A stretch of DNA of 64,000 bases, from positions 248,001 to 312,000 of the forward strand of contig NC_014666.1 in the NCBI RefSeq assembly GCF_000166135.1, in the 5' to 3' direction. This stretch comes from Pseudofrankia inefficax (lineage in GTDB: Bacteria; Actinomycetota; Actinomycetes; Frankiales; Frankiaceae). This document shows, piece after piece, positions 1-64,000 of the stretch. The notes below the pieces were generated by a model that was given only the letters and a program-made list of their open reading frames with translations, searched no databases and had not been told where the DNA came from. The position numbers were made by a program, and so were the translations under genes. The stretch's first letter is position 1. Each line of letters starts with the position of its first letter.

Positions 1-1
1 G

Positions 2-130
2 GCCAAGGACGGCCAGCTCATGGCGTACAAGCACAGCGGCTTCTGGCAGTGCATGGACACCATTCGTGATCGAAAGCTGCTGCAGACGCTCTGGGACTCC
101 GGCAGCGCTCCATGGAAGGTCTGGGACTAA
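2..130 (+). CDS. rfbF: glucose-1-phosphate cytidylyltransferase, C-terminal end only
   Basis: Only the last 42 codons lie in the window; the gene begins upstream. The tail contains [15 protein letters not shown] and ends in APWKVWD, which I recognise as the C-terminus of RfbF, the enzyme that makes CDP-glucose from CTP and glucose 1-phosphate as the first step of CDP-deoxysugar synthesis. The next gene, a sugar-nucleotide SDR, starts 4 bases after the stop, so the two are almost certainly co-transcribed. The family is recognised from this short tail alone. Confidence 0.85.
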
Positions 131-134
131 CGAG

Positions 135-1175
135 ATGCGCATTCTCGTCACCGGTCATGACGGCTACATCGGCACGCGGCTGATTCCCCTGTTCCGCGCC
201 GCCGGCCACGAGGTCGCCGGCCTGGACAGCGGCCTGTTCGCGGACTGCACGCTCGGGACCGAGCCGGAGGCTGTGCCCGCGGTCCGGGCCGACATCCGGG
301 ACGCGAAGCCGGAGCACTTCGAGGGCTTCGACGCGGTCGTCCACCTCGCGGCCCTGTCCAACGACCCGCTGGGCGACCTCAACCCCCAGACGACCTACGA
401 CATCAACGCACACGGCACCGTCGCCGTCGGGCGGGCGGCGAAGGAGGCCGGCGTCGGCCGGTTCGTCTTCTCCTCGTCCTGCAGCCTCTACGGCGCGCAC
501 GGCGACGCCCCGATCGACGAGTCGGCCGAGTTCCTGCCGGTGACGCCGTACGGCGAGTCGAAGGTGATGGCCGAGCAGGGCCTCGCCGAACTGGCGAGCG
601 ACGACTTCCACCCGGTGTTCCTGCGCAACGCGACGGCCTACGGTGTCTCGCCCCGGCTGCGCGGCGACCTGGTCGTCAACAACCTCACCGGGTACGCGCT
701 GACCACCGGCGAAGTGCGGATGAAGAGCGACGGCACCCCGTGGCGGCCGCTCGTGCACATCGAGGACATCGCCCGCGCCATGCTCGCCGTCTGCGAGGCC
801 CCGGTGGAGAAGATCCACCTTGAGGCCTACAACGTCGGTCGCACCGCCGAGAACTACCGCATCCGCGAGGTCGCCGAGATCGTCGAGGAGATCGTGCCGA
901 ACAGCAAGATCTCGTTCGCGGACTCCGCCGGCCCCGACCTGCGCAACTACCGGGTCAACTGCGACCGCTTCGCCGACACCTTCCCGTCGTTCGAGCCGGT
1001 CTGGACGGTCCGCAAGGGCGTCGAGGAGCTGTACTCGACCTTCGTCAACGAGGCCCTCACCAAGGCCGACCTGGAAGGCGCCCGCTTCCAGCGGATCCGG
1101 CGCATCCAGGAGCTGATCGACGCGGGGACGATCGACACGTCGCTGAAGTTCACGGCCCCTGGGGCGTCGGCGTGA
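135..1175 (+). CDS. NAD-dependent sugar-nucleotide epimerase/dehydratase (extended SDR)
   Basis: 346 residues. The N-terminus carries a Rossmann motif, GHDGYIG, directly after MRILVT, and an intact catalytic YGESK (YxxxK) with an upstream SSSCSLYG serine. This is the extended SDR family that oxidises, dehydrates or epimerises nucleotide sugars. I chose the ATG at 135 because the protein then begins right at the first beta strand and sits 4 bases after the rfbF stop. It overlaps the next gene by GTGA. With rfbF before it and two C-methyltransferase-like genes after it, it most likely acts on a CDP- or dTDP-hexose during synthesis of a branched deoxysugar. The exact reaction cannot be read from sequence. 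Confidence 0.88.
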
Positions 1176-2401
1176 GCGACCTTGGCTGTCGGTCCTGCGG
1201 GGCCGCTGGGCTGAAGCCGTTCCTCGACCTCGGTGCGACGCCGCTGGCGGACGCTCTCGTCACCGAGGAGAACCTCGCCGGGCCGGAGGGGCACTTCCCG
1301 CTGCCCGTCGCGTTCTGCCCGAACTGCTCGCTGGTGCAGATCACCGAGGAAGTGCCGCCCGAGGCGCTCTTCGTCGACAACTACCTGTACTTCTCGTCGT
1401 TCTCGCCATACCTGCTCCAGCACTCCCGTGACCACGCGCTCGGCCTGATCGCCAAGCGCGGGCTGGGCGCCGACAGCCTGGTCGTCGAGATCGCGAGCAA
1501 CGACGGCTACCTGCTGCGCAACTTCGTCGAGGCCGGTGTCCCGGTGCTCGGCGTCGACCCGGCGCCGGACCAGGCCGCCGCGGCCACCGAGGTCGGCGTG
1601 CCGACCTGGGCGGAGTTCTTCGGGACCGAGCTCGCCCGCCGGATCGTCGCGGAGAAGGGTCACGCGGACGTCATCATCGCGAACAACGTGATGGCGCACG
1701 TGCCCGAACTCAACGACTTCGTCGCCGGCATGGCGCTGCTCGTCGCTGAGGACGGCCTGATCACCGTCGAGAACCCGTATGTGCGCGACCTGATCGAGCA
1801 CCGCGAGTTCGACACGATCTACCACGAGCACTTCTGCTACTACTCGTGCACCGCGGTGGACGCGCTCGCCCGCCGCAACGGGCTGTTCCTCAACGACGTC
1901 GAGTACTTCGCCGATCTGCACGGCGGCACGCTGCGCTGGCACCTCGGGCCGAAGGAGAACGTCAGCGACACCGTCAAGGAGTACCTGGCGGACGAGCAGG
2001 CCAAGGGCATGACGACCTTCGACTACTACGCCGACTTCGGCGTCGCGGTCGAGGGAATCCGGACCGAGCTGCTCGGCCTGCTCGGCTCGCTGAAGGCGGA
2101 CGGGAAGAAGATCGCCGCCTACGGCGCCGCGGCCAAGGGCAGCACGCTGGTCAACTACGTCGGGATCGGCACCGACCTGGTGGACTTCGTGGTCGACCGC
2201 AACGTGCACAAGCAGGGCCGCTACATGCCCGGTGTGCACCTGCCGATCAAGGACCCGGCGGCGCTGCTCGACGAGCAGCCGGACTACGTGTTGCTGCTCG
2301 CCTGGAACTTCGCCGACGAGATCATGAAGCAACAGGACGAGTACCTGCGGCGGGGCGGCAAGTTCATCGTTCCCGTCCCGAGCCCGAGGATCGTGCCATG
2401 A
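1172..2401 (+). CDS. SAM-dependent sugar C-methyltransferase
   Basis: 409 residues, GTG start overlapping the previous stop. The N-terminus has a zinc-binding module (CRSCG near residue 7, CPNCS near 48) followed by a class I SAM fold ([12 protein letters not shown]) and the YHEHFCYYS segment typical of NDP-hexose C-methyltransferases of the TylC3/NovU type. The C-terminal half ([14 protein letters not shown]) matches the extra domain of that family. These enzymes methylate a ketosugar carbon to build branched sugars. It overlaps the next gene by ATGA, so translation is probably coupled. Confidence 0.88.
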
Positions 2402-3585
2402 CGAGCATCGACCGCTGCCCGGCGTGCGGCGGGGCGAACCTGACCCCGTTCTACGCCAAGGACCGGGTCGCGTCGCACAGCTGCCTGCTGATGGACTCCG
2501 AGGAAGAGGCCCTGGCGTTCCCCAAGGGGGACCTGCGGATCTCGTTCTGCGACGACTGTGCCTTCGTCTTCAACACCGACTACGACGGCCACCTCGCCGC
2601 CTACTCGGAGAAGTACGAGGAGACCCAGGCGTTCTCGGCGTTCTTCCGCGAGTTCGCCCGTGACCTGGCGAAGCGGTGGGTCGACAAGTACGACCTGCAC
2701 GGCAAGTCGGTCCTGGAGATCGGCTGCGGCAAGGGCGAGTTCCTGGTCAACATGATCGAGCAGGGCGCGGGCACCGGGATCGGCATCGACCCGGGCGTGC
2801 ACCCCGAGCGGATCGCCCCCGAGCTTGAGGGCAAGCTCACCTGGATCGCCGACTACTACAGCCCGAGCTACAACCACCTGAAGGCCGACGCGGTCGTCTG
2901 CCGGCACACGCTTGAGCACATCTCGCCGGTCGGCGACTTCATGCGCAACATCCGCGAGGCCATCGGCGACCAGCCCGACACAATCGTGCTGTTCGAGCTG
3001 CCGGACGTGCTGCGCATCCTTGAGGACGCCGCCTACTGGGACGTCTACTACGAGCACTGCACGTACTTCTCGGCCGGCTCGCTGGCCCGGCTGTTCCGGG
3101 CGACCGGCTTCGAGGTGCTCGAGGTCACGCGGGAGTACGACGACCAGTACCTGGTGATCGAGGCCAGGCCGTCGACCGTGCCGGCCCCCGGTGAGCCGCT
3201 GGAGATCGAGGACGACATCGCCCGGCTCGCCGCGGCGCTGGCGCCCTTCGAGCAGAAGGTCAACTCCAGCCTGGACAACTGGGCGGACGAGATCCGCGCG
3301 GTCCGGGCCCGGGGCGGGCGCGTCGCGATCTGGGGCTCCGGCTCCAAGGGCGTGTCGTTCTTCGCCGGCCTCGGCGAGGCGAGCAAGCTGGTCGACTACG
3401 CCGTGGACATCAACCCGTACAAGCACGGGAAGTACATGGCCGGCAGCGGGCACCTGATCGTCGGGCCGGAGCGGCTCGTCGAGGACAAGCCCGAGCTCGT
3501 GATCGTCATGAACCCGATCTACCTGGGCGAGATCGGGGACGAGCTGAAGAAGCTCGGCGTCACCACCGAACTGAAGGAAGTCTGA
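2398..3585 (+). CDS. second C-methyltransferase-like protein (class I SAM)
   Basis: 395 residues, ATG in an ATGA overlap. It has the same plan as its upstream neighbour: N-terminal zinc ligands CPACG and CDDC, a SAM-binding loop [20 protein letters not shown], and a C-terminal module with [12 protein letters not shown]. The [12 protein letters not shown] segment corresponds to YHEHFCYYS in the preceding protein. The two are distant paralogues and may act on different carbons or different sugars of the same polymer. Family assignment is firm, substrate unknown. It is the last gene of the tightly overlapping block. Confidence 0.82.
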
Positions 3586-3640
3586 CCTCCTGTAACGTGA
3601 GGGTCGAGTCGTCCATTCAGACGGAAAGGCCGCGATCCCG

Positions 3641-4135
3641 GTGGTGTGGAGGGAGTACTCCCAGCAACATCGGGAGGCGGTCGCAGCCGGAGCGCCTGAG
3701 GCGAAGCTAGCCAACTCCCTGGTCGTCGGCGGCAGCGCGATCGTCGTCGACGACCAGGGACGCTTTCTGCTCGAACGCCGCCGTGACAACGGCAAGTGGG
3801 GCATCCCCGGCGGCGGGATGCAGATCGGCGAGTGGTTCGAGGACTGCGTCGTCCGCGAGATCCACGAGGAGACCGGCCTCGACGTCAGGGTCGACCGGAT
3901 CGTCGGGGTCTACTCGAACCCAAGCCATGTGATGGTCTACGCGGACGGTGAGCGCCGCCAGGAGTTCACCATCTGCTGCGCCTGCACGATCGTCGGCGGC
4001 GAGTTGCGGGCCAGCGAGGAGTCGCTGGACGTCGCGTTCGTCGCGTTCGAGGACCTCGACGCCCTCGACTTCCACGAGAGCGGCCGGCAGCGGATCACCG
4101 ACTATCTCGCGGGTGGCCCGCCGGTGCTGCGATGA
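3641..4135 (+). CDS. Nudix hydrolase
   Basis: 164 residues. A complete Nudix box is visible: G, five residues, E, seven residues, then REIHEETGL, preceded by KWGIPGGGMQ. Nudix enzymes hydrolyse nucleoside diphosphates linked to another group, such as NDP-sugars, dinucleotides or damaged NTPs. GTG codons at 3641 and 3644 are both possible starts. The ATG of the next gene overlaps its stop (ATGA). Its position behind sugar-nucleotide genes allows an NDP-sugar substrate, but nothing in the sequence proves it. Confidence 0.87.
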   Translation: MVWREYSQQHREAVAAGAPEAKLANSLVVGGSAIVVDDQGRFLLERRRDNGKWGIPGGGMQIGEWFEDCVVREIHEETGLDVRVDRIVGVYSNPSHVMVYADGERRQEFTICCACTIVGGELRASEESLDVAFVAFEDLDALDFHESGRQRITDYLAGGPPVLR

Positions 4136-4836
4136 CGGACCGGGCGGCGGCCGCCGTCGGCCCGCAGCCGACCGAGCCGGACGAGTCCGGCGAGCCCCCG
4201 AAACCTGCCGTGGCCAATGGCGCCACGGCGCCCGCGGTGGAGGACGGCGTCGCGGAGCCAGAGCCGGCGCCCGCGGTGGAGCGAGCCGGGATCTTCCGAC
4301 GATTCCGCCGCCTGCGGCGCGGCTGGCTCGTTGTCGTCGGGCTCGTTCTCGTCCTGGTCGTGGGTCTCCTGGCCGCCACGCTGCGGCTGTTCGTCTTCCC
4401 GAAGGCGGACTCGCTGACGAAGGCCGACGCGATCGTCATGTTCGACGGGATCGGCGGCCGGAAGTACACGACCTTCTGGCTGGCCGGCCACGGCTACGCG
4501 CCGGTCGTCGCCGTCTCGACGCAGGACCTGACGTTCTGCCAGAAGTCGCTCCCGACGATCTCCGGTGTCCAGGTGTTCTGTTTCGTGCCCACCCCGGCGA
4601 CCACCCGCGGCGAGGCCGAGGCGACCGAGCGGCTGGCCACCGAGCACGGCTGGAAAAAGGTGATCGTGGTCACCGGCCGGCCGCAGGAGACGCGGGCCCG
4701 GATCCGGGTCGAGCGCTGCTACCAGGGGCAGGTTGAGATCAAGGGCGTCTCGCCCGGCCGAGACAACTGGCCCAAGACGATCGTGTACGAGTGGGGCGCG
4801 CTCATCAAGGCGCTTGTCTTCCAGCGGTCCTGCTGA
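4132..4836 (+). CDS. membrane-anchored DUF218 (YdcF/SanA-like) protein
   Basis: 234 residues. About 65 residues of acidic, proline-rich cytoplasmic tail precede one hydrophobic segment (WLVVVGLVLVLVVGLLAATL, about residues 63-83). The rest resembles the DUF218 fold: DAIVMFDG after the membrane, TRGEAEATERLA, and KVIVVTGRPQETRARI. Members are linked to envelope integrity and vancomycin sensitivity in enteric bacteria, with poorly known chemistry. It overlaps the Nudix stop by ATGA and so belongs to the same operon. Family call is moderate; the function is not known. Confidence 0.7.
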   Translation: MTDRAAAAVGPQPTEPDESGEPPKPAVANGATAPAVEDGVAEPEPAPAVERAGIFRRFRRLRRGWLVVVGLVLVLVVGLLAATLRLFVFPKADSLTKADAIVMFDGIGGRKYTTFWLAGHGYAPVVAVSTQDLTFCQKSLPTISGVQVFCFVPTPATTRGEAEATERLATEHGWKKVIVVTGRPQETRARIRVERCYQGQVEIKGVSPGRDNWPKTIVYEWGALIKALVFQRSC

Positions 4837-4949
4837 CCAGGGACCTGACCGGCGATCCGACGGGCGTGGAAGGCCCCATCCGCCCGGTGATCCCGCCGCA
4901 GGCCGGCGTGATCGGCGAATCGCGCCCGTCGCTCGGCCGGTACCCCAGA

Positions 4950-5303
4950 ATGGGCATCGTGGACGCCAACGACGAGACGATCGCCGAACTGCGCCATCTG
5001 GTCGCCGTCATCGATGACACGATCGCCCAGCTGGAGCGGGTCCGTCGGCGGGCGGACGAGATCGAGCACCGCCGGGTCGGCGGCGACCTCTACCGGGTGA
5101 TCGTCGAGGCCGAGGAACGGCCGCTGATCGTCGAGAGCCTCAGCGACGTCCTGGACCGGCTGTCGTCGGCGGCCGGGCGCTTCCGCCGGGCGGAGGCGAC
5201 CGCGCTGGCCGCCGAGGGCTGGACCCACGAGCGCATCGGACAGTTCTTCGGGGTGACCCGACAGCGGATTGGCATCCTTCTCAGCCGCGAACGGGTTCGT
5301 TAG
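4950..5303 (+). CDS. small helix-turn-helix protein
   Basis: 117 residues from the ATG at 4950; the reading frame is open further upstream but those residues look unstructured. The first half is predicted alpha-helical and acidic (ETIAELRHLVAVIDDTIAQL). The last 35 residues form a sigma-factor-like HTH: EGWTHERIGQFFGVTRQRIG ending in LLSRERVR. It probably binds DNA, possibly as a small regulator of the upstream polysaccharide operon. I recognise no named family. GTG at 4959 is an alternative start. Confidence 0.68.
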   Translation: MGIVDANDETIAELRHLVAVIDDTIAQLERVRRRADEIEHRRVGGDLYRVIVEAEERPLIVESLSDVLDRLSSAAGRFRRAEATALAAEGWTHERIGQFFGVTRQRIGILLSRERVR

Positions 5304-5979
5304 CGGCAGACGTTTTCTCGGCGTTACCGGCGCCCGAACCCTCTCGTAGCGAGAGCCTTTTGGGTGACGCCGGACGCATTCTCCAGGCCTTGATCAAGGT
5401 CGACCGCAACGGCCGCGACGCGGATTCCACACGGCCCTTCCGTGCCAGTTAGCTGATCGTCAATCCTGCTTTCCCCGGCCGGCCCGGCCAGGAAGATCCG
5501 CTGGTCACAGGTCCGGTGCGCCGGGTCGCACGATGCGCTCATGCCGAACGACCCGCCCGATCGAGGCAGTCGGCTCTATGACACACTTGGAGTCAAACCG
5601 TCAAGGCAATACCTATTGCGCCACCGCCCACCCTGGGGCATCCTTGGTCAGAGCACGCATGGGAGCATCGTCGCGACCTGTCTGACAGGCCATGATCCGT
5701 GGCCGGGCGGCGGGTCGGTCAGGTGTCACCGCGCCGACGCGGTGAGCGCCTGGACAGGCGTGTAGAAGGGCCTGATGCGCTCCAACATTCTTGAATGCAT
5801 TCTCACCGTCACTCGTGGCGATGGTGCCGAGGGACGTCCCTGACTCTGGCTGTTCCACGCCGTCGTGCTTCCTCACCGTTCGTCGGCGACGCGAACTGGA
5901 TCGAAAACCTTGTCGGCTGTGCCGTCCCGGTGGCGGCCGACCGCCCGACCACCAAGGACCGCTACCACCTAGGACAACG
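5304..5979. other. 676-base stretch without a convincing gene
   Basis: Short open frames occur on both strands (for example minus 5324-5542 and plus 5541-5765), but none has a ribosome-binding site, a recognisable motif or the codon bias of the neighbours. The composition is less GC-rich than its surroundings around 5570-5640 and 5780-5830, so the promoter of the dioxygenase probably lies here. I see no clear hairpin or repeat. Confidence 0.4.
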
Positions 5980-6927
5980 ATGACGACCGTCTTCACCGAT
6001 TCCAGAATGCCCGACGAGCGCCGGCGGGAGCGGCTGTACGGCGGCGACCTGTTCGTGACGTCCCCGTCCCCGGCCGTTCAGGCGCTGGTGGACTTCGCCC
6101 GCGAGCTCATCGAGGACGCGTTCGCGCCGTACGACCCGGTGGTGGCCCAGCACGAACTGCCCGTCGAGAAGTTCGTGGAGATCTTCGGCCCGCTGAAGCC
6201 GAAGTTCATCCACCACCCGAAGACCAAGGGCCTGATCGCCGACGTGGTCAGCGGGCTCGGCTCCGACCTGGACGAGACCTACATCGACGTTCCCCGGCTG
6301 CGTGGGGCGACCTCCGACGGGTACCTGACGGCCGGCGTCGGCTACGCGTTCCCGCTGCACCGGGATGTCTGGTGGTCCGCGCCGCTGGCGCAGATCAACT
6401 GGTGGCTGCCGATCTACGACTTCGAGTCCGAGTCGTCGATGGCGTTCCACCCGCACTACTGGAGCTCCGGGATCAGCAACGGGTCCGAGGAGTTCAACTA
6501 CTACGTCTACAACGCGACCGGCCGGGCGCAGGCCGCGCAGCACGTCGCCAAGGACACCCGCAAGCAGCCCGGCCCGCGCGAGCCAGTCCAGGTCGACCCG
6601 CAGATCCGGGTCGTGTGCCCGGTCGGCAGCGTCATCGGCTTCTCGGCCGCGCAGATGCACTCGACCGTGCCGAACACCTCCGGCCGCACCCGGTTCAGCA
6701 TCGACTTCCGCACGGTGAACGTCGCCGACCTGCGGGCCGGTCGCTCGGCGCCGAACGTCGACACCCAGTGCGAGGGCACCAGCCTGCGCGACTTCCGGCG
6801 CGGCAGCGACCAGGCTGCGATGCCCGCGGAGGTCGTCGCCCAGTACGACAGCGGCGAGATCCCCGAGGGCGCCGTCCTGGTGTTCGACCCGAACGCCGCC
6901 AAGGCCCCCGCCGACTCGATGGCCTAG
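5980..6927 (+). CDS. Fe(II)/2-oxoglutarate dioxygenase, phytanoyl-CoA hydroxylase-like
   Basis: 315 residues, ATG preceded by AGGA. The iron ligands are visible as H127-x-D129 in FPLHRDVWW and H227 in AAQMHSTVPN, with R236 or R238 (SGRTRFSIDF) as the 2-oxoglutarate-binding arginine. The WW(L)P and HPHYW segments are typical of phytanoyl-CoA-type dioxygenases that hydroxylate small molecules or sugars. It stands alone, ending in a strong hairpin shared with convergent purC. Polysaccharide or antibiotic tailoring is plausible from the neighbours; the substrate is unknown. Confidence 0.75.
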   Translation: MTTVFTDSRMPDERRRERLYGGDLFVTSPSPAVQALVDFARELIEDAFAPYDPVVAQHELPVEKFVEIFGPLKPKFIHHPKTKGLIADVVSGLGSDLDETYIDVPRLRGATSDGYLTAGVGYAFPLHRDVWWSAPLAQINWWLPIYDFESESSMAFHPHYWSSGISNGSEEFNYYVYNATGRAQAAQHVAKDTRKQPGPREPVQVDPQIRVVCPVGSVIGFSAAQMHSTVPNTSGRTRFSIDFRTVNVADLRAGRSAPNVDTQCEGTSLRDFRRGSDQAAMPAEVVAQYDSGEIPEGAVLVFDPNAAKAPADSMA

Positions 6928-6941
6928 CCTGCCGCAAATGC

Positions 6942-6977
6942 CGACGGCCCGGTTCCCCTCGGGGAGCCGGGCCGTCG
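6942..6977. terminator. bidirectional terminator hairpin
   Basis: The two 17-base arms, CGACGGCCCGGTTCCCC and GGGGAGCCGGGCCGTCG, pair with one mismatch around a 2-base spacer. The hairpin lies between the convergent dioxygenase and purC stop codons and can serve both. Confidence 0.85.
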
Positions 6978-6987
6978 TGCGTCCTGC

Positions 6988-7899
6988 TTAGGAAGTAGCC
7001 AGGTAGTCGGCGAAGGAGATGCCGGTGAGGCGTTCGTAGGCTTCGACGTAGCGGGACCGGGTCGAGAAGACGATGTCATCCGGCAGCTCGGGCGCCGGGG
7101 AGACCTTGTCCCAGCCCGTGTTGACCAGGTAGTCGCGGATGAACTGCTTGTCGTACGAGGGCTGCGCGCCGCCGGGCGCCCAGGAGTCCGCCGGCCAGAA
7201 GCGGGACGAGTCGGGGGTGAGGACCTCGTCGCCGAGCCGCAGCACGCCGGCCGGGTCGTGGCCGAACTCGAACTTCGTGTCGGCGAGCAGAATCCCGCGC
7301 TCGGCCGCCAGGTCGCTGGCCCGGCCGAAGATCTGCAGGGTGAGCTTCTCCAGCTCGGCGGCGAGATCGTCGCCGATCCGGGTCGCGGCGTCGGCGCGGC
7401 TGATGTTCTCGTCGTGCTCGCCGATCGGAGCCTTCGTCGACGGGGTGTAGATCGGGTGCGGCAGCTTCGAGCCGTCGACCAGGCCCTCCGGCAGGGTGTG
7501 ACCGCTGACGGCGCCGGTGCGCACGTAGTCCTTGAGACCGCTTCCGGTCAGGTAGCCCCGGGCGACGCACTCGACGAGAGCCATGTCGAGGCGGTGGCAC
7601 AGCATGGAGCGGCCACGCAGCTGCTCGGCGTACGGCTGGAGCTCGTCGGGGTACTCGTCGACGTTCGAGCTGATGACATGGGACGGCACGAGATCGGCGA
7701 GCTGGTCGAACCACCACAGCGACAGGCCGGTGAGCACCGCGCCCTTGTCGGGGATTTCGGTCGGAAGGATCACGTCGAACGCCGAGATCCGGTCGCTGGC
7801 GACCAGGAGCACGGCGTCGTCGCCGACCGCGAACAGCTCGCGGACCTTGCCGGAGCCAAGGTGGGTGAGTCCGGCGAACTCCACATGGGTGAGCGGCAT
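6988..7899 (-). CDS. purC: phosphoribosylaminoimidazole-succinocarboxamide synthase (SAICAR synthetase)
   Basis: 303 residues from ATG 7899. The N-terminus LGSGKVRELF and VASDRISAFDVILP, the SSSMLCHRLDM-like region (RGRSMLCHRLDM) and DTKFEFG followed by EVLTPDSSRFWPAD are hallmarks of PurC. It ligates aspartate to CAIR with ATP in step 8 of IMP synthesis. The open frame continues upstream through tandem repeats, but MPLTHVEFAGLTHLGSGK is the normal family start. It lies about 8 kb from purB/purE/purD on the same strand. Confidence 0.96.
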   Translation of the reverse strand: MPLTHVEFAGLTHLGSGKVRELFAVGDDAVLLVASDRISAFDVILPTEIPDKGAVLTGLSLWWFDQLADLVPSHVISSNVDEYPDELQPYAEQLRGRSMLCHRLDMALVECVARGYLTGSGLKDYVRTGAVSGHTLPEGLVDGSKLPHPIYTPSTKAPIGEHDENISRADAATRIGDDLAAELEKLTLQIFGRASDLAAERGILLADTKFEFGHDPAGVLRLGDEVLTPDSSRFWPADSWAPGGAQPSYDKQFIRDYLVNTGWDKVSPAPELPDDIVFSTRSRYVEAYERLTGISFADYLATS

Positions 7900-7990
7900 G
7901 GTCCCGACCGTACCGGCTCGCGCGCCCCCTGAGCACGTCACAGAGACCAACGCCGCGCGTCCGACCCAGGCCGACCACGCGGAGATCGTC

Positions 7991-8111
7991 CGTTCCGCGG
8001 AGCGCGGAGGTCTCCCGCACGGCGGGACGCGAAGGTCACCCGTTCCGCGGAACGCGGAGATCAACCGCACGGTGGAGCGCGGAGGTCTGGCGTTCCGCGG
8101 AACGCCTCGGG
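7991..8111. repeat. 25-bp tandem repeat, about 4.7 units
   Basis: Exact 25-base periodicity from 7991: units start at 7991, 8016, 8041, 8066 and 8091. Odd units begin CGTTCCGCGGA, even units begin CGCACGG; the unit ends share GCGGAGGTC or GCGAAGGTC. Adjacent units are thus related while alternate units are nearly identical, giving a 50-base higher-order period. The array lies upstream of purC, outside the likely coding region, and 25 is not a multiple of 3. Confidence 0.85.
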
Positions 8112-8230
8112 CGCCGGGGCGCTCTCGGCGATCGCTCGTGACGGGCGGGAGGCCGTCGGAGAAACGGCGGTCGTGGGGCGCCGGACCGCGATTGGGCGGA
8201 AGACGATCCGGCCGCGTCGCATCGCGGCTG

Positions 8231-8270
8231 GCCGTTCCGGCCGAGGACCGGCCGTTCCGGCCGAGGACCG
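8231..8270. repeat. perfect 20-bp tandem duplication
   Basis: GCCGTTCCGGCCGAGGACCG occurs twice back to back with no difference. Related partial copies (GGTTCCGGCTGAGG, TCTCCGGCCGAGGACCG) continue to about 8358, between the 25-bp array and the end of the DUF4012 gene. No gene is visible in 7900-8394. Confidence 0.8.
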
Positions 8271-8394
8271 GCTGGGCCGCGCGGTGGCCGGCCGGACTGG
8301 CCGAGCCCACAGGGGCCGGCGGTTCCGGCTGAGGCGCACGGTCTCCGGCCGAGGACCGCCGTGGGACCGTCGGTGTCCGGTCGATGGGGCCTTA

Positions 8395-10551
8395 CTAGCC
8401 GGCCGGGCAGGCGGCGGCCTTGATCGTGGTCTGTTGTGGGCGGGCCATCGGCTGCGCCGGAACGATGGGCTTCGCCGAGGTGGCCGGTTCGTCGGTGTTG
8501 ACGGTGATGGTCAACGGCTGGCCGGGGGTCGGGAAGACCCACATCTGGATTCTCGGGTGGCCGAGCTCCGTGCCGCGGGTGAAGTTGACGGCCTTCCCGT
8601 TGACCATGACGTTCACCAGCTTCGCGCCGTCGGTCAGATAGACCGACAGCTGCAGCGCCTCCTGGCCCCGCGGATAGGAGCCGGGGGGAGCGTCGATCCG
8701 CTGCCAGACGAACCGTGGCAGGCCAGCCGGGGCCAGGTTCGTCAGGCCGATCTGGATCTGCCCGGGTCGCCGGCCGGCGGTGCAGGAACCGAGGGTGTAG
8801 CTGACGTTGCGCTGCAGGTAGTACTCCAGCTTCGCACCGGAGACGTTGTTGAGGACGACGCCGGCGTACGGCGCGGTTCCCTGGTACACCTCGCCGGTCA
8901 GCCCGCCCTTGCGCAGGATGGTCATCTCGGACGCGATCGGCGTCCAGATCTGCAGGTGACCGCCCTTGGCCGCGGTGTTCAGCTCGGTCACCAGCGGCTT
9001 CGGCTTGACGTCGCTGCTCAGTGCCGTGTGGAACGCGGTGTCGGCGACCTCCTTCAGGAAGTCCTTCCGGGCGGACCGCTCGTCGGAGTTGGTCGTGTCG
9101 TCGTGGAAGTCGGCGTAGGCGTCGACCTCGACCAGCTTGGCGACGGAGTCGCCGTCGACCTTCTGCCCGCTGGAGAGCGTGATCGGCCCGGTCGCCCGTA
9201 CGAGGTCGGCGAGCATCTCCGGGTCGACGCCGATGACGCCGTCGATGTGCGTGCCGGTCTGGCGCTCATACATCGTCGCCCAGGTCTGGCCGGCGTACGG
9301 GAAGTTCGGGCTGGAGTTGCCGTTGGACCACAGCGCGCCGGGAAAGAGGGTGCCGTAGTTGGCGTTGTACTCGGGCCCGAAGTCGACCACGGGCACCTTG
9401 AAGTTCTTCAGCTCGTCGTTCGAGCCGGTGTGCACCAGGTTGATCTTGCCGTGGTCCGCGGTCAGGATGCCGTAGACGCCGAGCAGGCCGCCGGTCGCCT
9501 TGATCTCCGCGTTGTTCTGGAACGCCAGGAAGTACGTTCGCGGGCCGTTGGCGCCGAGCATCTCCGGGCCGACGGTGAGCGCGTCGGCCATGCCGGACAG
9601 CAGCTTGTCCAGCTTGGCGATCTTGGTAACGGCCTGGGTACGGGCGGTCGCGACCGGGCCGACGAGGTGGTCCGACGGCAGGCTCTGCATCCGCTTGTCG
9701 ACCGTGGCGACGCCGGCGGCGGCGCGCAGCAGGGTCGGGCGGTCCTTCACCAGGGTCGGCACGTCGATCGTGCTGTCCTTGATCAGACTGTCCGGGCTGA
9801 TCGTGTCCGAGACCGAGACCATGTCGGTCAGCGGGCCGTCCGCGAGGTCGGCGAGCGATAACACCAACTGGCGAGAGGTCCTGAGGTTCGGCCCGGCGAA
9901 CGGGATGTAGGACGCGGCCCACCAGACCGGCCCGGCCGAGTGCGAGCGGGCGGCGTGGGCGGAGTCGATGACGCGCGAGAGCCGGGCCTTGGCGGCCGGG
10001 ATGTCGCCGGACGTCGCGGCGTCCTGCACGGCGGTGAGGTCGTTGGACGTGCTGGCCAGGTCGGACTTCACCTTCAGCACCTGGTAGGCCAGCACGGCCC
10101 CACACGCGATCAGCAGCACGGCGATGCCACCGACCACCAGGGGCCAGCGACGGCGGGACCCCGGCCGGCGGCGCCGCGCGCCGCCGATCCGCCGGCCTCC
10201 CAGGCCTTCTGGGTCATCCGGCCCGGCCGGGCCCGTAGCGCCGTCAACGGCCGCCCCGCCGCGCCTGGAGCCCGACGGCTTCCAGCCGCTGTCCGACTCC
10301 CCGGATGGCGTCTGGGGGCCGTCCGTGACCGCGTCCGGCGCGGTCACGCCAGCAGCCCCGAAACCCGCGGTGGTGGCCTCCTGGCCCGTGACGGCGCGGC
10401 CGCGGGCGGTGTGCCGGCGACTCCCGGTACGCCGGATCACCGTCGTGGTCGACGGGTCCGCCGCGCTGGCCAGGCTGACCTGCGGCTTCACCCACCGCCG
10501 TGGCCCGTTCGGGTCCTCGGTCGGTGGGTCGGGGAACTCTCTGGCGTCCAT
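8395..10551 (-). CDS. DUF4012 membrane-anchored extracytoplasmic protein
   Basis: 718 residues from ATG 10551 (MDAREFP). Residues 1-145 are a proline-, glycine- and arginine-rich cytoplasmic tail, followed by one transmembrane segment (WPLVVGGIAVLLIACGAVLA). The outer part has the DUF4012 pattern (GPRTYFLAFQNNAEIKATGG, FPGALWSNGNSSPNFPYAGQ, GVIGVDPEMLADLVRATGPI). Such proteins sit in actinobacterial exopolysaccharide and wall-polymer clusters and resemble LytR-CpsA-Psr proteins in context; their chemistry is not established. The open frame extends much further upstream, but that portion overlaps promoter sequence and rfbA antisense and lacks codon bias. Confidence 0.85.
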   Translation of the reverse strand: MDAREFPDPPTEDPNGPRRWVKPQVSLASAADPSTTTVIRRTGSRRHTARGRAVTGQEATTAGFGAAGVTAPDAVTDGPQTPSGESDSGWKPSGSRRGGAAVDGATGPAGPDDPEGLGGRRIGGARRRRPGSRRRWPLVVGGIAVLLIACGAVLAYQVLKVKSDLASTSNDLTAVQDAATSGDIPAAKARLSRVIDSAHAARSHSAGPVWWAASYIPFAGPNLRTSRQLVLSLADLADGPLTDMVSVSDTISPDSLIKDSTIDVPTLVKDRPTLLRAAAGVATVDKRMQSLPSDHLVGPVATARTQAVTKIAKLDKLLSGMADALTVGPEMLGANGPRTYFLAFQNNAEIKATGGLLGVYGILTADHGKINLVHTGSNDELKNFKVPVVDFGPEYNANYGTLFPGALWSNGNSSPNFPYAGQTWATMYERQTGTHIDGVIGVDPEMLADLVRATGPITLSSGQKVDGDSVAKLVEVDAYADFHDDTTNSDERSARKDFLKEVADTAFHTALSSDVKPKPLVTELNTAAKGGHLQIWTPIASEMTILRKGGLTGEVYQGTAPYAGVVLNNVSGAKLEYYLQRNVSYTLGSCTAGRRPGQIQIGLTNLAPAGLPRFVWQRIDAPPGSYPRGQEALQLSVYLTDGAKLVNVMVNGKAVNFTRGTELGHPRIQMWVFPTPGQPLTITVNTDEPATSAKPIVPAQPMARPQQTTIKAAACPAG

Positions 10552-10986
10552 TCGAGACCTCGGGGCTAGCCGTACGCGGCGCTGGCCGGGGATGCGGCCC
10601 GCGCTGGCCTGCCCGCTCCAGACACGATCATTTTCCCCCGATCTTCCCGAAGCCGGCAGGTGCACCCATGTTGGCACATGTGGGCAGGTGGTAAGCCCGC
10701 GGCGGACTCCTGTCGGCACCGCCGGTGCCCGCGACGTCACGGGGTGGTCGGGCCACCTGCACGCCTTCGGCCGTTGATTCACCTGTGTGCCCTGGGAGTT
10801 GGCAGGGAGAGGCAGGTTGGGGTGGTGGAATGGCCCGTGAGCGCCGGTCGGTACCCGTGGCCGCCGGGGTGTCCGTCCGGGCGGCGCGCGCCTTGCGAGG
10901 GCATCCCGCGCCGCTGTCGACAGGTCGGGACGAAGGCCGTCGAAACGATCCAACGGCAGCAGAGTGGACACGGCTAGGCTGGGCCC
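10552..10986. other. intergenic region between divergent DUF4012 gene and rfbA
   Basis: The 435 bases hold divergent promoters. An imperfect inverted repeat CCCATGTTGGCACATGTGGG lies at about 10665-10684 and could be an operator. TAGGCT at 10975-10980 is a plausible -10 only six bases before the rfbA GTG, which suggests a leaderless transcript. No gene seen. Confidence 0.45.
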
Positions 10987-11856
10987 GTGAAGGGCATCAT
11001 TCTTGCCGGTGGAACAGGTTCGCGGCTGTATCCGATCACCCGGGCGGTGTCGAAACAGCTGATGCCGGTCTACGACAAGCCGATGATCTACTACCCTCTT
11101 TCCACCCTGATGGCCGCCGGTATCCGGGAAATTCTGGTCATCACGACGCCAGCCGACCAGGCGCAGTTCCAACGCCTGCTGGGGGACGGCAGCTGGCTGG
11201 GCTGCCGCTTCGAGTACGCGGTGCAGGCCGAGCCGCGGGGGCTCGCGGAGGCCTTCATCGTCGGCGCGGACTTCGTCGGCACCGACAAGGTCTGCCTCAT
11301 CCTCGGTGACAACATCTTCTACGGGGTCGGGTTGGGCGAGCAGCTCAAGGGCTACACCGACCCGGTGGGCGGCATCGTCTTCGCCTACCACGTCTCGGAC
11401 CCGGAGCGGTACGGCGTCGTCGAGTTCGACGTCGACCGGCGCGCCGTCTCGATCGAGGAGAAACCGGCGAAGCCGAAGTCGAGCTTCGCCGTGACCGGGC
11501 TGTACTTCTACGACAACGACGTGCTGGAGATCGCGGCCCAGACGCAGCCGAGCGCCCGAGGCGAGCTGGAGATCACCGCCGTCAACCAGGCGTATCTCGA
11601 CCGCGGCCGGCTGGGCGTGCACCTGCTGGACCGCGGCACGGCGTGGCTGGATACCGGGACGTTCAACTCACTGATGCAGGCGGCCCAGTTCGTCCAGGTG
11701 ATCGAGGAGCGGCAGGGCCTGAAGATCGGCTGTGTCGAGGAGGTCGCCTGGCGAGAGGGCTTCATCACCGACGCCCAACTCGCCGAGCTGCTGCGACCGC
11801 TCTCCAAGAGCGGCTACGGCACCTACCTCGAAGGCCTGCTCAACGACGACGCCTAG
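10987..11856 (+). CDS. rfbA: glucose-1-phosphate thymidylyltransferase
   Basis: 289 residues, the usual RmlA length. GTG start; the protein opens with [18 protein letters not shown], the nucleotide-binding signature, followed by [20 protein letters not shown]. It also has LGDNIFYG and EKP motifs and the WLDTGTF product-binding loop. It makes dTDP-glucose, the precursor of dTDP-rhamnose and other 6-deoxysugars. rmlB, C and D are not in this window. A 72-bp palindrome element follows the stop. Confidence 0.96.
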
Positions 11857-11892
11857 CGCCCGAACGGCCCTCGTCGCGCGCCGTCGCACCTA

Positions 11893-11964
11893 GATCGTCG
11901 TTTTGGCCCGCTGGCGGTTGTGATCTGACGTCGATCGCGACCGCGGAGGGCCAAAACGACGATC
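11893..11964. repeat. 72-bp palindromic repeat, copy A
   Basis: Outer arms GATCGTCGTTTTGGCCC and GGGCCAAAACGACGATC are a perfect 17-base inverted repeat. Inside, GCGGTTGTGATC and GATCGCGACCGC pair with wobble, so the entire element can fold into one long hairpin. It lies between the convergent ends of rfbA and the WecG-type gene. Same family as copies B to G. Confidence 0.9.
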
Positions 11965-11973
11965 AGGTCGTCT

Positions 11974-12804
11974 TCAGTGGCCGCGGTTGCGGAGGACCGA
12001 GAGGATGAACTGCGGGTTGCCGACGAGGTAGCGCTTCCAGAGCCGCTTGGGCTCGCTCACCAGCCGGAAGATCCACTCGACGCCGTAGTCGCCCATCCAG
12101 CGCGGGGCCCGCGGCTTCAGGCCGGCCAGGAAGTCGAAGGCCGCGCCGACCGCGAGGAACACCGCGGGAATCTCGGCGGCGAGCCGCTCGACCTCCCAGT
12201 CCTGCTTGGGCGTGCCAAGCCCGACCCAGACCAGGTCCGCGCCGGACGCGATGATCCGCAGCCGCTGCTCGGCCCGCTCGTCGGGGGTCAGCTCGCGGAA
12301 CGGAGGGCTTTCCACTCCGGCGATCTGGACGCCCGGGTAGGCCTTGCGCACCGACCGCTCGAGCGCCTCAAGGACCTCGGGCGTGGAGCCCAGAAAATAG
12401 TGCTTCACATCATGATCGCGGCCGGCGGACAGCACCGCCTGGAACAGGTCCGGGCCGCTGATCTTCTGGCTGTTCGCCTCGGACAGCCGGGTCCGCTGGC
12501 GGGTCAGCCGGGCGACCGGCCAACCGTCAGGGAAGTTGAACCGGGCCGTGTTGAGAGTGCTCTTCAACCTGGCGTCGCGGTCCGCCAGCGCGAGGGTGTA
12601 CGCGTTGCAGAGGTGGATCGCCGAGCCGGCGTCGGTAACGGGCGCCTCGTCGTCGCCCTTGGCCGGAATACCGATGACCGCGGCGACCGCGTCCTCAAAC
12701 GAGCAGGCCGTGATACGTACGCCGCAGCAGCTGGCTTCCCGGATCACGGGGGCGGAGCGACGCGTGCCGGTCGCCGTCCTCGGCTCGGTGCCCCCTTCCA
12801 GCAC
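11974..12804 (-). CDS. WecG/TagA/CpsF-family glycosyltransferase
   Basis: 276 residues from GTG 12804, which follows AAGGAG by 7 bases; ATG codons further upstream (12837, 12849, 12876) lack a good ribosome-binding site. Diagnostic segments are FPDGWPVARL near the N-terminus, YFLGSTPEVLEAL, VWVGLGTPKQDWEVE and AVFLAVGAAFDFLAG, all typical of the TagA/WecG GT26 family. These enzymes add a ManNAc-type sugar to an undecaprenyl-linked acceptor in teichoic-acid, O-antigen or exopolysaccharide assembly at the inner membrane face. Confidence 0.9.
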   Translation of the reverse strand: MLEGGTEPRTATGTRRSAPVIREASCCGVRITACSFEDAVAAVIGIPAKGDDEAPVTDAGSAIHLCNAYTLALADRDARLKSTLNTARFNFPDGWPVARLTRQRTRLSEANSQKISGPDLFQAVLSAGRDHDVKHYFLGSTPEVLEALERSVRKAYPGVQIAGVESPPFRELTPDERAEQRLRIIASGADLVWVGLGTPKQDWEVERLAAEIPAVFLAVGAAFDFLAGLKPRAPRWMGDYGVEWIFRLVSEPKRLWKRYLVGNPQFILSVLRNRGH

Positions 12805-13231
12805 AGCGACACTCCTTACTCGTTGCCCCCGTGACATGGCACCCGTCATAAATATCAGGCGGCGCGGCTCACACACACCGACACCAACAAAGGACCAGTG
12901 ACCTCACAGGAAACGCATAGCCCAAAAGGATCGTGACGGATGCGGCACTTTCGCCTGCTGTGCCTGCCGCCGGTCGGCCGTGCTTGCTGTGCTGGCTACA
13001 AGCTGTCCGACGTCGATTTGGGGCGATTCCCGGTCAGTCGCGCACTTCGTACCAGGATAACAGTGTGGTCGAGGGGCACCAACACCCGCCGGCCGGCCCG
13101 ACGGGCTGGCCGGAGGTGTACGTCGGTTGGCGACTCGGTGGGTGCCTAAGGTGAGTTCGCTGGCCGCCCGTGGGACCTCGATGGGACGCTACGTGACGGC
13201 CGACTCACCCAATAACAATTGGTCCGCAGTC
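12805..13231. other. 427-base intergenic region
   Basis: Contains the upstream region of the WecG-type gene, with an AT-richer patch at 12845-12925 that probably carries its promoter. Two short plus-strand frames (12933-13154, 12940-13149) have no motif or ribosome-binding site. No repeat noted. Confidence 0.4.
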
Positions 13232-14245
13232 CTACCGGTCGACGCGCACGAGTCGACCCGACCGCTCGTCCTCGAGCAGCTGGATGTCTCCGTCAACCAT
13301 GATCTGTACGAGTTCTTCGAAGTTCACCTCGGGCTTCCACCCCAGGTTGGTCCTGATCTTGCTGGCGTCACCCATCAGCGCGTCGACCTCGGCCGGGCGG
13401 GTGTACTTCGGATCAAACCGAACGTAGTCCTCCCAGTTCAGCCCGACGTGGCCGAACGCGACCTGGCAGAACTCCCTGACCGAATACGTGGTGCCGGTCG
13501 CGACCACGTAGTCGTCCGGCTCCGGCGCCTGCAGCATCATCCACATCGCATTGACGTACTCGGGCGCGTACCCCCAGTCGCGGGTCGCGTCGAGATTGCC
13601 GAGGTACAGCTCCTTCTGGAGCCCAGCCTGAATGCGCGCGACCGCACGAGTGATCTTCCGCGTGACGAACGTCTCGCCGCGGCGGGGGCTTTCGTGGTTG
13701 AACAGGATTCCGTTCGAGACGTACATCCCGTACGACTCGCGGTGGTTGACCGCCGACCAGTACGCGTAGACCTTGGCGCAGGCATACGGGCTGCGCGGGT
13801 GGAACGGCGTCTCCTCGTTCTGGGGCGGCGGCGTCGAGCCGAACATCTCCGACGAGGACGCCTGGTACACGCGGATGTCCAGGTTGCTCGCGCGAACCGC
13901 TTCCAGGATCCGCAGCGCACCCACACCGGTCACGTTCGCGGTGTAGAGCGGTGTGTCATAGGAGACCCGCACGTGACTCTGCGCGCCGAGGTTGTACACC
14001 TCGCTCGGCCCGGTCTCCCGGAGAATGTTCACCAGGCTCAGGCCGTCGTCGAGGTCCGCGTGGTGCAGCACCAGCTTGCGCCCGTCTTCGTGCGGGTCCT
14101 GGTACAGGTGATCGATACGCGCGGTGTTGAAGCTGGACGAGCGGCGGACGAGGCCGTGGACCTCGTAACCCTTCTGCAACAAAAGCTCGCAGAGGTAGGA
14201 GCCATCCTGCCCCGTGACGCCCGTAACAAGCGCGACTTTAGTCAT
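13232..14245 (-). CDS. gmd: GDP-mannose 4,6-dehydratase
   Basis: 337 residues from ATG 14245 ([18 protein letters not shown]). The Rossmann motif GVTGQDG, the SSSEMFG serine segment, catalytic YACAK and the [15 protein letters not shown] loop identify Gmd. It converts GDP-mannose to GDP-4-keto-6-deoxymannose. The GDP-fucose synthase gene lies just upstream in the same direction, so together they supply GDP-L-fucose. The frame extends 30 codons upstream without a ribosome-binding site. Confidence 0.96.
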
Positions 14246-14501
14246 GTCGTCCCCGATCAAACGGCTTCTGAAAACAATAGCACCGGTGTCGCCGCTGACC
14301 TCGGGCTGGCGGGCGGGATGGTCATGCTCGCCCAATGAAGGGTCCCGGCCCGCCCATAATCAACACCGAACGCGCGATAGCCCCGACAGTGGCTGCGCCC
14401 ACGGAGACTCGCGCCCCGTGAGCCCGCGGCCGGCCGGGTGTCGGCCGCCGCCGGCCTGGACCGAGGCTGGGCGCGCGCCATGTGACGTGGTTCTCGCCCT
14501 G

Positions 14502-15467
14502 CTACGCGTCCACGGTCACACGACCGCGGGCGACCTGCCCGGAGCTCTTCCACCACGCGAACGTCGACTCGATTCCGTCACGCAGCGAGATGCTCGGCTT
14601 CCAGCCCAGCCCCTCCAGCTTGCTGACGTCCAGCAGCTTGCGCGGGGTGCCGTCCGGCTTCGCCGGGTCGAAATTGATCGTGCCGGTGAAACCGACGACG
14701 TCGGCGACCAGCTCAGCCAGTTCCCGAATCGTGACGTCCGTGCCCGTCCCAACATTGATCGGAGCCGGGTCGTCGTACTTTTCGAGAATCGTGGCGCAGG
14801 CGTCGGCGAGGTCGTCGACGTGGATGAACTCCCGGCGCGGAGTACCCGAACCCCACAGGGTCACCTCGCTGTCTCCCCGTTCGGTCGCGAGATGGAAACG
14901 GTGGATGAGCGCCGGCAGCACGTGGGAGGTTTCAAGGTCGAAGTTGTCGCCCGGCCCATAGACGTTCGTCGGCATGGCGGACACGTAATGCGCGCCGTAT
15001 TCCCGACGGTAGGACTGGATCTGCGTGATCCCGGCGATCTTCGCGATGGCGTACGCCTCGTTGGTCGGCTCGAGCGGGCCGGTCAGCAGTGCGTCCTCCG
15101 TGATCGGCTGAGCCGCGAACTTCGGGTAGATGCAGCTGGAGCCGAGGAAGAGCAGCTTCTCGGTGCCCGCGCGCCAGGCCGACGAGATGACATTCAGCTG
15201 GATGTGCAGGTTGTTCTCGAGGAACTCGACCGGCTGGGTCGCGTTGGCCATGATTCCGCCGACCTTGGCGGCCGCCAGAACAACCGCCCCGGGGCGCACC
15301 TCGTCGAAGAACCGGGAGACCGCGACCGTGTCGGTCAGATCGAGCTCTTCCCGGCCGCGGGTGATCACGTCGATCCCGGCGCCGCGCAGCCGTCGGGTGA
15401 TCGCGCTGCCGACCAGCCCCCGGTGCCCCGCGACGAAGACCGACCCTTGGTCAAGTAGTCCCGACAA
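14502..15467 (-). CDS. fcl: GDP-L-fucose synthase
   Basis: 321 residues if translation starts at TTG 15467, 8 bases after a GGGGGAG; there is no ATG at the usual place, and the frame stays open upstream to 15584. Motifs are VFVAGHRGLVGSAI (NADP binding), the GSSCIYPKFA serine region, catalytic YAIAK, and PTNVYGPGDNFD. It epimerises and reduces GDP-4-keto-6-deoxymannose to GDP-L-fucose, completing the gmd pathway. A gap of about 250 bases without a gene separates it from gmd. Confidence 0.94.
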   Translation of the reverse strand: MSGLLDQGSVFVAGHRGLVGSAITRRLRGAGIDVITRGREELDLTDTVAVSRFFDEVRPGAVVLAAAKVGGIMANATQPVEFLENNLHIQLNVISSAWRAGTEKLLFLGSSCIYPKFAAQPITEDALLTGPLEPTNEAYAIAKIAGITQIQSYRREYGAHYVSAMPTNVYGPGDNFDLETSHVLPALIHRFHLATERGDSEVTLWGSGTPRREFIHVDDLADACATILEKYDDPAPINVGTGTDVTIRELAELVADVVGFTGTINFDPAKPDGTPRKLLDVSKLEGLGWKPSISLRDGIESTFAWWKSSGQVARGRVTVDA

Positions 15468-16028
15468 GATGATGTCTCCCCCACTGGACGCGGCGGCCGA
15501 GGTGGCAATAGATCCGGCTGTGTCAATCGGGCCAAGTACGGACCTCGTGGATGCAGGCCAAGTACGGGCCTCATGGTCGCACACGGGTGCGAGTGCGAAC
15601 GAGGGGGGATCGTACAGGACTAACGGTCACTCCTCGTGCGCGTTGCGCGTCCGCAAGCGTGGAGATTCGCCCCGGCTACTACTGCGTTGTCGAACCGTCC
15701 GCGGACCATTGTCGATTGATGGATCGTCTTCGACTCATAACGCGACGGACCGTGACAACGCGAGCGCTCTCCGACGTTGTTCGGAGCGGGCGGTCGCGAT
15801 CCACCCGTCGGCCGCGCGAAGCCGACGGATCGGTCACGATTCCGGAGCTGCCAGACACGCCGGCGCCGGGCACGTCCGTGCCGACGGCGCCAAAGTGTCC
15901 CGAGTTTGACGCGGATTTCCAGGGGACGCTGTCATCATCCCGACAGCACGTGGCCCGGGGTCGCGCCCCGGCCCCCGCGGCGGTGGCATCGCCATCGGCG
16001 TCACGAGGGCCGGCGCGCAGGGAGCGGC
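15468..16028. other. 561-base intergenic region upstream of fcl
   Basis: Contains a short imperfect direct repeat: GGCCAAGTACGGACCTCGTGG-like sequence at about 15530-15550 recurs as GGCCAAGTACGGGCCTCATGG-like sequence at about 15555-15575, just upstream of the fcl start region. Open frames here are proline- and arginine-rich shadows without motifs. Probably the fcl promoter plus the purB 3' flank. Confidence 0.4.
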
Positions 16029-17336
16029 TCAGACGAGGGCGGCCAGCCGGTCGAAGACCGGAGCGAGTCGCTCGACATACCGCTCCGGCCGGCTCACCTC
16101 GTCCAGCCGCGGCTCGTCCAGCGGGAGACCGCGGTCGGCGGCGTGCTTGCGCAACGTCTCCCGGAACGGCACGCCGGTCTGCCAGGTCTCCATCGCGGCC
16201 GCCTGGGTCACGGCGTAGGCGTCCTCGCGGGACAACCCGGTCTCGACCAGCTCCAGCAGCACGGCGGACGTGTAGACCAGCCCGCCGGTGGCGTCCAGGT
16301 TGGCCCGCATCCGGTCGGCGTCGACGACCAGGCCGGTCACCAGGCGGGTCGTCAGGTTCAGCAGGTAATCGACCCCGATCGAGGCGTCGGGCAGCGCGAT
16401 GCGCTCGGTCGAGGAATGTGAGATGTCGCGCTCGTGCCAGAGCGGCACGCCTTCGAGGATCGGCACGTACTGCGCCCGGACGATCCTGGCGAGGCCCGCG
16501 ATCCGCTCCGACATGATCGGGTTCTTCTTGTGGGGCATCGCGGACGAGCCCTTCTGGCCCTTCCCGAACGGCTCGGACAGCTCGCGCATCTCCGTCCGCT
16601 GGCCGTGCCGGACCTCCAGCGCCACCGTCTCGCACAGCGTCGCGAGCCCGGCGAGCGCCGCGACCCAGCTGGCGACCCCGTCGCGCAGCACGACCTGGGT
16701 GGCGACCGGGGCCGCGGTCAGGCCGAGCTTCTCGGCGACGTACTGCTCGACGTCCGGCTCGATGTTCGAGTAGGTGCCGACCGCGCCGGAGATCTTGGCG
16801 ATGGCGATGTCGGTACGCGCCGCGCGCAGCCGGTCCCGGCACCGCGCCATGCCGAACGCGAGGTCCGCGACCCGGTGGCCGAACACGGTCGGCTCGCCGT
16901 GGATGCCGTGCGTGCGCCCGACCCGCAGCGTCGTCCGGTGGGCCAGGCCCAGGTCGCGCAGCGCGGCGACGAGCCTGTCCGCCTTGGCCAGCACGATGTC
17001 GGTCGCCTCGACGAGCTGGCAGGCCAGGGCCGTGTCGAGCAGGTCCGAGGACGTCATGCCGAAGTGCACGTAGGCGGCCGCGGAACGCGGCTCGGTCTGG
17101 TCGGCCCAGGCGGTGAGGAACGCGATCACGTCGTGCTGGGTGACGGCCTCGATCTCGGCGACGGCGGCCGGCGTCGGCGCGGGCGCCCGGCGGACCGGCT
17201 CCACCGAGTCCGCCGGAACCCGCCCGGCGGCGGCGTGCGCCTCCAGGACCAGGACCTCGACCTCGCACCACAGCTCGTACTTGTGTGCCTCCGACCAGAC
17301 CCGGCCTATCTCCGGGAGGGTGTACCGCTCGATCAC
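16029..17336 (-). CDS. purB: adenylosuccinate lyase
   Basis: 435 residues from GTG 17336, which overlaps the purE stop (GTGA). The signature GSSAMPHKKNPIMSERI of the fumarase/aspartase superfamily is intact; VGRTHGIHGEPTVFGH and HFGMTSSDLLDT supply the other catalytic regions. It cleaves SAICAR and adenylosuccinate, releasing fumarate. It is the last gene of a purD-purE-purB unit. Confidence 0.96.
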   Translation of the reverse strand: MIERYTLPEIGRVWSEAHKYELWCEVEVLVLEAHAAAGRVPADSVEPVRRAPAPTPAAVAEIEAVTQHDVIAFLTAWADQTEPRSAAAYVHFGMTSSDLLDTALACQLVEATDIVLAKADRLVAALRDLGLAHRTTLRVGRTHGIHGEPTVFGHRVADLAFGMARCRDRLRAARTDIAIAKISGAVGTYSNIEPDVEQYVAEKLGLTAAPVATQVVLRDGVASWVAALAGLATLCETVALEVRHGQRTEMRELSEPFGKGQKGSSAMPHKKNPIMSERIAGLARIVRAQYVPILEGVPLWHERDISHSSTERIALPDASIGVDYLLNLTTRLVTGLVVDADRMRANLDATGGLVYTSAVLLELVETGLSREDAYAVTQAAAMETWQTGVPFRETLRKHAADRGLPLDEPRLDEVSRPERYVERLAPVFDRLAALV

Positions 17337-17845
17337 GCGGAGGCCCCGGCGCGGGCGAGGCCGTCGGCCGCGGCCTTCTCGAAGTCGTCCTTGTAGGTGG
17401 CGAGCTTCGCGGCCAGGTCCGGGTCGGAGACGGCCAGGATCTGGACGGCGAGCACCGCCGCGTTGGTGGCGTTGTTCAGCCCGACGGTGGCCACGGCGAC
17501 GCCCGGCGGCATCTGCGCGATGGCGAGCAGCGAGTCCATCCCGTCCAGGGCGCCGCCGGAGATCGGGACGCCGATGACCGGCAGCGTGGTGAGCGCGGCG
17601 ACGGTGCCCGGCAGGGCCGCGGCGAGCCCCGCGCCGGCGATGACCACGGCGACGCCCCGGTCGCGCAGCCCGTCCACCCAGTCGGCCAGAGTGCGCGGCG
17701 CGCGGTGCGCGGAGAGCACCGCCTCCTCGAACTCGACGCCGAACCGGCCGAGGGTCGCGCCGGCCTTGCTCATGGTCGCCGCGTCGGACGCGGAGCCGTA
17801 GACGACCGCGACCTTGGGCCGGCTGGGGGTGCTGGTGGGGGACAT
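17333..17845 (-). CDS. purE: N5-carboxyaminoimidazole ribonucleotide mutase
   Basis: 170 residues from ATG 17845; GTG 17854, which overlaps the purD stop, adds three residues and is equally possible. VAVVYGSASDAATMSKA, VLSAHRAPR, AGAGLAAALPGTVAALT and PVIGVPISGGALDGMDSLLAIAQMP-type segments identify class I PurE. It rearranges N5-CAIR to CAIR. A purK gene, normally needed with class I PurE, is not in this window. Confidence 0.95.
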   Translation of the reverse strand: MSPTSTPSRPKVAVVYGSASDAATMSKAGATLGRFGVEFEEAVLSAHRAPRTLADWVDGLRDRGVAVVIAGAGLAAALPGTVAALTTLPVIGVPISGGALDGMDSLLAIAQMPPGVAVATVGLNNATNAAVLAVQILAVSDPDLAAKLATYKDDFEKAAADGLARAGASA

Positions 17846-17850
17846 GCTGT

Positions 17851-19149
17851 TCACTTCTCCTCGTCGTCGGGGAGCTGGGCCGGACCGGCCCGGCGGACGT
17901 CCGCCGCGTGCCGCAGCCGGGCGGGGTCGCCGATGTCGGTCCGGTACTGGGCACCGGGCAGCGAGATCCGACTAATGGCCTCGTAGGCCGATCCTCGCGC
18001 GGACTCCAGGTTGGAACCGATCGCCGTGACGGACAACACCCGCCCGCCCGCGGAGACGACGGTTCCCTCGTCATCCCGCCTGGTGCCGGCGTGCAGGACG
18101 TCGACGCCCGCCAGCTTCCCCGCGGCGGCCAGCCCGCGGATGGGGTCGCCCAGCCGGGGCGCTCCCGGGTAGCCGGCGGCGGCCATCACAACGGTGATCG
18201 CGGCTCCGGAGCGCCACACCGGCGCGCGCCGGCCGGTCAGCACGTCGGTCAGCGGGGTGGTCAGCAGCGCGAGGATCGCCTGGGTCTCGGGGTCGCCGAA
18301 CCGGACGTTGAACTCCACCACCCGGGGCCCGTGCGCCGTCAGCGCGAGACCCGCGTACAGCAGGCCGGTGAACGGGGTGCCCCGCCGGGCCAGCTCGGCG
18401 ACCGTGGGGCGGATCACCGTCGCGACGATGTCCGCGGACAGGCCGCGCGACGCCCACGGCAGCGGGGTGTAGGCGCCCATCCCGCCGGTGTTCGGCCCGG
18501 TGTCGCCGTCGCCGATCCGCTTGTGGTCCTGCGCCGGCAGCAGCGGGAGCACCGTGCCGTCCTCGGCGACGACCGCGAACAGGGAGACCTCCGGGCCGTC
18601 GAGGTACTCCTCTAGCACCACCCGGTCGTCCGGCCCGCGCAGGCAGCCGCGCACGGCGGCGACCGCGGCGTCCCGGTCGTCGGTGACCGTGACGCCCTTG
18701 CCCGCGGCGAGACCGTCGTACTTGACCACGTAGGGCGGGCCGAACGCGTCCAGGTCAGCGAGCGCCGGCTCCACCTCGTTGTGGTCGCGGGCCGCGGCCG
18801 TCGGGACGCCGGCCGCGCGCATCACGTCCTTGGCGAAGGCCTTGCTGCCCTCCAGCCGCGCCGCGGCACCCGACGGCCCGAAGACCGGCAGCCCGCGGGC
18901 ACGCAGCTCGTCGGCTACGCCGGCGACCAGCGGGACCTCGGGCCCGACGATGGTCAGCTCGGCGCGGACCTCCTCGGCGAGCGCGGCGACGGCGTCCGGG
19001 TCGGCGACGTCCAGGGACCGGGGCTCGGCGATGTCCGCGGTGCCCGCGTTACCAGGGGCGCAGACGATCGAGCCGACCCGCGGGTCACGGGTCAGCGCGC
19101 GGCACAGCGCGTGCTCCCGCCCGCCCGAGCCGACGACGAGAACCTTCAT
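17851..19149 (-). CDS. purD: phosphoribosylamine-glycine ligase (GAR synthetase)
   Basis: 432 residues from ATG 19149; GTG 19155 would add two residues. MKVLVVGSGGREHAL opens the protein, and the ATP-grasp core has PYVVKYDGLAAGKGVTV, LLPAQDHKRIGDGDTGPNTG and EFNVRFGDPETQ. It joins glycine to phosphoribosylamine in step 2 of purine synthesis. It is directly followed by purE with stop/start overlap, indicating one transcript purD-purE-purB. Confidence 0.97.
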   Translation of the reverse strand: MKVLVVGSGGREHALCRALTRDPRVGSIVCAPGNAGTADIAEPRSLDVADPDAVAALAEEVRAELTIVGPEVPLVAGVADELRARGLPVFGPSGAAARLEGSKAFAKDVMRAAGVPTAAARDHNEVEPALADLDAFGPPYVVKYDGLAAGKGVTVTDDRDAAVAAVRGCLRGPDDRVVLEEYLDGPEVSLFAVVAEDGTVLPLLPAQDHKRIGDGDTGPNTGGMGAYTPLPWASRGLSADIVATVIRPTVAELARRGTPFTGLLYAGLALTAHGPRVVEFNVRFGDPETQAILALLTTPLTDVLTGRRAPVWRSGAAITVVMAAAGYPGAPRLGDPIRGLAAAGKLAGVDVLHAGTRRDDEGTVVSAGGRVLSVTAIGSNLESARGSAYEAISRISLPGAQYRTDIGDPARLRHAADVRRAGPAQLPDDEEK

Positions 19150-19336
19150 GCCCACGCCGTCACCCCGTCACGGCCGGACCCCGGCCGCCGGCCGGGAGGT
19201 CGCGGGCTGCCCTGGGCGTCGTGGCGCGTCATCGGTCCGTCGGTCCTTTGCCTGTCGCGGTGTCCCGGGGATGGGTGGGCCCGGGTTCCGTCGACGAGCG
19301 AGGCCCGGCCCGGCCGCACCTTACCCGCCCGGGCCA

Positions 19337-19372
19337 CCAGCCATGCCGCAAAGACCAGCCATGCGGCAAAGG
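19337..19372. repeat. 18-bp tandem duplication
   Basis: CCAGCCATGCCGCAAAGA is followed directly by CCAGCCATGCGGCAAAGG, 16 of 18 bases identical. It lies between the 3' end of the unknown gene and the purD start and may be part of the purD upstream region. Confidence 0.6.
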
Positions 19373-19394
19373 CGGTCGCTCTCGACGTACCGCG

Positions 19395-20693
19395 TCAGAG
19401 TCCCACGCCCGCCCGCCACAGCAGGCGGGCCATGCCGTCCACGAGATGCAGGGCGCACCGGCGGGCGTCGACCTCCGCCATGCCCTCGACGATCGACGGG
19501 GCGTCCACCGGCCAGACCCGGACCTGCCGGCCGAGACCGTCCAGCGGTGCCGGGTCCTCCCGCCCCTCGAAGGTCCGGCCGCCGGGCTCGACGAACAGGT
19601 GCAGCGACCGGCCGGCCGACGGGAAGCTCTCGCACCGCCAGTACAGCAGCGGCCAGGCCGTGAGCTGGTTCCGGCCGTGCCAGCGGGCCGGAGCCGGGCC
19701 GCCGCCGGCGGAGTCCCGGCCGCCGCGGCGGGACCGGCTCGGCGGGTCGCCGTCGGCGCGTCCCCGGCGGCCGGCCCGGTCAGGGCCGGTCCGGTGCGCC
19801 TGGTCGCCTTCGGCGCCTCGCCGGCCGAGGGGACGAGTAGTCGGTCCCTCGGCCAGGTCCGGCAGGCCGATCCGGGTGGCTCGGACCACGCTGGGCCGGC
19901 CGCGGCGCGGCGCGGCGGTCAGCGACGGATCCCCGGGGGGATCCGTCGGCAGCGCCGCGCGAGGGCGCCCCTCGCCGCGGTGACGGGCCAGCCGTGGCAC
20001 GTCACGCACCACCCGCAACGTCACCGGCGGGACCAGCTCGGCCTCCGCGCACAGCTCCAGGAACGCGGCCAGCTGCGCCTCGACGTGCGCGGCGATCGCC
20101 GCCGAACGCTCCCGGCGCAGCGTCTCCACCCGCTGCGCGCTGCGCACCCAGTGGCTGCCCCGCAGCAGGACGTCGGTGAGTGCGTCGGGCAGCGCCTCGC
20201 CGCTCGGCGAGAAGCCCACCTTCCAGGCGTCGGCGTCCCGAGCCGGGTCGACGTCCCCAAGTCGGTGCGACCCCCGGGTGGCGCGGTAGTCCCCAGCCGC
20301 GGAGCGGCGCCACGTCCGGTCGTCGGCCGCGGCGAGCTCGCCCAGCTGGGCCGGGCCTCGACGGACCACGACCGCGCCCGTGACCGTGTCGCCGGATGCG
20401 GCCGGGGGTTCGGCGGCTGGGCCGAACCCGGCGCCGGACGGCGGCCCCAGCTGATCCGGCGCCGGCGCGAAGCTGTCCTCCCGGCGAGCCTCCGGCGGCC
20501 CCGGTGGTTCGGCCCGTGGTGCGGACGACTCCTCAAACGGGCGGGCGACCAACCGATCCACCTCCCGGCAACTACGCAACGTGACCAATGAAGCGTCACG
20601 CGCAGCAGCCCAACGCGCAAGGCGATCGACCGGAACCGGCGCTTGCGCGCCTTCGGTCGCTCCGCCGTCTCGGGCGCTTTGCGCCCTCGCCAA
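19395..20693 (-). CDS. unknown protein inside the purine cluster
   Basis: Up to 432 residues; the frame starts at TTG 20693, but the real start is unclear and GTG 20558 or TTG 20582 are alternatives. I do not recognise a family. Two parts look folded: about residues 150-235 (AWKVGFSPSGEALPDALTDV, then a helix rich in R, E and A) and the last 90 residues (NQLTAWPLLYWRCESFPSAG, then RQVRVWPVDAPSIVEGMAEV). The middle (about 235-335) is proline- and arginine-rich linker. It lies between purA and purD on the same strand. No catalytic motif is seen. Confidence 0.6.
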   Translation of the reverse strand: MARAQSARDGGATEGAQAPVPVDRLARWAAARDASLVTLRSCREVDRLVARPFEESSAPRAEPPGPPEARREDSFAPAPDQLGPPSGAGFGPAAEPPAASGDTVTGAVVVRRGPAQLGELAAADDRTWRRSAAGDYRATRGSHRLGDVDPARDADAWKVGFSPSGEALPDALTDVLLRGSHWVRSAQRVETLRRERSAAIAAHVEAQLAAFLELCAEAELVPPVTLRVVRDVPRLARHRGEGRPRAALPTDPPGDPSLTAAPRRGRPSVVRATRIGLPDLAEGPTTRPLGRRGAEGDQAHRTGPDRAGRRGRADGDPPSRSRRGGRDSAGGGPAPARWHGRNQLTAWPLLYWRCESFPSAGRSLHLFVEPGGRTFEGREDPAPLDGLGRQVRVWPVDAPSIVEGMAEVDARRCALHLVDGMARLLWRAGVGL

Positions 20694-20784
20694 CGTGGAT
20701 CGAGGCGCACGGGGGAGCTACGGGGGTGGGCTGATCCAGGGTCGGGAGCTGGGTCGCCTTACGTCGTCTGGTCGCCGACTTGGT

Positions 20785-22104
<1,320 letters not shown>

Positions 22105-22208
22105 TCACGCTTCTGATCGCCGCGACGTGCGCCGACGCTCGGACCGCTGTCCCAGACGCACCTGGGACAGCGGAACCGGCCGCCCGAACGGGCCGCGCGA
22201 GGCCGGTG

Positions 22209-22640
22209 TCAGGGTGCGAGCGGGCCGAGCTGGTCCGGTGCGCTCGGGTCGCAGTCGACCAGGAAGGCGCGGATCCGCGTGACCTCCTCGGTCTCGCCGA
22301 TGGCGTCGGCGGCCCGGCCGAGCGCGGCCAGCGCGCGCAGGAAGCCGCGGTTCGGCTCGTGCGACCAGGGGACCGGCCCGTGCCCGCGCCAACCGGACCG
22401 GCGCAGCACGTCCAGCCCGCGGTGGTAGCCGGTGCGGGCGTAGGCGTAGGCCTCGACCGCGCGGCCGCCGTCGAGCGCGCCTTCGGCGAGGGCCGCCCAG
22501 GCTGCGCTGGACGCGGGGAACTCGGCCGCGACGTCGACGGCTGCCTTGCCGGCGGCCAGCGCGGTGGCACCGGGCTCGGTCGGCAGCAGCGTCGCCGGTG
22601 GCCCACCAAGCAGGTCCGGCCGGCCGGAGGGAGAGGTCAT
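22209..22640 (-). CDS. DUF3151 family protein
   Basis: 143 residues from ATG 22640. The segment TGYHRGLDVLRRSGWRGHGP followed by VPWSHEPNRGFLRALAALGR is the recognisable core of DUF3151, an actinobacterial helical protein of unknown function with a TPR-like look, often found beside fba and purA as here. The frame is open far upstream through the rpf gene in another phase, but the family start is at 22640. Confidence 0.85.
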   Translation of the reverse strand: MTSPSGRPDLLGGPPATLLPTEPGATALAAGKAAVDVAAEFPASSAAWAALAEGALDGGRAVEAYAYARTGYHRGLDVLRRSGWRGHGPVPWSHEPNRGFLRALAALGRAADAIGETEEVTRIRAFLVDCDPSAPDQLGPLAP

Positions 22641-22669
22641 GGGCCAACCGTAGTGGACCCGGGGCTCGG

Positions 22670-23422
22670 CTAGCCCGTGACGGTCGCGTTCCAGAGGTTC
22701 TCGCCGACCACGCCGGGCTGGCCGTCGCTCACCTTGGTGAGGTACGAGTACAGCGCGGCGACACCCTGGGACTGGGCGCCGAACTTGCCGTCGACCGCGA
22801 GGGCGAAGCCCTGGTCGTGCATCTGGTTCTGCCAGACGTAGGCGTCGGCGCGGACCTTGTTCGCGTCGGCCGCGGAGATCGTGCCGTGGAAGCCCGAGGA
22901 CTGGACCTCCGCCTTGGCCTTGTCGAGTGTCATGGCCGGCTCGGCCGGCTGCAGCGCCTGCTGCAGTGAGCCGCCGGAGGCCGACGACGAGACCCCGATC
23001 GGGCCGTTGCTGGACAGGCCGAGCTTGCGCGAGCAGGCGGGCCATGGCGACCAGCCGCGCGAGTTGTAGAGGCGGTAGGCCGCCTCGTCCTGCACGGCGG
23101 GGGCTGCCTGGTCCGGCCGGCCCGAGTAGCCGAGGCCCTGCCAGGTCCGTACGTCGAACTGGTACGCGCCGTAGAAGCCGTTGCCGGTGTTGATCGAGTA
23201 GTTGCCGCCGGACTCGCACTGGCGCAGGCGGGCGAAGTCGTCCGGGGTCGCGGCTCCGGCGGGCATCGCGGTGACCGCGAGGCCGCTGCCGACGAGCGCG
23301 GTGACCGCGCCGGTGGTGCGCAGCACCCGGACGGTCGTGGACGGGCCCTGCGGCTGGGCGCGGTGACGGCCCCCGGTTCTGCGCTCGGCGGGCCGGAGTT
23401 GGCCCGTCTGCTCAGACGGCAT
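22670..23422 (-). CDS. Rpf-like secreted transglycosylase with peptidoglycan-binding domain
   Basis: 250 residues, ATG 23422 placed just after a c-di-AMP riboswitch. A hydrophobic signal segment (TGAVTALVGSGLAVTAMPAG) ends near residue 58. Residues 62-135 form the Rpf/transglycosylase-like domain with catalytic Glu70 in RQCESGGNYS, then GFYGAYQFDVRTWQGLGYSG. The C-terminal 60 residues (ADAYVWQNQMHDQGFALAVDG) are a peptidoglycan-binding repeat. Such enzymes cut wall glycan during resuscitation or germination. It resembles the second copy at 24171-25016. Confidence 0.9.
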   Translation of the reverse strand: MPSEQTGQLRPAERRTGGRHRAQPQGPSTTVRVLRTTGAVTALVGSGLAVTAMPAGAATPDDFARLRQCESGGNYSINTGNGFYGAYQFDVRTWQGLGYSGRPDQAAPAVQDEAAYRLYNSRGWSPWPACSRKLGLSSNGPIGVSSSASGGSLQQALQPAEPAMTLDKAKAEVQSSGFHGTISAADANKVRADAYVWQNQMHDQGFALAVDGKFGAQSQGVAALYSYLTKVSDGQPGVVGENLWNATVTG

Positions 23423-23427
23423 GTCCG

Positions 23428-23645
23428 ATCCTTCCCTGCGCCTGCGGGGTGAGCTGTCGGGTTCGGGCTGGGACTGCCCGGCCGGCGCGCCGTGCTCTCG
23501 CGAGCCCGGATTGCCGGCTACACCCCAAGGACTCGGCTGTTGCCGGGTCCGAAAGTGGGTCCCCCGCTCCTGCCGAACGGATCAGCGCCCTTGGATCAGG
23601 GACGGTGTACATGCGGGTGGGGCAGGATTCGGCGTCCGCCCGCAC
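23428..23645 (-). promoter_or_regulatory. c-di-AMP (ydaO/yuaA-type) riboswitch upstream of the first rpf gene
   Basis: Read on the minus strand, the 5' part has GCCGAATCCTGCCCC, then GGCAGGAGCGGGGGACCC; the 3' part has AACCCGACAGCTCACCCCG and GCAGGCGCAGGGAAGG, ending 5 bases before the rpf ATG. These match the conserved GCCGAATCC, GGAACC and CCCGACAGCUAAC...AGGC...GGAAGG blocks of the ydaO class. Known actinobacterial examples lower rpf expression when c-di-AMP is high. Boundaries are approximate. Confidence 0.88.
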
Positions 23646-23827
23646 GACTCGCCCAGGAGAGACGAGTAGTTCCGGACTGTAGCGAGTGGGGCGTCAGGGC
23701 CGCAAACCGGGCTCCTCTTGACATCGAGGGCCGAGCGGGTCATCTGCCGCACGGGTTGGTCGGGTCGCAGGTGCTTGGGCCAGGCCCGGCTGGGGGCCGA
23801 CTAGGCCAGGTCCGCTTGGGCGAGGGT

Positions 23828-23873
23828 CCGCGGACCGGGGCCGCCTCTGAAGACGGGCGGCCCCGGTCCGCGG
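23828..23873. terminator. perfect 18-bp hairpin in the inter-rpf region
   Basis: CCGCGGACCGGGGCCGCC and GGCGGCCCCGGTCCGCGG pair perfectly around a 10-base loop. It sits in the 525-base gene-free stretch between the second rpf stop (24171) and the upstream end of the first riboswitch, so it probably ends the second rpf transcript. I see no gene in 23646-24170. Confidence 0.65.
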
Positions 23874-24170
23874 CTGGCACGGCGGTGCCGGCCGGAGCGG
23901 GAACAGGGCTGTGGCCGTCCCACGTCCGGCTGGCCGCCGACTGGGTGGGGATGGGCCGGTTACCGGCCAAGCGAAGAGCCCACGACCGTTTGGGGGGTTC
24001 GGTCGGCGAGGGGCTCCGCGTTACCGGGCGTCCCGACCGGTGGCACCGGCGCCGTGCCGGTCCGAGCGGGACCTCGTTCGGCGGGCCCGCGGGCGCGGCT
24101 CACGGCCGGTGATCCGGGTCAGCCGGTCGGGGTCCGTCGGTCGGGGTGAGGCGGGCGTGGGGGTGCCGGG

Positions 24171-25016
24171 CTAGGCGAAGGTCGCGGCCCAGGTCTGCGG
24201 GCCGACGACGCCGTCGACGACCAGGCCCTTCGCGGCTTGCAACTGACGGGCCGCGGCGGCCGACACCGGGCCATAGCTGCCGTCGACGGCGAGCGGGTAG
24301 CCGATCGCGGTCATCCGCTCCTGCCAGTGGGCGACGTCGGCGCGGTACTGCCCGACCAGGGCCGTCGTGAACGGCAGCTGTGCCGTCGTGTTGACCGCCG
24401 GCGCCGCCAGGGAGGTTCTGTTGGCCGACCGGGAAGCCTGGGGCACGGCGGACGCGCTGGCCCCCGGCGCGAGCTGGTCGGCGCCCATGCCGCGGCCGCA
24501 GAGCGGCCATTGGCCGAATCCAGAACGCTGCGCCAACCGCAGTGCGGCCTCGTCCTGAACCGCCTGTGGCGCGTCACTCGGCAGTCCTGAATATCCCAGG
24601 CTCGCCCAGGTCCCCTGCGAGAACTGGTATGCGCCGTAATAACCGTTGCCGGTATTGGCGGAATAGTTTCCGCCGGACTCGCACTGGCGCAGCTGCGCCC
24701 ACGTTGAAGAAGCACTGGCAGGAGTCGCCACGGCGATTGCGCCGCCTACCGCCGCCACGATTACGGGCACTGCGGCGATGCCCTGTCGTATCCGGCGGGT
24801 TGGGTGGGTCAATGCCCGTCGGGGTTCCTTCCGGACCGGCGTGGCCGAGCGGTGCGGCCGGTCCGGGGTGTCGGCGATCCGAGCGGTCGCCGGCCGGTGG
24901 TGCCTGGTGCTGGTGTCTCGCACGCTTGCGTTGCCGGCGTGTGCGCGGCAGGCCGTCGGCGGGGCACAGTGCCCGCCGGACATGGGATGTCGGCCAGGGT
25001 TACGTGCTTCGGACAT
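24171..25016 (-). CDS. second Rpf-like secreted transglycosylase with peptidoglycan-binding domain
   Basis: 281 residues from ATG 25016, 9 bases after the riboswitch end. About 75 basic residues precede the hydrophobic segment (GIAAVPVIVAAVGGAIAVAT), unusually long for a signal peptide, so a later start is possible. The Rpf domain has Glu113 in RQCESGGNYSA and GYYGAYQFSQGTWASLGYSG. The C-terminus (VAHWQERMTAIGYPLAVDGS, then VVDGVVGPQTW) is a peptidoglycan-binding type 1 repeat. It is a tandem relative of the 22670-23422 gene, in the same orientation, with its own riboswitch. Confidence 0.9.
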   Translation of the reverse strand: MSEARNPGRHPMSGGHCAPPTACRAHAGNASVRDTSTRHHRPATARIADTPDRPHRSATPVRKEPRRALTHPTRRIRQGIAAVPVIVAAVGGAIAVATPASASSTWAQLRQCESGGNYSANTGNGYYGAYQFSQGTWASLGYSGLPSDAPQAVQDEAALRLAQRSGFGQWPLCGRGMGADQLAPGASASAVPQASRSANRTSLAAPAVNTTAQLPFTTALVGQYRADVAHWQERMTAIGYPLAVDGSYGPVSAAAARQLQAAKGLVVDGVVGPQTWAATFA

Positions 25017-25025
25017 GGGTGGTAG

Positions 25026-25335
25026 CCCTTTCCCCACGCCTGCGAGGTGAGCTGTCGGGTTCGGGCTGGGAAGAGAATTGCCCGGCCGAATGACGTGTCC
25101 TTTTGTGTCCTCGAAAGCGCATGGAACGCGCCCGCGACGACCGCGGAAGTCAGTCGGCTTCACCCCTAGGACGCCCTGGTGGGTTAGGCCCAGGCGCGGC
25201 ACTCATGTGGCCGCGCGGGCGGATGCCCGATTCTTCCAGGATCTCTGGGTACGGCGTCCGGAGTCGGTTCCCCCGTTCCTGCCACTGGGTTCAAAACACA
25301 TCGGGGCGGGGGCAGGATTCGGCGTGCCGCCCGAT
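25026..25335 (-). promoter_or_regulatory. c-di-AMP (ydaO/yuaA-type) riboswitch upstream of the second rpf gene
   Basis: On the minus strand the order is GCCGAATCCTGCCCCC, then GGCAGGAACGGGGGAACCG, and near the 3' end AACCCGACAGCTCACCTCG and GCAGGCGTGGGGAAAGGG. These are the same conserved blocks as in the first copy. The element is about 90 bases longer, mostly in the region between the two conserved halves, suggesting an extended variable helix. Boundaries are approximate. Confidence 0.88.
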
Positions 25336-25799
25336 GGGTGCCTGACCTGTCGTCTGGCACGGCGAAGACCATAACCACATTCCTCGGCGTGGCGACAAGC
25401 ATTGAATAGGGTGCGTGAAAAAGGACACACCCGCGTGTCGGTGCTTGAGGTCGATCCCGGCCGGTGTTAACGCGCGCGTACGCGCGCTCATCTGTTTCTA
25501 TCGGGGTCGCCAACCGGTGTGTCGGCGCCCGGAGTCGACTATCGGAGAGCTGCCGAATTCGTCCCGCAACGGCCCGGATGAAGCGGGAACGTGGCGCACA
25601 CGCACGACTGTGTGGTCCGCCCGTCGCGCCGGAAAACAAACCTACGATTCTGCCGCCCGAGACGTCCGTTCGACGCGCCGACACCCGGATTGCGATCCTG
25701 GGCACATCTGTTCCGGCCATCCCGGTATGTACACCAGGTAGTTGTGTGATTGCGGATTGCTCGCAATACGTTCGGCGTGTCGATCTTCGGCGGGCGAGC
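25336..25799. other. promoter-side gap upstream of the second riboswitch
   Basis: Has AT-richer patches (25365-25425 and 25460-25520) that should contain the promoter of the second rpf transcript. A CG-rich palindromic run, ACGCGCGTACGCGCG, lies at 25470-25484. No gene with credible codon bias is visible. Confidence 0.45.
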
Positions 25800-26100
25800 C
25801 CGTGGCTCGTTCGTGGTCCGCCGACGGGGCGCTCAGTGGTCCAGCCGGGACGCGAGTGATCCGGACCCCGCACAGTGGGTCCCGGCCGGGTGTGAGTGAT
25901 CCCCCCCCGGCGCAGTGGGTCCGGGCCAGGCCCCAGCGATCCGGGCGGGGGGTGGTGGTCCAAAGCGAAGGCGGTGATCCGGGCCGGCACGGCGATCCGG
26001 CCCTGGCATGGTGATCTAGGACGGGTGCGTGATCCGGACGGGCGCGGGGTGATCTGGGGCGGACGCGGAGCCTAGGGCGGGCGCGATGGTCCGTGTCCGG
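25800..26100. repeat. degenerate tandem array of about 17-22 bp units
   Basis: Roughly a dozen units begin with GTGATCCGG or a close variant (AGTGATCC, GCGATCCGG, GTGATCTGG, GTGGTCC), each followed by a GC-rich GGCGGGCGC- or GGCACGG-like tail. Unit length drifts, so it is a diverged minisatellite rather than a coding repeat. It lies in the longest gene-free stretch of the chromosome part of the window (25336-26805). Confidence 0.65.
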
Positions 26101-26213
26101 TGCGGGGGATCTGTCGAGCCGGGGTGCGGGACGGGCGTCGGCGGCGAAAGTGTCCTTGAGCACACATCGGGGCCGCTATTCGAAGGTGGCCCCGCCGGAG
26201 CGAACCTTGCGGC
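26072..26213. repeat. diverged duplicate of the fba 3' flank, copy 1
   Basis: Shares GGCGGGCGCG, AAGTGTCCTTGA, CACACATCGGGGCCGC, TTCGAAGG and GAACNTGCGGCT in the same order and spacing with 26626-26770. In this copy the hairpin (CATCGGGGCCGC / GGTGGCCCCG) has lost part of its pairing. It looks like an old segmental duplication that carried a terminator. Confidence 0.7.
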
Positions 26214-26320
26214 TTGGACGGCGTCTCTAGCCGAACCGGCGTGAGCGCGCCGATTGGGCCAGGCCTGTCGGGCCCTGCTGTGGATCTTCCTGTCGGGCCC
26301 ACCGTCATCTTGGTGTAAGT

Positions 26321-26393
26321 GATCGCCGTTTGAGCCCTGGGATGGTCGGAGAAAACGCCTGATCACGACCACGCGAGGGCCAAAGTAGCGATC
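26321..26393. repeat. 73-bp palindromic repeat, copy B
   Basis: Begins GATCGCCGTTTGAGCCCT and ends GAGGGCCAAAGTAGCGATC, with inner arms GATGGTCG and CACGACCAC. It is a diverged member of the 72-73 bp family, located between the degenerate array and fba. Confidence 0.85.
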
Positions 26394-26625
26394 TCTGGCC
26401 GGCCACCGGGCCGGCGGGACGCCGGTACCCCCGTTGATCATCGCGTCACGTCCGGTTTCCCTGCGCAGCTGGCGATCGCTGGCGGTCAGTCGCGGCTGCC
26501 GGGTCATGATCGCGATCTAGGTGGCGAAATCGGCGTCCGTGCGCGACTTGTGTCTTTTCTCTCCGCTCGGCTGGCGATCATGGTCGGGACCGATCGAAGA
26601 GCCCCGTCGGGTGGGCAATCTAGCG

Positions 26626-26770
26626 CCCACAGGCGGGCGCGGCGGTCCGGGTCGGGGACGGTGGATCTTCGGGCCGGAGTCTCAGGATGGGTAACCGCGG
26701 CGAAGTGTCCTTGAACACACATCGGGGCCGCCCCTTCGAAGGGCGGCCCCGATGAAGGAGAACGTGCGGC
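26626..26770. repeat. diverged duplicate of the fba 3' flank, copy 2
   Basis: The copy adjoining fba; aligns with 26072-26213 over about 140 bases. It keeps a fully paired terminator hairpin, so it is likely the functional version. 26214-26625 between the copies holds no gene, only palindrome copy B. Confidence 0.7.
26720..26754 (-). terminator. fba terminator hairpin
   Basis: CATCGGGGCCGCCC and GGGCGGCCCCGATG form a perfect 14-bp stem with a 7-base loop (CTTCGAA), 52 bases beyond the fba stop codon. Confidence 0.85.
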
Positions 26771-26805
26771 TCGGGCGGGCGCCCCCAGCCGACCTGGTGC
26801 GGGGG

Positions 26806-27837
26806 CTAGCCGATCGCGGTGCCGGCGGAGCGGAGGTCCTCGCACGCCTGGACCACGCGCTTGGCCATGTTGGCCTCGGCCGACTTGCCCCAGGTGCGCG
26901 GGTCGTAGGTCTTCTTGATGCCGACCTCGCCGTCGACCTTCAGCACGCCGTCGTAGTTCTTCAGCATGTGGTCCGCTACCGGCCGAGTGAAGGCGTACTG
27001 GGCGTCGGTGTCCACGTTCATCTTGACCACGCCGTAATCGAGCGCCTCGCGGATCTCTGACAGGTCCGAGCCGGAACCGCCGTGGAAGACCAGGTCGAAC
27101 GGCTTCGCGTCGCCGGCGAGGCCGAGCTTGCCGGCGACGTACTGCTGGCCGTCGCGCAGGATCGTCGGGCGCAGCTTGACGTTGCCCGGCTTGTAGACGC
27201 CGTGCACGTTGCCGAAGGTGGCGGCCATCATGTAGCGGCCCTTCTCACCGGTGCCGAGCACCTCGGCGGTGCGCCACATGTCCTCGGGAGTCGTGTAGAG
27301 CTTCTCGTCGATCGCGCCGACGACGCCGTCCTCCTCGCCGCCGACGACGCCGATCTCGAGCTCCAGGACGATGTTCGCGGCCTTGCAGTCGGCGAGCAGC
27401 TCCTCGGCGAGCTTGAGGTTCTCCTCCAGCGGCACGGCCGAGCCGTCCCACATGTGCGACTGGAACAGCGGGTTACGCCCCGCCTTGACCCGCTCCCTGG
27501 AGATGGCGACCAGCGGCCGCATGTAGGTGTCGAGCTTGTCCGCCGGGCAGTGGTCCGTGTGCAGGGCGATCTGTACCGGGTAGGCCTTCGCCACGTGGTG
27601 GGCGAACTCGGCCAGCGCCTCGGCGCCCAGCACCATGTTCTTCACCGTCGGGCCGGACAGGTACTCGGCTCCGCCCGTGGACACCTGGACGATGCCGTCG
27701 CTGCCTGCGTCCGCGAAGCCACGCAGTGCCGCGTTGAGGGTCTGGGACGACGTGACGTTGATGGCGGGGTAGGCGAAAGCGCCCGCCTTCGCCCGGTCGA
27801 GCATCTCGGCGTAGACGTCTGGTGTGGCGATGGGCAT
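26806..27837 (-). CDS. fba: class II fructose-bisphosphate aldolase
   Basis: 343 residues, ATG preceded by CAGGAG at good spacing. Zinc-ligand histidines lie in ALHTDHCPADK, and MAATFGNVHGVYKPGNVKLR and LVFHGGSGS are the other class II signatures. It splits fructose 1,6-bisphosphate into DHAP and glyceraldehyde 3-phosphate in glycolysis and works in reverse in gluconeogenesis. It is transcribed alone and ends at a strong hairpin. Confidence 0.97.
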   Translation of the reverse strand: MPIATPDVYAEMLDRAKAGAFAYPAINVTSSQTLNAALRGFADAGSDGIVQVSTGGAEYLSGPTVKNMVLGAEALAEFAHHVAKAYPVQIALHTDHCPADKLDTYMRPLVAISRERVKAGRNPLFQSHMWDGSAVPLEENLKLAEELLADCKAANIVLELEIGVVGGEEDGVVGAIDEKLYTTPEDMWRTAEVLGTGEKGRYMMAATFGNVHGVYKPGNVKLRPTILRDGQQYVAGKLGLAGDAKPFDLVFHGGSGSDLSEIREALDYGVVKMNVDTDAQYAFTRPVADHMLKNYDGVLKVDGEVGIKKTYDPRTWGKSAEANMAKRVVQACEDLRSAGTAIG

Positions 27838-28175
27838 CGAAAGCTCCTGTCAAAAGGCGTCGGGCCACCGAGGGGACGAGTGCGGCAGGCACGCCGAGGA
27901 CGCGCCGTCCGCCCACCTGGCCGCGACAGGCAGGCGAGGACGGCGTGGACCGGGGCGAGGCCGCGCGCATCGCGGGCAGGTGTTGCGCGAAGGGTATGAC
28001 GTGCGGGCTGCCCGGGGGAGCCTCTTGCCGCCCACATCGCCTAACCTGTCGGCCGCCCTCAGGCCAGACCGCGTGCCGAGCGCGACGTAACCAAGGCCCC
28101 GGCCGCGGCTTGGCGTCGCCTGCGGTTTTCTGCGTCCGTTATGTCAGAGGTTGGGAGGGCGCGGAGCGTCCGACA
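27838..28175. other. divergent promoter region between fba and dedA
   Basis: Carries the fba promoter on the minus strand and leads to the dedA 5' hairpin. No gene or repeat beyond that hairpin was found. Possible open frames here are shadows continuing from fba. Confidence 0.45.
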
Positions 28176-28222
28176 GGCTGGTTGGCCGAGCGGGCGCTCC
28201 GCGCCCGCTCGGCCAACCAGCC
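28176..28222. promoter_or_regulatory. perfect 22-bp inverted repeat directly upstream of dedA
   Basis: The left arm starts GGCTGGTTGGCCGAG and ends CGGGCGC; the right arm is its exact complement, with a 3-base loop (TCC). The hairpin ends 11 bases before the dedA ATG. Within the dedA 5' UTR it would hide the ribosome-binding region; alternatively it ends transcription coming from the left or is a palindromic operator. Confidence 0.75.
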
Positions 28223-28233
28223 ACACTGAAGCT

Positions 28234-28953
28234 ATGGATGTCGACCATCTATCCGGCCTCACCCTGTATCTGACCGTCTTCGCGATCGTGTTCCTCGAGA
28301 GCGGCGTGCCGATCGGGTTCTGGCTGCCGGGCGACGCCATGCTGTTCGCTACCGGCCTGATGGCGGCAAATCCGGCACACCGGATCTCGCTGCCGGTTCT
28401 CGCCGCCGGGGTGACCGTGATGGCCGTCGCCGGGGTCTGCCTCGGCTACGTCACCGGGCGCCGGCTTGGGCGTCCCTGGCTGGAGCGTCGGCACCGGAAG
28501 GTGCTCGATCGCACCGAGACCTTCTACGACCGGTTCGGCCCGGTCACGCTGATCGCCGCCCGGTTCGTGCCATGGGCGCGCACCTTCGCCCCGATCCTGG
28601 CCGGCGCGGTCCGGATGCCACCGGCGCGGTTCCTCGTGGCGGCCGCGGTGGGCGCACTTGTCTGGGGCACCGGTATCCCCGCGCTCGGGTACGCGGCGTC
28701 GTCGGTCCCGGGCCTCAAGGACGCGACCGGCTGGCTCGCTCCCGCCGTCGTCGCGCTCTCCCTCGCCGCCGGTGTGCCCGGCGAGTTGCTGCGCCGCCGG
28801 GCCCGGCGTAACCGAGCGGCCACCGACCTCGCCGTCGCCGAGCCGACCGAGCCGGACGGCTCGACGGACCCAGCCGTGGAAACTCCGGGGGCCGTACGGC
28901 CCGGGTCGGACGGTTCGACGGCGTTTGCCGGCGCCGAGCGCGGCCCTGCCTGA
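28234..28953 (+). CDS. DedA family membrane protein
   Basis: 239 residues from ATG 28234. ESGVPIGFWLPGDAML and ARFVPWARTFAPILAGAVRM are the two DedA signatures (ExGxPxPGE-like and RFxPxxR). Four to five hydrophobic helices precede a 50-residue hydrophilic, acidic tail. Family members act as phospholipid scramblase-like or undecaprenyl-phosphate transporters and affect envelope homeostasis. No normal ribosome-binding site is seen, because the upstream region is occupied by a 22-bp inverted repeat. Confidence 0.9.
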   Translation: MDVDHLSGLTLYLTVFAIVFLESGVPIGFWLPGDAMLFATGLMAANPAHRISLPVLAAGVTVMAVAGVCLGYVTGRRLGRPWLERRHRKVLDRTETFYDRFGPVTLIAARFVPWARTFAPILAGAVRMPPARFLVAAAVGALVWGTGIPALGYAASSVPGLKDATGWLAPAVVALSLAAGVPGELLRRRARRNRAATDLAVAEPTEPDGSTDPAVETPGAVRPGSDGSTAFAGAERGPA

Positions 28954-29460
28954 CCGCTTCTCCGGGGGCGCGAGGACGTTCCGCTCCCTCACCTTCGTGC
29001 CAATGATCGCCGTTTCGACCCTGGACTGGTCGCGGAGAGTGCCTGGAGACGGCCATGTAAGTGCCTAAACGGTGATCTTCGCCCGGTCGGGCGGCGCTGG
29101 GCCGAGACTGACCGGCGAGCCTTCGTAGGGCTGGGCAGACTGGCGCCCGACGACCTCGATGAGGAGCCGTGGGCAGTCTCGGTCCGCGGGGGCGCGGTTC
29201 TCCCTGCCGGATGCGCGCGGCCTCGGCCGGCCAGCGTCCGGTCCGCCCCGGATTGGCGCGATACCGGTGCAGTCGGGCGCCTGTGCCGCGCCGGGTGGTC
29301 GCCGTGGCGGAGATCGATGTGTGCTGTGATGCTGCAAGCAGGAACGGGGGCTGCTCGCATCCAGAGGCAGGTGTGGCCCGCGCGCGGGAGACGGTCGGGC
29401 GGGTGCCCGTCCCGACCCGCGCGGCCTGGCGGCACCGGCAGGTGATCAGGAGGGCTGACG
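28954..29460. other. 507-base gap with palindrome copy C
   Basis: Apart from the 73-bp element at 29005-29077 I see no gene. Short minus-strand frames lack motifs. GGAGGG just before 29461 is the ribosome-binding site of the next gene. Confidence 0.45.
29005..29077. repeat. 73-bp palindromic repeat, copy C (diverged)
   Basis: Begins GATCGCCGTTTCGACCCT and ends CTAAACGGTGATC at exactly 73 bases. The left inner arm (GGACTGGTCGC) is kept, while the right half is eroded. Same family as copies A, B, D, F and G. Confidence 0.8.
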
Positions 29461-30696
29461 TTGGCTCGGGTGGTGGTGACTGGCGCCGCGGGGTTCGTCG
29501 GCGGCGCGATCGCCCACGCCCTGCGCGGGCGCGGGGATGACGTCGTCGCGCTCGACGTGGCCCGAGGCCCCGGCGTGCACGCCGCGGACGTGAGCCGGCC
29601 GGGCGACTGGGAGAAGGAGCTCGTCGGCGCCGATCTGGTGGTGCACGCGGCCGCGGTCGGGATGGGTGGGGTCGGGGAGCTGCCGCCGATCCGGGCTGGC
29701 CGGCCGGCCGGATCGTCCCGGGTCCCGGCTGCGCAGATGCGCCAGGTGCTGCTCGGCGGGACCGCGACCGTCCTCGACGCCGCGGCCCGGGGCCGCGTCG
29801 GGCGGGTGATTCATCTCTCCTGTGTCTCCGCGCTCGGGCCCGACCTCGCCGACGGCGTCGACGAGACCGCGCCCGTCGGCCTGACCGGCGATCCGCGTGC
29901 CGACACGCTCGCCGCCGCCGAGCAGGCGGTCGGCGCCGCGACCGCGTCCGGACTGCCCGCGACGATCCTGCGACTGGGCGACGCCTACGGGCCCCGCGCC
30001 GGCCGGTGGACCGTGTGGCCGGTTCTGCTGCTGCGCGCGGGCCGGTTCGTCCTGCTCGACGGTGGCACGGGCTGGCTGAACCCGGTGCACATCGACGACG
30101 TGGTCGCCGCGGCGATCGCCGCCGCCGGCAGCGAGGCCGCCGTCGGCGAGGTGCTGCACGTGACCGGACCTGAGCCGGCCACCGTCGCCGAGTTCGTCGG
30201 CTGCTACAGCCGGATGCTCGACCTGCCGGCCCCGCGGTCGGTGCCGGCCCGGATGTACGGCGCGCTCGACGACGCGACGCACGCGGTCGGCCGGCTGCGT
30301 GGCCGGGTCGAGTCCAGGCGCCAGGCGTCCGGCGAGCCCGAGCCGACGGCCGCCGGCCGGCCCGAGCACGGTGCCGCCGACCGGGCGGGCGTGCCCGCGG
30401 TGGGCGCGGCCGAGCACCCCGACGCGACCGGGCCGTCGACCGGAGCCGTGGCGCTCGGGCTGGTCCGTGGGATCGGATCCCGGCTGGCGGCAGGGGTCGA
30501 CCCGCGCCAGCGGATGGATCTGGGCCCGCTTGCCGTGGCCGACGTGACGAGGTCCGGCCGGCTCGCCGGGGACCGGATCACCGCCGTGACCGGCTGGCAG
30601 CCCCGCGTCGACCTCGCCGACGGGATGGGCCGCACCGAGACGTGGCTGCGGGACCGGGGCCTGCTCGGCGTCAATGAGCCGTCCCGGACGCGTTGA
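29461..30696 (+). CDS. NAD-dependent epimerase/dehydratase-like protein with degenerate active site
   Basis: 411 residues, TTG start 8 bases after GGAGGG. MARVVVTGAAGFVGGAIAHA is a complete Rossmann motif, and LHVTGPEPATVAEFV and WLNPVHIDDVV are typical of extended SDRs. The expected catalytic YxxxK is missing: the aligned segment reads RADTLAAAEQAV, so both Tyr and Lys are replaced. The C-terminal third contains a long Ala/Gly/Pro-rich insert (about residues 285-325). It may bind NAD(P) without oxidoreduction, as atypical SDRs do. Transcribed with no obvious partner. Confidence 0.75.
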   Translation: MARVVVTGAAGFVGGAIAHALRGRGDDVVALDVARGPGVHAADVSRPGDWEKELVGADLVVHAAAVGMGGVGELPPIRAGRPAGSSRVPAAQMRQVLLGGTATVLDAAARGRVGRVIHLSCVSALGPDLADGVDETAPVGLTGDPRADTLAAAEQAVGAATASGLPATILRLGDAYGPRAGRWTVWPVLLLRAGRFVLLDGGTGWLNPVHIDDVVAAAIAAAGSEAAVGEVLHVTGPEPATVAEFVGCYSRMLDLPAPRSVPARMYGALDDATHAVGRLRGRVESRRQASGEPEPTAAGRPEHGAADRAGVPAVGAAEHPDATGPSTGAVALGLVRGIGSRLAAGVDPRQRMDLGPLAVADVTRSGRLAGDRITAVTGWQPRVDLADGMGRTETWLRDRGLLGVNEPSRTR

Positions 30697-30782
30697 TCCC
30701 GCGCGCCGCGGCGCGGTCGCCTGTTCCTCTCCTCTATCTCTGGCGATATCTCTGGTGACGCCCGGCCGACCGGCGACGCCTC

Positions 30783-31319
30783 ATGGCTGACGACGGACCG
30801 ACGCTGACCACGGCGCGGCTACAGGCGCTCCCGGTGACGCTGTGGAACGCGGGCTACGTGGCCGAGGAACTGGCGCGCAAGGTGGCGCTGGCCTCCCGGC
30901 CGCCGCCGGGGCTCGGGGTCGGTGGCCTGTTCGCCGGCCCGGACGCGCGTGGGACGGCCGAGCCGGCGGCGCTGCGCCGCGAGCTGCGCCTCCGGGCCGG
31001 CGCGGGACCGTCGATGCCGACCTGGGTGGTCCGCGACCACGACGGTGACCCGGTGGGGCTGCTGGGCGCCGACACCCGGGCCCGGCGGGCCGCGGTCGCG
31101 GTGGTGATCGACGCGGCCGTGCGGCGCCGTGGCTACGGCGCCGAGATGATCCGCGCGCTGGCGAGCTGGCTGGAGACCCACCGCTTCGCGCTGGTGGAGA
31201 CCCGGGTCCGCGCCGACGACCCGGCCGCCGAGCGGCTTGCGCGGGCCACGTCGTTCCAGCCGACCCAGGTGGTGATCGTGACTGGCTGGCGCGTCTGGTG
31301 CCGCCCGCCGCCGCGCTGA
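30783..31319 (+). CDS. GNAT-family acetyltransferase
   Basis: 178 residues. The core TWVVRDHDGDPVGLLGADT leads into AVVIDAAVRRRGYGAEMIRA, which carries the acetyl-CoA-binding R/QxxGxG/A motif (RRRGYGA), then ALASWLETH and a C-terminal strand VVIVTGWRVW. The first 80 residues resemble the RimJ/RimL-like start (LTTARLQALPVT). Substrate unknown. It follows the SDR by 86 bases and could share its transcript. Confidence 0.8.
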   Translation: MADDGPTLTTARLQALPVTLWNAGYVAEELARKVALASRPPPGLGVGGLFAGPDARGTAEPAALRRELRLRAGAGPSMPTWVVRDHDGDPVGLLGADTRARRAAVAVVIDAAVRRRGYGAEMIRALASWLETHRFALVETRVRADDPAAERLARATSFQPTQVVIVTGWRVWCRPPPR

Positions 31320-31735
31320 CGCACCGCCACGACTCTTACGGAGGGTGACGGTTGGCAGGGAGGGGCGATTGCGCGTCAGCCACCACCAGCGCGCTAGAGC
31401 AGAACGTTATACGCAATGCTCTTTCTGTCATACTCGCAGGCTGGCGCTCTGCCGTCGGCTGGCGCCTTTGGATGCGCGCGACTGGTGGCCGCTGCTAGGT
31501 TGTCGGGAAGCCGACACCGGTTGATGCTCCGTTTCGACACCGATGTGTATCTTCTGGCCGCCTGTAGGGCGCCCTGACTGTTCATTCGGTTACGGCCTGG
31601 GGCACCATGGGGAATGATGTCGCGGCTGGAGATGGCACCCCACCGTCCCCGGCCCCGGTATCCGCGTCGGTTGGGGACCGGCGTGTGTCCGGGAGGGGAG
31701 CCCGACGGTCGGCGCGCTGCGCCGGGGAGGTGCAC
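31320..31735. other. 416-base upstream region of the nucleotidyltransferase
   Basis: An AT-richer segment at 31396-31435 contains GAGCAGAACGTTATACGCAA followed by TGCTC, with 5-base inverted ends around TTATAC. It could be a regulated promoter. The frame of the next gene is open from 31607 but lacks a ribosome-binding site until 31736. No other gene seen. Confidence 0.4.
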
Positions 31736-32791
31736 ATGAGCGTCGATACCCCACGCCCGGTCTCGGCCGCGACGCCGCCAGCTGAGGTCACCTACGACCA
31801 CCTGATCATCCCGCCGCACTGGCGGCGGCCCGAGGACTCGGTGGCGGGCGCCCCGAACCCCCTCTTCCCGTCGGCGGACGGCCAGCCGCACCCGGCGTCC
31901 GGCCCGCACCCGATGACGGGGCCGCTGCTGGTCGGCACGACGGCCCGCGCTTTCGCCAAGCTCGACGACATCATCCGGCTGTCCACCGAGGACAAGGCCG
32001 TGATCGACGCCCGCCGCGACGAGGCCGAGCGCGCGCTGCGGGCGATCTTCCCGCCGCGCTGCGCGCTGCCGCTGGTCGGCGTCGCCACCATCGGCTCCGC
32101 CGGGCGCGACACGATGATCCGCCCGCTCGACGAGGTCGACATCTTCGCCGTGTTCAGTGCGGCGAACAGCGCCTGGAAGCGGTTCCGCTGGGACTCCCGC
32201 GACCTGCTGCTGTGCGTGCGGAACGCGATCGGCGGCGACCGGGTCCAGACGATCGGCACCCGCGGCCAGGCGCTGCGCGTCGTGTACGACACGCCGCCGG
32301 ACGTCCACCTCGTCCCGGCCTTCGACCACCCGCGCGCCGGCTACGTCATGCCCGACCGGATCGGTGGCTGGCTGCCGACCCGGCCCGAGCGGCACGCCAG
32401 CTGGACCGAGGATCTCGGCCCCCGGGTGATCTCGGCGGTCCGGCTGCTGAAGGCATGGAACCGGGTGTGCGGCAGCCATCTGCGTTCGTTCCACATCGAG
32501 GCGCTGGCCGGGACCGTGCTCGCCGGCCGCGGCCTGAACACCCGGCAGGCGCTGGCGACCGTGTTTCGACACATGGACGAGGCCGGCCTCTCGATGGCCG
32601 ACCCCGCCGACGTCGGCGGGGACCTGTCGACCTATCTGCGGCCCGACGACCTGGCCGCGCTGGGCGAGTCCGTCCGGATGGCCCGCGCCTACGCGGAGAA
32701 GGCCGTCGCCGCCGAGGGCGACGGGCGCCACGAGGAGGCTGTCGCGCTCTGGGCCGCCATCTTCGGCCCCGAGTTCCCCACCTTCGGCTGA
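31736..32791 (+). CDS. CD-NTase-like nucleotidyltransferase (SMODS/OAS-type fold), standalone
   Basis: 351 residues from ATG 31736, which follows GGGGAGG by 6 bases. The polymerase-beta-type signature is visible: G120-S121 in TIGSAGRDTMIRPLDEVDIF, with acidic residues D132/E133 and D135 as metal ligands. RSFHIEALAGTVL and RLLKAWNRVCG fit the helical domain of CBASS CD-NTases, and VHLVPAFD is the usual third-ligand strand. There the expected Asp of DxVP is His191 (Asp189 lies two before). No effector, Cap2/Cap3, nuclease or membrane killer gene is adjacent. Cyclic-oligonucleotide synthesis is therefore only a possibility. Confidence 0.7.
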   Translation: MSVDTPRPVSAATPPAEVTYDHLIIPPHWRRPEDSVAGAPNPLFPSADGQPHPASGPHPMTGPLLVGTTARAFAKLDDIIRLSTEDKAVIDARRDEAERALRAIFPPRCALPLVGVATIGSAGRDTMIRPLDEVDIFAVFSAANSAWKRFRWDSRDLLLCVRNAIGGDRVQTIGTRGQALRVVYDTPPDVHLVPAFDHPRAGYVMPDRIGGWLPTRPERHASWTEDLGPRVISAVRLLKAWNRVCGSHLRSFHIEALAGTVLAGRGLNTRQALATVFRHMDEAGLSMADPADVGGDLSTYLRPDDLAALGESVRMARAYAEKAVAAEGDGRHEEAVALWAAIFGPEFPTFG

Positions 32792-32882
32792 CAGCAGGGC
32801 CGACGAGCGGTCGGCGTGGACCTGTGGCTGAGCCGACCCCGGCCGGGGCCGGCTCAGCTGCCCGCGTGGCCGCGGGCCAGGA

Positions 32883-33614
32883 TCACTGGCTCTTCAGCTT
32901 GGCCGCGAGCTGCGCGGTGACGGCGGAGACCAGCGTCTCGTCGGGGGGCCGAATCGCCGAGAAGAGCGCGACCTCGTTCTCGACCCGGCCCGCGCCGAGG
33001 AAGACCACGTCGAGGTAGACGCTCGTCTTGGCCCCGGACGCGGTCACCTGGCCGGTATAGGCGACCCGAGCCAGCGCGCCCGCGGGAACCGGGGCGGTCC
33101 GCCAGGTGAGGCTCTTGATCGTTTCGTCCTGGCTGGCGCCCGAGCCCGAGGACTGCCCCATCAGCTTCTTGATGCAGCCGTCGAGGCGCGGATCCTTGAG
33201 CTCCTGGAGGTGGGCGGCTCGCTGCGCGGTCGTGACGATCTCCGCGTTGGAGTCAACGGAGGTGAACCCGTCCTGGCTCGTCAGCGTCGGGCCGGTCGCC
33301 ACCGCCGTGGGCGCGCCGACGTTCTTGCCCAGGCAGCCGTCGATGTCCAGGAAGATCGCGTCGTCGTGGCTGGTCGGGTCGCCGGCGCCGGCGGACGACT
33401 GGTCCAGCTTGAAGCCGGCGGTCTCGGGGCCCTGCGTGTAGATGTAGTCCATCGGGTCCAGCTTCGCCGTCGACTCGCTGGCCACGGACGGGGCCGGGGT
33501 GCCGGCAGCGGAATCGCTTCCGGCCGAGCAGCCGGCGAGCGCGGCCGAGAACGCCAGCGCGACGGCCGCCGCGGTCGCCTGGAACCTGCGGGAGGTGACG
33601 CGGATTGACAGCAT
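32883..33614 (-). CDS. paralogous secreted lipoprotein, member 1
   Basis: 243 residues from ATG 33614. Signal peptide with lipobox LAGC near residue 30, then a Ser/Ala-rich linker. Conserved landmarks of the five-member family are YIYTQGPETAGFKLD, a first cysteine in DGCLGKNVG, QRAAHLQELKDPRLDGC with the second cysteine, VPAGALARVAY, and the C-terminal VYLDVVFLGAGRVENEVALF. The two cysteines probably form a disulphide outside the membrane. Function unknown; the mixed alpha/beta pattern recalls PsbP/LpqN-like domains. Its promoter shares a palindrome with member 5. Confidence 0.8.
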   Translation of the reverse strand: MLSIRVTSRRFQATAAAVALAFSAALAGCSAGSDSAAGTPAPSVASESTAKLDPMDYIYTQGPETAGFKLDQSSAGAGDPTSHDDAIFLDIDGCLGKNVGAPTAVATGPTLTSQDGFTSVDSNAEIVTTAQRAAHLQELKDPRLDGCIKKLMGQSSGSGASQDETIKSLTWRTAPVPAGALARVAYTGQVTASGAKTSVYLDVVFLGAGRVENEVALFSAIRPPDETLVSAVTAQLAAKLKSQ

Positions 33615-33676
33615 GATCAGTCGACAGTCCTTGTTCCGCGAGGGAATCCGGACGATCCGGACAGCGCTTGGACGAC

Positions 33677-33698
33677 GACCATAGCGGTGTAGATGGTC
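33677..33698 (-). promoter_or_regulatory. palindromic promoter motif of lipoprotein member 1
   Basis: GACCAT, 10 bases, ATGGTC. On the minus strand TATGGT looks like a -10 with TTGAAC 18 bases before it as -35. The ATG is 63 bases downstream. A nearly identical block (about 25 of 28 bases) precedes lipoprotein member 5. Confidence 0.65.
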
Positions 33699-33758
33699 CG
33701 GGTTCAACGGACCTGCCCCGCAATGCGTGGTTATGGGGCCACCAAACGAGGGGGTCGG

Positions 33759-35954
33759 CTAGGGGACGTCCTCCGAGACGACGACGTCCGGCGCCAGCAG
33801 GTCGGCGGGCGGGGTCGGTGGGCGACTCAACCGGCTCGGCCACCACATGACGCGGCCCAGGTCCAGGGCCAGCGCCGGCACCAGGATCGAGCGGACGACC
33901 AGCGTGTCCAGCAGCACCCCGAAGGCGACCAGGAAGCCGATCTCGGCGAGCTGCACCAGCGGGAAGATGAACAGCACCGAGAAGGTCGCCGCCAGCACCA
34001 CCCCGGCGGACGTGATCACTCCACCGGTGACGGCGAGACCGCGCAGCACGCCGGTGCGGGCGTCGGTGTGCATCGCCTCCTCGCGCACCCGCGTCATCAG
34101 GAAGATGTTGTAGTCGACGCCGAGCGCCACCAGGAAGATGAACCCGAACAGGGGCAGCGACGGATCGGCCCCCGCGAAGTGGAAGACCCCCCGGAACACC
34201 AGGGCCGACACCCCGAGCGACGCCAGGAACGACAGCACCACCGTCAGGATCAGCACCAGCGGCGCGACCGCGGCCCGCAGCAGCAGACCCAGGATCACCA
34301 GCACGACGACGAGCACCAGCGGGATGACCAGCTGCCGATCCCGCATGGCGGCCTGGGCGATGTCGTGGTTCACCGCCGTCGTCCCGCCGACCAGGGCGTC
34401 CGCGCCCGGCACCGGGCGAACCCTGGCCCGTAGCCGGTCGATCGTCGCGGCGGCCGCGGCGCTGTCCGGCGGGTCGCGCAGGACGACCAGGAACTGGGTG
34501 AGCCCGGCTCCGGTGCCGTCCACGACCGCGGTGGCGACGCCCGGGGTCGCGTCGATGACGTCGCCGAGCCTGGCCGCGCTGTCACTGGCGCCGATCACGA
34601 ACGTGGGCGCGCTGGCCCCCAGTGGGAAATGCGCCGCGATGCGCTCCTCGCCGATGATCGAGTCGATCGGGTGCCGGAACGCCCCGCGGTCGGTGAGCCC
34701 GATGTGGAACGTGACGATGCCCACCGTGAGGCCGGCGAGCACCGCGCTGGTGACCAGCCAGATCGGCCGGGGCCGGCGGGCGATCAGCAGGCCCGCCCGG
34801 GCCCAGGCGCCGACGACGTCCGGGTTGCCGGCGTCCTTGAGGCTCGTGGTGACGGCCGGCGCGGCGATCCGGGGGATCTGCGGCCAGAACAGCCGCCGGC
34901 CGCAGATCACCAGCAGTGCGGGCAGCAGAGTCCCCATGGTCAGGAACGCCACGGCGATCCCGACCGCGCCGACCGGGCCGAGGCCGCGGTCGGAGTTCAG
35001 CTCGCCGAGCAGCAGGCAGAGCAGGCTGAGCACGACGGTGCCGGCCGAGGCCAGGACGGCGGGGCCGGCACGCAGCAGCGCGACCCGCATCGCCTCGGTC
35101 GCGGCGGCGTGCCGGGTCAGCTCCTCGCGGTACCGGGCGATCAGCAGCAGGGCGTAGTCGGTGCCGGCGCCGAACACCAGGACGCGCAGGATGCCCGCGC
35201 TCTGCCCGTTGACCGTCAGGCCCCCGTGCCGGGCCAGCAGGTAGATGATCGCGGTCGCGGCCTGGTCGGCGGCTCCCACGGCGACCAGCGGCACCAGGCA
35301 CAGGAACGGCCCGCGGTAGACCACCAGCAGGATCACCGCGACGACGGCCGCGGTGACGAAGAGCAACGGCGTCTCGACCCCGCGGAACGACGTGTACGTG
35401 TCCACGATGACGCCGGCCGGGCCGGTGACCGAGGTCTGCAACCCGGGTGGGGCCAGCTTCCGGACGACGGCCCGCATCCGGTTGATCTCGTCGGCGAAGG
35501 CGTCCGCGTTCGCCGACTGGGCGACGGGGACGATCATCAGTGCGGCCCGGCCGTCGGGCGCCGGGGCCGCCGGCGTGACGGGAGCGGCCGCGAAGGGCGC
35601 CAGCTGGGCGCCCGCGGCCTTCATCGCCGCCTGGTCGGCGGCCGTCAGCCTTCCGGTCGGCCGGGTGAAGACGACGACCGCGGGGATCGCGTCGCCGCCC
35701 GGAAGCTGACGTTGGGCCGCGAGTACCTGCGTTGACTCGGCGTTCGGCGGGAGGAAGGCCGCCGCGTCGTTGGTCTGCGCGTTGCCCAGCCGGCCCGCGA
35801 GTGGCGTGGCGACCAGCGCCAACGCCAGCCACAGCACGACCGCGACCCACCGACCGCAGCGCCCGATGGGCCATTCGGCGAGGCGCTCGACCCGGTGGCG
35901 GTGGCGCCGGGCCGCCTGCTGGGCCGACTGTGCGGAATCTCTCGACCACCGCAT
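33759..35954 (-). CDS. MMPL/RND-superfamily transporter
   Basis: 731 residues from ATG 35954 (GTG 35978 is alternative). Two RND repeats are visible: one transmembrane helix, an outer loop of about 140 residues, five helices with GTDYALLLIARYREEL, then a second outer loop and five helices with GVDYNIFLMTRVREEA. This is the MmpL plan for proton-driven export of lipids or other hydrophobic compounds in actinobacteria. It ends 60 bases from the palindromic promoter of lipoprotein member 1, which is transcribed in the same direction downstream. No regulator is next to it; cargo unknown. Confidence 0.9.
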   Translation of the reverse strand: MRWSRDSAQSAQQAARRHRHRVERLAEWPIGRCGRWVAVVLWLALALVATPLAGRLGNAQTNDAAAFLPPNAESTQVLAAQRQLPGGDAIPAVVVFTRPTGRLTAADQAAMKAAGAQLAPFAAAPVTPAAPAPDGRAALMIVPVAQSANADAFADEINRMRAVVRKLAPPGLQTSVTGPAGVIVDTYTSFRGVETPLLFVTAAVVAVILLVVYRGPFLCLVPLVAVGAADQAATAIIYLLARHGGLTVNGQSAGILRVLVFGAGTDYALLLIARYREELTRHAAATEAMRVALLRAGPAVLASAGTVVLSLLCLLLGELNSDRGLGPVGAVGIAVAFLTMGTLLPALLVICGRRLFWPQIPRIAAPAVTTSLKDAGNPDVVGAWARAGLLIARRPRPIWLVTSAVLAGLTVGIVTFHIGLTDRGAFRHPIDSIIGEERIAAHFPLGASAPTFVIGASDSAARLGDVIDATPGVATAVVDGTGAGLTQFLVVLRDPPDSAAAAATIDRLRARVRPVPGADALVGGTTAVNHDIAQAAMRDRQLVIPLVLVVVLVILGLLLRAAVAPLVLILTVVLSFLASLGVSALVFRGVFHFAGADPSLPLFGFIFLVALGVDYNIFLMTRVREEAMHTDARTGVLRGLAVTGGVITSAGVVLAATFSVLFIFPLVQLAEIGFLVAFGVLLDTLVVRSILVPALALDLGRVMWWPSRLSRPPTPPADLLAPDVVVSEDVP

Positions 35955-36421
35955 GCCCACGCCCCCCCACCGAAGCACCCCCCGCGCGGCCCGCTCTGCG
36001 CGACATCCCGACGTTTTCGCCCGGTCTCAGCCCCCTTGGACTCGCACGACACGCCGGCTGCCTGGCCCGATTCGATCGGGCCATGTGGTTGGCTGCCGGT
36101 CGAGGCCACCCGCCCAGCGCGCCCCCGTCGTCGTAGCCACGCAAGGAAACCTACGAGGTTCGGCGGCGCGCGGATTGCGGTCGGCCGACTTCTGCTGGTT
36201 GGCGCCCACGCTCGTGGCGGCCATCAACCCCGGTGCGCCATCTTGGCCACATGAGGCGTTCGGCACCGTCACCCCGCTGCGCCCGCTGTTCGGGTACCCG
36301 GAGACGGACGCGGCCGGCTGGCTCCCTACGCTTTGACTGGGACCAGTCTGTCCGGATCGACCGGTCCTGACGGGTTCGGCCGGCCTGGCCCGGTCGGCGG
36401 ATGGGGATGGGAAACGGTCAT
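35955..36421. other. 467-base divergent gap between MMPL and lipoprotein member 2
   Basis: Must contain both promoters. Frames on either strand (for example minus 36027-36446) show no motif and no codon bias. No strong hairpin or member of the palindrome family here. Confidence 0.4.
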
Positions 36422-37207
36422 ATGCCCTCGACGGCACGCAGGACACGGTGCGCGATCGCGCTCGGGGCAGCGGCCACCTTGGTGGTCGCGGCGGCGGGAT
36501 GCGGGGTGCTCGGCGGCTCGAAGTCCGCGAGTGACAGCCCGACGCCCACGCCCGAGACCTCGACCGCGCCAGCCACCGCGAGCGCTGCGCCGGCCACCGT
36601 CCAGGCCGGCTCGTCGGTCTCGGCGCAGGCCAAGGACTTCGTCCTGACCACGAGCTCCGGGTTCAGCGGGTTCTCGGCCACGACCGGTGGCACTGCCTCC
36701 AGCGCCGGGACGTCGCCGCTCGCCAAGCTCGCCTCCTGCCTGGGCGCGACCGGTTCCGCCGTGCGCGACGGGTCGATCGACCGGGCCGAGAGCACCCACC
36801 TCACCAACAAGATCACCGGCATCACGCTCTGGTCCGACGCGCAGGTCGTTCCGGCCGGCCAGCTCGACCGGGACACCGGGCTGCTGCGTGACCCGAACTT
36901 CACCGAATGCGTGACGTCCCAGACCCAGAAGGACGCCATCGCGGACCAGCAGGCGACCGGCAACCAGCTGATCGACCCCGAGGCGGTGACCAGGGACGCG
37001 CCGCTGCCGACCGGGGCGCTGGCACGCACCTCCGTGGTCGTGCTCGGCGGCAGCTCGACGGGCGGCCAGATGCAGCTGTTCTACGACACGATCTACCTGG
37101 GGTCGGGCCAGGTCGAGGCGCAGCTGCACCTCGTCGGCACGATCGACCCGCCGAGCGAGGACCTGATCAGCGTCGCCGTCAAGCAGCTCACAGCCAAGCT
37201 CGGCTAA
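36422..37207 (+). CDS. paralogous secreted lipoprotein, member 2
   Basis: 261 residues from ATG 36422; ATG 36401 would add seven residues. Lipobox AAGC near residue 26, a Thr/Pro/Ala linker to about residue 65, then the family core: KDFVLTTSSGFSGFS, first cysteine in LASCLGATG, LLRDPNFTECVTS with the second cysteine, LPTGALARTSVV, and FYDTIYLGSGQVEAQLHLVG. The C-terminal helix ISVAVKQLTAKLG matches members 1 and 5. Function unknown. Confidence 0.78.
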   Translation: MPSTARRTRCAIALGAAATLVVAAAGCGVLGGSKSASDSPTPTPETSTAPATASAAPATVQAGSSVSAQAKDFVLTTSSGFSGFSATTGGTASSAGTSPLAKLASCLGATGSAVRDGSIDRAESTHLTNKITGITLWSDAQVVPAGQLDRDTGLLRDPNFTECVTSQTQKDAIADQQATGNQLIDPEAVTRDAPLPTGALARTSVVVLGGSSTGGQMQLFYDTIYLGSGQVEAQLHLVGTIDPPSEDLISVAVKQLTAKLG

Positions 37208-37222
37208 GGCGATCGGCGCCGC

Positions 37223-38158
37223 TCAGGCGTGCCGCCGTCCGGCGTGAGCGGTCGAGACGGCCGCCGCGACCGCGGCGTTCCCGCGGACGACCGCGAGGTT
37301 GACCTCGAGGCTCGCGCCCGCGGTCTCACGGTGGAACGCGGCCAGCAGAAACGGCGTGACGGCCTTGCCGCGCAGCCCGGCCCGGCTGGCGGCGGCGAGG
37401 GCGTCCGCGAGCACCCGGTCGTGCAGGTCGCGGTCGAGCGCGTCGGCCTGGGCCACCGGATGGGCCACGACGACGGCAGCGGGCGTGCCCAGCTCGTCGG
37501 CGGCCGCCATCACCGCGGCGACCTCTCCCGCGTCCTCGACCCGCCAGTCCAGCTGGTGGCCGGTACCGGGCAGGTAGAAGCCGGGGAAGTCGGACGTCTG
37601 CCAGCCAAGCACGGTGACGCCCAGAGTCTCCAGTCGCTCCAGGGTCGCGCCGACGTCAAGGATCGACTTCACCCCGGCACAGACGATCGTGATCGGGGTC
37701 GTGGCGAGCGTCGGCAGGTCCGCCGACTCGTCATAGCTGAAACCGTCGCTGCCCTCGTCGCCACCGCGGTGGACCCCGCCGAGGCCTCCGGTGGCGAACA
37801 CACGGATGCCGGCTCTGGCGGCGAGCCAGGCGGTCGACGCGACGGTGGTGGCGCCGGTATGGCCGAGAGCGGTGGCTGGCGCGAGATCGCGCACCGACAG
37901 CTTGAGGACGGTGGCCGCGGGATCCGTAATCCTGTCGCGGGCCGCGTCGTCCAGACCGACGGTCGGCACCCCGTCGAGCACCGCGATCGTCGCGGGAATG
38001 GCGCCGTGATCGCGTACCAGCTGCTCCAGCTCCGCGGCGAACTCCCGGTTGCGCGGCGCCGGCAGCCCATGCGCGAGCAGCGTCGACTCCAACGCGACCA
38101 CCGGCTGCCCGGCGGCCAGCGCGTCCCGAACCTCGGTGGACACCTCGATCTCCGGCAT
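37223..38158 (-). CDS. psuG: pseudouridine-5'-phosphate glycosidase
   Basis: 311 residues from ATG 38158. VVALESTLLAHGLPAPRNRE, AIPATIAVLDGVPTVGL, FATGGLGGVHRG, and VCAGVKSILDVGATLERLET are family signatures. PsuG splits pseudouridine 5'-phosphate into uracil and ribose 5-phosphate, in salvage of modified RNA bases. The partner kinase PsuK is not adjacent: the next gene to the left is the lipoprotein, convergent with it and only 15 bases away. Confidence 0.93.
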   Translation of the reverse strand: MPEIEVSTEVRDALAAGQPVVALESTLLAHGLPAPRNREFAAELEQLVRDHGAIPATIAVLDGVPTVGLDDAARDRITDPAATVLKLSVRDLAPATALGHTGATTVASTAWLAARAGIRVFATGGLGGVHRGGDEGSDGFSYDESADLPTLATTPITIVCAGVKSILDVGATLERLETLGVTVLGWQTSDFPGFYLPGTGHQLDWRVEDAGEVAAVMAAADELGTPAAVVVAHPVAQADALDRDLHDRVLADALAAASRAGLRGKAVTPFLLAAFHRETAGASLEVNLAVVRGNAAVAAAVSTAHAGRRHA

Positions 38159-38301
38159 GTCCGCACGATAGGCCCCGCACATGGCGATCCGGACCGAGGC
38201 GGCCGAGGACGCGGCGCGCGCGGGCCCTACGCCCACCGCCCGGCATGGCGAGTGCCGACGACCCGTGAATGCGCCCCGCGTCCCGTCGGTATGTGCAAAT
38301 A

Positions 38302-38377
38302 GACAGTAAGAAACTCGTTAACCGGTAAAGCAATAGTAAGAGTCGAAGTCTTTTGTCTGACATGCCGGTTTACTGTC
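38302..38377. promoter_or_regulatory. AT-rich promoter/operator region with inverted ends
   Basis: A markedly AT-rich island between divergent psuG and lipoprotein member 3. GACAGTAA at 38302-38309 is repeated inverted as TTACTGTC at 38370-38377, and AGTAAG recurs at 38304 and 38335. Likely promoters and an operator; the binding protein is unknown. Confidence 0.5.
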
Positions 38378-38409
38378 GAGAGGCGAGGCCTCCAGCTAAT
38401 CTTGCCCGC

Positions 38410-39135
38410 ATGGATTTTGGCGGAAAAATACACTCGCCGCGTAGTGGACGGCATTTCTTCAGAGTTGTCGTCCCCACTGGTTTCGCCGCGCTGGGCCTCG
38501 CGCTGGCCGCCTGCGGCAGCACGGGATCGTCCTCGTCCGGCGCGGCCGCGGGGCCGAAGCTGGACCCCTCCGCATACGTTCTCACCAGCGGGTCGGCGGC
38601 GACGAACGGCTACAAGGCCGAGCCGAACACCGACACCACCGAAAGCACGGCCTTTCAGGACCCGGTCCCGAAGTGCATGCACCTGTCCAGCGGCGATCTC
38701 GGCCCGGCCTCGACCGCCCACGCCAATGGCGACATGTTCAGTGACGACGACGGCACAGCGATCGAGTCGGGCGCCAGGGTGTTCGGGTCGGCCGACACCG
38801 TGACCAGGCATGTCGACCTCGTGCACCGCGCCGACTTCCCGAACTGCCTGGCCCAGGCCGTGATGGGCGAGCTGAGCAAGTCGGGCGGCATGGACGGCGC
38901 GACCGTGCGCAGCGCGACGGCGGCGCCGCCGCCGGCGGGCGTGACCGCGCTGACCAGGATCGTCTTCAACGTCAGCGCGAGCGGCAGCACCGTGCAGGTG
39001 AACGTCGACCTGATCAGCATCTTCCGCGGCCGGGTCGAGTCCGTGATCCTCGTCGTCAACCCGCTCACCCAGGCCAGCCCCGACACCTTGACCGCCCTGT
39101 CTGGACAGGTCGTCGGCAAGCTCGCCAACCAGTAA
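38410..39135 (+). CDS. paralogous secreted lipoprotein, member 3
   Basis: 241 residues from ATG 38410. Signal peptide ending in lipobox LAAC (FAALGLALAACGS). Most diverged member: SAYVLTSGSAATNGYKAEPN corresponds to the YVLTxGPETxGF block; the first cysteine is in PVPKCMHLSSGDL, the second in RADFPNCLAQAV. PAGVTALTRIVFNV and VNVDLISIFRGRVESVILVV complete the family pattern. Function unknown. Confidence 0.75.
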   Translation: MDFGGKIHSPRSGRHFFRVVVPTGFAALGLALAACGSTGSSSSGAAAGPKLDPSAYVLTSGSAATNGYKAEPNTDTTESTAFQDPVPKCMHLSSGDLGPASTAHANGDMFSDDDGTAIESGARVFGSADTVTRHVDLVHRADFPNCLAQAVMGELSKSGGMDGATVRSATAAPPPAGVTALTRIVFNVSASGSTVQVNVDLISIFRGRVESVILVVNPLTQASPDTLTALSGQVVGKLANQ

Positions 39136-39441
39136 CAACCCGGTTCGGCCGAGGGCTCTGTCCGCGAATCTGCGGATCTTCGGCCCAGCCGGGCGGCAGG
39201 CCAAGCAGGCGCCCTTCTCATCCGGGATCGGCGCCCGCGGAGGCGCCGCCCGCTGACTTGATCGCCGTTTTGGCCCTCCCATGGTTGTAATCAGGGCGGT
39301 TCTACAACCACTGGAGGGTCCAAACGGCGATCACCGGCACCGAGGTGGCGGCGATCGGCCACAGGCGACCTGGATTCACGCCCTCCATGGCCTCTTCGTG
39401 CGTGCGCCGGGGGGCGCCGCGCCGAGATCGGTGCCGTGGGA
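39136..39441. other. gap with palindrome copy D
   Basis: Apart from the 73-bp element I see no gene. The toxin gene expected downstream of the minus-strand antitoxin (39442-39642) is absent: no PIN-like frame is present. Confidence 0.5.
39260..39332. repeat. 73-bp palindromic repeat, copy D
   Basis: The best-preserved copy. It begins GATCGCCGTTTTGGCCCTC and ends GAGGGTCCAAACGGCGATC; inner arms GGTTGTAATCA and TCTACAACCA continue the hairpin. It lies 125 bases beyond the stop of lipoprotein member 3. Confidence 0.9.
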
Positions 39442-39642
39442 TCAGCGCCGCTCTGCTTCAAGGTCGTCGACGGCCTGCTGGAGGCCGAACCGACCGCTGC
39501 CGCGTGACTCGATCCTGTCGAGGACCTCGTCCATCGTCGGGGTCGCGGTGATCCGTGCCAGCTCGGCGAGGAGGTACTCCTCCAGCGGCCGATCCGCAGC
39601 CTCGGCCAGCTCCCTCAGACGGCGGAAGACATCGTCGGGCAC
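39442..39642 (-). CDS. orphan FitA/VapB-like ribbon-helix-helix antitoxin
   Basis: 66 residues from GTG 39642. DDVFRRLRELAEAADRPLEE and YLLAELARI fit the FitA/VapB-type antitoxin N-terminus. The usual first strand is present in the same frame just before the GTG (SIRD preceding VPDDVF), but that frame has no start codon there; an ATG-ATG-CCA-TCA start sits in another phase 20-odd bases upstream. This looks like a 5' frameshift, leaving either a GTG-initiated short protein or a pseudogene. No toxin follows. Confidence 0.6.
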   Translation of the reverse strand: MPDDVFRRLRELAEAADRPLEEYLLAELARITATPTMDEVLDRIESRGSGRFGLQQAVDDLEAERR

Positions 39643-39713
39643 ATCCCGGATCGACTGATGGCATCATCACTGTCTGAGCCGACAGTACCGAATCGTCACG
39701 GGGAGCGCAAATG

Positions 39714-39750
39714 CGATTGGCCCGAGCGATCGTCTCGCTCGGGCCAATCG
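39714..39750 (-). terminator. strong terminator hairpin of the Fe-S oxidoreductase gene
   Basis: CGATTGGCCCGAGCGA and TCGCTCGGGCCAATCG pair perfectly (16 bp) with a 5-base loop TCGTC, about 90 bases beyond the stop at 39839. Confidence 0.85.
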
Positions 39751-39790
39751 GTCGTGCGCTGTCCGGGTCGGCAGGCGGGTGCGGTCCTGG

Positions 39791-39819
39791 CCGGCTGGCC
39801 CGAGCGCCGGGCCAGCCGG
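39791..39819 (-). terminator. second hairpin close to the oxidoreductase stop codon
   Basis: CCGGCTGGCCC and GGGCCAGCCGG form an 11-bp perfect stem with loop GAGCGCC, 20 bases past the stop. With the hairpin at 39714-39750 it forms a tandem terminator. Confidence 0.75.
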
Positions 39820-39838
39820 ACTTGCCCGCCGGCGCTGA

Positions 39839-42109
39839 TCAGCTCATCGGGGCCGGCTCCGCGCCGGGGGCGTCCTGGGTGGGCGCGGCCGGGGCGGCAA
39901 GGGAGCGGGCGAGGAGCTGGGAGACGTCGAGGACCTCGACGGACTCCTTCGCCGTGCCGGCCAGCTTCTGCTCGGTCACGGCGTCGGACAGCATGACGAT
40001 GCAGAACGGGCAGGCGGTCGAGACGACGTCGGGGTCGAGGCCGAGCGCCTCCTCCACCCGGTTCGCGTTGATCCGGGTGCCGATCTTCTCTTCCATCCAC
40101 ATCCGGGCGCCGCCGGCGCCGCAGCAGAAGCCGCGGTCCTTGCACCGGTGCATCTCCTGGCCGCGCAGGCCGGGAATGGCCTCCAGGATCTCCCGGGGCG
40201 GGGTGTAGACCTTGTTGTGCCGGCCGAGGAAGCACGGGTCGTGGTAGGTCACCGACGACTCGATCGGGGTGATCGGCACCAGCTTCTTCTCCTCGACGAG
40301 CTTGCCGAGCAGCTGGGTGTGGTGGACCACCTCGTAGTTGCCGCCGAGGCCCGAGTATTCCTTCGACAGGCTGTTGAAGCAGTGCGGGCAGGTGGCGACG
40401 ATCTTCTTGACGCCGGTCTCGTTGAGCAGCTCGATGTTGGCCTTGGCCATTTCCTGGAACAGGTACTCGTTGCCCAGGCGGCGAGCCGGGTCGCCGGTGC
40501 AGGACTCCTGCGAGCCGAGGATCGCGAACTTCACGCCGGCCATGTCGAGCAGCTCGGCGAACGCCCGGGAGACCTTCTTCGCCCGGTCCTCGATGGCGCC
40601 GGCGCAGCCGACCCAGAAGAGGTACTCGACGTCCTCGGGAATCTGCTCGCCCTCACCGATGACCTTGACCTCGAACGGCAGGCCGTCGGTCCACTCGGTG
40701 CGGCTGCGCGGGGAGACGCCCCACGGGTTGCCGTTGTTCTCCAGGTTGCGCAGCATGACGCCGGCTTCCGACGGGAACGCGGACTCGATCATCACCTGGT
40801 AACGCCGCATGTCGACGATGTGGTCGACGTGCTCGATGTCCACCGGGCACTGCTCGACGCAGGCGCCGCAGTTCGTGCACGACCACAGGACGTCCGGGTC
40901 GATGACGCCGCCCTCTTCGGCGGTGCCGACCAGCGGCCGCTCGGCCTGCGCCTTGCCGGGCTCGGCCACGCGGGCGAAGCCCGACTCGGGAACGCCGTGA
41001 ACCTCGTGCTCGTCGTGGTCGCCGTGGTCGTGGCCCTCGCCCGGGGCGTGGTCGTGACCCTCGTGGGCCTTGGCCACAGCGGCGTCCCAGGCCGCGTCAC
41101 GCGACTCGGTGTCGGTACCGCCGAGCAGGTACGGCGCCTTCGCGAAGAGGTGGTCGCGCAGGTCCATGATGACGAGCTTCGGCGAGAGCGGCTTTCCGGT
41201 GTTCCACGCGGGGCACTGGCTCTGGCAGCGGCCGCATTCGGTGCAGGTGGAGAAGTCGAGCATCGCCTTCCAGGAGAAGTCCTCGACCTTCCCCGCGCCG
41301 ATGATCGGCTCGTCCTGCTCCATCAGCGTCTCGATGTCCGGCGTCGTGCCGAGCGCGCCGAGCGCCTTCGGCTCACGCTTGAGGACGACGTTGATCGGGG
41401 CCAGGAAGATGTGCAGGTGCTTCGAGTACGCGACGAGCACCAGGAAGCCCATGATGATCGCGAGGTTGATCAGCAGGAACGTGGTCTCGATGGCGTCGTT
41501 CGCGGTGTGCCCGAGCGGCGAGAAGACCCGGCTGACGGCGTAGGACGCGAAGGCCCACTTGGTCTTGCCCTGCGGCAGGTTGCCGGTGTTCCACTGGGCG
41601 CCGCGGGTGATCAGCAGCGTCACGATGACCGCGGTGATCATCCCGAGGATGACCCAGGCCGGGCCGAGGTGCGAGCCGTAGAAGCGCGACTTGCGCTCCA
41701 GCCGGGCGGGCGCGCGCTTGACGCGGATGACGGCGAACGTCGCGAGACCGGCGAGCACCGCGACCGCGAAGAAGTCCTCGATGAACCCGATGCCGGCCCA
41801 GTGGCCGAACCACGGGATGTGGAAGTCCTCGTCGAACAGACCACCGAACGTCTCGATGATCGTCAGGATCAGGACGGTGAAGCCCCAGAAGGTGAACGCG
41901 TGCGCGAGGCCGGGCACCGACCACTTCAGCAGCTTGCGCTGGCCGCCGACCTCACTGACCTCGCTCCAGATCCGGGTCGGGATGTCGTCCAGACGCCCTT
42001 CCGCCGGCTGCCCAGTCTGGATCAGTCTGAACAGCCAGAAGAATCGCCTTCCGGCTATCGCCAGGGCGATCAAGGTGATCGCCCCACCGATCGCGATCCT
42101 CAGCGCCAT
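39839..42109 (-). CDS. membrane-bound HdrD/GlpC-like Fe-S oxidoreductase
   Basis: 756 residues. The first 240 hold about six membrane helices in a NarI-like cytochrome-type arrangement (LAHAFTFWGFTVLILTIIET). Two 4Fe-4S motifs follow (CTECGRCQSQCP near 290, CTNCGACVEQCP near 410), separated by a loop with an unusual His/Asp-rich run (HEGHDHAPGEGHDHGDHDEH) near 345-370. The C-terminal half has two CCG domains (CPHCFNSLSKEYSGLGG, YHDPCFLGRHNKVY, then GFCCGAGGARMWMEE). Homologues in actinobacteria are thought to pass electrons between a flavoprotein and quinone, for example in acyl-CoA oxidation. No ETF or dehydrogenase gene is adjacent. Confidence 0.88.
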   Translation of the reverse strand: MALRIAIGGAITLIALAIAGRRFFWLFRLIQTGQPAEGRLDDIPTRIWSEVSEVGGQRKLLKWSVPGLAHAFTFWGFTVLILTIIETFGGLFDEDFHIPWFGHWAGIGFIEDFFAVAVLAGLATFAVIRVKRAPARLERKSRFYGSHLGPAWVILGMITAVIVTLLITRGAQWNTGNLPQGKTKWAFASYAVSRVFSPLGHTANDAIETTFLLINLAIIMGFLVLVAYSKHLHIFLAPINVVLKREPKALGALGTTPDIETLMEQDEPIIGAGKVEDFSWKAMLDFSTCTECGRCQSQCPAWNTGKPLSPKLVIMDLRDHLFAKAPYLLGGTDTESRDAAWDAAVAKAHEGHDHAPGEGHDHGDHDEHEVHGVPESGFARVAEPGKAQAERPLVGTAEEGGVIDPDVLWSCTNCGACVEQCPVDIEHVDHIVDMRRYQVMIESAFPSEAGVMLRNLENNGNPWGVSPRSRTEWTDGLPFEVKVIGEGEQIPEDVEYLFWVGCAGAIEDRAKKVSRAFAELLDMAGVKFAILGSQESCTGDPARRLGNEYLFQEMAKANIELLNETGVKKIVATCPHCFNSLSKEYSGLGGNYEVVHHTQLLGKLVEEKKLVPITPIESSVTYHDPCFLGRHNKVYTPPREILEAIPGLRGQEMHRCKDRGFCCGAGGARMWMEEKIGTRINANRVEEALGLDPDVVSTACPFCIVMLSDAVTEQKLAGTAKESVEVLDVSQLLARSLAAPAAPTQDAPGAEPAPMS

Positions 42110-42631
42110 CAGTCTGGTCCTCCTATGCTCCGCGAACGGGGCGTAGCCTACCCGTACCCATCGGTAACTTGGGTCTCTAAGTGTCCCGCGCCACCCGTCG
42201 CCGACGCTCCGGCCGTGCGGCCGTCCGATAACCCGACCCTGCCACGACCGGCTGCCACTAGCACGAGTTCCCCGCTGCCCCGGCCGCGAATCGGTCTATC
42301 CGGGTGGGCAGGCCATCTTGTTTGAGGGATCATCGACCTACCCGCGACGGAGCGGGCGCCCGGCCCCGTCTACAGCCCGCCGGGCTGGCGGGTGACGGTC
42401 CGGAGGGCCTGGTTCGGCCACCCGGGCCTCCTGGGCGCTGCTACGCTCAGTCGCAACAGTGACCACAAATGGGAACTCTGCGCACTAGAACCCCGCGCAC
42501 CTAGAACTCCGTGCACCGCATGTCCCACCCTGGCCACGTGGCGCGCCCAACCGCCGTTCGTGCCAGGCCGAGAGACCTCATGGGCCCCAGTACCGAGCCC
42601 CAGACAACCCCTGCGAACCACGGTGGGCACG
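42110..42631. other. 522-base divergent gap upstream of the NERD gene
   Basis: Contains the promoters of the oxidoreductase (minus) and of the NERD gene (plus). The NERD frame is open from 42392, but the first 80 residues show no conservation-like pattern, so the ATG at 42632 is preferred. No notable repeat. Confidence 0.4.
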
Positions 42632-43828
42632 ATGGCGACGATCACCAAGCCGGCGACGACGAACACCAGGACCGGGCAGCCGGGTTCCTACCTCTATTCG
42701 GAGTATCGACGCGGGCGTGAGCACCAGGCCTTGGTCCGCCGCGACCGGCTCGGCCGGGTGCTGCCACGGTCGCTCGCCAAATCGGTGCCGGTCGGGTTGC
42801 TGGTCTGTCTCGTCCTGACGTTCGGCGTCGGTCTGCCCGGTGGCTTCGGGTTCGGGGTCTTCGCGCTGATCGTCGTCGGGTGGAGCTCGGTCATCGTCGT
42901 GTCGGCCTTCGGGCGCGACAACGAGATCGAGACGCTTCGCCTGGGCGCCGAGGCCGAGCGCAAGACCGCCCGGGCGCTCGCCCGGCTGCGGCGGGCGGGC
43001 TGGACGGTCCTGCACGATCTGGAGGTGCCGAGCGCGGACGCCGTCGTCGGCCACCTGGTGATCGGCCCGGCCGGCGTGCTGGTCATCAACAGCGAGGCGC
43101 GCAAGGGCGTCGTCCGCTACACGAAGAAGGTCGCGACCGTCGACAGCGAACCGCTGACCGCGGCGATCGAGCGGGACGCCTTCGTCAGCACCCAGATCAA
43201 GACCGAGCTGCAGGCCAAGGTTCCGCTGATCAAGCTCTCGGTCTATCCGGTGATGGTGATGACCGAGGCCGACGTCCTGTGGAAGGACGGCGCGGTCAAC
43301 GGCGTGACCATCATCAACATCCGCCGGATCTTCGACTTCGCCCGCGACCGGCCGCGGCGGCTCAACCCGGTCGAGGTCAAGGAGGTCGTGGCGGCGGTGC
43401 GGACGCTGTTCCCGCCCTTCGTCGACAACCGGTCGCTGGAGCAGGTGACGATCGGCCGCGACCAGTGGCTGATGCTGATGGAGACGCTGCACGCGATCCG
43501 CGACCGCGACGGCGACGCGACCGACCTGATGGACCGGCTGGCCACGTTGGAGGCGCAGCTGTCCCGCGGGGGTGACGGGTTCGCCCGTGTCGGCATCCCC
43601 CCGGGCCCGGACGACCCGACCGGCTTCGAGGAGCTGCCCGAGCTGGCGGATGACGGTGGGCCGGGCTCGCCGGACGACCGCGAGGGCATCATCCGCTCGC
43701 TGCGCCCGTCCGGCCGGGGGGTTTCCCGCCGCCGGCCCGGTGGCCGCCCGAGCCTCGCCTCCGTCCGTCCGGAACCGGACCCGCCAGCGACAGGTACCGA
43801 CGACACGCCGGGCGGCCCGGAGCTCTGA
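42632..43828 (+). CDS. NERD-domain membrane protein
   Basis: 398 residues from ATG 42632. Two hydrophobic segments (SVPVGLLVCLVLTFGVGL and FGVFALIVVGWSSVIVVSAF) are followed by a NERD-like domain: LRLGAEAERKTARALARL, GWTVLHDLEVPSADAVVGHL, GPAGVLVINSEARKG. NERD is related to nucleases, and the strand LVIGPAGVLVINSE is typical; the expected lysine of E-x-K reads SEARKG here. The C-terminus is a disordered Pro/Gly/Asp-rich tail. Role unknown. It lies upstream of dnaK, but the HAIR operators between them suggest separate transcription. Confidence 0.75.
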   Translation: MATITKPATTNTRTGQPGSYLYSEYRRGREHQALVRRDRLGRVLPRSLAKSVPVGLLVCLVLTFGVGLPGGFGFGVFALIVVGWSSVIVVSAFGRDNEIETLRLGAEAERKTARALARLRRAGWTVLHDLEVPSADAVVGHLVIGPAGVLVINSEARKGVVRYTKKVATVDSEPLTAAIERDAFVSTQIKTELQAKVPLIKLSVYPVMVMTEADVLWKDGAVNGVTIINIRRIFDFARDRPRRLNPVEVKEVVAAVRTLFPPFVDNRSLEQVTIGRDQWLMLMETLHAIRDRDGDATDLMDRLATLEAQLSRGGDGFARVGIPPGPDDPTGFEELPELADDGGPGSPDDREGIIRSLRPSGRGVSRRRPGGRPSLASVRPEPDPPATGTDDTPGGPEL

Positions 43829-43957
43829 CGGCCGGAGTTCGCCCAGAACCCGCTTCGCCACAACGATCGAACGGCGCGTCGCCTCTCGGTGACGCGCCGT
43901 CGCGTTATGTGCCCGCCAGCATGGGTAGCCGTCGGGAAGAGAACGTGGCTCCGTAAG

Positions 43958-43978
43958 GTTGAGCCCATACGACTCAGG
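43958..43978. promoter_or_regulatory. HAIR operator 1 of the dnaK operon
   Basis: TTGAGC, 7 bases, ACTCAG, compared with the HspR consensus CTTGAGT-N7-ACTCAAG. TATAGT at 43988-43993 is a likely -10. The 358 bases from 43829 hold no gene. Confidence 0.75.
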
Positions 43979-44004
43979 TTCGAGCGTTATAGTGGCAAGA
44001 CGAT

Positions 44005-44025
44005 CCTGAGTGGAACGCACTCAAC
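44005..44025. promoter_or_regulatory. HAIR operator 2 of the dnaK operon
   Basis: CCTGAGT, 7 bases (GGAACGC), ACTCAAC: a good match to the HspR-binding inverted repeat. Together with operator 1 it makes a double site about 47 bases apart centre to centre, as expected for tight HspR repression. Confidence 0.85.
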
Positions 44026-44186
44026 CCATTGGGTCTGCGCCGAGGGCTGACTTAGAGTCAGCGACGAGCGGACCTCGCGGCCGGATCGACCGTCTCGGTC
44101 GGCCCCGCGAGCGGACCCACAGACCGAAACGGCGGCCCCGCGCACACGGAAGTGCCGGGTGCCATCAGATCGAGAGGCACACAGAC

Positions 44187-46016
44187 ATGGCACGAGCGGT
44201 CGGCATCGACCTCGGCACCACGAACTCCGTCGTGAGCGTGCTCGAGGGTGGTGAGCCAACGGTCATCGCGAACGCCGAGGGCTCGCGCACGACCCCGTCG
44301 GTTGTGGCCTTCGCGAAGAACGGCGAGGTCCTGGTCGGCGAGGTCGCGAAGCGGCAGGCGGTCACGAACGTCGAGCGGACGATCCGGTCGGTCAAGCGCC
44401 ACATGGGCACCGACTGGAAGATGAAGGTCGACAACAAGGACTTCACCCCGCAGCAGATCAGCGCCTTCATCCTGCAGAAGCTCAAGCGCGACGCCGAGGC
44501 CTACCTGGGCGAGACGGTGACCGACGCGGTCATCACCGTCCCGGCGTACTTCGACGACGCGCAGCGGCAGGCCACGACCGAGGCCGGCACCATCGCCGGC
44601 CTGAACGTCATGCGGATCGTCAACGAGCCCACCGCCGCGGCCCTGGCCTACGGCCTGGACAAGGGCGAGAAGGAGCAGACGATCCTGGTCTTCGACCTCG
44701 GCGGTGGCACGTTCGACGTGTCCCTGCTGGAGATCGGTGACGGCGTCGTGGAGGTCAAGGCCACCCACGGCGACACCCACCTCGGCGGTGACGACTGGGA
44801 CCAGCGGATCACCGACCACCTGATCAAGACCTTCCAGGGTCAGCACGGCGTGGACCTGGCGAAGGACAAGATGGCGCTGCAGCGGCTGCGTGAGGCGGCC
44901 GAGAAGGCCAAGATCGAGCTTTCGCAGTCGACCCAGACCACGATCAACCTGCCGTACATCACCGCGTCGGCCGAGGGCCCGCTGCACCTGGACGTGTCGC
45001 TGACCCGGGCCGAGTTCCAGCGGATGACCCAGGACCTGATCGACCGCTGCAAGATCCCGTTCCAGCAGGCGGTCAAGGACGCGGGCATCAAGGTCGCCCA
45101 AATCGACCACGTCGTCCTCGTCGGTGGCTCCACCCGGATGCCGGCCGTCGTCGACGTGGTCCGCGACCTGACCGGCGGCAAGGAGCCGAACAAGGGCGTC
45201 AACCCGGACGAGGTCGTCGCCGTCGGCGCGAGCCTGCAGGCCGGTGTCCTCAAGGGCGAGGTCAAGGACGTCCTGCTGCTCGACGTCACCCCGCTGTCCC
45301 TGGGCATCGAGACCAAGGGCGGCATCATGACCAAGCTGATCGAGCGCAACACCACGATCCCGACGAAGCGCTCCGAGATCTTCACGACGGCCGAGGACTC
45401 GCAGCCGTCCGTGCAGATCCAGGTCTTCCAGGGCGAGCGCGAGATGGCGGCCTACAACAAGAAGCTCGGCATGTTCGAGCTGACCGGCCTGCCCCCGGCG
45501 CCGCGCGGCGTGCCGCAGATCGAGGTCACCTTCGACATCGACGCGAACGGCATCGTGCACGTCTCGGCGAAGGACCTCGGCACCCAGAAGGAGCAGTCGA
45601 TGACCATCACCGGCGGCTCCGCGCTGCCGAAGGATGACATCGAGAAGATGGTCCGCGACGCCGAGCAGTACGCGGAGGAGGACAAGCAGCGCCGCGAGGA
45701 GGCCGAGACCCGCAACCAGGGCGAGTCGCTCGTCTACTCGACCGAGCGCTTCCTCGCCGAGAACGGCGACAAGGTCGAGGCGACCCTCAAGGCGGACGTC
45801 GAGGAGAAGCTGGCCGACCTGCGCGCGGCCACCGCGGGCACCGACATCGCCGCGATCCGTACGGCCACCGAGGAGCTCGGCAAGGCCAGCACGGCGATGG
45901 GCCAGTCGATGTACGCCGAGGCCCAGGCCGCTGGCGCGGCCGGCGGTGCCGCTGGTGCCCAGGCCGACGACGACGTGGTGGACGCCGAGATCGTCGATGA
46001 GGAGGGCAAGCAGTGA
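44187..46016 (+). CDS. dnaK: molecular chaperone Hsp70
   Basis: 609 residues from ATG 44187. [34 protein letters not shown], and [17 protein letters not shown] are the three Hsp70 signatures; the substrate domain has [20 protein letters not shown]. The tail ends [16 protein letters not shown], the usual actinobacterial C-terminus. First gene of dnaK-grpE-dnaJ-hspR; its stop overlaps the grpE GTG (GTGA). Heat-induced through loss of HspR binding to the two HAIR sites. Confidence 0.98.
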
Positions 46017-46699
46017 GCTCGCCGCACAACGCGGGCTCGGCCGAGGAACCGCCGGTCGTGGTGCGCGACCGGCGGCGCATCGACCCACGTAGCGGAGAGG
46101 TCCGTGCCCAGGCGGCGGCCGAGTCCGCTGCCGGGGGCGAGTCGGCGGCGGCCGAGGCGGCCGCCGGCGGCTCCGGCGCCACCGGGGACGCCGAGCTGCT
46201 TGCGTTGATCGAGTCGCTGAACCTGGCGGTGCAGGAACGCACCGCGGACCTGCAGCGGCTGAAGGCCGAGTACGACAACTACCGCCGCCGCGTGGAGCGG
46301 GACCGCCAGCTGATCGCCGAGCAGGCGACCGGACGGCTGCTCGCCGGGTTGCTGCCCACCCTGGACGACATCGGCCGCGCCCGTGACCACGGCGACCTGG
46401 AAGGACCGTTCAAGGCGGTCGCCGAGTCCCTCGAGGTGGCGTTGGAGGCGCTCGGGCTGGAGCGTTTCGGCGCGGTCGGGGACGAGTTCGACCCGGTGCT
46501 GCACGAGGCGCTGATGCACTCGTACCGCGGCGACGTCACCGCGCCGACCTGCGTGCAGGTGTTCAGGTCCGGCTACTCGATGGGCGGCCGGGTCCTGCGG
46601 GTCGCGCAGGTCGCGGTGGCCGAGCCGGTGGACGAGCCGGAGCCCGCCGAACCGGCGGACGCCGACGCCCCGCCGCCAGCGGACGACACCGACGCGTGA
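46013..46699 (+). CDS. grpE: nucleotide exchange factor GrpE
   Basis: 228 residues, GTG overlapping the dnaK stop. An unstructured acidic N-terminus (1-58) leads to the long dimer helix ([18 protein letters not shown]), then [16 protein letters not shown] and the beta-domain ([30 protein letters not shown]), which are GrpE signatures. It releases ADP from DnaK. A 144-base gap separates it from dnaJ. Confidence 0.95.
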
Positions 46700-46843
46700 G
46701 ATCGTCTCGCCCGCGACCCCGGCCCCCAGAGTTCCGCGTTCGAGCCTCGCTCGACAATCGGAGTGACGGGTGCCGGGGTGTTGGGCGTGGATCCAGCGCC
46801 GTGGCGGGCTGGGTGAGGAAATCATGAAGAGAGGAGGGGCGCC

Positions 46844-48019
46844 GTGAGTGTTCGCGACATGGTCGAGAAGGACTACTACGCCGCTCTCGGCGTTCCCAAG
46901 GACGCGCCGGCTGCGGACATCAAGAAGGCATACCGCAAGCTGGCCCGCGAGCTGCACCCGGACAAGAACCCGGGTGACGCCAAGGCCGAGGCGCGCTTCA
47001 AGGAAGTCTCCGAGGCCTACGACGTCCTCTCCGACGAGCGCAGGCGACGTGAGTACGACGAGGCCAGGGCCCTGTTCCAGTCCGGCCGCTTCTCCGGCGG
47101 GCCGGGTGGCTTCCCGGGCAACGGCGGCGGCTACGGCAGCGGGTACGCCGGGACCGGGGCGGGCGGCGGGTTCGGCGGCTCCTCCGGCGGCATCAACATG
47201 GATGACCTGCTCGGCGGGTTCGGCGACCTCTTCCAGCGTCAGTCTCCTGGCCGGGGCCCGAAGCGTGGCGTCGACATCGAGGCCGAGGTGACGATCTCGT
47301 TCGAGAAGTCGCTGACCGGCCTGGAGGCGACCGTCCGGATTCCCGGCGCCGCCACCTGCGCCACCTGCAACGGGCTTGGCTCCCGGCCGGGCACGATGCC
47401 GCGGACCTGCCCGGTCTGCCGCGGGCTCGGGGTGATCTCGCGCTCGCAGGGCGGGTTCGCGCTGTCCGAGCCGTGCCGCGAGTGCCTCGGGAAGGGTCAG
47501 CTCATCGACCACCCGTGCCCGGACTGCCACGGCAGTGGCCGCCGCGAGCGGGAGCAGCGCATCCGCATCCCCGCCGGGGTCGCCGACGGCCAGCGGCTGA
47601 AGGTCCGCGGCCGGGGCACTCCCGGGGAGCGCGGCGGCAGTCCCGGTGACCTGGAGGTCACCGTGCACGTCCAGCCGCACCCGGTCTTCGGCCGGGAGGG
47701 CCCGAACCTGACCATCGCGCTGCCGATCACCTTCAGCGAGGCGACCCTGGGCGCCTCGGTGCGGGTGCCGACCCTGGACGGCGCTCCGCTGACCGTCAAG
47801 GTGCCGCCGGGCACGTCGAGCGGGAAGCGGCTGCGGGCCAAGGGCCGGGGTGTCCCGAAGACGGGCGGCGGCAACGGCGACCTGATCGTCACGGTCGAGG
47901 TCGCGGTCCCCAAGCCCACCGACCTGTCGCCGAAGGCGCGGACGGCGCTGCAGGAGTTCGCGCTGGCGCATCCGGGCGACCCCCGCGAGGCCCTGATGGC
48001 GCAGCTCGGACAGCAGTAA
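46844..48019 (+). CDS. dnaJ: chaperone Hsp40 (DnaJ, type I)
   Basis: 391 residues, GTG after GGAGGGG. J domain in residues 9-75 with the HPD triad ([12 protein letters not shown]), a Gly/Phe-rich linker (about 85-125), and a complete zinc domain of four CxxCxGxG repeats ([32 protein letters not shown]). The C-terminal substrate domains follow. It delivers clients to DnaK and stimulates its ATPase. Confidence 0.97.
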
Positions 48020-48044
48020 CAGCAACAGGAGCAGTAGGAGACGT

Positions 48045-48082
48045 GCTCCCGGCCGGGCCGCTGGCCGCCGGCCGCCGGGAGC
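48045..48082. terminator. hairpin between dnaJ and hspR
   Basis: GCTCCCGGC and GCCGGGAGC form a 9-bp stem around a GC-rich 20-base loop that can pair further. It may attenuate transcription into hspR rather than stop it, since hspR normally belongs to the operon. Confidence 0.5.
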
Positions 48083-48230
48083 CCGACAGGCACGGTATCG
48101 CCGGCGAGTCCATCCCCCTGACCCGGAACCACTGCCGGCGGACCAGGCCCAGCAACAGGTAAGACGCAGTCCTGCGGGGGAGGCACTTCGATCGGCCTTC
48201 CTGGGCCGGAGCGGAAGTGAGGCAGGGGAG

Positions 48231-48788
48231 ATGAACAACCCACGCGCGAACCGGACCTCTGACCCGCCGACGGGCGGGCCCGCGAGCCCGCTCGGCGCCG
48301 ACGACCCACAGGGTGCCCCGGGGCACCGCGCCGGCCCGGGCGCGCCCCGCCCGTCGTACCCGCTGCCCGGCCGGGGTGGCCCCGCGCACGACGACGACGC
48401 GCCCGTGTACGTCATCTCGATCGCCGCGGAGCTCGCCGGCATGCATCCGCAGACGCTGCGGTCCTACGACAGGCTCGGCCTGGTCACGCCAGGCCGGACG
48501 GCTGGTCGTGGCCGGCGCTACTCGGCGCGTGACGTGGCGCTGCTGCGCGAGGTCCAGCGGCTCTCCCAGGAGGAGGGCGTCAACCTCGAAGGCATCCGCC
48601 AGATCCTCCAGCTCGGCGCCCAGGTGCTGGCGCTGCAGGCCGAGGTCGTCCGGCTGCACGAGGAACTGGCCAAGGCCAGGGCCGAGGCGGACCGTCGGGT
48701 CTCCGAGGCGCACGCCAGCCACCGCCGCGACCTCGTCCCGGTCGACCGCGGCGCCATCGTCGTCTGGCGGCCGGGCCCCCGCCGCTAG
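48231..48788 (+). CDS. hspR: heat-shock repressor HspR (MerR family)
   Basis: 185 residues. After an unusually long, Pro/Gly-rich N-terminal extension (about 55 residues) comes the MerR-type winged HTH: VYVISIAAELAGMHPQTLRS, YDRLGLVTPGRTAGRGRRYS, DVALLREVQRLSQEEGVNLE. A leucine-rich coiled coil follows. HspR binds HAIR sites, here seen upstream of dnaK and clpB, with DnaK as co-repressor in relatives. Confidence 0.93.
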   Translation: MNNPRANRTSDPPTGGPASPLGADDPQGAPGHRAGPGAPRPSYPLPGRGGPAHDDDAPVYVISIAAELAGMHPQTLRSYDRLGLVTPGRTAGRGRRYSARDVALLREVQRLSQEEGVNLEGIRQILQLGAQVLALQAEVVRLHEELAKARAEADRRVSEAHASHRRDLVPVDRGAIVVWRPGPRR

Positions 48789-48792
48789 CGGA

Positions 48793-48820
48793 GGGCGCCC
48801 GCCGCCAGGGGCGGGGGCCC
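48793..48820 (+). terminator. hspR terminator hairpin
   Basis: GGGCGCCCGCC and GGCGGGGGCCC pair with one mismatch around loop GCCAGG, immediately after the hspR stop. Confidence 0.7.
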
Positions 48821-49242
48821 GAGGTCCGGCGGCCCTCTCCATGGCGCGATCACGGCAAATGATTCGGGCCATTGTCTGATTGTCAAGAGAGGGTGCCACC
48901 ACCTCCAGTCGAGTCGATTGGTGGTGCTAACTTCAATGGGTCATCCGTCGACGGATGGATCGTCATGTCCGCGACAGTGGGGACAAGAGGCGGACATTCA
49001 CGAGCCGCCTAGCCCGTTTTCTTCGTCGCTCACGCGGCAGGTTGGCGCAGCCAGAACCCTCGTCTACCAGCCACGATGAGGCGCGATCGGCCAGCCGGCG
49101 CGCCGCGAGGCGTAGCGGGGCCTAGGCGTTGTCCGGGCCCCGACATTCATTTTCGCTAGCCCATTTCTTTACTGCTTGGCACCTTCGTCTCCAGTAGGTA
49201 CCGCCGACAACCGGCGGTCGGAGCTGGTATTCGGAGGTCGTC
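48821..49242. other. 422-base gap upstream of lipoprotein member 4
   Basis: CACCACC at 48897-48903 and GGTGGTG at 48920-48926 form a weak hairpin. The stretch 48950-49060 is less GC-rich and may hold the promoter. No gene visible. Confidence 0.4.
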
Positions 49243-50010
49243 ATGCACGGGCAGGGGTGGGGTCGGCGGCTGCGCCGCGGGGCGTGTGTCGGGGTCGCGG
49301 CTACGGCGATGGCCGTCCTCGCGGCGGGCTGTCAGAGCGGGGGTGACCCGACGATCGCGCCGGCGCCCGAGGTCACCTCGGCCGTGACCACCCCGGTGGT
49401 CACGACTCCGCCGGCTACCCCGCCGCAGGACCTCAAGGCGACGGACTACGTGCTGACCGCCGGTCCGGAGACCGACGGATTCGACGGCTCGGGCGGAGCC
49501 GACGAGGACACGACCGACCCGGCGGCTCGGGCGCGGATCGCGGCCTGCGTCGGTGTGCCCGACTACAACCCGGCGGAGCCGTTCGACCGGTCGAGCGGCG
49601 ACACGTTCGTCGGCCAGCAGGACCAGATGACCCAGGCCAGCAGTCAGGCGAAGATCCTCTCGGCGGCTCAGGTCCGCCAGGACGCGAGCATCGTCACCAA
49701 CCCGCGATTCGCCGACTGCATGCGCGCCGAACTCGTCAGCTCGATCGGCGACAAGCCGATCGGAGGCGAGACCTACAAGATCCTCTCGGTCCGGTCGCTC
49801 TCGCACCCCGATGGCATCACGGCGTTCTTCCGGACCACCATGGAAGTCTCCAACGCCGACACCACCCAGCGGTTCTTCATGGACGTCGCCTACTTCTACG
49901 TCGGTCAGGTCGCCGTCGAGCTGGACTTCCAGAACTTCGACAGCCCGATGCCGGCCTCGACCGAACAGGCCATGGCCGCCCAGATCACCGACAAGCTGAC
50001 CGACCAGTGA
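49243..50010 (+). CDS. paralogous secreted lipoprotein, member 4
   Basis: 255 residues from ATG 49243. Lipobox AAGC near residue 29 (MAVLAAGCQSG), a Thr/Pro linker, then the family core: TDYVLTAGPETDGFDG, first cysteine in AACVGVPDYN, KILSAAQVRQDASIVTNPRF followed by ADC with the second cysteine, and FFMDVAYFYVGQVAVELDFQ. The C-terminal helix AMAAQITDKLTDQ is as in members 1 and 5. Convergent with member 5; function unknown. Confidence 0.8.
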   Translation: MHGQGWGRRLRRGACVGVAATAMAVLAAGCQSGGDPTIAPAPEVTSAVTTPVVTTPPATPPQDLKATDYVLTAGPETDGFDGSGGADEDTTDPAARARIAACVGVPDYNPAEPFDRSSGDTFVGQQDQMTQASSQAKILSAAQVRQDASIVTNPRFADCMRAELVSSIGDKPIGGETYKILSVRSLSHPDGITAFFRTTMEVSNADTTQRFFMDVAYFYVGQVAVELDFQNFDSPMPASTEQAMAAQITDKLTDQ

Positions 50011-50079
50011 GCCCGCTGCGCTGTTGCCGCTGAACCGGGCCGGCAGCGGGCGTCCAGCCGGACGAGAGGGGCGAACATC

Positions 50080-50135
50080 GAGGGTCCAGGCGTCATGATC
50101 GTCGTCTGGACCCTCGACTGGTCGTAATCAGGGCC
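50080..50135. repeat. rearranged palindromic repeat, copy E
   Basis: A right half (GAGGGTCCAGGCGTCATGATC-like, 50080-50100) is followed directly by a left half (GATCGTCGTCTGGACCCTC, then GACTGGTCGTAATCAGGGC, 50097-50135). The halves are in swapped order compared with copy D, as expected if two elements recombined or a tandem pair lost its outer halves. It lies between convergent lipoproteins 4 and 5. Confidence 0.75.
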
Positions 50136-50219
50136 TGCGCGCGGGGGCTTCGGGCCGACCGAGGGGTCGCTGAGCGGGCTACCGGCCGGGCGGGGCGGCC
50201 GGCAGGCGGCCGCCCGCGG

Positions 50220-50975
50220 TCACTGCTGCTTGAGCTTCCCGGCCATCTGAGCCGTGGCCGTCAGCACCAGGTCGTTGGCCGGGTTCGCCAAGGAGGTCAC
50301 GCTCAACTGGTCCTCGATCTGCCCGGAGCTGAGGAAGACCACGTCGATGACCATGACCTGTACCTGCTGGTTGGTGGCGTTGTCGAGAATCGGGAGAGCA
50401 AACAGGACGCGAGCCGAGGCGCCGGCCGGGACGCGGGCGTTGCGGGGCGCGACTTCCCCCCAGTGGACGGCGTCGTTGGGCTCGCCCGCACCCTTCACCC
50501 AGTCCACGAGCGTCTGCTGAAAACAGGAGCCGAAGCGCGGGTCGCGCAGGGTCTCGTCATCACGCGCACGCTGCGCCGGCGACACGATCTGCGTGCTCGA
50601 GTTGACGGCGACCTCACCGTCGTTGAGAGACAGGCCAACACCGTCGCCGGCCGCGATCGGCGGTTCGACCGTCGTGCCGAGACAGGTCGCGACCAGCCGG
50701 AACGGGCTGATGTCCGGGTCTGTCAGGTCGGAGTAGGCCGACGCGGCCGAGGTCACCGTGAACGACTTGGTCTCGGCGCCCTGGGCGTAGACGAAGGCAA
50801 GAGGATCGAGCTTCTTCGACGACGTGGCGACGCTGGCTTCCGCCGTTCGCGGCGCCGTACTGGCCGAGGTCGCACTGTTCGCGCCGACGGTGGAGCCGCA
50901 GCTACAGAGCGTGAACACCGCGACGGCCGCGACGGCCGCGCCTGCCCAGCCGGCCCGAATCCGGGTCAACATCAT
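50220..50975 (-). CDS. paralogous secreted lipoprotein, member 5
   Basis: 251 residues from ATG 50975 (an ATG-ATG pair). Signal peptide with lipobox LCSC (VAVFTLCSCGS), then LAFVYAQGAETKSFTVTSA, first cysteine in VATCLGTTVEP, SPAQRARDDETLRDPRFGSC with the second cysteine, VPAGASARVLFA, and VIDVVFLSSGQIEDQLSVTS. Closest to member 1 in sequence and in promoter. Confidence 0.8.
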   Translation of the reverse strand: MMLTRIRAGWAGAAVAAVAVFTLCSCGSTVGANSATSASTAPRTAEASVATSSKKLDPLAFVYAQGAETKSFTVTSAASAYSDLTDPDISPFRLVATCLGTTVEPPIAAGDGVGLSLNDGEVAVNSSTQIVSPAQRARDDETLRDPRFGSCFQQTLVDWVKGAGEPNDAVHWGEVAPRNARVPAGASARVLFALPILDNATNQQVQVMVIDVVFLSSGQIEDQLSVTSLANPANDLVLTATAQMAGKLKQQ

Positions 50976-51041
50976 GATGGTCCTTAGTCCTGGTATCGCG
51001 CGGCACAAAACAGGGCGATCAGCCCTGCCCGCGCGGACAAC

Positions 51042-51063
51042 GACCATAGCGTTGTAGATGGTC
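51042..51063 (-). promoter_or_regulatory. palindromic promoter motif of lipoprotein member 5
   Basis: GACCAT, 10 bases, ATGGTC, 67 bases upstream of the ATG; nearly identical to 33677-33698 including flanking CGACGACC/ACAACGACC bases. TATGGT on the minus strand may be the -10. Confidence 0.65.
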
Positions 51064-51195
51064 GCGAACCATTTCAACGCGGACCAATCGGGCAGGCTCG
51101 CGGCCTCGCGGCCGGGCCCGCCCCAGACAGCGGGCGGCGGTCAGGCGCCGGGTCAGACCGAGAGAGTCACGGCCTGGGTCCCGGGAGCGGTGCAT

Positions 51196-51268
51196 GATCG
51201 CGGTTTCGGCCCTCGGGTGGTCGCAGAAGGCTGCTGAGCATGACCACCCGAGGGCCAAGACGGCGATC
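51196..51268. repeat. 73-bp palindromic repeat, copy F
   Basis: Begins GATCGCGGTTTCGGCCCTC and ends GAGGGCCAAGACGGCGATC; inner arms GGGTGGTC and GACCACCC pair perfectly. It lies between lipoprotein member 5 and the next minus-strand lipoprotein. Confidence 0.9.
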
Positions 51269-51330
51269 ACCGGCCGGCCGGTGGTGCCGTGGCCGGGCGC
51301 TTCGGCTTCAGATCGGCTTCAGGCGGTGGT

Positions 51331-51807
51331 TTAGACGGAGAAGGTGACGGTCTGCGTTCCCGGGGGGACGTTGTCGGAGATCACGGCCGAGCCGGAGCCG
51401 ATGGTCTGGCCGAACTGGACCTCGCAGGACTGGCCGGGGGCGAAGGTGCCGATGCAGCCGTTGGTCAGGATGCCCTCGAAGAGCGGGGCGGGCGGCGCGT
51501 CGACGGCGGTGATCTTCAGAGGCGCCGTCCCCGTGCTCGTGATCGTCAGCAGCGGGCAGTGGTGCGAGCCGCCGGGGCAGTCGCCCCAGACGATCGCCGT
51601 CCCGATCCCGGGCTTGCCGTGCGGCGGCGGGTGCGAGCCGGGCCCGCCCGCCGGCGGCCAGCAGGCCGTCAGCGCCGCGAGGGCGAGGCTGACCAGGGCA
51701 AAGGCGAAGGCCATCCGCCGCCGGCTGGTCCCGCGGGGCAACGATCGTTCTGGGGCGGGCGCCCGCTCGGTCGCCGTCGAGCCAGGGTTGACACCGGAAG
51801 TCTGCAT
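51331..51807 (-). CDS. lipoprotein with a choice-of-anchor/ASH-like beta domain
   Basis: 158 residues from ATG 51807, 5 bases after GGAGGG. A positively charged start is followed by FAFALVSLALAALTACWPPA with lipobox LTAC, then a Gly/Pro/His linker. The outer domain has LLTITSTGTAPLKITAVDAP and GCIGTFAPGQSCEVQFGQT, a pattern common in ASH/choice-of-anchor D immunoglobulin-like domains. Not related to the five-member family. Function unknown. Confidence 0.7.
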   Translation of the reverse strand: MQTSGVNPGSTATERAPAPERSLPRGTSRRRMAFAFALVSLALAALTACWPPAGGPGSHPPPHGKPGIGTAIVWGDCPGGSHHCPLLTITSTGTAPLKITAVDAPPAPLFEGILTNGCIGTFAPGQSCEVQFGQTIGSGSAVISDNVPPGTQTVTFSV

Positions 51808-52455
51808 CCGGTCCCTCCGTATCGTCTGGATGCGTCGGAGGCGCGAGGAAGCGTTCGCATCCCCCGGCTGGCTGTGCCCGGACAGGGATAGACGACAGCG
51901 GCCGGCGGGCCCCGGGCAAATCCCGCCGATCATGAAATCTGGGGCGCGTTCCCGCGTGAACAAAGCCGAATCACGTCGAGGCGGTGCCCGCGTCGGGGTC
52001 CGCCACGCCACGAAGCCGCGCGATCACCCCCGACTGCGATCGGGAAGCTTAGGGCCCGCCGCGACGCCGGCACCGATCGCTGTCGCGTAACCGACAGGAC
52101 CCCCACGATTGCCTGGGAACAAGGGCTCGGCGCTGGTGGGAAGGGCGGCTCCGGCCGGCGACGCCTACCTCGTGGTCGACGATTCGACCCGGTGCCGACC
52201 ACCACGTATGGCTCCTTCACCCACCCCCCACCGAAGGGCCAGCCAAGACCTCCAGCAAGTCCGCGGAGCCGGACCGACCACCGTCTCGTGGCTGTGGTCA
52301 GCGCATTGGTCACCCCCGCGCGTCCTACGCGGTGGCTGCGAATCTTGGCTCTGGGCGGTCGCGGGGCAGGTCTCGATCAGCGGCGGACGGCATGCGGTCG
52401 GCGCGAGGAGGCCGGGGAACATCTCGGGGCGGGAACATTGGACGACCGTCCGAGA
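51808..52455. other. long gap upstream of clpB
   Basis: Frames such as minus 51930-52313 are arginine- and proline-rich with no motif. GC content is slightly lower near 51930-51975. Apart from the HAIR operator that follows at 52456, I see no feature. Confidence 0.4.
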
Positions 52456-52476
52456 GTTGAGTGGAAGTGACTCAGG
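52456..52476. promoter_or_regulatory. HAIR operator of clpB
   Basis: TTGAGT, 7 bases (GGAAGTG), ACTCAG: a strong match to the HspR consensus, 95 bases before the clpB ATG. Puts clpB in the same HspR regulon as dnaK. Confidence 0.87.
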
Positions 52477-52570
52477 TATGCTTAGCGCTAGCAGCGCTGG
52501 GCCTGACGTCACGAACCTTGTAGGCGACGGACGACAGGGCCGCCGACGACGATGACCACTGGGGAACCGC

Positions 52571-55198
52571 ATGAACCCTGACCGGCTGACCGCCCGCTCC
52601 CAGGAGGCGCTGGCCTCCGCCATCTCGAGGGCCACCGGCGACGGATCGCCCCTCGTCGACCCGCTCCACCTGCTGACCGCGCTGCTCGCGCAGCCGGAGG
52701 GCATCGCGACCGCGCTGCTGACCGCGGCCGGGACCTCGGTCGACGCGATCCGCCAGCGGGCCGAGAACGCCGTCGGCCGGCTGCCGCACGCGACCGGGAC
52801 GAGCGTCTCGCCCCCGCAGCTGTCCCGCCAGCTGGTCACCGTGCTCGACCGTGCCGAGCGCGAGGCGGGCCGGCTGGGCGACGAGTACACCTCGGTCGAG
52901 CACCTGGTCATCGCACTGGCCGAGGAGGGTGGCGAGGCCGGCCGGACGCTGACCGCCGGCGGCGCCACGGCTGACCGGCTGCGCGGCGCGGTCGAGACGG
53001 TCCGCGGCGGCGCCCGGCGGGTGACGAGCCGCGACCCGGAGGGCTCCTACCGCGCGCTGGAGAAGTACTCGCTCGACCTGACCGAGCGCGCCCGCGCCGG
53101 CAAGCTGGACCCGGTCGTCGGCCGCGACGCCGAGGTCCGCCGGGTCATCCAGGTGCTGTCGCGCCGGACGAAGAACAACCCGGTGCTGATCGGTGAGCCG
53201 GGCGTCGGCAAGACCGCGATCGTCGAAGGACTGGCCCAGCGGGTCGTCGCCGGCGACGTGCCCGAGTCGCTGCGCGGCCGGCGGATCGTCTCGCTTGACC
53301 TCGGCTCGATGGTGGCCGGGTCGAAGTTTCGCGGCGAGTTCGAGGAGCGGCTGACCTCCGTCCTCAACGAGATCCGCGAGGCCGAGGGCCAGATCATCAC
53401 CTTCATCGACGAGCTGCACACCGTCGTCGGCGCGGGCGCGGCCGAGGGCTCGATGGACGCCGGCAACATGCTCAAGCCGATGCTGGCCCGCGGCGAGCTG
53501 CGGATGATCGGCGCGACCACGCTGGACGAGTACCGCAAGCACATCGAGAAGGACCCGGCGCTGGAGCGCAGGTTCCAGCCGGTCATGGTCGGTGAGCCGT
53601 CGGTGGAGGACACCATCGGCATCCTGCGTGGCCTCAAGGAGCGTTACGAGGTCCATCACGGCGTGCGGATCACCGACGCCGCCCTGGTCGCCGCCGCGAC
53701 GCTGTCGGACCGGTACGTCACCGCCCGGTTCCTGCCGGACAAGGCGATCGACCTCGTTGACGAGGCCGCGTCCCGGCTGCGGATGGAGCTCGACAGCCGG
53801 CCGGTCGCGATCGACGCGCTGGAGCGGGCCGTGCGCCGCCTCGAGATCGAGGAGATGGCGCTGTCGAACGAGAGCGACGAGGCCTCCAAGGCCCGCCTCG
53901 ACCGGCTGCGCCGTGAGCTCGCCGACAAGCGCGAGGAGCTGAACGGGCTGACTGCCCGCTGGCAGCGCGAGAAGGACGCGATCGGCGAGGTGCAGCGGCT
54001 CAACGAGGAGCTGGACCAGGCCCGCCGGATGACCGAGATCGCCGAGCGTGACCTCGACCTGGCCCGCGCCGCCGAGCTGCGCCACGGCACCATCCCGGCG
54101 CTGGAGAAGCGGCTGGCCGAGGCGGCCGCGGCGCTGGGCGCCAAGGGCGGCGGCGCGGCCGAGCCGATGCTGAACGAGGAGGTCGGCCCCGACGACGTCG
54201 CCGAGGTCGTCGCCACCTGGACCGGCATCCCCGCCGGCCGCCTGCTGGAGGGCGAGACCGCGAAGCTGCTGCGGATGGAGGACGAGCTGCACACCCGGGT
54301 GATCGGGCAGGACGAGGCCGTCCGGGCCGTCTCGGACGCGGTGCGCCGAGCCCGGGCCGGCATCGCCGACCCCGACCGGCCGACCGGCTCGTTCCTGTTC
54401 CTCGGACCGACCGGGGTCGGCAAGACCGAGCTCGCGAAGGCGCTGGCCGACTTCCTGTTCGACGACGAGCGCGCGATGGTGCGCATCGACATGTCGGAGT
54501 ACGGCGAGAAGCACTCGGTCGCCCGGCTCATCGGTGCTCCGCCCGGCTATGTGGGCTTCGAGTCCGGCGGCCAGCTCACCGAGGCCGTCCGGCGCCGGCC
54601 GTACAGCGTGATCCTGCTGGACGAGGTCGAGAAGGCGCACCCGGACGTGTTCGACGTGCTGCTGCAGGTGCTCGACGACGGCCGGCTCACCGACGGTCAG
54701 GGCCGGACGGTGGACTTCCGCAACACCATCCTGATCATGACGTCGAACCTGGGCTCCCAGTACATCGCGGACCCGACATTGTCGGCCCAGGCGGCGGCGA
54801 GCATGGTCCAGGGGGCGATGCGGGAGGCGTTCAAGCCCGAGTTCATCAACCGGCTCGACGGCTACGTGATCTTCTCCCAGCTCGACAAGGAGAACCTGAC
54901 GCGGATCGTCGATCTGCAGCTCGACCGGCTGCGCCAGCGGCTGGCCGACCGGCGGATCACGTTGGCGGTCACCGAGGCGGCCAAGAGCTGGCTCGCGGAC
55001 AAGGGCAACGACCCCATCTACGGCGCCCGTCCGCTGCGCCGGCTGGTGCAGACCGCGGTCGGTGACCAGCTGGCCCGCGAACTGCTCAGCGGCCAGGTGC
55101 ACGACGGCGACGAGGTGGCCGTCGACGTCGGTGCCGACGAGTCCGGGCTCGTCGTCCGCCCGGCGACCGCGGCGAACCTGGACAGGAAGACGCTCTAG
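52571..55198 (+). CDS. clpB: ATP-dependent disaggregase ClpB
   Basis: 875 residues. N-terminal Clp repeat domain (1-145), first AAA domain with Walker A GEPGVGKT at 208-215 and [20 protein letters not shown], a coiled-coil middle domain (about 410-540), and second AAA domain with Walker A GPTGVGKT at 612-619, [20 protein letters not shown] and [17 protein letters not shown]. It pulls proteins out of aggregates with DnaK/DnaJ/GrpE. Single-gene transcript behind one HAIR site. Ends 16 bases from convergent dcd. Confidence 0.98.
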
Positions 55199-55214
55199 AA
55201 GCCGGCGGGCCGGT

Positions 55215-55811
55215 TCAGGCCTGGTCGGCGACCGGGGGCACCGCGGCGCGGGTGAAGTCACGGTAGGCGCGGGACGGGGTCGGCCCGCGCTGCCCCTGGT
55301 AGCGGGAGCCGTAGATCGCGGCGCCGTAGGGATGCTCGGCCGGCGAGGACAGCCGGAACAGGCAGAGCTGGCCGATCTTCATACCCGGCCAGAGCTTGAT
55401 CGGCAGCGTCGCGACGTTGGAGAGCTCCAGCGTCACGTGGCCGGAGAAGCCCGGGTCGATGAAGCCCGCGGTCGAGTGGGTCAGCAGGCCCAGCCGGCCC
55501 AGGCTGGACTTGCCCTCGAGCCGGCCGGCCAGGTCGTCCGGGAGCGTGATGACCTCGAGGGTGGAGCCGAGCACGAACTCGCCCGGGTGCAGCACGAACG
55601 GCTCGTCACCCTCGGGCGCGACCAGCTCGGTGAGGTCCTCCTGCTCGGCCGCCGGGTCGATGTGGCTGTACCGGTGGTTCTGGAAGACCCGGAAGGCGCG
55701 GTCCAGCCGAAGGTCCACGCTGCTCGGCTGGATCAGGCCCGGGTCGTAGGGGTCGAGGCACACCCGGCCGGCGGTGATCTCGGCCCGGATGTCCCGGTCG
55801 GACAGCAACAC
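55215..55811 (-). CDS. dcd: dCTP deaminase, dUMP-forming type
   Basis: 198 residues from GTG 55811 ([11 protein letters not shown] follows). [20 protein letters not shown] and [19 protein letters not shown] are the active-site blocks, and [13 protein letters not shown] closes the nucleotide lid. It closely resembles the mycobacterial bifunctional dCTP deaminase:dUTPase, which makes dUMP directly for thymidylate synthesis. Slightly longer than usual at the C-terminus. Confidence 0.95.
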
Positions 55812-56196
55812 GCCCTGCAACCTACTGGACCGTCGCTCGACGGTGACGAGAGCCGGGGCGCACCGCCGATCTGGTGCTCTCATCCCGATTCGGCCGGTAC
55901 CGCCTGGGGGCGTGCTCGCGGTTCGTGACCGGACTGGTCCACGATCGGCCACGATTCGCCACCCGGGCGGAGTCGATCGAGCGGGCGTGGGTAGGACGCC
56001 CGACATGGATGTCCCGTTCGCGCACCTGGGTCGGACGGCGCCGGGCGCCCGTCCGCCGGCACGACGACACCTCGGCCGCTCCGGGGCCAGGGCTCACGGC
56101 CCGACCGCGGCGCCGGCCCGGCGACGCCGGCCTGGGCCGCTTTCCTGGCTGCGGCGGACGGCATCAGACGGGATGAGAGAAAGCGGAGCCGTGGCC
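55812..56196. other. divergent gap between dcd and the HAD gene
   Basis: The HAD frame is open from 55774, but the region is proline/arginine-rich in all frames. Promoters of dcd (minus) and of the trehalose/maltose operon (plus) must lie here. No repeat recognised. Confidence 0.4.
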
Positions 56197-57009
56197 ATGC
56201 TCGGATTGCCCGATCACATCGATGCGGTGCTGTTCGACCTCGACGGCGTGCTGACCAGCACCGCCGAGGTCCACGCCCGGGCCTGGAAGGAGATGTTCGA
56301 CGACTTCCTGGACGACTGGGCCCGGCGGTCCGGTGATCCGGAGGAGCCGTTCGACATCGATCGGGACTACGAGCAGTACGTCGACGGCAAGCCGCGTCTT
56401 GACGGGGTCCGCTCGTTCCTCGCGTCCCGGGACATTCACCTGCCGGAGGGCGCGGCCGACGACCCGCCGTCCGGGCTCACTGTCAACGCCCTGGGCACCC
56501 GCAAGAACATCCTCGTCCTTGACAAGATCGCCAAGGACGGCGTCCAGGCGTACCCGGGGACGATGCGTTATCTGCGCGCCTGCGTTGCGGCCGGGAAGCA
56601 TCGTGCGCTGGTCTCGTCGAGTGCGAACGCGGGCGCGGTGGCCGAGTCCGCCGGGTTCGCCGACCTGCTGGAGGCCCGCGTCGACGGCCTCACGATCGAC
56701 GAGCGCGGCCTCGCCGGCAAGCCCGCGCCGGACACGTTCCTCGCGGCGGCCCGGGAGCTCGGTGTGCCGCCCGAGCGGGCCGCCGTGTTCGAGGACGCGG
56801 AGGCCGGGGTCGCGGCCGGGCGGGCCGGCAAGTTCGGCTTTGTCGTCGGCGTCGACCGGGTCGGCCGCGGCCATGCGGACGCGCTGCGCGCGCACGGCGC
56901 GGACATCGTCGTGGGCGACCTCGCCGACCTCCTCTCCGGTGATCCGGCGCCGGGCACCCCGCCCACCGGCACCGGCCGGACGGACGGGACGTCGGGATCC
57001 GCGCAATGA
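56197..57009 (+). CDS. HAD hydrolase, beta-phosphoglucomutase type
   Basis: 270 residues from ATG 56197, 8 bases after GGAG; ATG 56173 is possible. Motif I is AVLFDLDGVLTSTAEVHARA with the two catalytic aspartates, motif II is ALVSSSANAG, and motif III/IV lies in GKPAPDTFL and AVFEDAEAGVAAGRAG. It overlaps the GH65 gene by ATGA. The pair is a known arrangement: GH65 yields beta-glucose 1-phosphate, which beta-PGM turns into glucose 6-phosphate. Confidence 0.9.
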   Translation: MLGLPDHIDAVLFDLDGVLTSTAEVHARAWKEMFDDFLDDWARRSGDPEEPFDIDRDYEQYVDGKPRLDGVRSFLASRDIHLPEGAADDPPSGLTVNALGTRKNILVLDKIAKDGVQAYPGTMRYLRACVAAGKHRALVSSSANAGAVAESAGFADLLEARVDGLTIDERGLAGKPAPDTFLAAARELGVPPERAAVFEDAEAGVAAGRAGKFGFVVGVDRVGRGHADALRAHGADIVVGDLADLLSGDPAPGTPPTGTGRTDGTSGSAQ

Positions 57010-59375
57010 ACGAGCAGGCGACCTACACGGTCGACCCCTGGGGCCTACGCGAGATCGGGTTCGATGCCGAAGATCCGGCCCGATCTGAATCTTTGTTCTC
57101 CCTTTCCAACGGCCACATCGGACTACGCGGCAACCTGGACGAAGGCGAGCCGCACGGCCTCCCTGGCACCTACCTGAACTCGGTGCACGAGCTACGCCCG
57201 CTTCCCTACGCGGAGGCGGGCTACGGCTATCCGGAGTCGGGCCAGACCGTCATCAACGTGACCAACGGCAAGCTGATCCGGCTGATGGTCGACGACGAGC
57301 CACTCGACGTCCGCTACGGCGAGCTGCGCTCGCACCGGCGTTCCCTCGACTTCAGGGACGGCGTGCTGGTTCGTCAGGCCGAGTGGGAGTCGCCGGCTGG
57401 CCAGGTCGTCCGGGTGACCTCCCGGCGGCTGGTCTCGTTCTCGCAGCGGGCCGTCGCCGCGATCTGCTACGAGGTCGAGTCGCTGACCGACTCGCCGCGG
57501 GTGGTCGTCCAGTCGGAGCTGGTAGCGAACGAGACCCTTCCCGCGCGTATCGGCGATCCGCGGGCCGCGGCCGTGCTGGAGTCCCCACTGATCCCGGAAC
57601 TCAACTTCGCCCGGGACACCACGGTGGAGCTGGTGCACGTCACCCGGCACAGCCAGATGCGGGTCGCTGCGGCGATGGACCACGTGATCGACGGCCCAGG
57701 GTCGATCGGCGTGCTCTCCGAGTGCGAGCCGAACTCGGGGCGGGTCACCGTCACCGGCATCCTGAAGCCCGGCCAGAAGCTGCGGATCGTGAAGTTCCTG
57801 GCCTACGGCTGGTCACAGCAGCGATCCCTGCCGGCGATGCGGGACCAGGCGGCCGCCGCCCTCGTCGCGGCGCGGGCGACCGGCTGGGAAGGCCTGCTCG
57901 ACGAGCAGCGGGAGTATCTGGACGCCTTCTGGAAACGGGCCGACGTCGAGGTCGACGGTGACGCCGAGGTGCAGCAGGCCGTCCGGTTCGCGCTGTTCCA
58001 CGTGTTGCAGGCTGGCGCCCGCTCCGAGCGCCGGGCCATTCCGGCCAAGGGCCTCACCGGGCCGGGCTACGACGGCCACGCCTTCTGGGACACCGAGAGC
58101 TACGTCCTTCCGGTGCTCACCTACACCAGCCCCGGCGCCGCGGCCGACGCGCTGCGCTGGCGGCATTCGACCCTGAAGCTGGCCCAGGAACGGGCCCAGC
58201 TGCTCAACCTGAAGGGTGCCGCGTTCCCCTGGCGGACGATCAGCGGTGAGGAATGCTCCGGTTACTGGCCGGCGGGGACGGCGGCATTCCACGTCAACGC
58301 CGACATCGCCGACGCCGTCAGCCGCTACGTCAATGTCACCGAGGATTTCGAGTTCGAGCGGGCCGTCGGGCTGGAGCTCCTCGTCGAGACCGCCCGGCTG
58401 TGGCGCTCGCTCGGGCACCACGACCTCGACGGCAAGTTCCGGATCGACGGCGTGACCGGCCCGGACGAATATTCGGCGATCGCCGACAACAACGTCTACA
58501 CGAACCTGATGGCGCAGAAGAACCTGCGCGCCGCGGCGGACGCCGCCAGACGCCATCCGGACCGGGCCAAGGAGTTCGGCGTCGACTCGGAGGAGACGGC
58601 GAGCTGGCGGGACGCCGCGGAGGACATGTACATCCCGTTCGACGAGAACCTCGGGGTCCATCCGCAGTCGGACGGCTTCACCGGCCACGAGCTGTGGGAC
58701 TTCGAGCGCACCCGGCCGGAGCAGTACCCGCTTCTGCTGCACTTCCCGTACTTCGACCTCTACCGCAAGCAGGTCGTCAAGCAGGCCGACCTGGTGCTCG
58801 CCATGCAGCGCCGGGGTGACGCGTTCACCCCCGAGCAGAAGGTGCGCAACTTCGCCTACTACGAGGGCCTCTGCGTCCGGGATTCCTCGCTGTCAGCGGC
58901 ACCGCAGGGCGTGATGGCGGCCGAATGCGGTCATCTCGCGCTCGCGCACGCCTACCTGCGGGAAGCCGCGTTGATGGACCTCCATGACATCGAGCACAAC
59001 ACGTCGGACGGGCTGCACATGGCGTCCCTGGCCGGCTCCTGGATCGCGCTGGTCGAGGGCTTCGGCGGGCTGCGTGACCACGGCAGCGTGCTCGCGTTCA
59101 ACCCGCGGCTGTCCGAGGGCCTGTCCCGGCTCGCGTTCGGCCTGTGCGTCCGCGGCCGGCACCTGCGCGTCGAGGTCACCAACTCGGCGGCGACCTACAC
59201 CGTGCAGGAGGGCGAGGGCATCACCCTCACCCACCACGGCGAACGGTTCCACGTCGAGCCCAACCTGCCGTTGACGCTCAACATCCCGCCGGCCCCGCGC
59301 CGCGAGCACCCCCGCCAGCCCGCCGGCCGCGAACCCCGCTTCTTCCACACCCCGACCGACCCCGAAGACGACTGA
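57006..59375 (+). CDS. glycoside hydrolase family 65 disaccharide phosphorylase
   Basis: 789 residues. N-terminal beta-sandwich (1-270), helical linker, (alpha/alpha)6 barrel with the general-acid Glu488 in GVTGPDEYSAIADNNVYTNL, and the phosphate-binding segment HNTSDGLHMASLAGSW. AFWDTESYVLPVLTYTSPGA is also typical. GH65 enzymes phosphorolyse trehalose, maltose, kojibiose or nigerose to beta-glucose 1-phosphate and glucose. Trehalose is likely because it is the common actinobacterial reserve, but the specificity loop cannot be read safely. Coupled by overlap to the beta-PGM gene. Confidence 0.92.
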   Translation: MNEQATYTVDPWGLREIGFDAEDPARSESLFSLSNGHIGLRGNLDEGEPHGLPGTYLNSVHELRPLPYAEAGYGYPESGQTVINVTNGKLIRLMVDDEPLDVRYGELRSHRRSLDFRDGVLVRQAEWESPAGQVVRVTSRRLVSFSQRAVAAICYEVESLTDSPRVVVQSELVANETLPARIGDPRAAAVLESPLIPELNFARDTTVELVHVTRHSQMRVAAAMDHVIDGPGSIGVLSECEPNSGRVTVTGILKPGQKLRIVKFLAYGWSQQRSLPAMRDQAAAALVAARATGWEGLLDEQREYLDAFWKRADVEVDGDAEVQQAVRFALFHVLQAGARSERRAIPAKGLTGPGYDGHAFWDTESYVLPVLTYTSPGAAADALRWRHSTLKLAQERAQLLNLKGAAFPWRTISGEECSGYWPAGTAAFHVNADIADAVSRYVNVTEDFEFERAVGLELLVETARLWRSLGHHDLDGKFRIDGVTGPDEYSAIADNNVYTNLMAQKNLRAAADAARRHPDRAKEFGVDSEETASWRDAAEDMYIPFDENLGVHPQSDGFTGHELWDFERTRPEQYPLLLHFPYFDLYRKQVVKQADLVLAMQRRGDAFTPEQKVRNFAYYEGLCVRDSSLSAAPQGVMAAECGHLALAHAYLREAALMDLHDIEHNTSDGLHMASLAGSWIALVEGFGGLRDHGSVLAFNPRLSEGLSRLAFGLCVRGRHLRVEVTNSAATYTVQEGEGITLTHHGERFHVEPNLPLTLNIPPAPRREHPRQPAGREPRFFHTPTDPEDD

Positions 59376-59445
59376 CCGCGCCCGCCGCCCGGCCCTGCCC
59401 CGGCCCCGCCCCCCGGCTTGGCCGGGCGCGGCGCGACCGCTTGTT

Positions 59446-59518
59446 GATCGCCGATTCAGCCCTCAGGCGGTCGTGTTCCGGATGCTCCTACAACCGCCAG
59501 AGGGCCGAAACGGCGATC
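59446..59518. repeat. 73-bp palindromic repeat, copy G
   Basis: Begins GATCGCCGATTCAGCCCTC and ends AGAGGGCCGAAACGGCGATC; inner arms GGCGGTCGTG and CTACAACCGCC. It lies just after the GH65 gene and 127 bases before the tRNA-Gly fragment. It is the last copy seen; none occurs to the right of the att site. Confidence 0.9.
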
Positions 59519-59645
59519 TTGCGCGGGCGAGACGGCGGCGCGTGACCGCGATCCACGGAGTCCGCGCCGGGTTTGATGCTTGGCTCCAGCAAGATGGCGT
59601 GCCCTGGCGCTGGTGGCCGGAAGAGTCGACCGGCGGTGAGAGCGC

Positions 59646-59672
59646 TGGAGCGGGTGACGGGAATCGAACCCG
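59646..59672 (-). other. tRNA-Gly 3'-end fragment, probable attachment site of an integrated element
   Basis: Read on the minus strand: CGGGTTCGATTCCCGT followed by CACCCGCTCCA, that is a T-arm, an acceptor 3' strand matching GCGGGTG, a U73 discriminator and encoded CCA, as in tRNA-Gly. The remaining tRNA (anticodon arm, D arm, 5' GCGGGTG) is absent: the sequence diverges right after the T-loop stem. Integrases that use tRNA genes leave exactly such a 3' copy at the far end of the element. The orientation puts the chromosome on the left and the element on the right. Confidence 0.8.
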
Positions 59673-60159
59673 ATCGGGCCGATCCTCCGACCTGCGTCTT
59701 TCGCGTCTGGCCTGGTCAGAGGGTCTGATTGGGTCAGTCCCGATGAGCTTCCGTCGGGTTGCACCGGTGCGTGCTACCGCCGGTGCTGCCGGCGGATCAT
59801 GGCTGGGTGATCTTCGCTGCCTCTGGGGTCAGTGTTGGTGTTATAGCCAATGATACCCGAAACGCGTATTTGACTCACCGATAAGCGCGGTCACCTCTGT
59901 GGCGGTTTATGTCTGACGATATTTCTCTTGGGGCTTGAATGCGGCGAGTGCGTTTCCTTCTGGGCCGCCTAATTACGTAGCCGGAGGCTCGAAATCCGCT
60001 TCGAGTGGCGCGTCGGACTTTCCTGTTCGGCTGTATCTTGCGGGCGGCCCGGTTAGAATGGGAGTGAAAGTAGAATTCAATAGGGCGGCCCGGGATGGTG
60101 CTGGTAACACCAATCCCGGGCCTTGATCCCAAACCTTGCAGACACAAGGAGTGGAACCC
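59673..60159. other. element left end, non-coding leader
   Basis: Markedly lower GC than the chromosome around 59800-60080. A hairpin, GGCCCGGGAT with GTG pairing CAC and ATCCCGGGCC, lies at 60087-60122, about 40 bases before the first small gene; it could be an attenuator. A minus-strand frame 59875-60777 is antisense to the small genes and is rejected. No integrase or excisionase gene is in this stretch. Confidence 0.5.
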
Positions 60160-60558
60160 ATGGCCATGATGGCAGATGGGGTGCGGGCGCTGTCCTTCAC
60201 CCGTCATGCGGTTGGTTCGATGCGAGAGTTGCCGGTTCAGCGGGCGGTGTTCACGGCGGCGTGTGAGGCGCATGGCTGGTCGGCGGGTGGCTCGGTGTGC
60301 CAGATCGGCCGGGGGCTGCGGGCCTGGTGGTCGGTGGTGCGGATGGTCCGGTCGGGTGCGTATGACGTGGTCGTGGTCGACACCTGGGAGCGGATGTCGG
60401 CGACGGAGGCCGGGCAGCTCTGGGTCCTGGCGCTGCTCCAGCGCTCGGGGGTGCGCCTGCTGGTGGCCCGGGACGGCATCGACACCGGTGATCCGGTCGG
60501 CCACGGTCTGGGCTGTGCGCTGCTGGACATCTGGGGCCGTGAGGCGGTGGCCCGGTGA
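60160..60558 (+). CDS. small resolvase-like protein without recognisable catalytic serine
   Basis: 132 residues from ATG 60160, 8 bases after AAGGAG. The segments LPVQRAVFTAACEAHGW, YDVVVVDTWERMSATEAGQL and GVRLLVARDGIDTGDPVG align in order with the serine-recombinase N-terminal fold (QR...ERGW, YDVLVVWKLDRLSR, GV...I(D)T). The usual YxRVSTxxQ catalytic serine is not seen at its place (FTRHAVGSM), and there is no C-terminal DNA-binding domain. It may be a degenerate recombinase used as a regulator. First gene of a three-gene overlapping set. Confidence 0.6.
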   Translation: MAMMADGVRALSFTRHAVGSMRELPVQRAVFTAACEAHGWSAGGSVCQIGRGLRAWWSVVRMVRSGAYDVVVVDTWERMSATEAGQLWVLALLQRSGVRLLVARDGIDTGDPVGHGLGCALLDIWGREAVAR

Positions 60559-60743
60559 GCGGGTCGGGTGAGCGTCCGGGCGTGCGGCTGGTGGAAGTGT
60601 CGGCCGGGGATGACGGCTGGCATTTCCTGACGGTGCGCTCGGGTGCGACGACACCGGAACTCGTCGCGGGCGTCGCGGCCCTCCCGGCGTCGATCCTGGT
60701 CGACGCGCTGTCGATGGACCGGGGGCCGGCTCGGGTGTGGTGA
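60555..60743 (+). CDS. small unknown protein
   Basis: 62 residues, GTG overlapping the previous stop (GTGA). Sequence starts MSGSGERPGVRLVEVSAGDD; a beta hairpin is likely around GWHFLTVRSGA, then a helix ELVAGVAALPASILVDAL. I recognise no family. Its tight overlaps with both neighbours support that it is translated. Confidence 0.5.
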   Translation: MSGSGERPGVRLVEVSAGDDGWHFLTVRSGATTPELVAGVAALPASILVDALSMDRGPARVW

Positions 60744-61075
60744 TGACGTTCCGGGACTTCCCACCCGGCGTGGTCATCGACTCGGCGCCCTGGCCCGGCC
60801 AGACTGCTCCGGAAGATCCGGCAGACGCGGTAACGGTCGCGCCGGGTAGCGGGGCCGGCTGGGTTCCGCAGGTCGGTCAGGCGGTCGGCCCGGATCGGGG
60901 TCTGACGCCGTTCGAGCAGGCGGTGTGGGAACTGGTTTCGGCGGCCCGGGACGGCGCGGCGGCGGCCTGGATCGCGGTGCTGATCCGCCGCGTTCCCCCG
61001 CAAGGGGTCGTGGCCCTGGCCGACCTTGCGCTCGGTCGGCGCTGCGGCTGCCGAAACGGCGGTCGGCACTCGTAG
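60743..61075 (+). CDS. small unknown protein
   Basis: 110 residues, ATG overlapping the previous stop (TGATG); GTG 60737 is alternative. A proline- and acid-rich first half leads to a helical second half (LTPFEQAVWELVSAARDGAA, then AWIAVLIRR), ending in a basic CGCRNGGRHS. No family recognised. Last of the three overlapping small genes of the element. Confidence 0.5.
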   Translation: MTFRDFPPGVVIDSAPWPGQTAPEDPADAVTVAPGSGAGWVPQVGQAVGPDRGLTPFEQAVWELVSAARDGAAAAWIAVLIRRVPPQGVVALADLALGRRCGCRNGGRHS

Positions 61076-61194
61076 CCGGGGGCGTACCGTCGAGGACGGC
61101 CGGCAGCTTCCATCCCCCCGTTGGAGGCTGCCGGCCCTTCGCGTTTTCGGGGTCTAGGGGCTTTGCCCCTGCATTCCTCGGGCTGAGCGGGGCT

Positions 61195-61345
61195 CCTCCG
61201 GCGGGCAGGCAAGCCTTGCTTTGCTCCAGGGTTCTCGGCCGTGCAAGTCCCGCCGTCGCTGCTTTCGCCGATCGTGTCGGGCGCGGGTCTTGCGCGGCCG
61301 GGGTTCCTGGAGCAACCCTCCGGGTGCCTGCCTGCCTGTCGGAGG
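61195..61345. repeat. large imperfect inverted repeat in the element
   Basis: Arms of about 52-57 bases (61195-61246 and 61289-61345) share CCTCCG, GGCAGGC, GCTCCAGG and CGGCCG...GCAAG when one is complemented, around a 42-base loop. Small hairpins flank it (GGGGCTTTGCCCC at about 61157-61169, GGGGCAGAGCCCC at about 61402-61414). In a mobile element such a structure may be a single-strand replication or transfer origin, or a structured RNA. The rest of the 61076-61498 gap shows no gene. Confidence 0.6.
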
Positions 61346-61498
61346 AGACACGCGGACTCTCGCCGTCCCTCCCCCCTCCTCTGGTGGAAGGGCCGGGGTC
61401 CGGGGCAGAGCCCCGCGCTTGGTCTCGTACGCCGTCACGACCAGGGTGCGGGGATCGGGTTTTCGATCCGGGTGGAGGTTCGTGGGCATGATGGAGCC

Positions 61499-61738
61499 GT
61501 GAATGACGAGCTGCCGACGGTGATGCTGCGCCTGTGGCTTGCCGATGCCATCGTGTTGTTCGACTGGTTGAGCAACACGGACCTGAACCTGGTGCCGATC
61601 ACTCATCCGGCCCAGAAGCAGGCGCTGGCAGATCTGCAGTCGCGCATGGAGTGGGACATCGACACCGATCTCGAAAACGTCACCGACGAAGAGATCGCGG
61701 CGGCGCAGGCAGAGGTGGCCCGAGACATGGGCTGGTAG
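61499..61738 (+). CDS. small acidic unknown protein
   Basis: 79 residues, GTG start with GGAG only 2 bases before, so the start is uncertain. The first part (VMLRLWLADAIVLFDWLSNT) is amphipathic, then HPAQKQALADLQSRMEWDID and an acidic helix EEIAAAQAEVARDMGW. It resembles helical accessory proteins of mobile elements only in general character. No family recognised. Confidence 0.5.
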   Translation: MNDELPTVMLRLWLADAIVLFDWLSNTDLNLVPITHPAQKQALADLQSRMEWDIDTDLENVTDEEIAAAQAEVARDMGW

Positions 61739-62182
61739 CCGGCGGCCTGGGACAGCGTCGGGGTCTGACGGAATCCGCGGTGACCGCTCCTAGCGACGGG
61801 CCGACGCTCCGACAGGCGCGGGCGGGGTGGCAGGCCCGACGCGCCGGGGTGCCGAGCGAAGCGAGGCGGGCCCCCGACGCGCGGCGGGACTGACGGGGCC
61901 CCGCCCGTGCATGGCGTGTGCGGCGGCACGGCGCGGCGGCCGAAGGCCGCCCTTGAAACCGTAGAGAAAGTTGGCGACGATCACGTCTCTCGACAACGGC
62001 TCTAGGTCAGCCCGTGGCGGCGAGTCCGTCAACTCCGACTGACGACAGCAGTGCTGCCGGCGCCTTCGGGTGACTGCGGTAGTCGGCCTGGTGCTCGGGC
62101 AGACGTCTGGTGAGCTTCGTTCTGGCAAGTCTCGGACAGGGTTGAAGCCAGGCTGGTGGGCTCGTTCTAATACGCCTGTGTC
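61739..62182. other. 444-base gap before the cargo pair
   Basis: Begins GC-rich with related blocks CCCGACGCGCCGGGG (about 61837) and CCCGACGCGCGGCGGG (about 61874), and becomes AT-richer from 61950. This change of composition marks the beginning of the cargo. CTAATACGCCTGTGTCATGA just before 62183 may hold a -10. No gene seen. Confidence 0.45.
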
Positions 62183-62839
62183 ATGATCACGGTCATGAGT
62201 AGCCACACCAGCAATAGCTCGGGAGCCTGGTTGACCTCGGCGGCAGTGGTCGCGACGTGCGCGCTTGTTTTCACTGTCGCTTCGTTTTGGTGGCTAAACG
62301 CGAGACGGGGGCGCCTAAGGACATTCGAGCCGCACACCTTCGCGATGGTTATAGCGCCACGCATCGTCAGGCTTCGTCTTCCACTCGTCTTATACAACTC
62401 GGGGGCAATTCCGATCGTCGTTCAGGGTATTAGAATACGATTTGTAGATCATCTAATGGGGGAGCCGCTAGGGTGGGTTGGAAAGCGATCGCAGATCAGG
62501 CCTACTTCGAACGAGAATCATGACTTCCCGGCAGTATTTGCAGTATCGGGCCGAAGCGCTGAGCAGATATTTGCCGAGTTCGGAATCGACTCGCTCGGAT
62601 TTGCTCTTGAGGCCCGAGACTATCGCGTTTATCTGGAAGGCCGGCTCGGTCACCGTAAGAATTGGGTTCGAATCGGCGACTTCACTCTTCGGGCCGGCCA
62701 TGTCGCGGAGCCATCCGCCTACATAACGTATGACAATACCCCGGGATCTCTGTCGGAAGAGCAGCGCAGAGCAGCCGATTCCGCTCTAAAGGCGCTAGCG
62801 GAAGGACAAACGAAATTGCCGAGCGCGCCTGATGCTTGA
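62183..62839 (+). CDS. membrane-anchored unknown protein of the cargo pair
   Basis: 218 residues from ATG 62183 (ATG 62195 also possible). One N-terminal transmembrane segment (WLTSAAVVATCALVFTVASF) is followed by a beta-rich domain (RIVRLRLPLVLYNSGAIPIV, then RIRFVDHLMGEP) and a C-terminal helix (EEQRRAADSALKALAEG). I recognise no named family. Codon use includes many A/T-ending codons unlike the chromosome. Its last 8 bases overlap the ATG of the nuclease gene, so the two products are probably made together and may interact at the membrane. Confidence 0.7.
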   Translation: MITVMSSHTSNSSGAWLTSAAVVATCALVFTVASFWWLNARRGRLRTFEPHTFAMVIAPRIVRLRLPLVLYNSGAIPIVVQGIRIRFVDHLMGEPLGWVGKRSQIRPTSNENHDFPAVFAVSGRSAEQIFAEFGIDSLGFALEARDYRVYLEGRLGHRKNWVRIGDFTLRAGHVAEPSAYITYDNTPGSLSEEQRRAADSALKALAEGQTKLPSAPDA

Positions 62840-64000
62840 GAAACCGGCCATTCTCCGCAGGCTAATTGCGCGCTACGGGGCATTGAGGGAACTCGATGGG
62901 TACACGCCTCAATCGCGAGGTGTCGAGTTCAATAGACTACTCGCGGAGGTGCTCGATTGCTACGGGATATCCGCCAAGTCATCTGTTCGCGGGCAGGGTG
63001 AGATCGATGTAGCCTTTTCAATCAACGGAACTCGGTTCATACTTGAGGCGAAATGGGAGGAGGAGAAGACGGACTATGGAAAGATCGCCAAGCTGCAGGG
63101 TCGGGTTAGGCAGCGGCTGGTGACAACGGTCGGTGTTTTCGCATCGATGTCCGGCTACACTGATGACGCGCTGAGTATCGGCATCGGGGGACGACTAGAC
63201 GTCCTTCTTCTGGATCGCCGGCACCTGGAAGCAATGATTTCCGGTGTTGTTCCGCCAGACGAGCTTTTCGATCTACTGATCGATAAGACTTCCTACGAGG
63301 GTGGAGTCTTCCATGATCTTGAAGATCTCTTCCCGTCACCGGCGGGAGATCCGCAGCTGAAATTTGGCTGCCCCGACGACCTGCAGGGCAGACTGGTAAG
63401 ATCGGCGCGGGAAGGAATCACTGCAGAGGTCGTCGCACACGATTTACCGATGTCTTACTTCGGAATGGCCCTTGATTCTGCTGGGCGTCTAATTCTAAAC
63501 TACCCAGAAGGGCTGGTCAGGGTCGACCTGGAGCGGGGCCGGGCAAGATGGATGGCACCATTTACTAAGTGCTATCTTCACGTGCTTCCGACTGCGGCAG
63601 GCGATATCCTGTTTGGGCGAATGTACGGCGTCGGAAGCCTCAGCGGTGGTCGATTGCGGGCGCTCGCTGGCGGGTTTGCGGGCAATGCAATTTTGTTTTC
63701 CGACGATGAAGGCCACGCGCGTGCACTTGACAATGGCGGCGTTCGAGATTGGTCTCCGGAGTTTCCGGGCGAAGCGAATGTTTCCCTTGCGCTGATCGGG
63801 GAGAATCTTGGTGACGAGAGGTGGACGGCTACTGACGTCCCGGGTGCAACCGTCGGTGGTGCTACCTGGGCTCACTCTGGGAAAGTTGCTGCGGTTGGTT
63901 CCTCGGCACTCGAAATGATCGACGCAGCTTCAGGCGCCAGGACGTCGTTCCAACACGACCTCACCAACACCTTCAGCGTCGTCAGCTACGACGACAACCG
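62832..64000 (+). CDS. PD-(D/E)XK nuclease with C-terminal beta-propeller-like region, cut by the window end
   Basis: 389 codons are open to the last base with no stop, and the gene continues outside. Residues 29-140 match an Mrr-like restriction endonuclease fold: RGVEFNRLLAEVLDCYG with Glu32, GEIDVAF with Asp59, and FILEAKW with Glu72 and Lys74, followed by VFASMSGYTDDAL as in Mrr_cat. From about residue 200 there are repeated short-strand units (LDSAGRLILNYPEGLVRVDL, then GRARW; ALEMIDAASGART) that look like PQQ/WD-type propeller blades. ATG 62832 overlaps the membrane protein gene. Low GC and position in the element mark it as transferred cargo. A defence role is inference. Confidence 0.72.
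   Translation, partial: MLEKPAILRRLIARYGALRELDGYTPQSRGVEFNRLLAEVLDCYGISAKSSVRGQGEIDVAFSINGTRFILEAKWEEEKTDYGKIAKLQGRVRQRLVTTVGVFASMSGYTDDALSIGIGGRLDVLLLDRRHLEAMISGVVPPDELFDLLIDKTSYEGGVFHDLEDLFPSPAGDPQLKFGCPDDLQGRLVRSAREGITAEVVAHDLPMSYFGMALDSAGRLILNYPEGLVRVDLERGRARWMAPFTKCYLHVLPTAAGDILFGRMYGVGSLSGGRLRALAGGFAGNAILFSDDEGHARALDNGGVRDWSPEFPGEANVSLALIGENLGDERWTATDVPGATVGGATWAHSGKVAAVGSSALEMIDAASGARTSFQHDLTNTFSVVSYDDN

Follow-up and report, generated by a model that had tools for sequence, protein, structure and literature searches.

A membrane-protein gene overlapping a probable Mrr-type nuclease gene on a tRNA-Gly island of Pseudofrankia inefficax

The window analysed here is a 64,000-nucleotide stretch of DNA from the soil actinobacterium Pseudofrankia inefficax that corresponds to bases 248001-312000 of a single-contig genome of 8,815,781 bases. 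At its right end lie two overlapping genes on the + strand, which had been called in the initial annotation and which were both found to be real. The first, P0002 (62183..62839), encodes a membrane protein of 218 aa that belongs to a mobile family. The second, P0001, occupies 62832..64000 within the window, where the first 389 of 462 aa are encoded; extending the sequence past 64000, as had been suggested, showed that the gene ends outside the window (entire gene, L001:2150-3538). The start codon of P0001 is located inside P0002, and the overlap is 8 bp. The lower GC content that had been noted for the pair was confirmed, with 56.2% for P0002 and 57.0% for P0001 compared to 71.2% and 72.7% for the flanks and 65.4% for the island that carries both genes. 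A promoter and terminator scan gave results near chance.

The island spans 9,197 bp and has the 3′ end of tRNA-Gly(CCC) as its insertion site. Its window part is 59648..64000 (unstranded), and it continues to the window equivalent of 68844. A 25-bp direct repeat is found in exactly identical copies, one per island end. The left copy is att-like and corresponds to the tRNA-Gly 3′ end (59648..59672, unstranded; contig 307648-307672), and the second copy represents the last bases of tRNA-Gly(CCC) (window equivalent 68845-68869; contig 316845-316869). When aligned with G697, a close relative in which a neighbouring gene product was 99% identical, the contig gave two matching stretches, 306642-307672 and 316845-317413, which overlapped by exactly 25 bp of G697. 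Thus, G697 has an empty site where the window's genome has the 9,197-bp insertion. The integrated element proposed in the initial annotation was in this way both borne out and delimited, and the direct repeats of a tRNA 3′ end together with the empty site in a relative place it among tRNA-integrated genomic islands. Six same-genus relatives were compared at the tRNA-Gly place (L067-L072). The tRNA-Gly and the end of the neighbouring gene were separated by about 300 bp in G697 and G494 and by about 6.6 kb in G591, and no tRNA was found in the stretch examined of G674, G548 and G478.

Pfam and NCBIfam scans of six other island genes showed no integrase among these six. Two of the genes matched below the cut-off: a resolvase-like fragment of 140 aa (60136..60558, + strand; a weak Pfam Resolvase match, E 0.0012) and an APH-like gene. 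The others were an XRE-type regulator, a radical SAM gene and two genes without a family. The radical SAM and APH-like genes (L002:4339-6535; window equivalent 64338-66534, outside the window) are also present near a P0002 homologue in G524 (L038:8574-10499), and the radical SAM genes are 54% identical. Roughly 10 kb to the right of the island, an integrase-like reading frame (by eye) ends in tRNA-Ser(TGA) (L002:18817-19955; window equivalent 78816-79954), which is a probable second integration site.

P0001 matched Pfam Mrr_cat above the curated cut-off (E 4.2e-7, 30.5 bits, cut-off 21). The Mrr_cat nuclease core is encoded at 62919..63239 on the + strand (residues 30-136) and is part of a module, formed by roughly the first 175 residues, that is 39-52% identical between P0001 and five relatives. 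With a threshold of E 0.1, Mrr_cat matched the N-terminal pieces of all six module members; L006 searched at full length was not matched. E57, D59, E72 and K74 were present in 6 of the 6 members compared. From the catalytic set originally proposed, D59 and E72-x-K74 could therefore be retained, but not E32: residue 32 reads E, R, R, K, E and L across the six members, and E57 is conserved instead. The domain match and the conserved residues support the assignment of the second gene to the Mrr-like PD-(D/E)XK nucleases, and the N-terminal part of P0001 is probably an Mrr-type nuclease module that is predicted to cleave DNA. A profile of the module searched against the PDB gave two weak matches, to AF1548 at E 0.011 and to AspBHI, a restriction enzyme, at E 0.14, and a phmmer search of the PDB with P0001 gave NusA only, at E 0.24 or worse. 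Nothing was found for P0001 in NCBIfam, and hmmscan against PADLOC gave only PDC-S02 (E 0.0063 and 0.065), with no family-level match. The N-terminal winged-helix domain that defines methyl-directed Mrr (type IV restriction) was absent from the Pfam scan of P0001, in which the only matches were Mrr_cat and, weakly, a Mala_s_1-like family. With the first candidates per genome scored, close copies of the module (E 1e-50 or better) were found in at least 3 of 393 genomes of the class, namely the window's own genome and two with sequences in the query alignment, and at 1e-12 the module was found in at least 8 of 393. Phage records contained no P0001, and viral contigs contained neither P0001 nor its module.

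The C-terminal region of P0001 starts at residue 185 (63384..64000, + strand, cut by the window end) and is a candidate propeller. No significant match was found for residues 185-462. The top sub-threshold matches, one per search, were Tako8 (E 0.32), RACK1 (E 0.82) and a Mala_s_1-like family (E 0.078), all of which we take to be propellers; the last of these searches also returned the non-propeller families DprA_WH, SVM_signal and DUF2963. An internal-repeat test of the tail was not significant (z 2.2 at the best offset, compared with 3.1 for the 95% null), aligning the tail to itself with hhalign gave no convincing repeat, and hhalign against the WD40 tail of the same-genus protein L062 gave a probability of 11%. 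The best local repeat pairs were 39-40 residues apart, which is compatible with blades but no proof of them. The tail had been described as repeating PQQ-type blade ends of the form D-L/A-x-x-G-x-x-W/F, and these are absent as printed: D-[LA]-x-x-G-x-x-[WF] had 0 literal matches and was rejected, and a looser form, chosen after looking, had 2 matches. Judged by its sequence, the tail is probably a beta-propeller.

At least three full-length relatives of P0001 were found with a few peptide patterns, in Micromonospora (L004, 35% identity), a Saccharothrix MAG (L005, 35%) and an Anaerolineae MAG (L006, 27%). The L004 tail ends with four predicted C-terminal transmembrane segments in cis, and part of this C-terminal extension is found in L005, in two shifted frames. 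P0001 is without the extension, and the gene that overlaps its own encodes a transmembrane protein. No transmembrane segments were predicted in P0001 or L006. Two further proteins carry the module on other tails. In G591, from the same genus, the module is followed by a transmembrane segment and WD40 repeats (L062:3611-5509; Pfam WD40, E 1.7e-36), and in G427, from the same taxonomic family, it is followed by a transmembrane segment and a further, unassigned C-terminal region (L061:4590-5855). The transmembrane segment of L062 has a twin-arginine-like start (by eye), and L062 is possibly a nuclease with an extracytoplasmic sensor. The modules of L062, L061 and L004 share 44%, 46% and 49% identity with the P0001 module, whereas their tails and membrane topology differ from P0001, and no P0002 was present in their examined flanks. 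A distant module was kept in L008 (G279). A stretch of 40% identity in L009 (G114) was judged to be spurious; neither profile matched it.

The module was also matched in 867 plasmid records, and four of these were viewed. On an Aminobacter plasmid (L073), a distant module gene is directly followed by a gene annotated as Hachiman HamA and a DEAD/DEAH helicase, and on an Agrobacterium plasmid (L084) by a DUF1837 gene, which presumably corresponds to HamA, and a DEAD/DEAH helicase. In these two places, the module gene is possibly an accessory nuclease of Hachiman. On a third plasmid (L074), the module gene precedes an AAA ATPase and a helicase, and the record of the fourth (L075) carries no annotation.

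Searches of P0002 against Pfam, NCBIfam, PADLOC and PHROGs gave no match. The first gene had been read as encoding a single-pass membrane protein, and one transmembrane segment was indeed predicted, with an SFWW motif (62231..62293, + strand; residues 17-37) and followed by NARRGRLR. The P0002 family has a SFWWLNARRGRL-like motif where the transmembrane segment ends. With a hydropathy cut, the segment was found in 14 of 17 family rows, two of which had a second candidate, and K and R were more numerous after the segment than before it in 14 of 14 (4 to 3 in one case). By the positive-inside rule, the main, C-terminal domain should thus face the cytosol in the predicted topology.

Homologues of P0002 were tallied at 35 other places. 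Among these, G979 and G911 are partial, two copies are from the two ends of one chromosome (G541), and G625 (L031; E 4.8e-4 over 43 residues) was counted as a weak place. Gene neighbours were viewed, with crude gene calls, for 30 of the 35; only the profile search was used for four unannotated plasmids (L015, L017, L019 and L020) and for G625. In G204, a CHAT-like gene is located 44 bp downstream of the P0002 homologue (L036:5169-6916), and its product matched PADLOC PDC-S66 (E 9.9e-8) and SAVED_CHAT (E 9.5e-6) and nothing in Pfam. In G581, the homologue overlaps a DUF6414 gene by 4 bp (L041:4846-6314; DUF6414, E 4.8e-19), an arrangement that is the most like the window's pair and has a different partner. 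In G674 the neighbour is a convergent HNH gene (E 4.7e-13), and in two further places the homologue has a gene upstream of it, for an NTPase at a distance of 59 bp in G188 (AAA_16, below cut-off) and for a DUF2510 protein at 3 bp in G669. Each of these five kinds of neighbour occurred once. Two homologues are on viral contigs (L083:4208-4897 and L033:4929-5609), and the L083 copy is antisense and flanked by apparent tail genes (by eye), like a moron; no P0002 was found in phage records. Several copies of the Streptomyces-plasmid type are located beside catabolic genes (annotated in L014, by eye in the others), and five copies of this type formed one clade with 100/100 support in a tree where 2 of 15 inner branches were well supported. 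On an Arthrobacter plasmid (L018:4327-6552), the homologue is apparently interrupted by an IS3-family element. The G541 copies are at either end of an 8.5-Mb contig (L035 and L045) and probably sit in terminal inverted repeats. P0002 belongs to an unnamed mobile membrane family found on viral contigs, on plasmids and near integrative elements.

The two genes had been put forward as a new two-gene system, with homologues that never occur together named as the result that would speak against it. Both profiles were run over six frames of 114 loci, with flanks of about 1.5 to 8 kb, shorter in some loci. Seven loci matched both profiles, and all seven represent the window's own place. The families were not adjacent at any of 35 other P0002 places or 16 other nuclease-module places, the latter including four of the 867 plasmid records. 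In L006, no P0002 neighbour was present in the roughly 0.6 kb examined downstream, and in G541 both families are present 3.5-5 Mb apart. In this limited sample of 114 loci, a conserved P0002-P0001 system was rejected, since the families are adjacent only here. Because both profiles occur together only at the window's own place, the pairing looks recent, local or accidental.

As a tentative explanation, we favour a propeller-gated P0001 nuclease that would act on foreign DNA and that P0002 would tether at the membrane in trans. P0001, as cargo of the 9.2-kb tRNA-Gly island, would be a cytosolic DNA-defence nuclease with an N-terminal Mrr-type PD-(D/E)XK module, and may act against phages or plasmids. 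Its activity would be gated by the C-terminal probable beta-propeller when this binds an invader product or DNA. P0002 would be independently mobile, with a cytosolic domain coupled here to the nuclease by the gene overlap, and would most likely keep P0001 at the inner membrane, the entry point of foreign DNA. From the transmembrane segments that L004 carries in cis, together with the gene overlap, we infer the tether in trans and with it a contact between the two proteins. The explanation is further favoured by the Mrr_cat match with its conserved residues, by the different tails to which the module is joined, by the plasmid module genes next to HamA, DUF1837 or helicase genes, and by the E. 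coli precedent described below. Several observations speak against this explanation: the families are adjacent at no other examined locus, the sister of P0002 (G674) and the next copy in the tree, on a viral contig, are without the nuclease (support 86/81 and 82/75, moderate), and L006 has neither a transmembrane segment nor, in the roughly 0.6 kb examined downstream, a P0002 neighbour. The weak results for the propeller (repeat test and hhalign) and the phmmer, NCBIfam and PADLOC searches of P0001 also count against it.

The main rival, a real possibility in our estimate, is that P0002 acts alone, for example as a prophage moron that excludes superinfecting phages at the membrane, that P0001 acts alone as a nuclease, and that their overlap is a recent assembly accident on the island. 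The pair seen nowhere else among the examined loci, the homologues on two viral contigs, with L083 antisense between tail-like genes (by eye), and the many Streptomyces-type copies without a close same-strand partner would all fit. However, the 8-bp overlap and the matched low GC (56.2% and 57.0%) suggest joint transfer, and same-strand neighbours at 59 bp or less (G204, G581, G188 and G669) show that the family does get coupled. A wider version of the tethered nuclease, which we regard as unlikely, is that actinobacteria have a modular class of Mrr-nuclease receptors coupled to the membrane, in which one module would be combined with interchangeable sensors (a WD40 propeller behind a transmembrane segment, another transmembrane-linked region or a cytosolic propeller). 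The membrane tie would be in cis by transmembrane helices or in trans by P0002, and P0002 would be a shared adaptor paired elsewhere with CHAT-like, DUF6414, HNH or NTPase proteins.

Many toxin-antitoxin pairs have the partner gene upstream and overlapping, as P0002 is to P0001. P0002 could in that case be an immunity or antitoxin-like partner that restrains the nuclease and frees it when infection disturbs the membrane, and the changing partners (CHAT-like, DUF6414, HNH and NTPase) would fit a shared membrane sensor. We consider this improbable, as many P0002 copies have no effector alongside and the full-length relatives L004-L006 have no P0002 in their examined flanks. It is equally doubtful that the module is non-defensive, either as an element-maintenance or other island nuclease or as an inactive protein; the Pfam and NCBIfam scans of island genes gave no recognisable defence gene, but the catalytic residues are kept from actinobacteria to the Anaerolineae MAG, and the patchy distribution (at least 3 of 393 genomes with the close module) fits an accessory function.

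The tethered, propeller-gated nuclease can be compared to several known systems. P0001 has in common with the Mrr_cat and PD-(D/E)XK restriction nucleases (PF04471; AF1548, 1y88; AspBHI, 4oc8) a core with D59 and E72-x-K74, and differs in having only 29 residues ahead of the core and a 278-residue tail. In excerpts of Kaur et al. (2020, PMC7159879; 2021, PMC8195603), Mrr-like and other REase effectors are listed in bacterial conflict systems, the Mrr-like ones in the 2020 paper, and propellers are described as scaffold or sensor regions; compared with the systems in these excerpts, P0001 had neither a vWA nor a MoxR partner in view next to it. The open-access literature searched contained no paper on DUF6414 and none on an Mrr and WD40 antiphage restriction endonuclease. 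The closest parallel is in Vassallo et al. (2022, PMC9519451), excerpts of which describe 21 validated E. coli defence systems, 15 of them in mobile elements and 6 in regions suggestive of decaying ones, and among them an anti-phage system that combines an Mrr-family nuclease at the N-terminus with a 7-bladed beta-propeller. The initial statement that no named system has this gene pair holds within the literature searched, but does not extend to the nuclease-propeller idea, which these excerpts show to be published. The sensor role suggested for the putative propeller of P0001 is plausible and is strengthened by the E. coli protein and by the Mrr-transmembrane-WD40 fusion in the same genus. 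The part of the propeller in activation or target choice of the Mrr-type nuclease is stated as open in the excerpts of PMC9519451; one nuclease module on different tails, including a WD40 tail behind a transmembrane segment, offers natural swaps for a test of gating. Should the P0001 tail prove to be a propeller, its order of parts, as judged from the published description, would be that of the E. coli protein, and the difference is that here a membrane gene overlaps the nuclease gene. P0001 may then be a variant of the E. coli Mrr-propeller kind, with P0002 perhaps holding it at the membrane.
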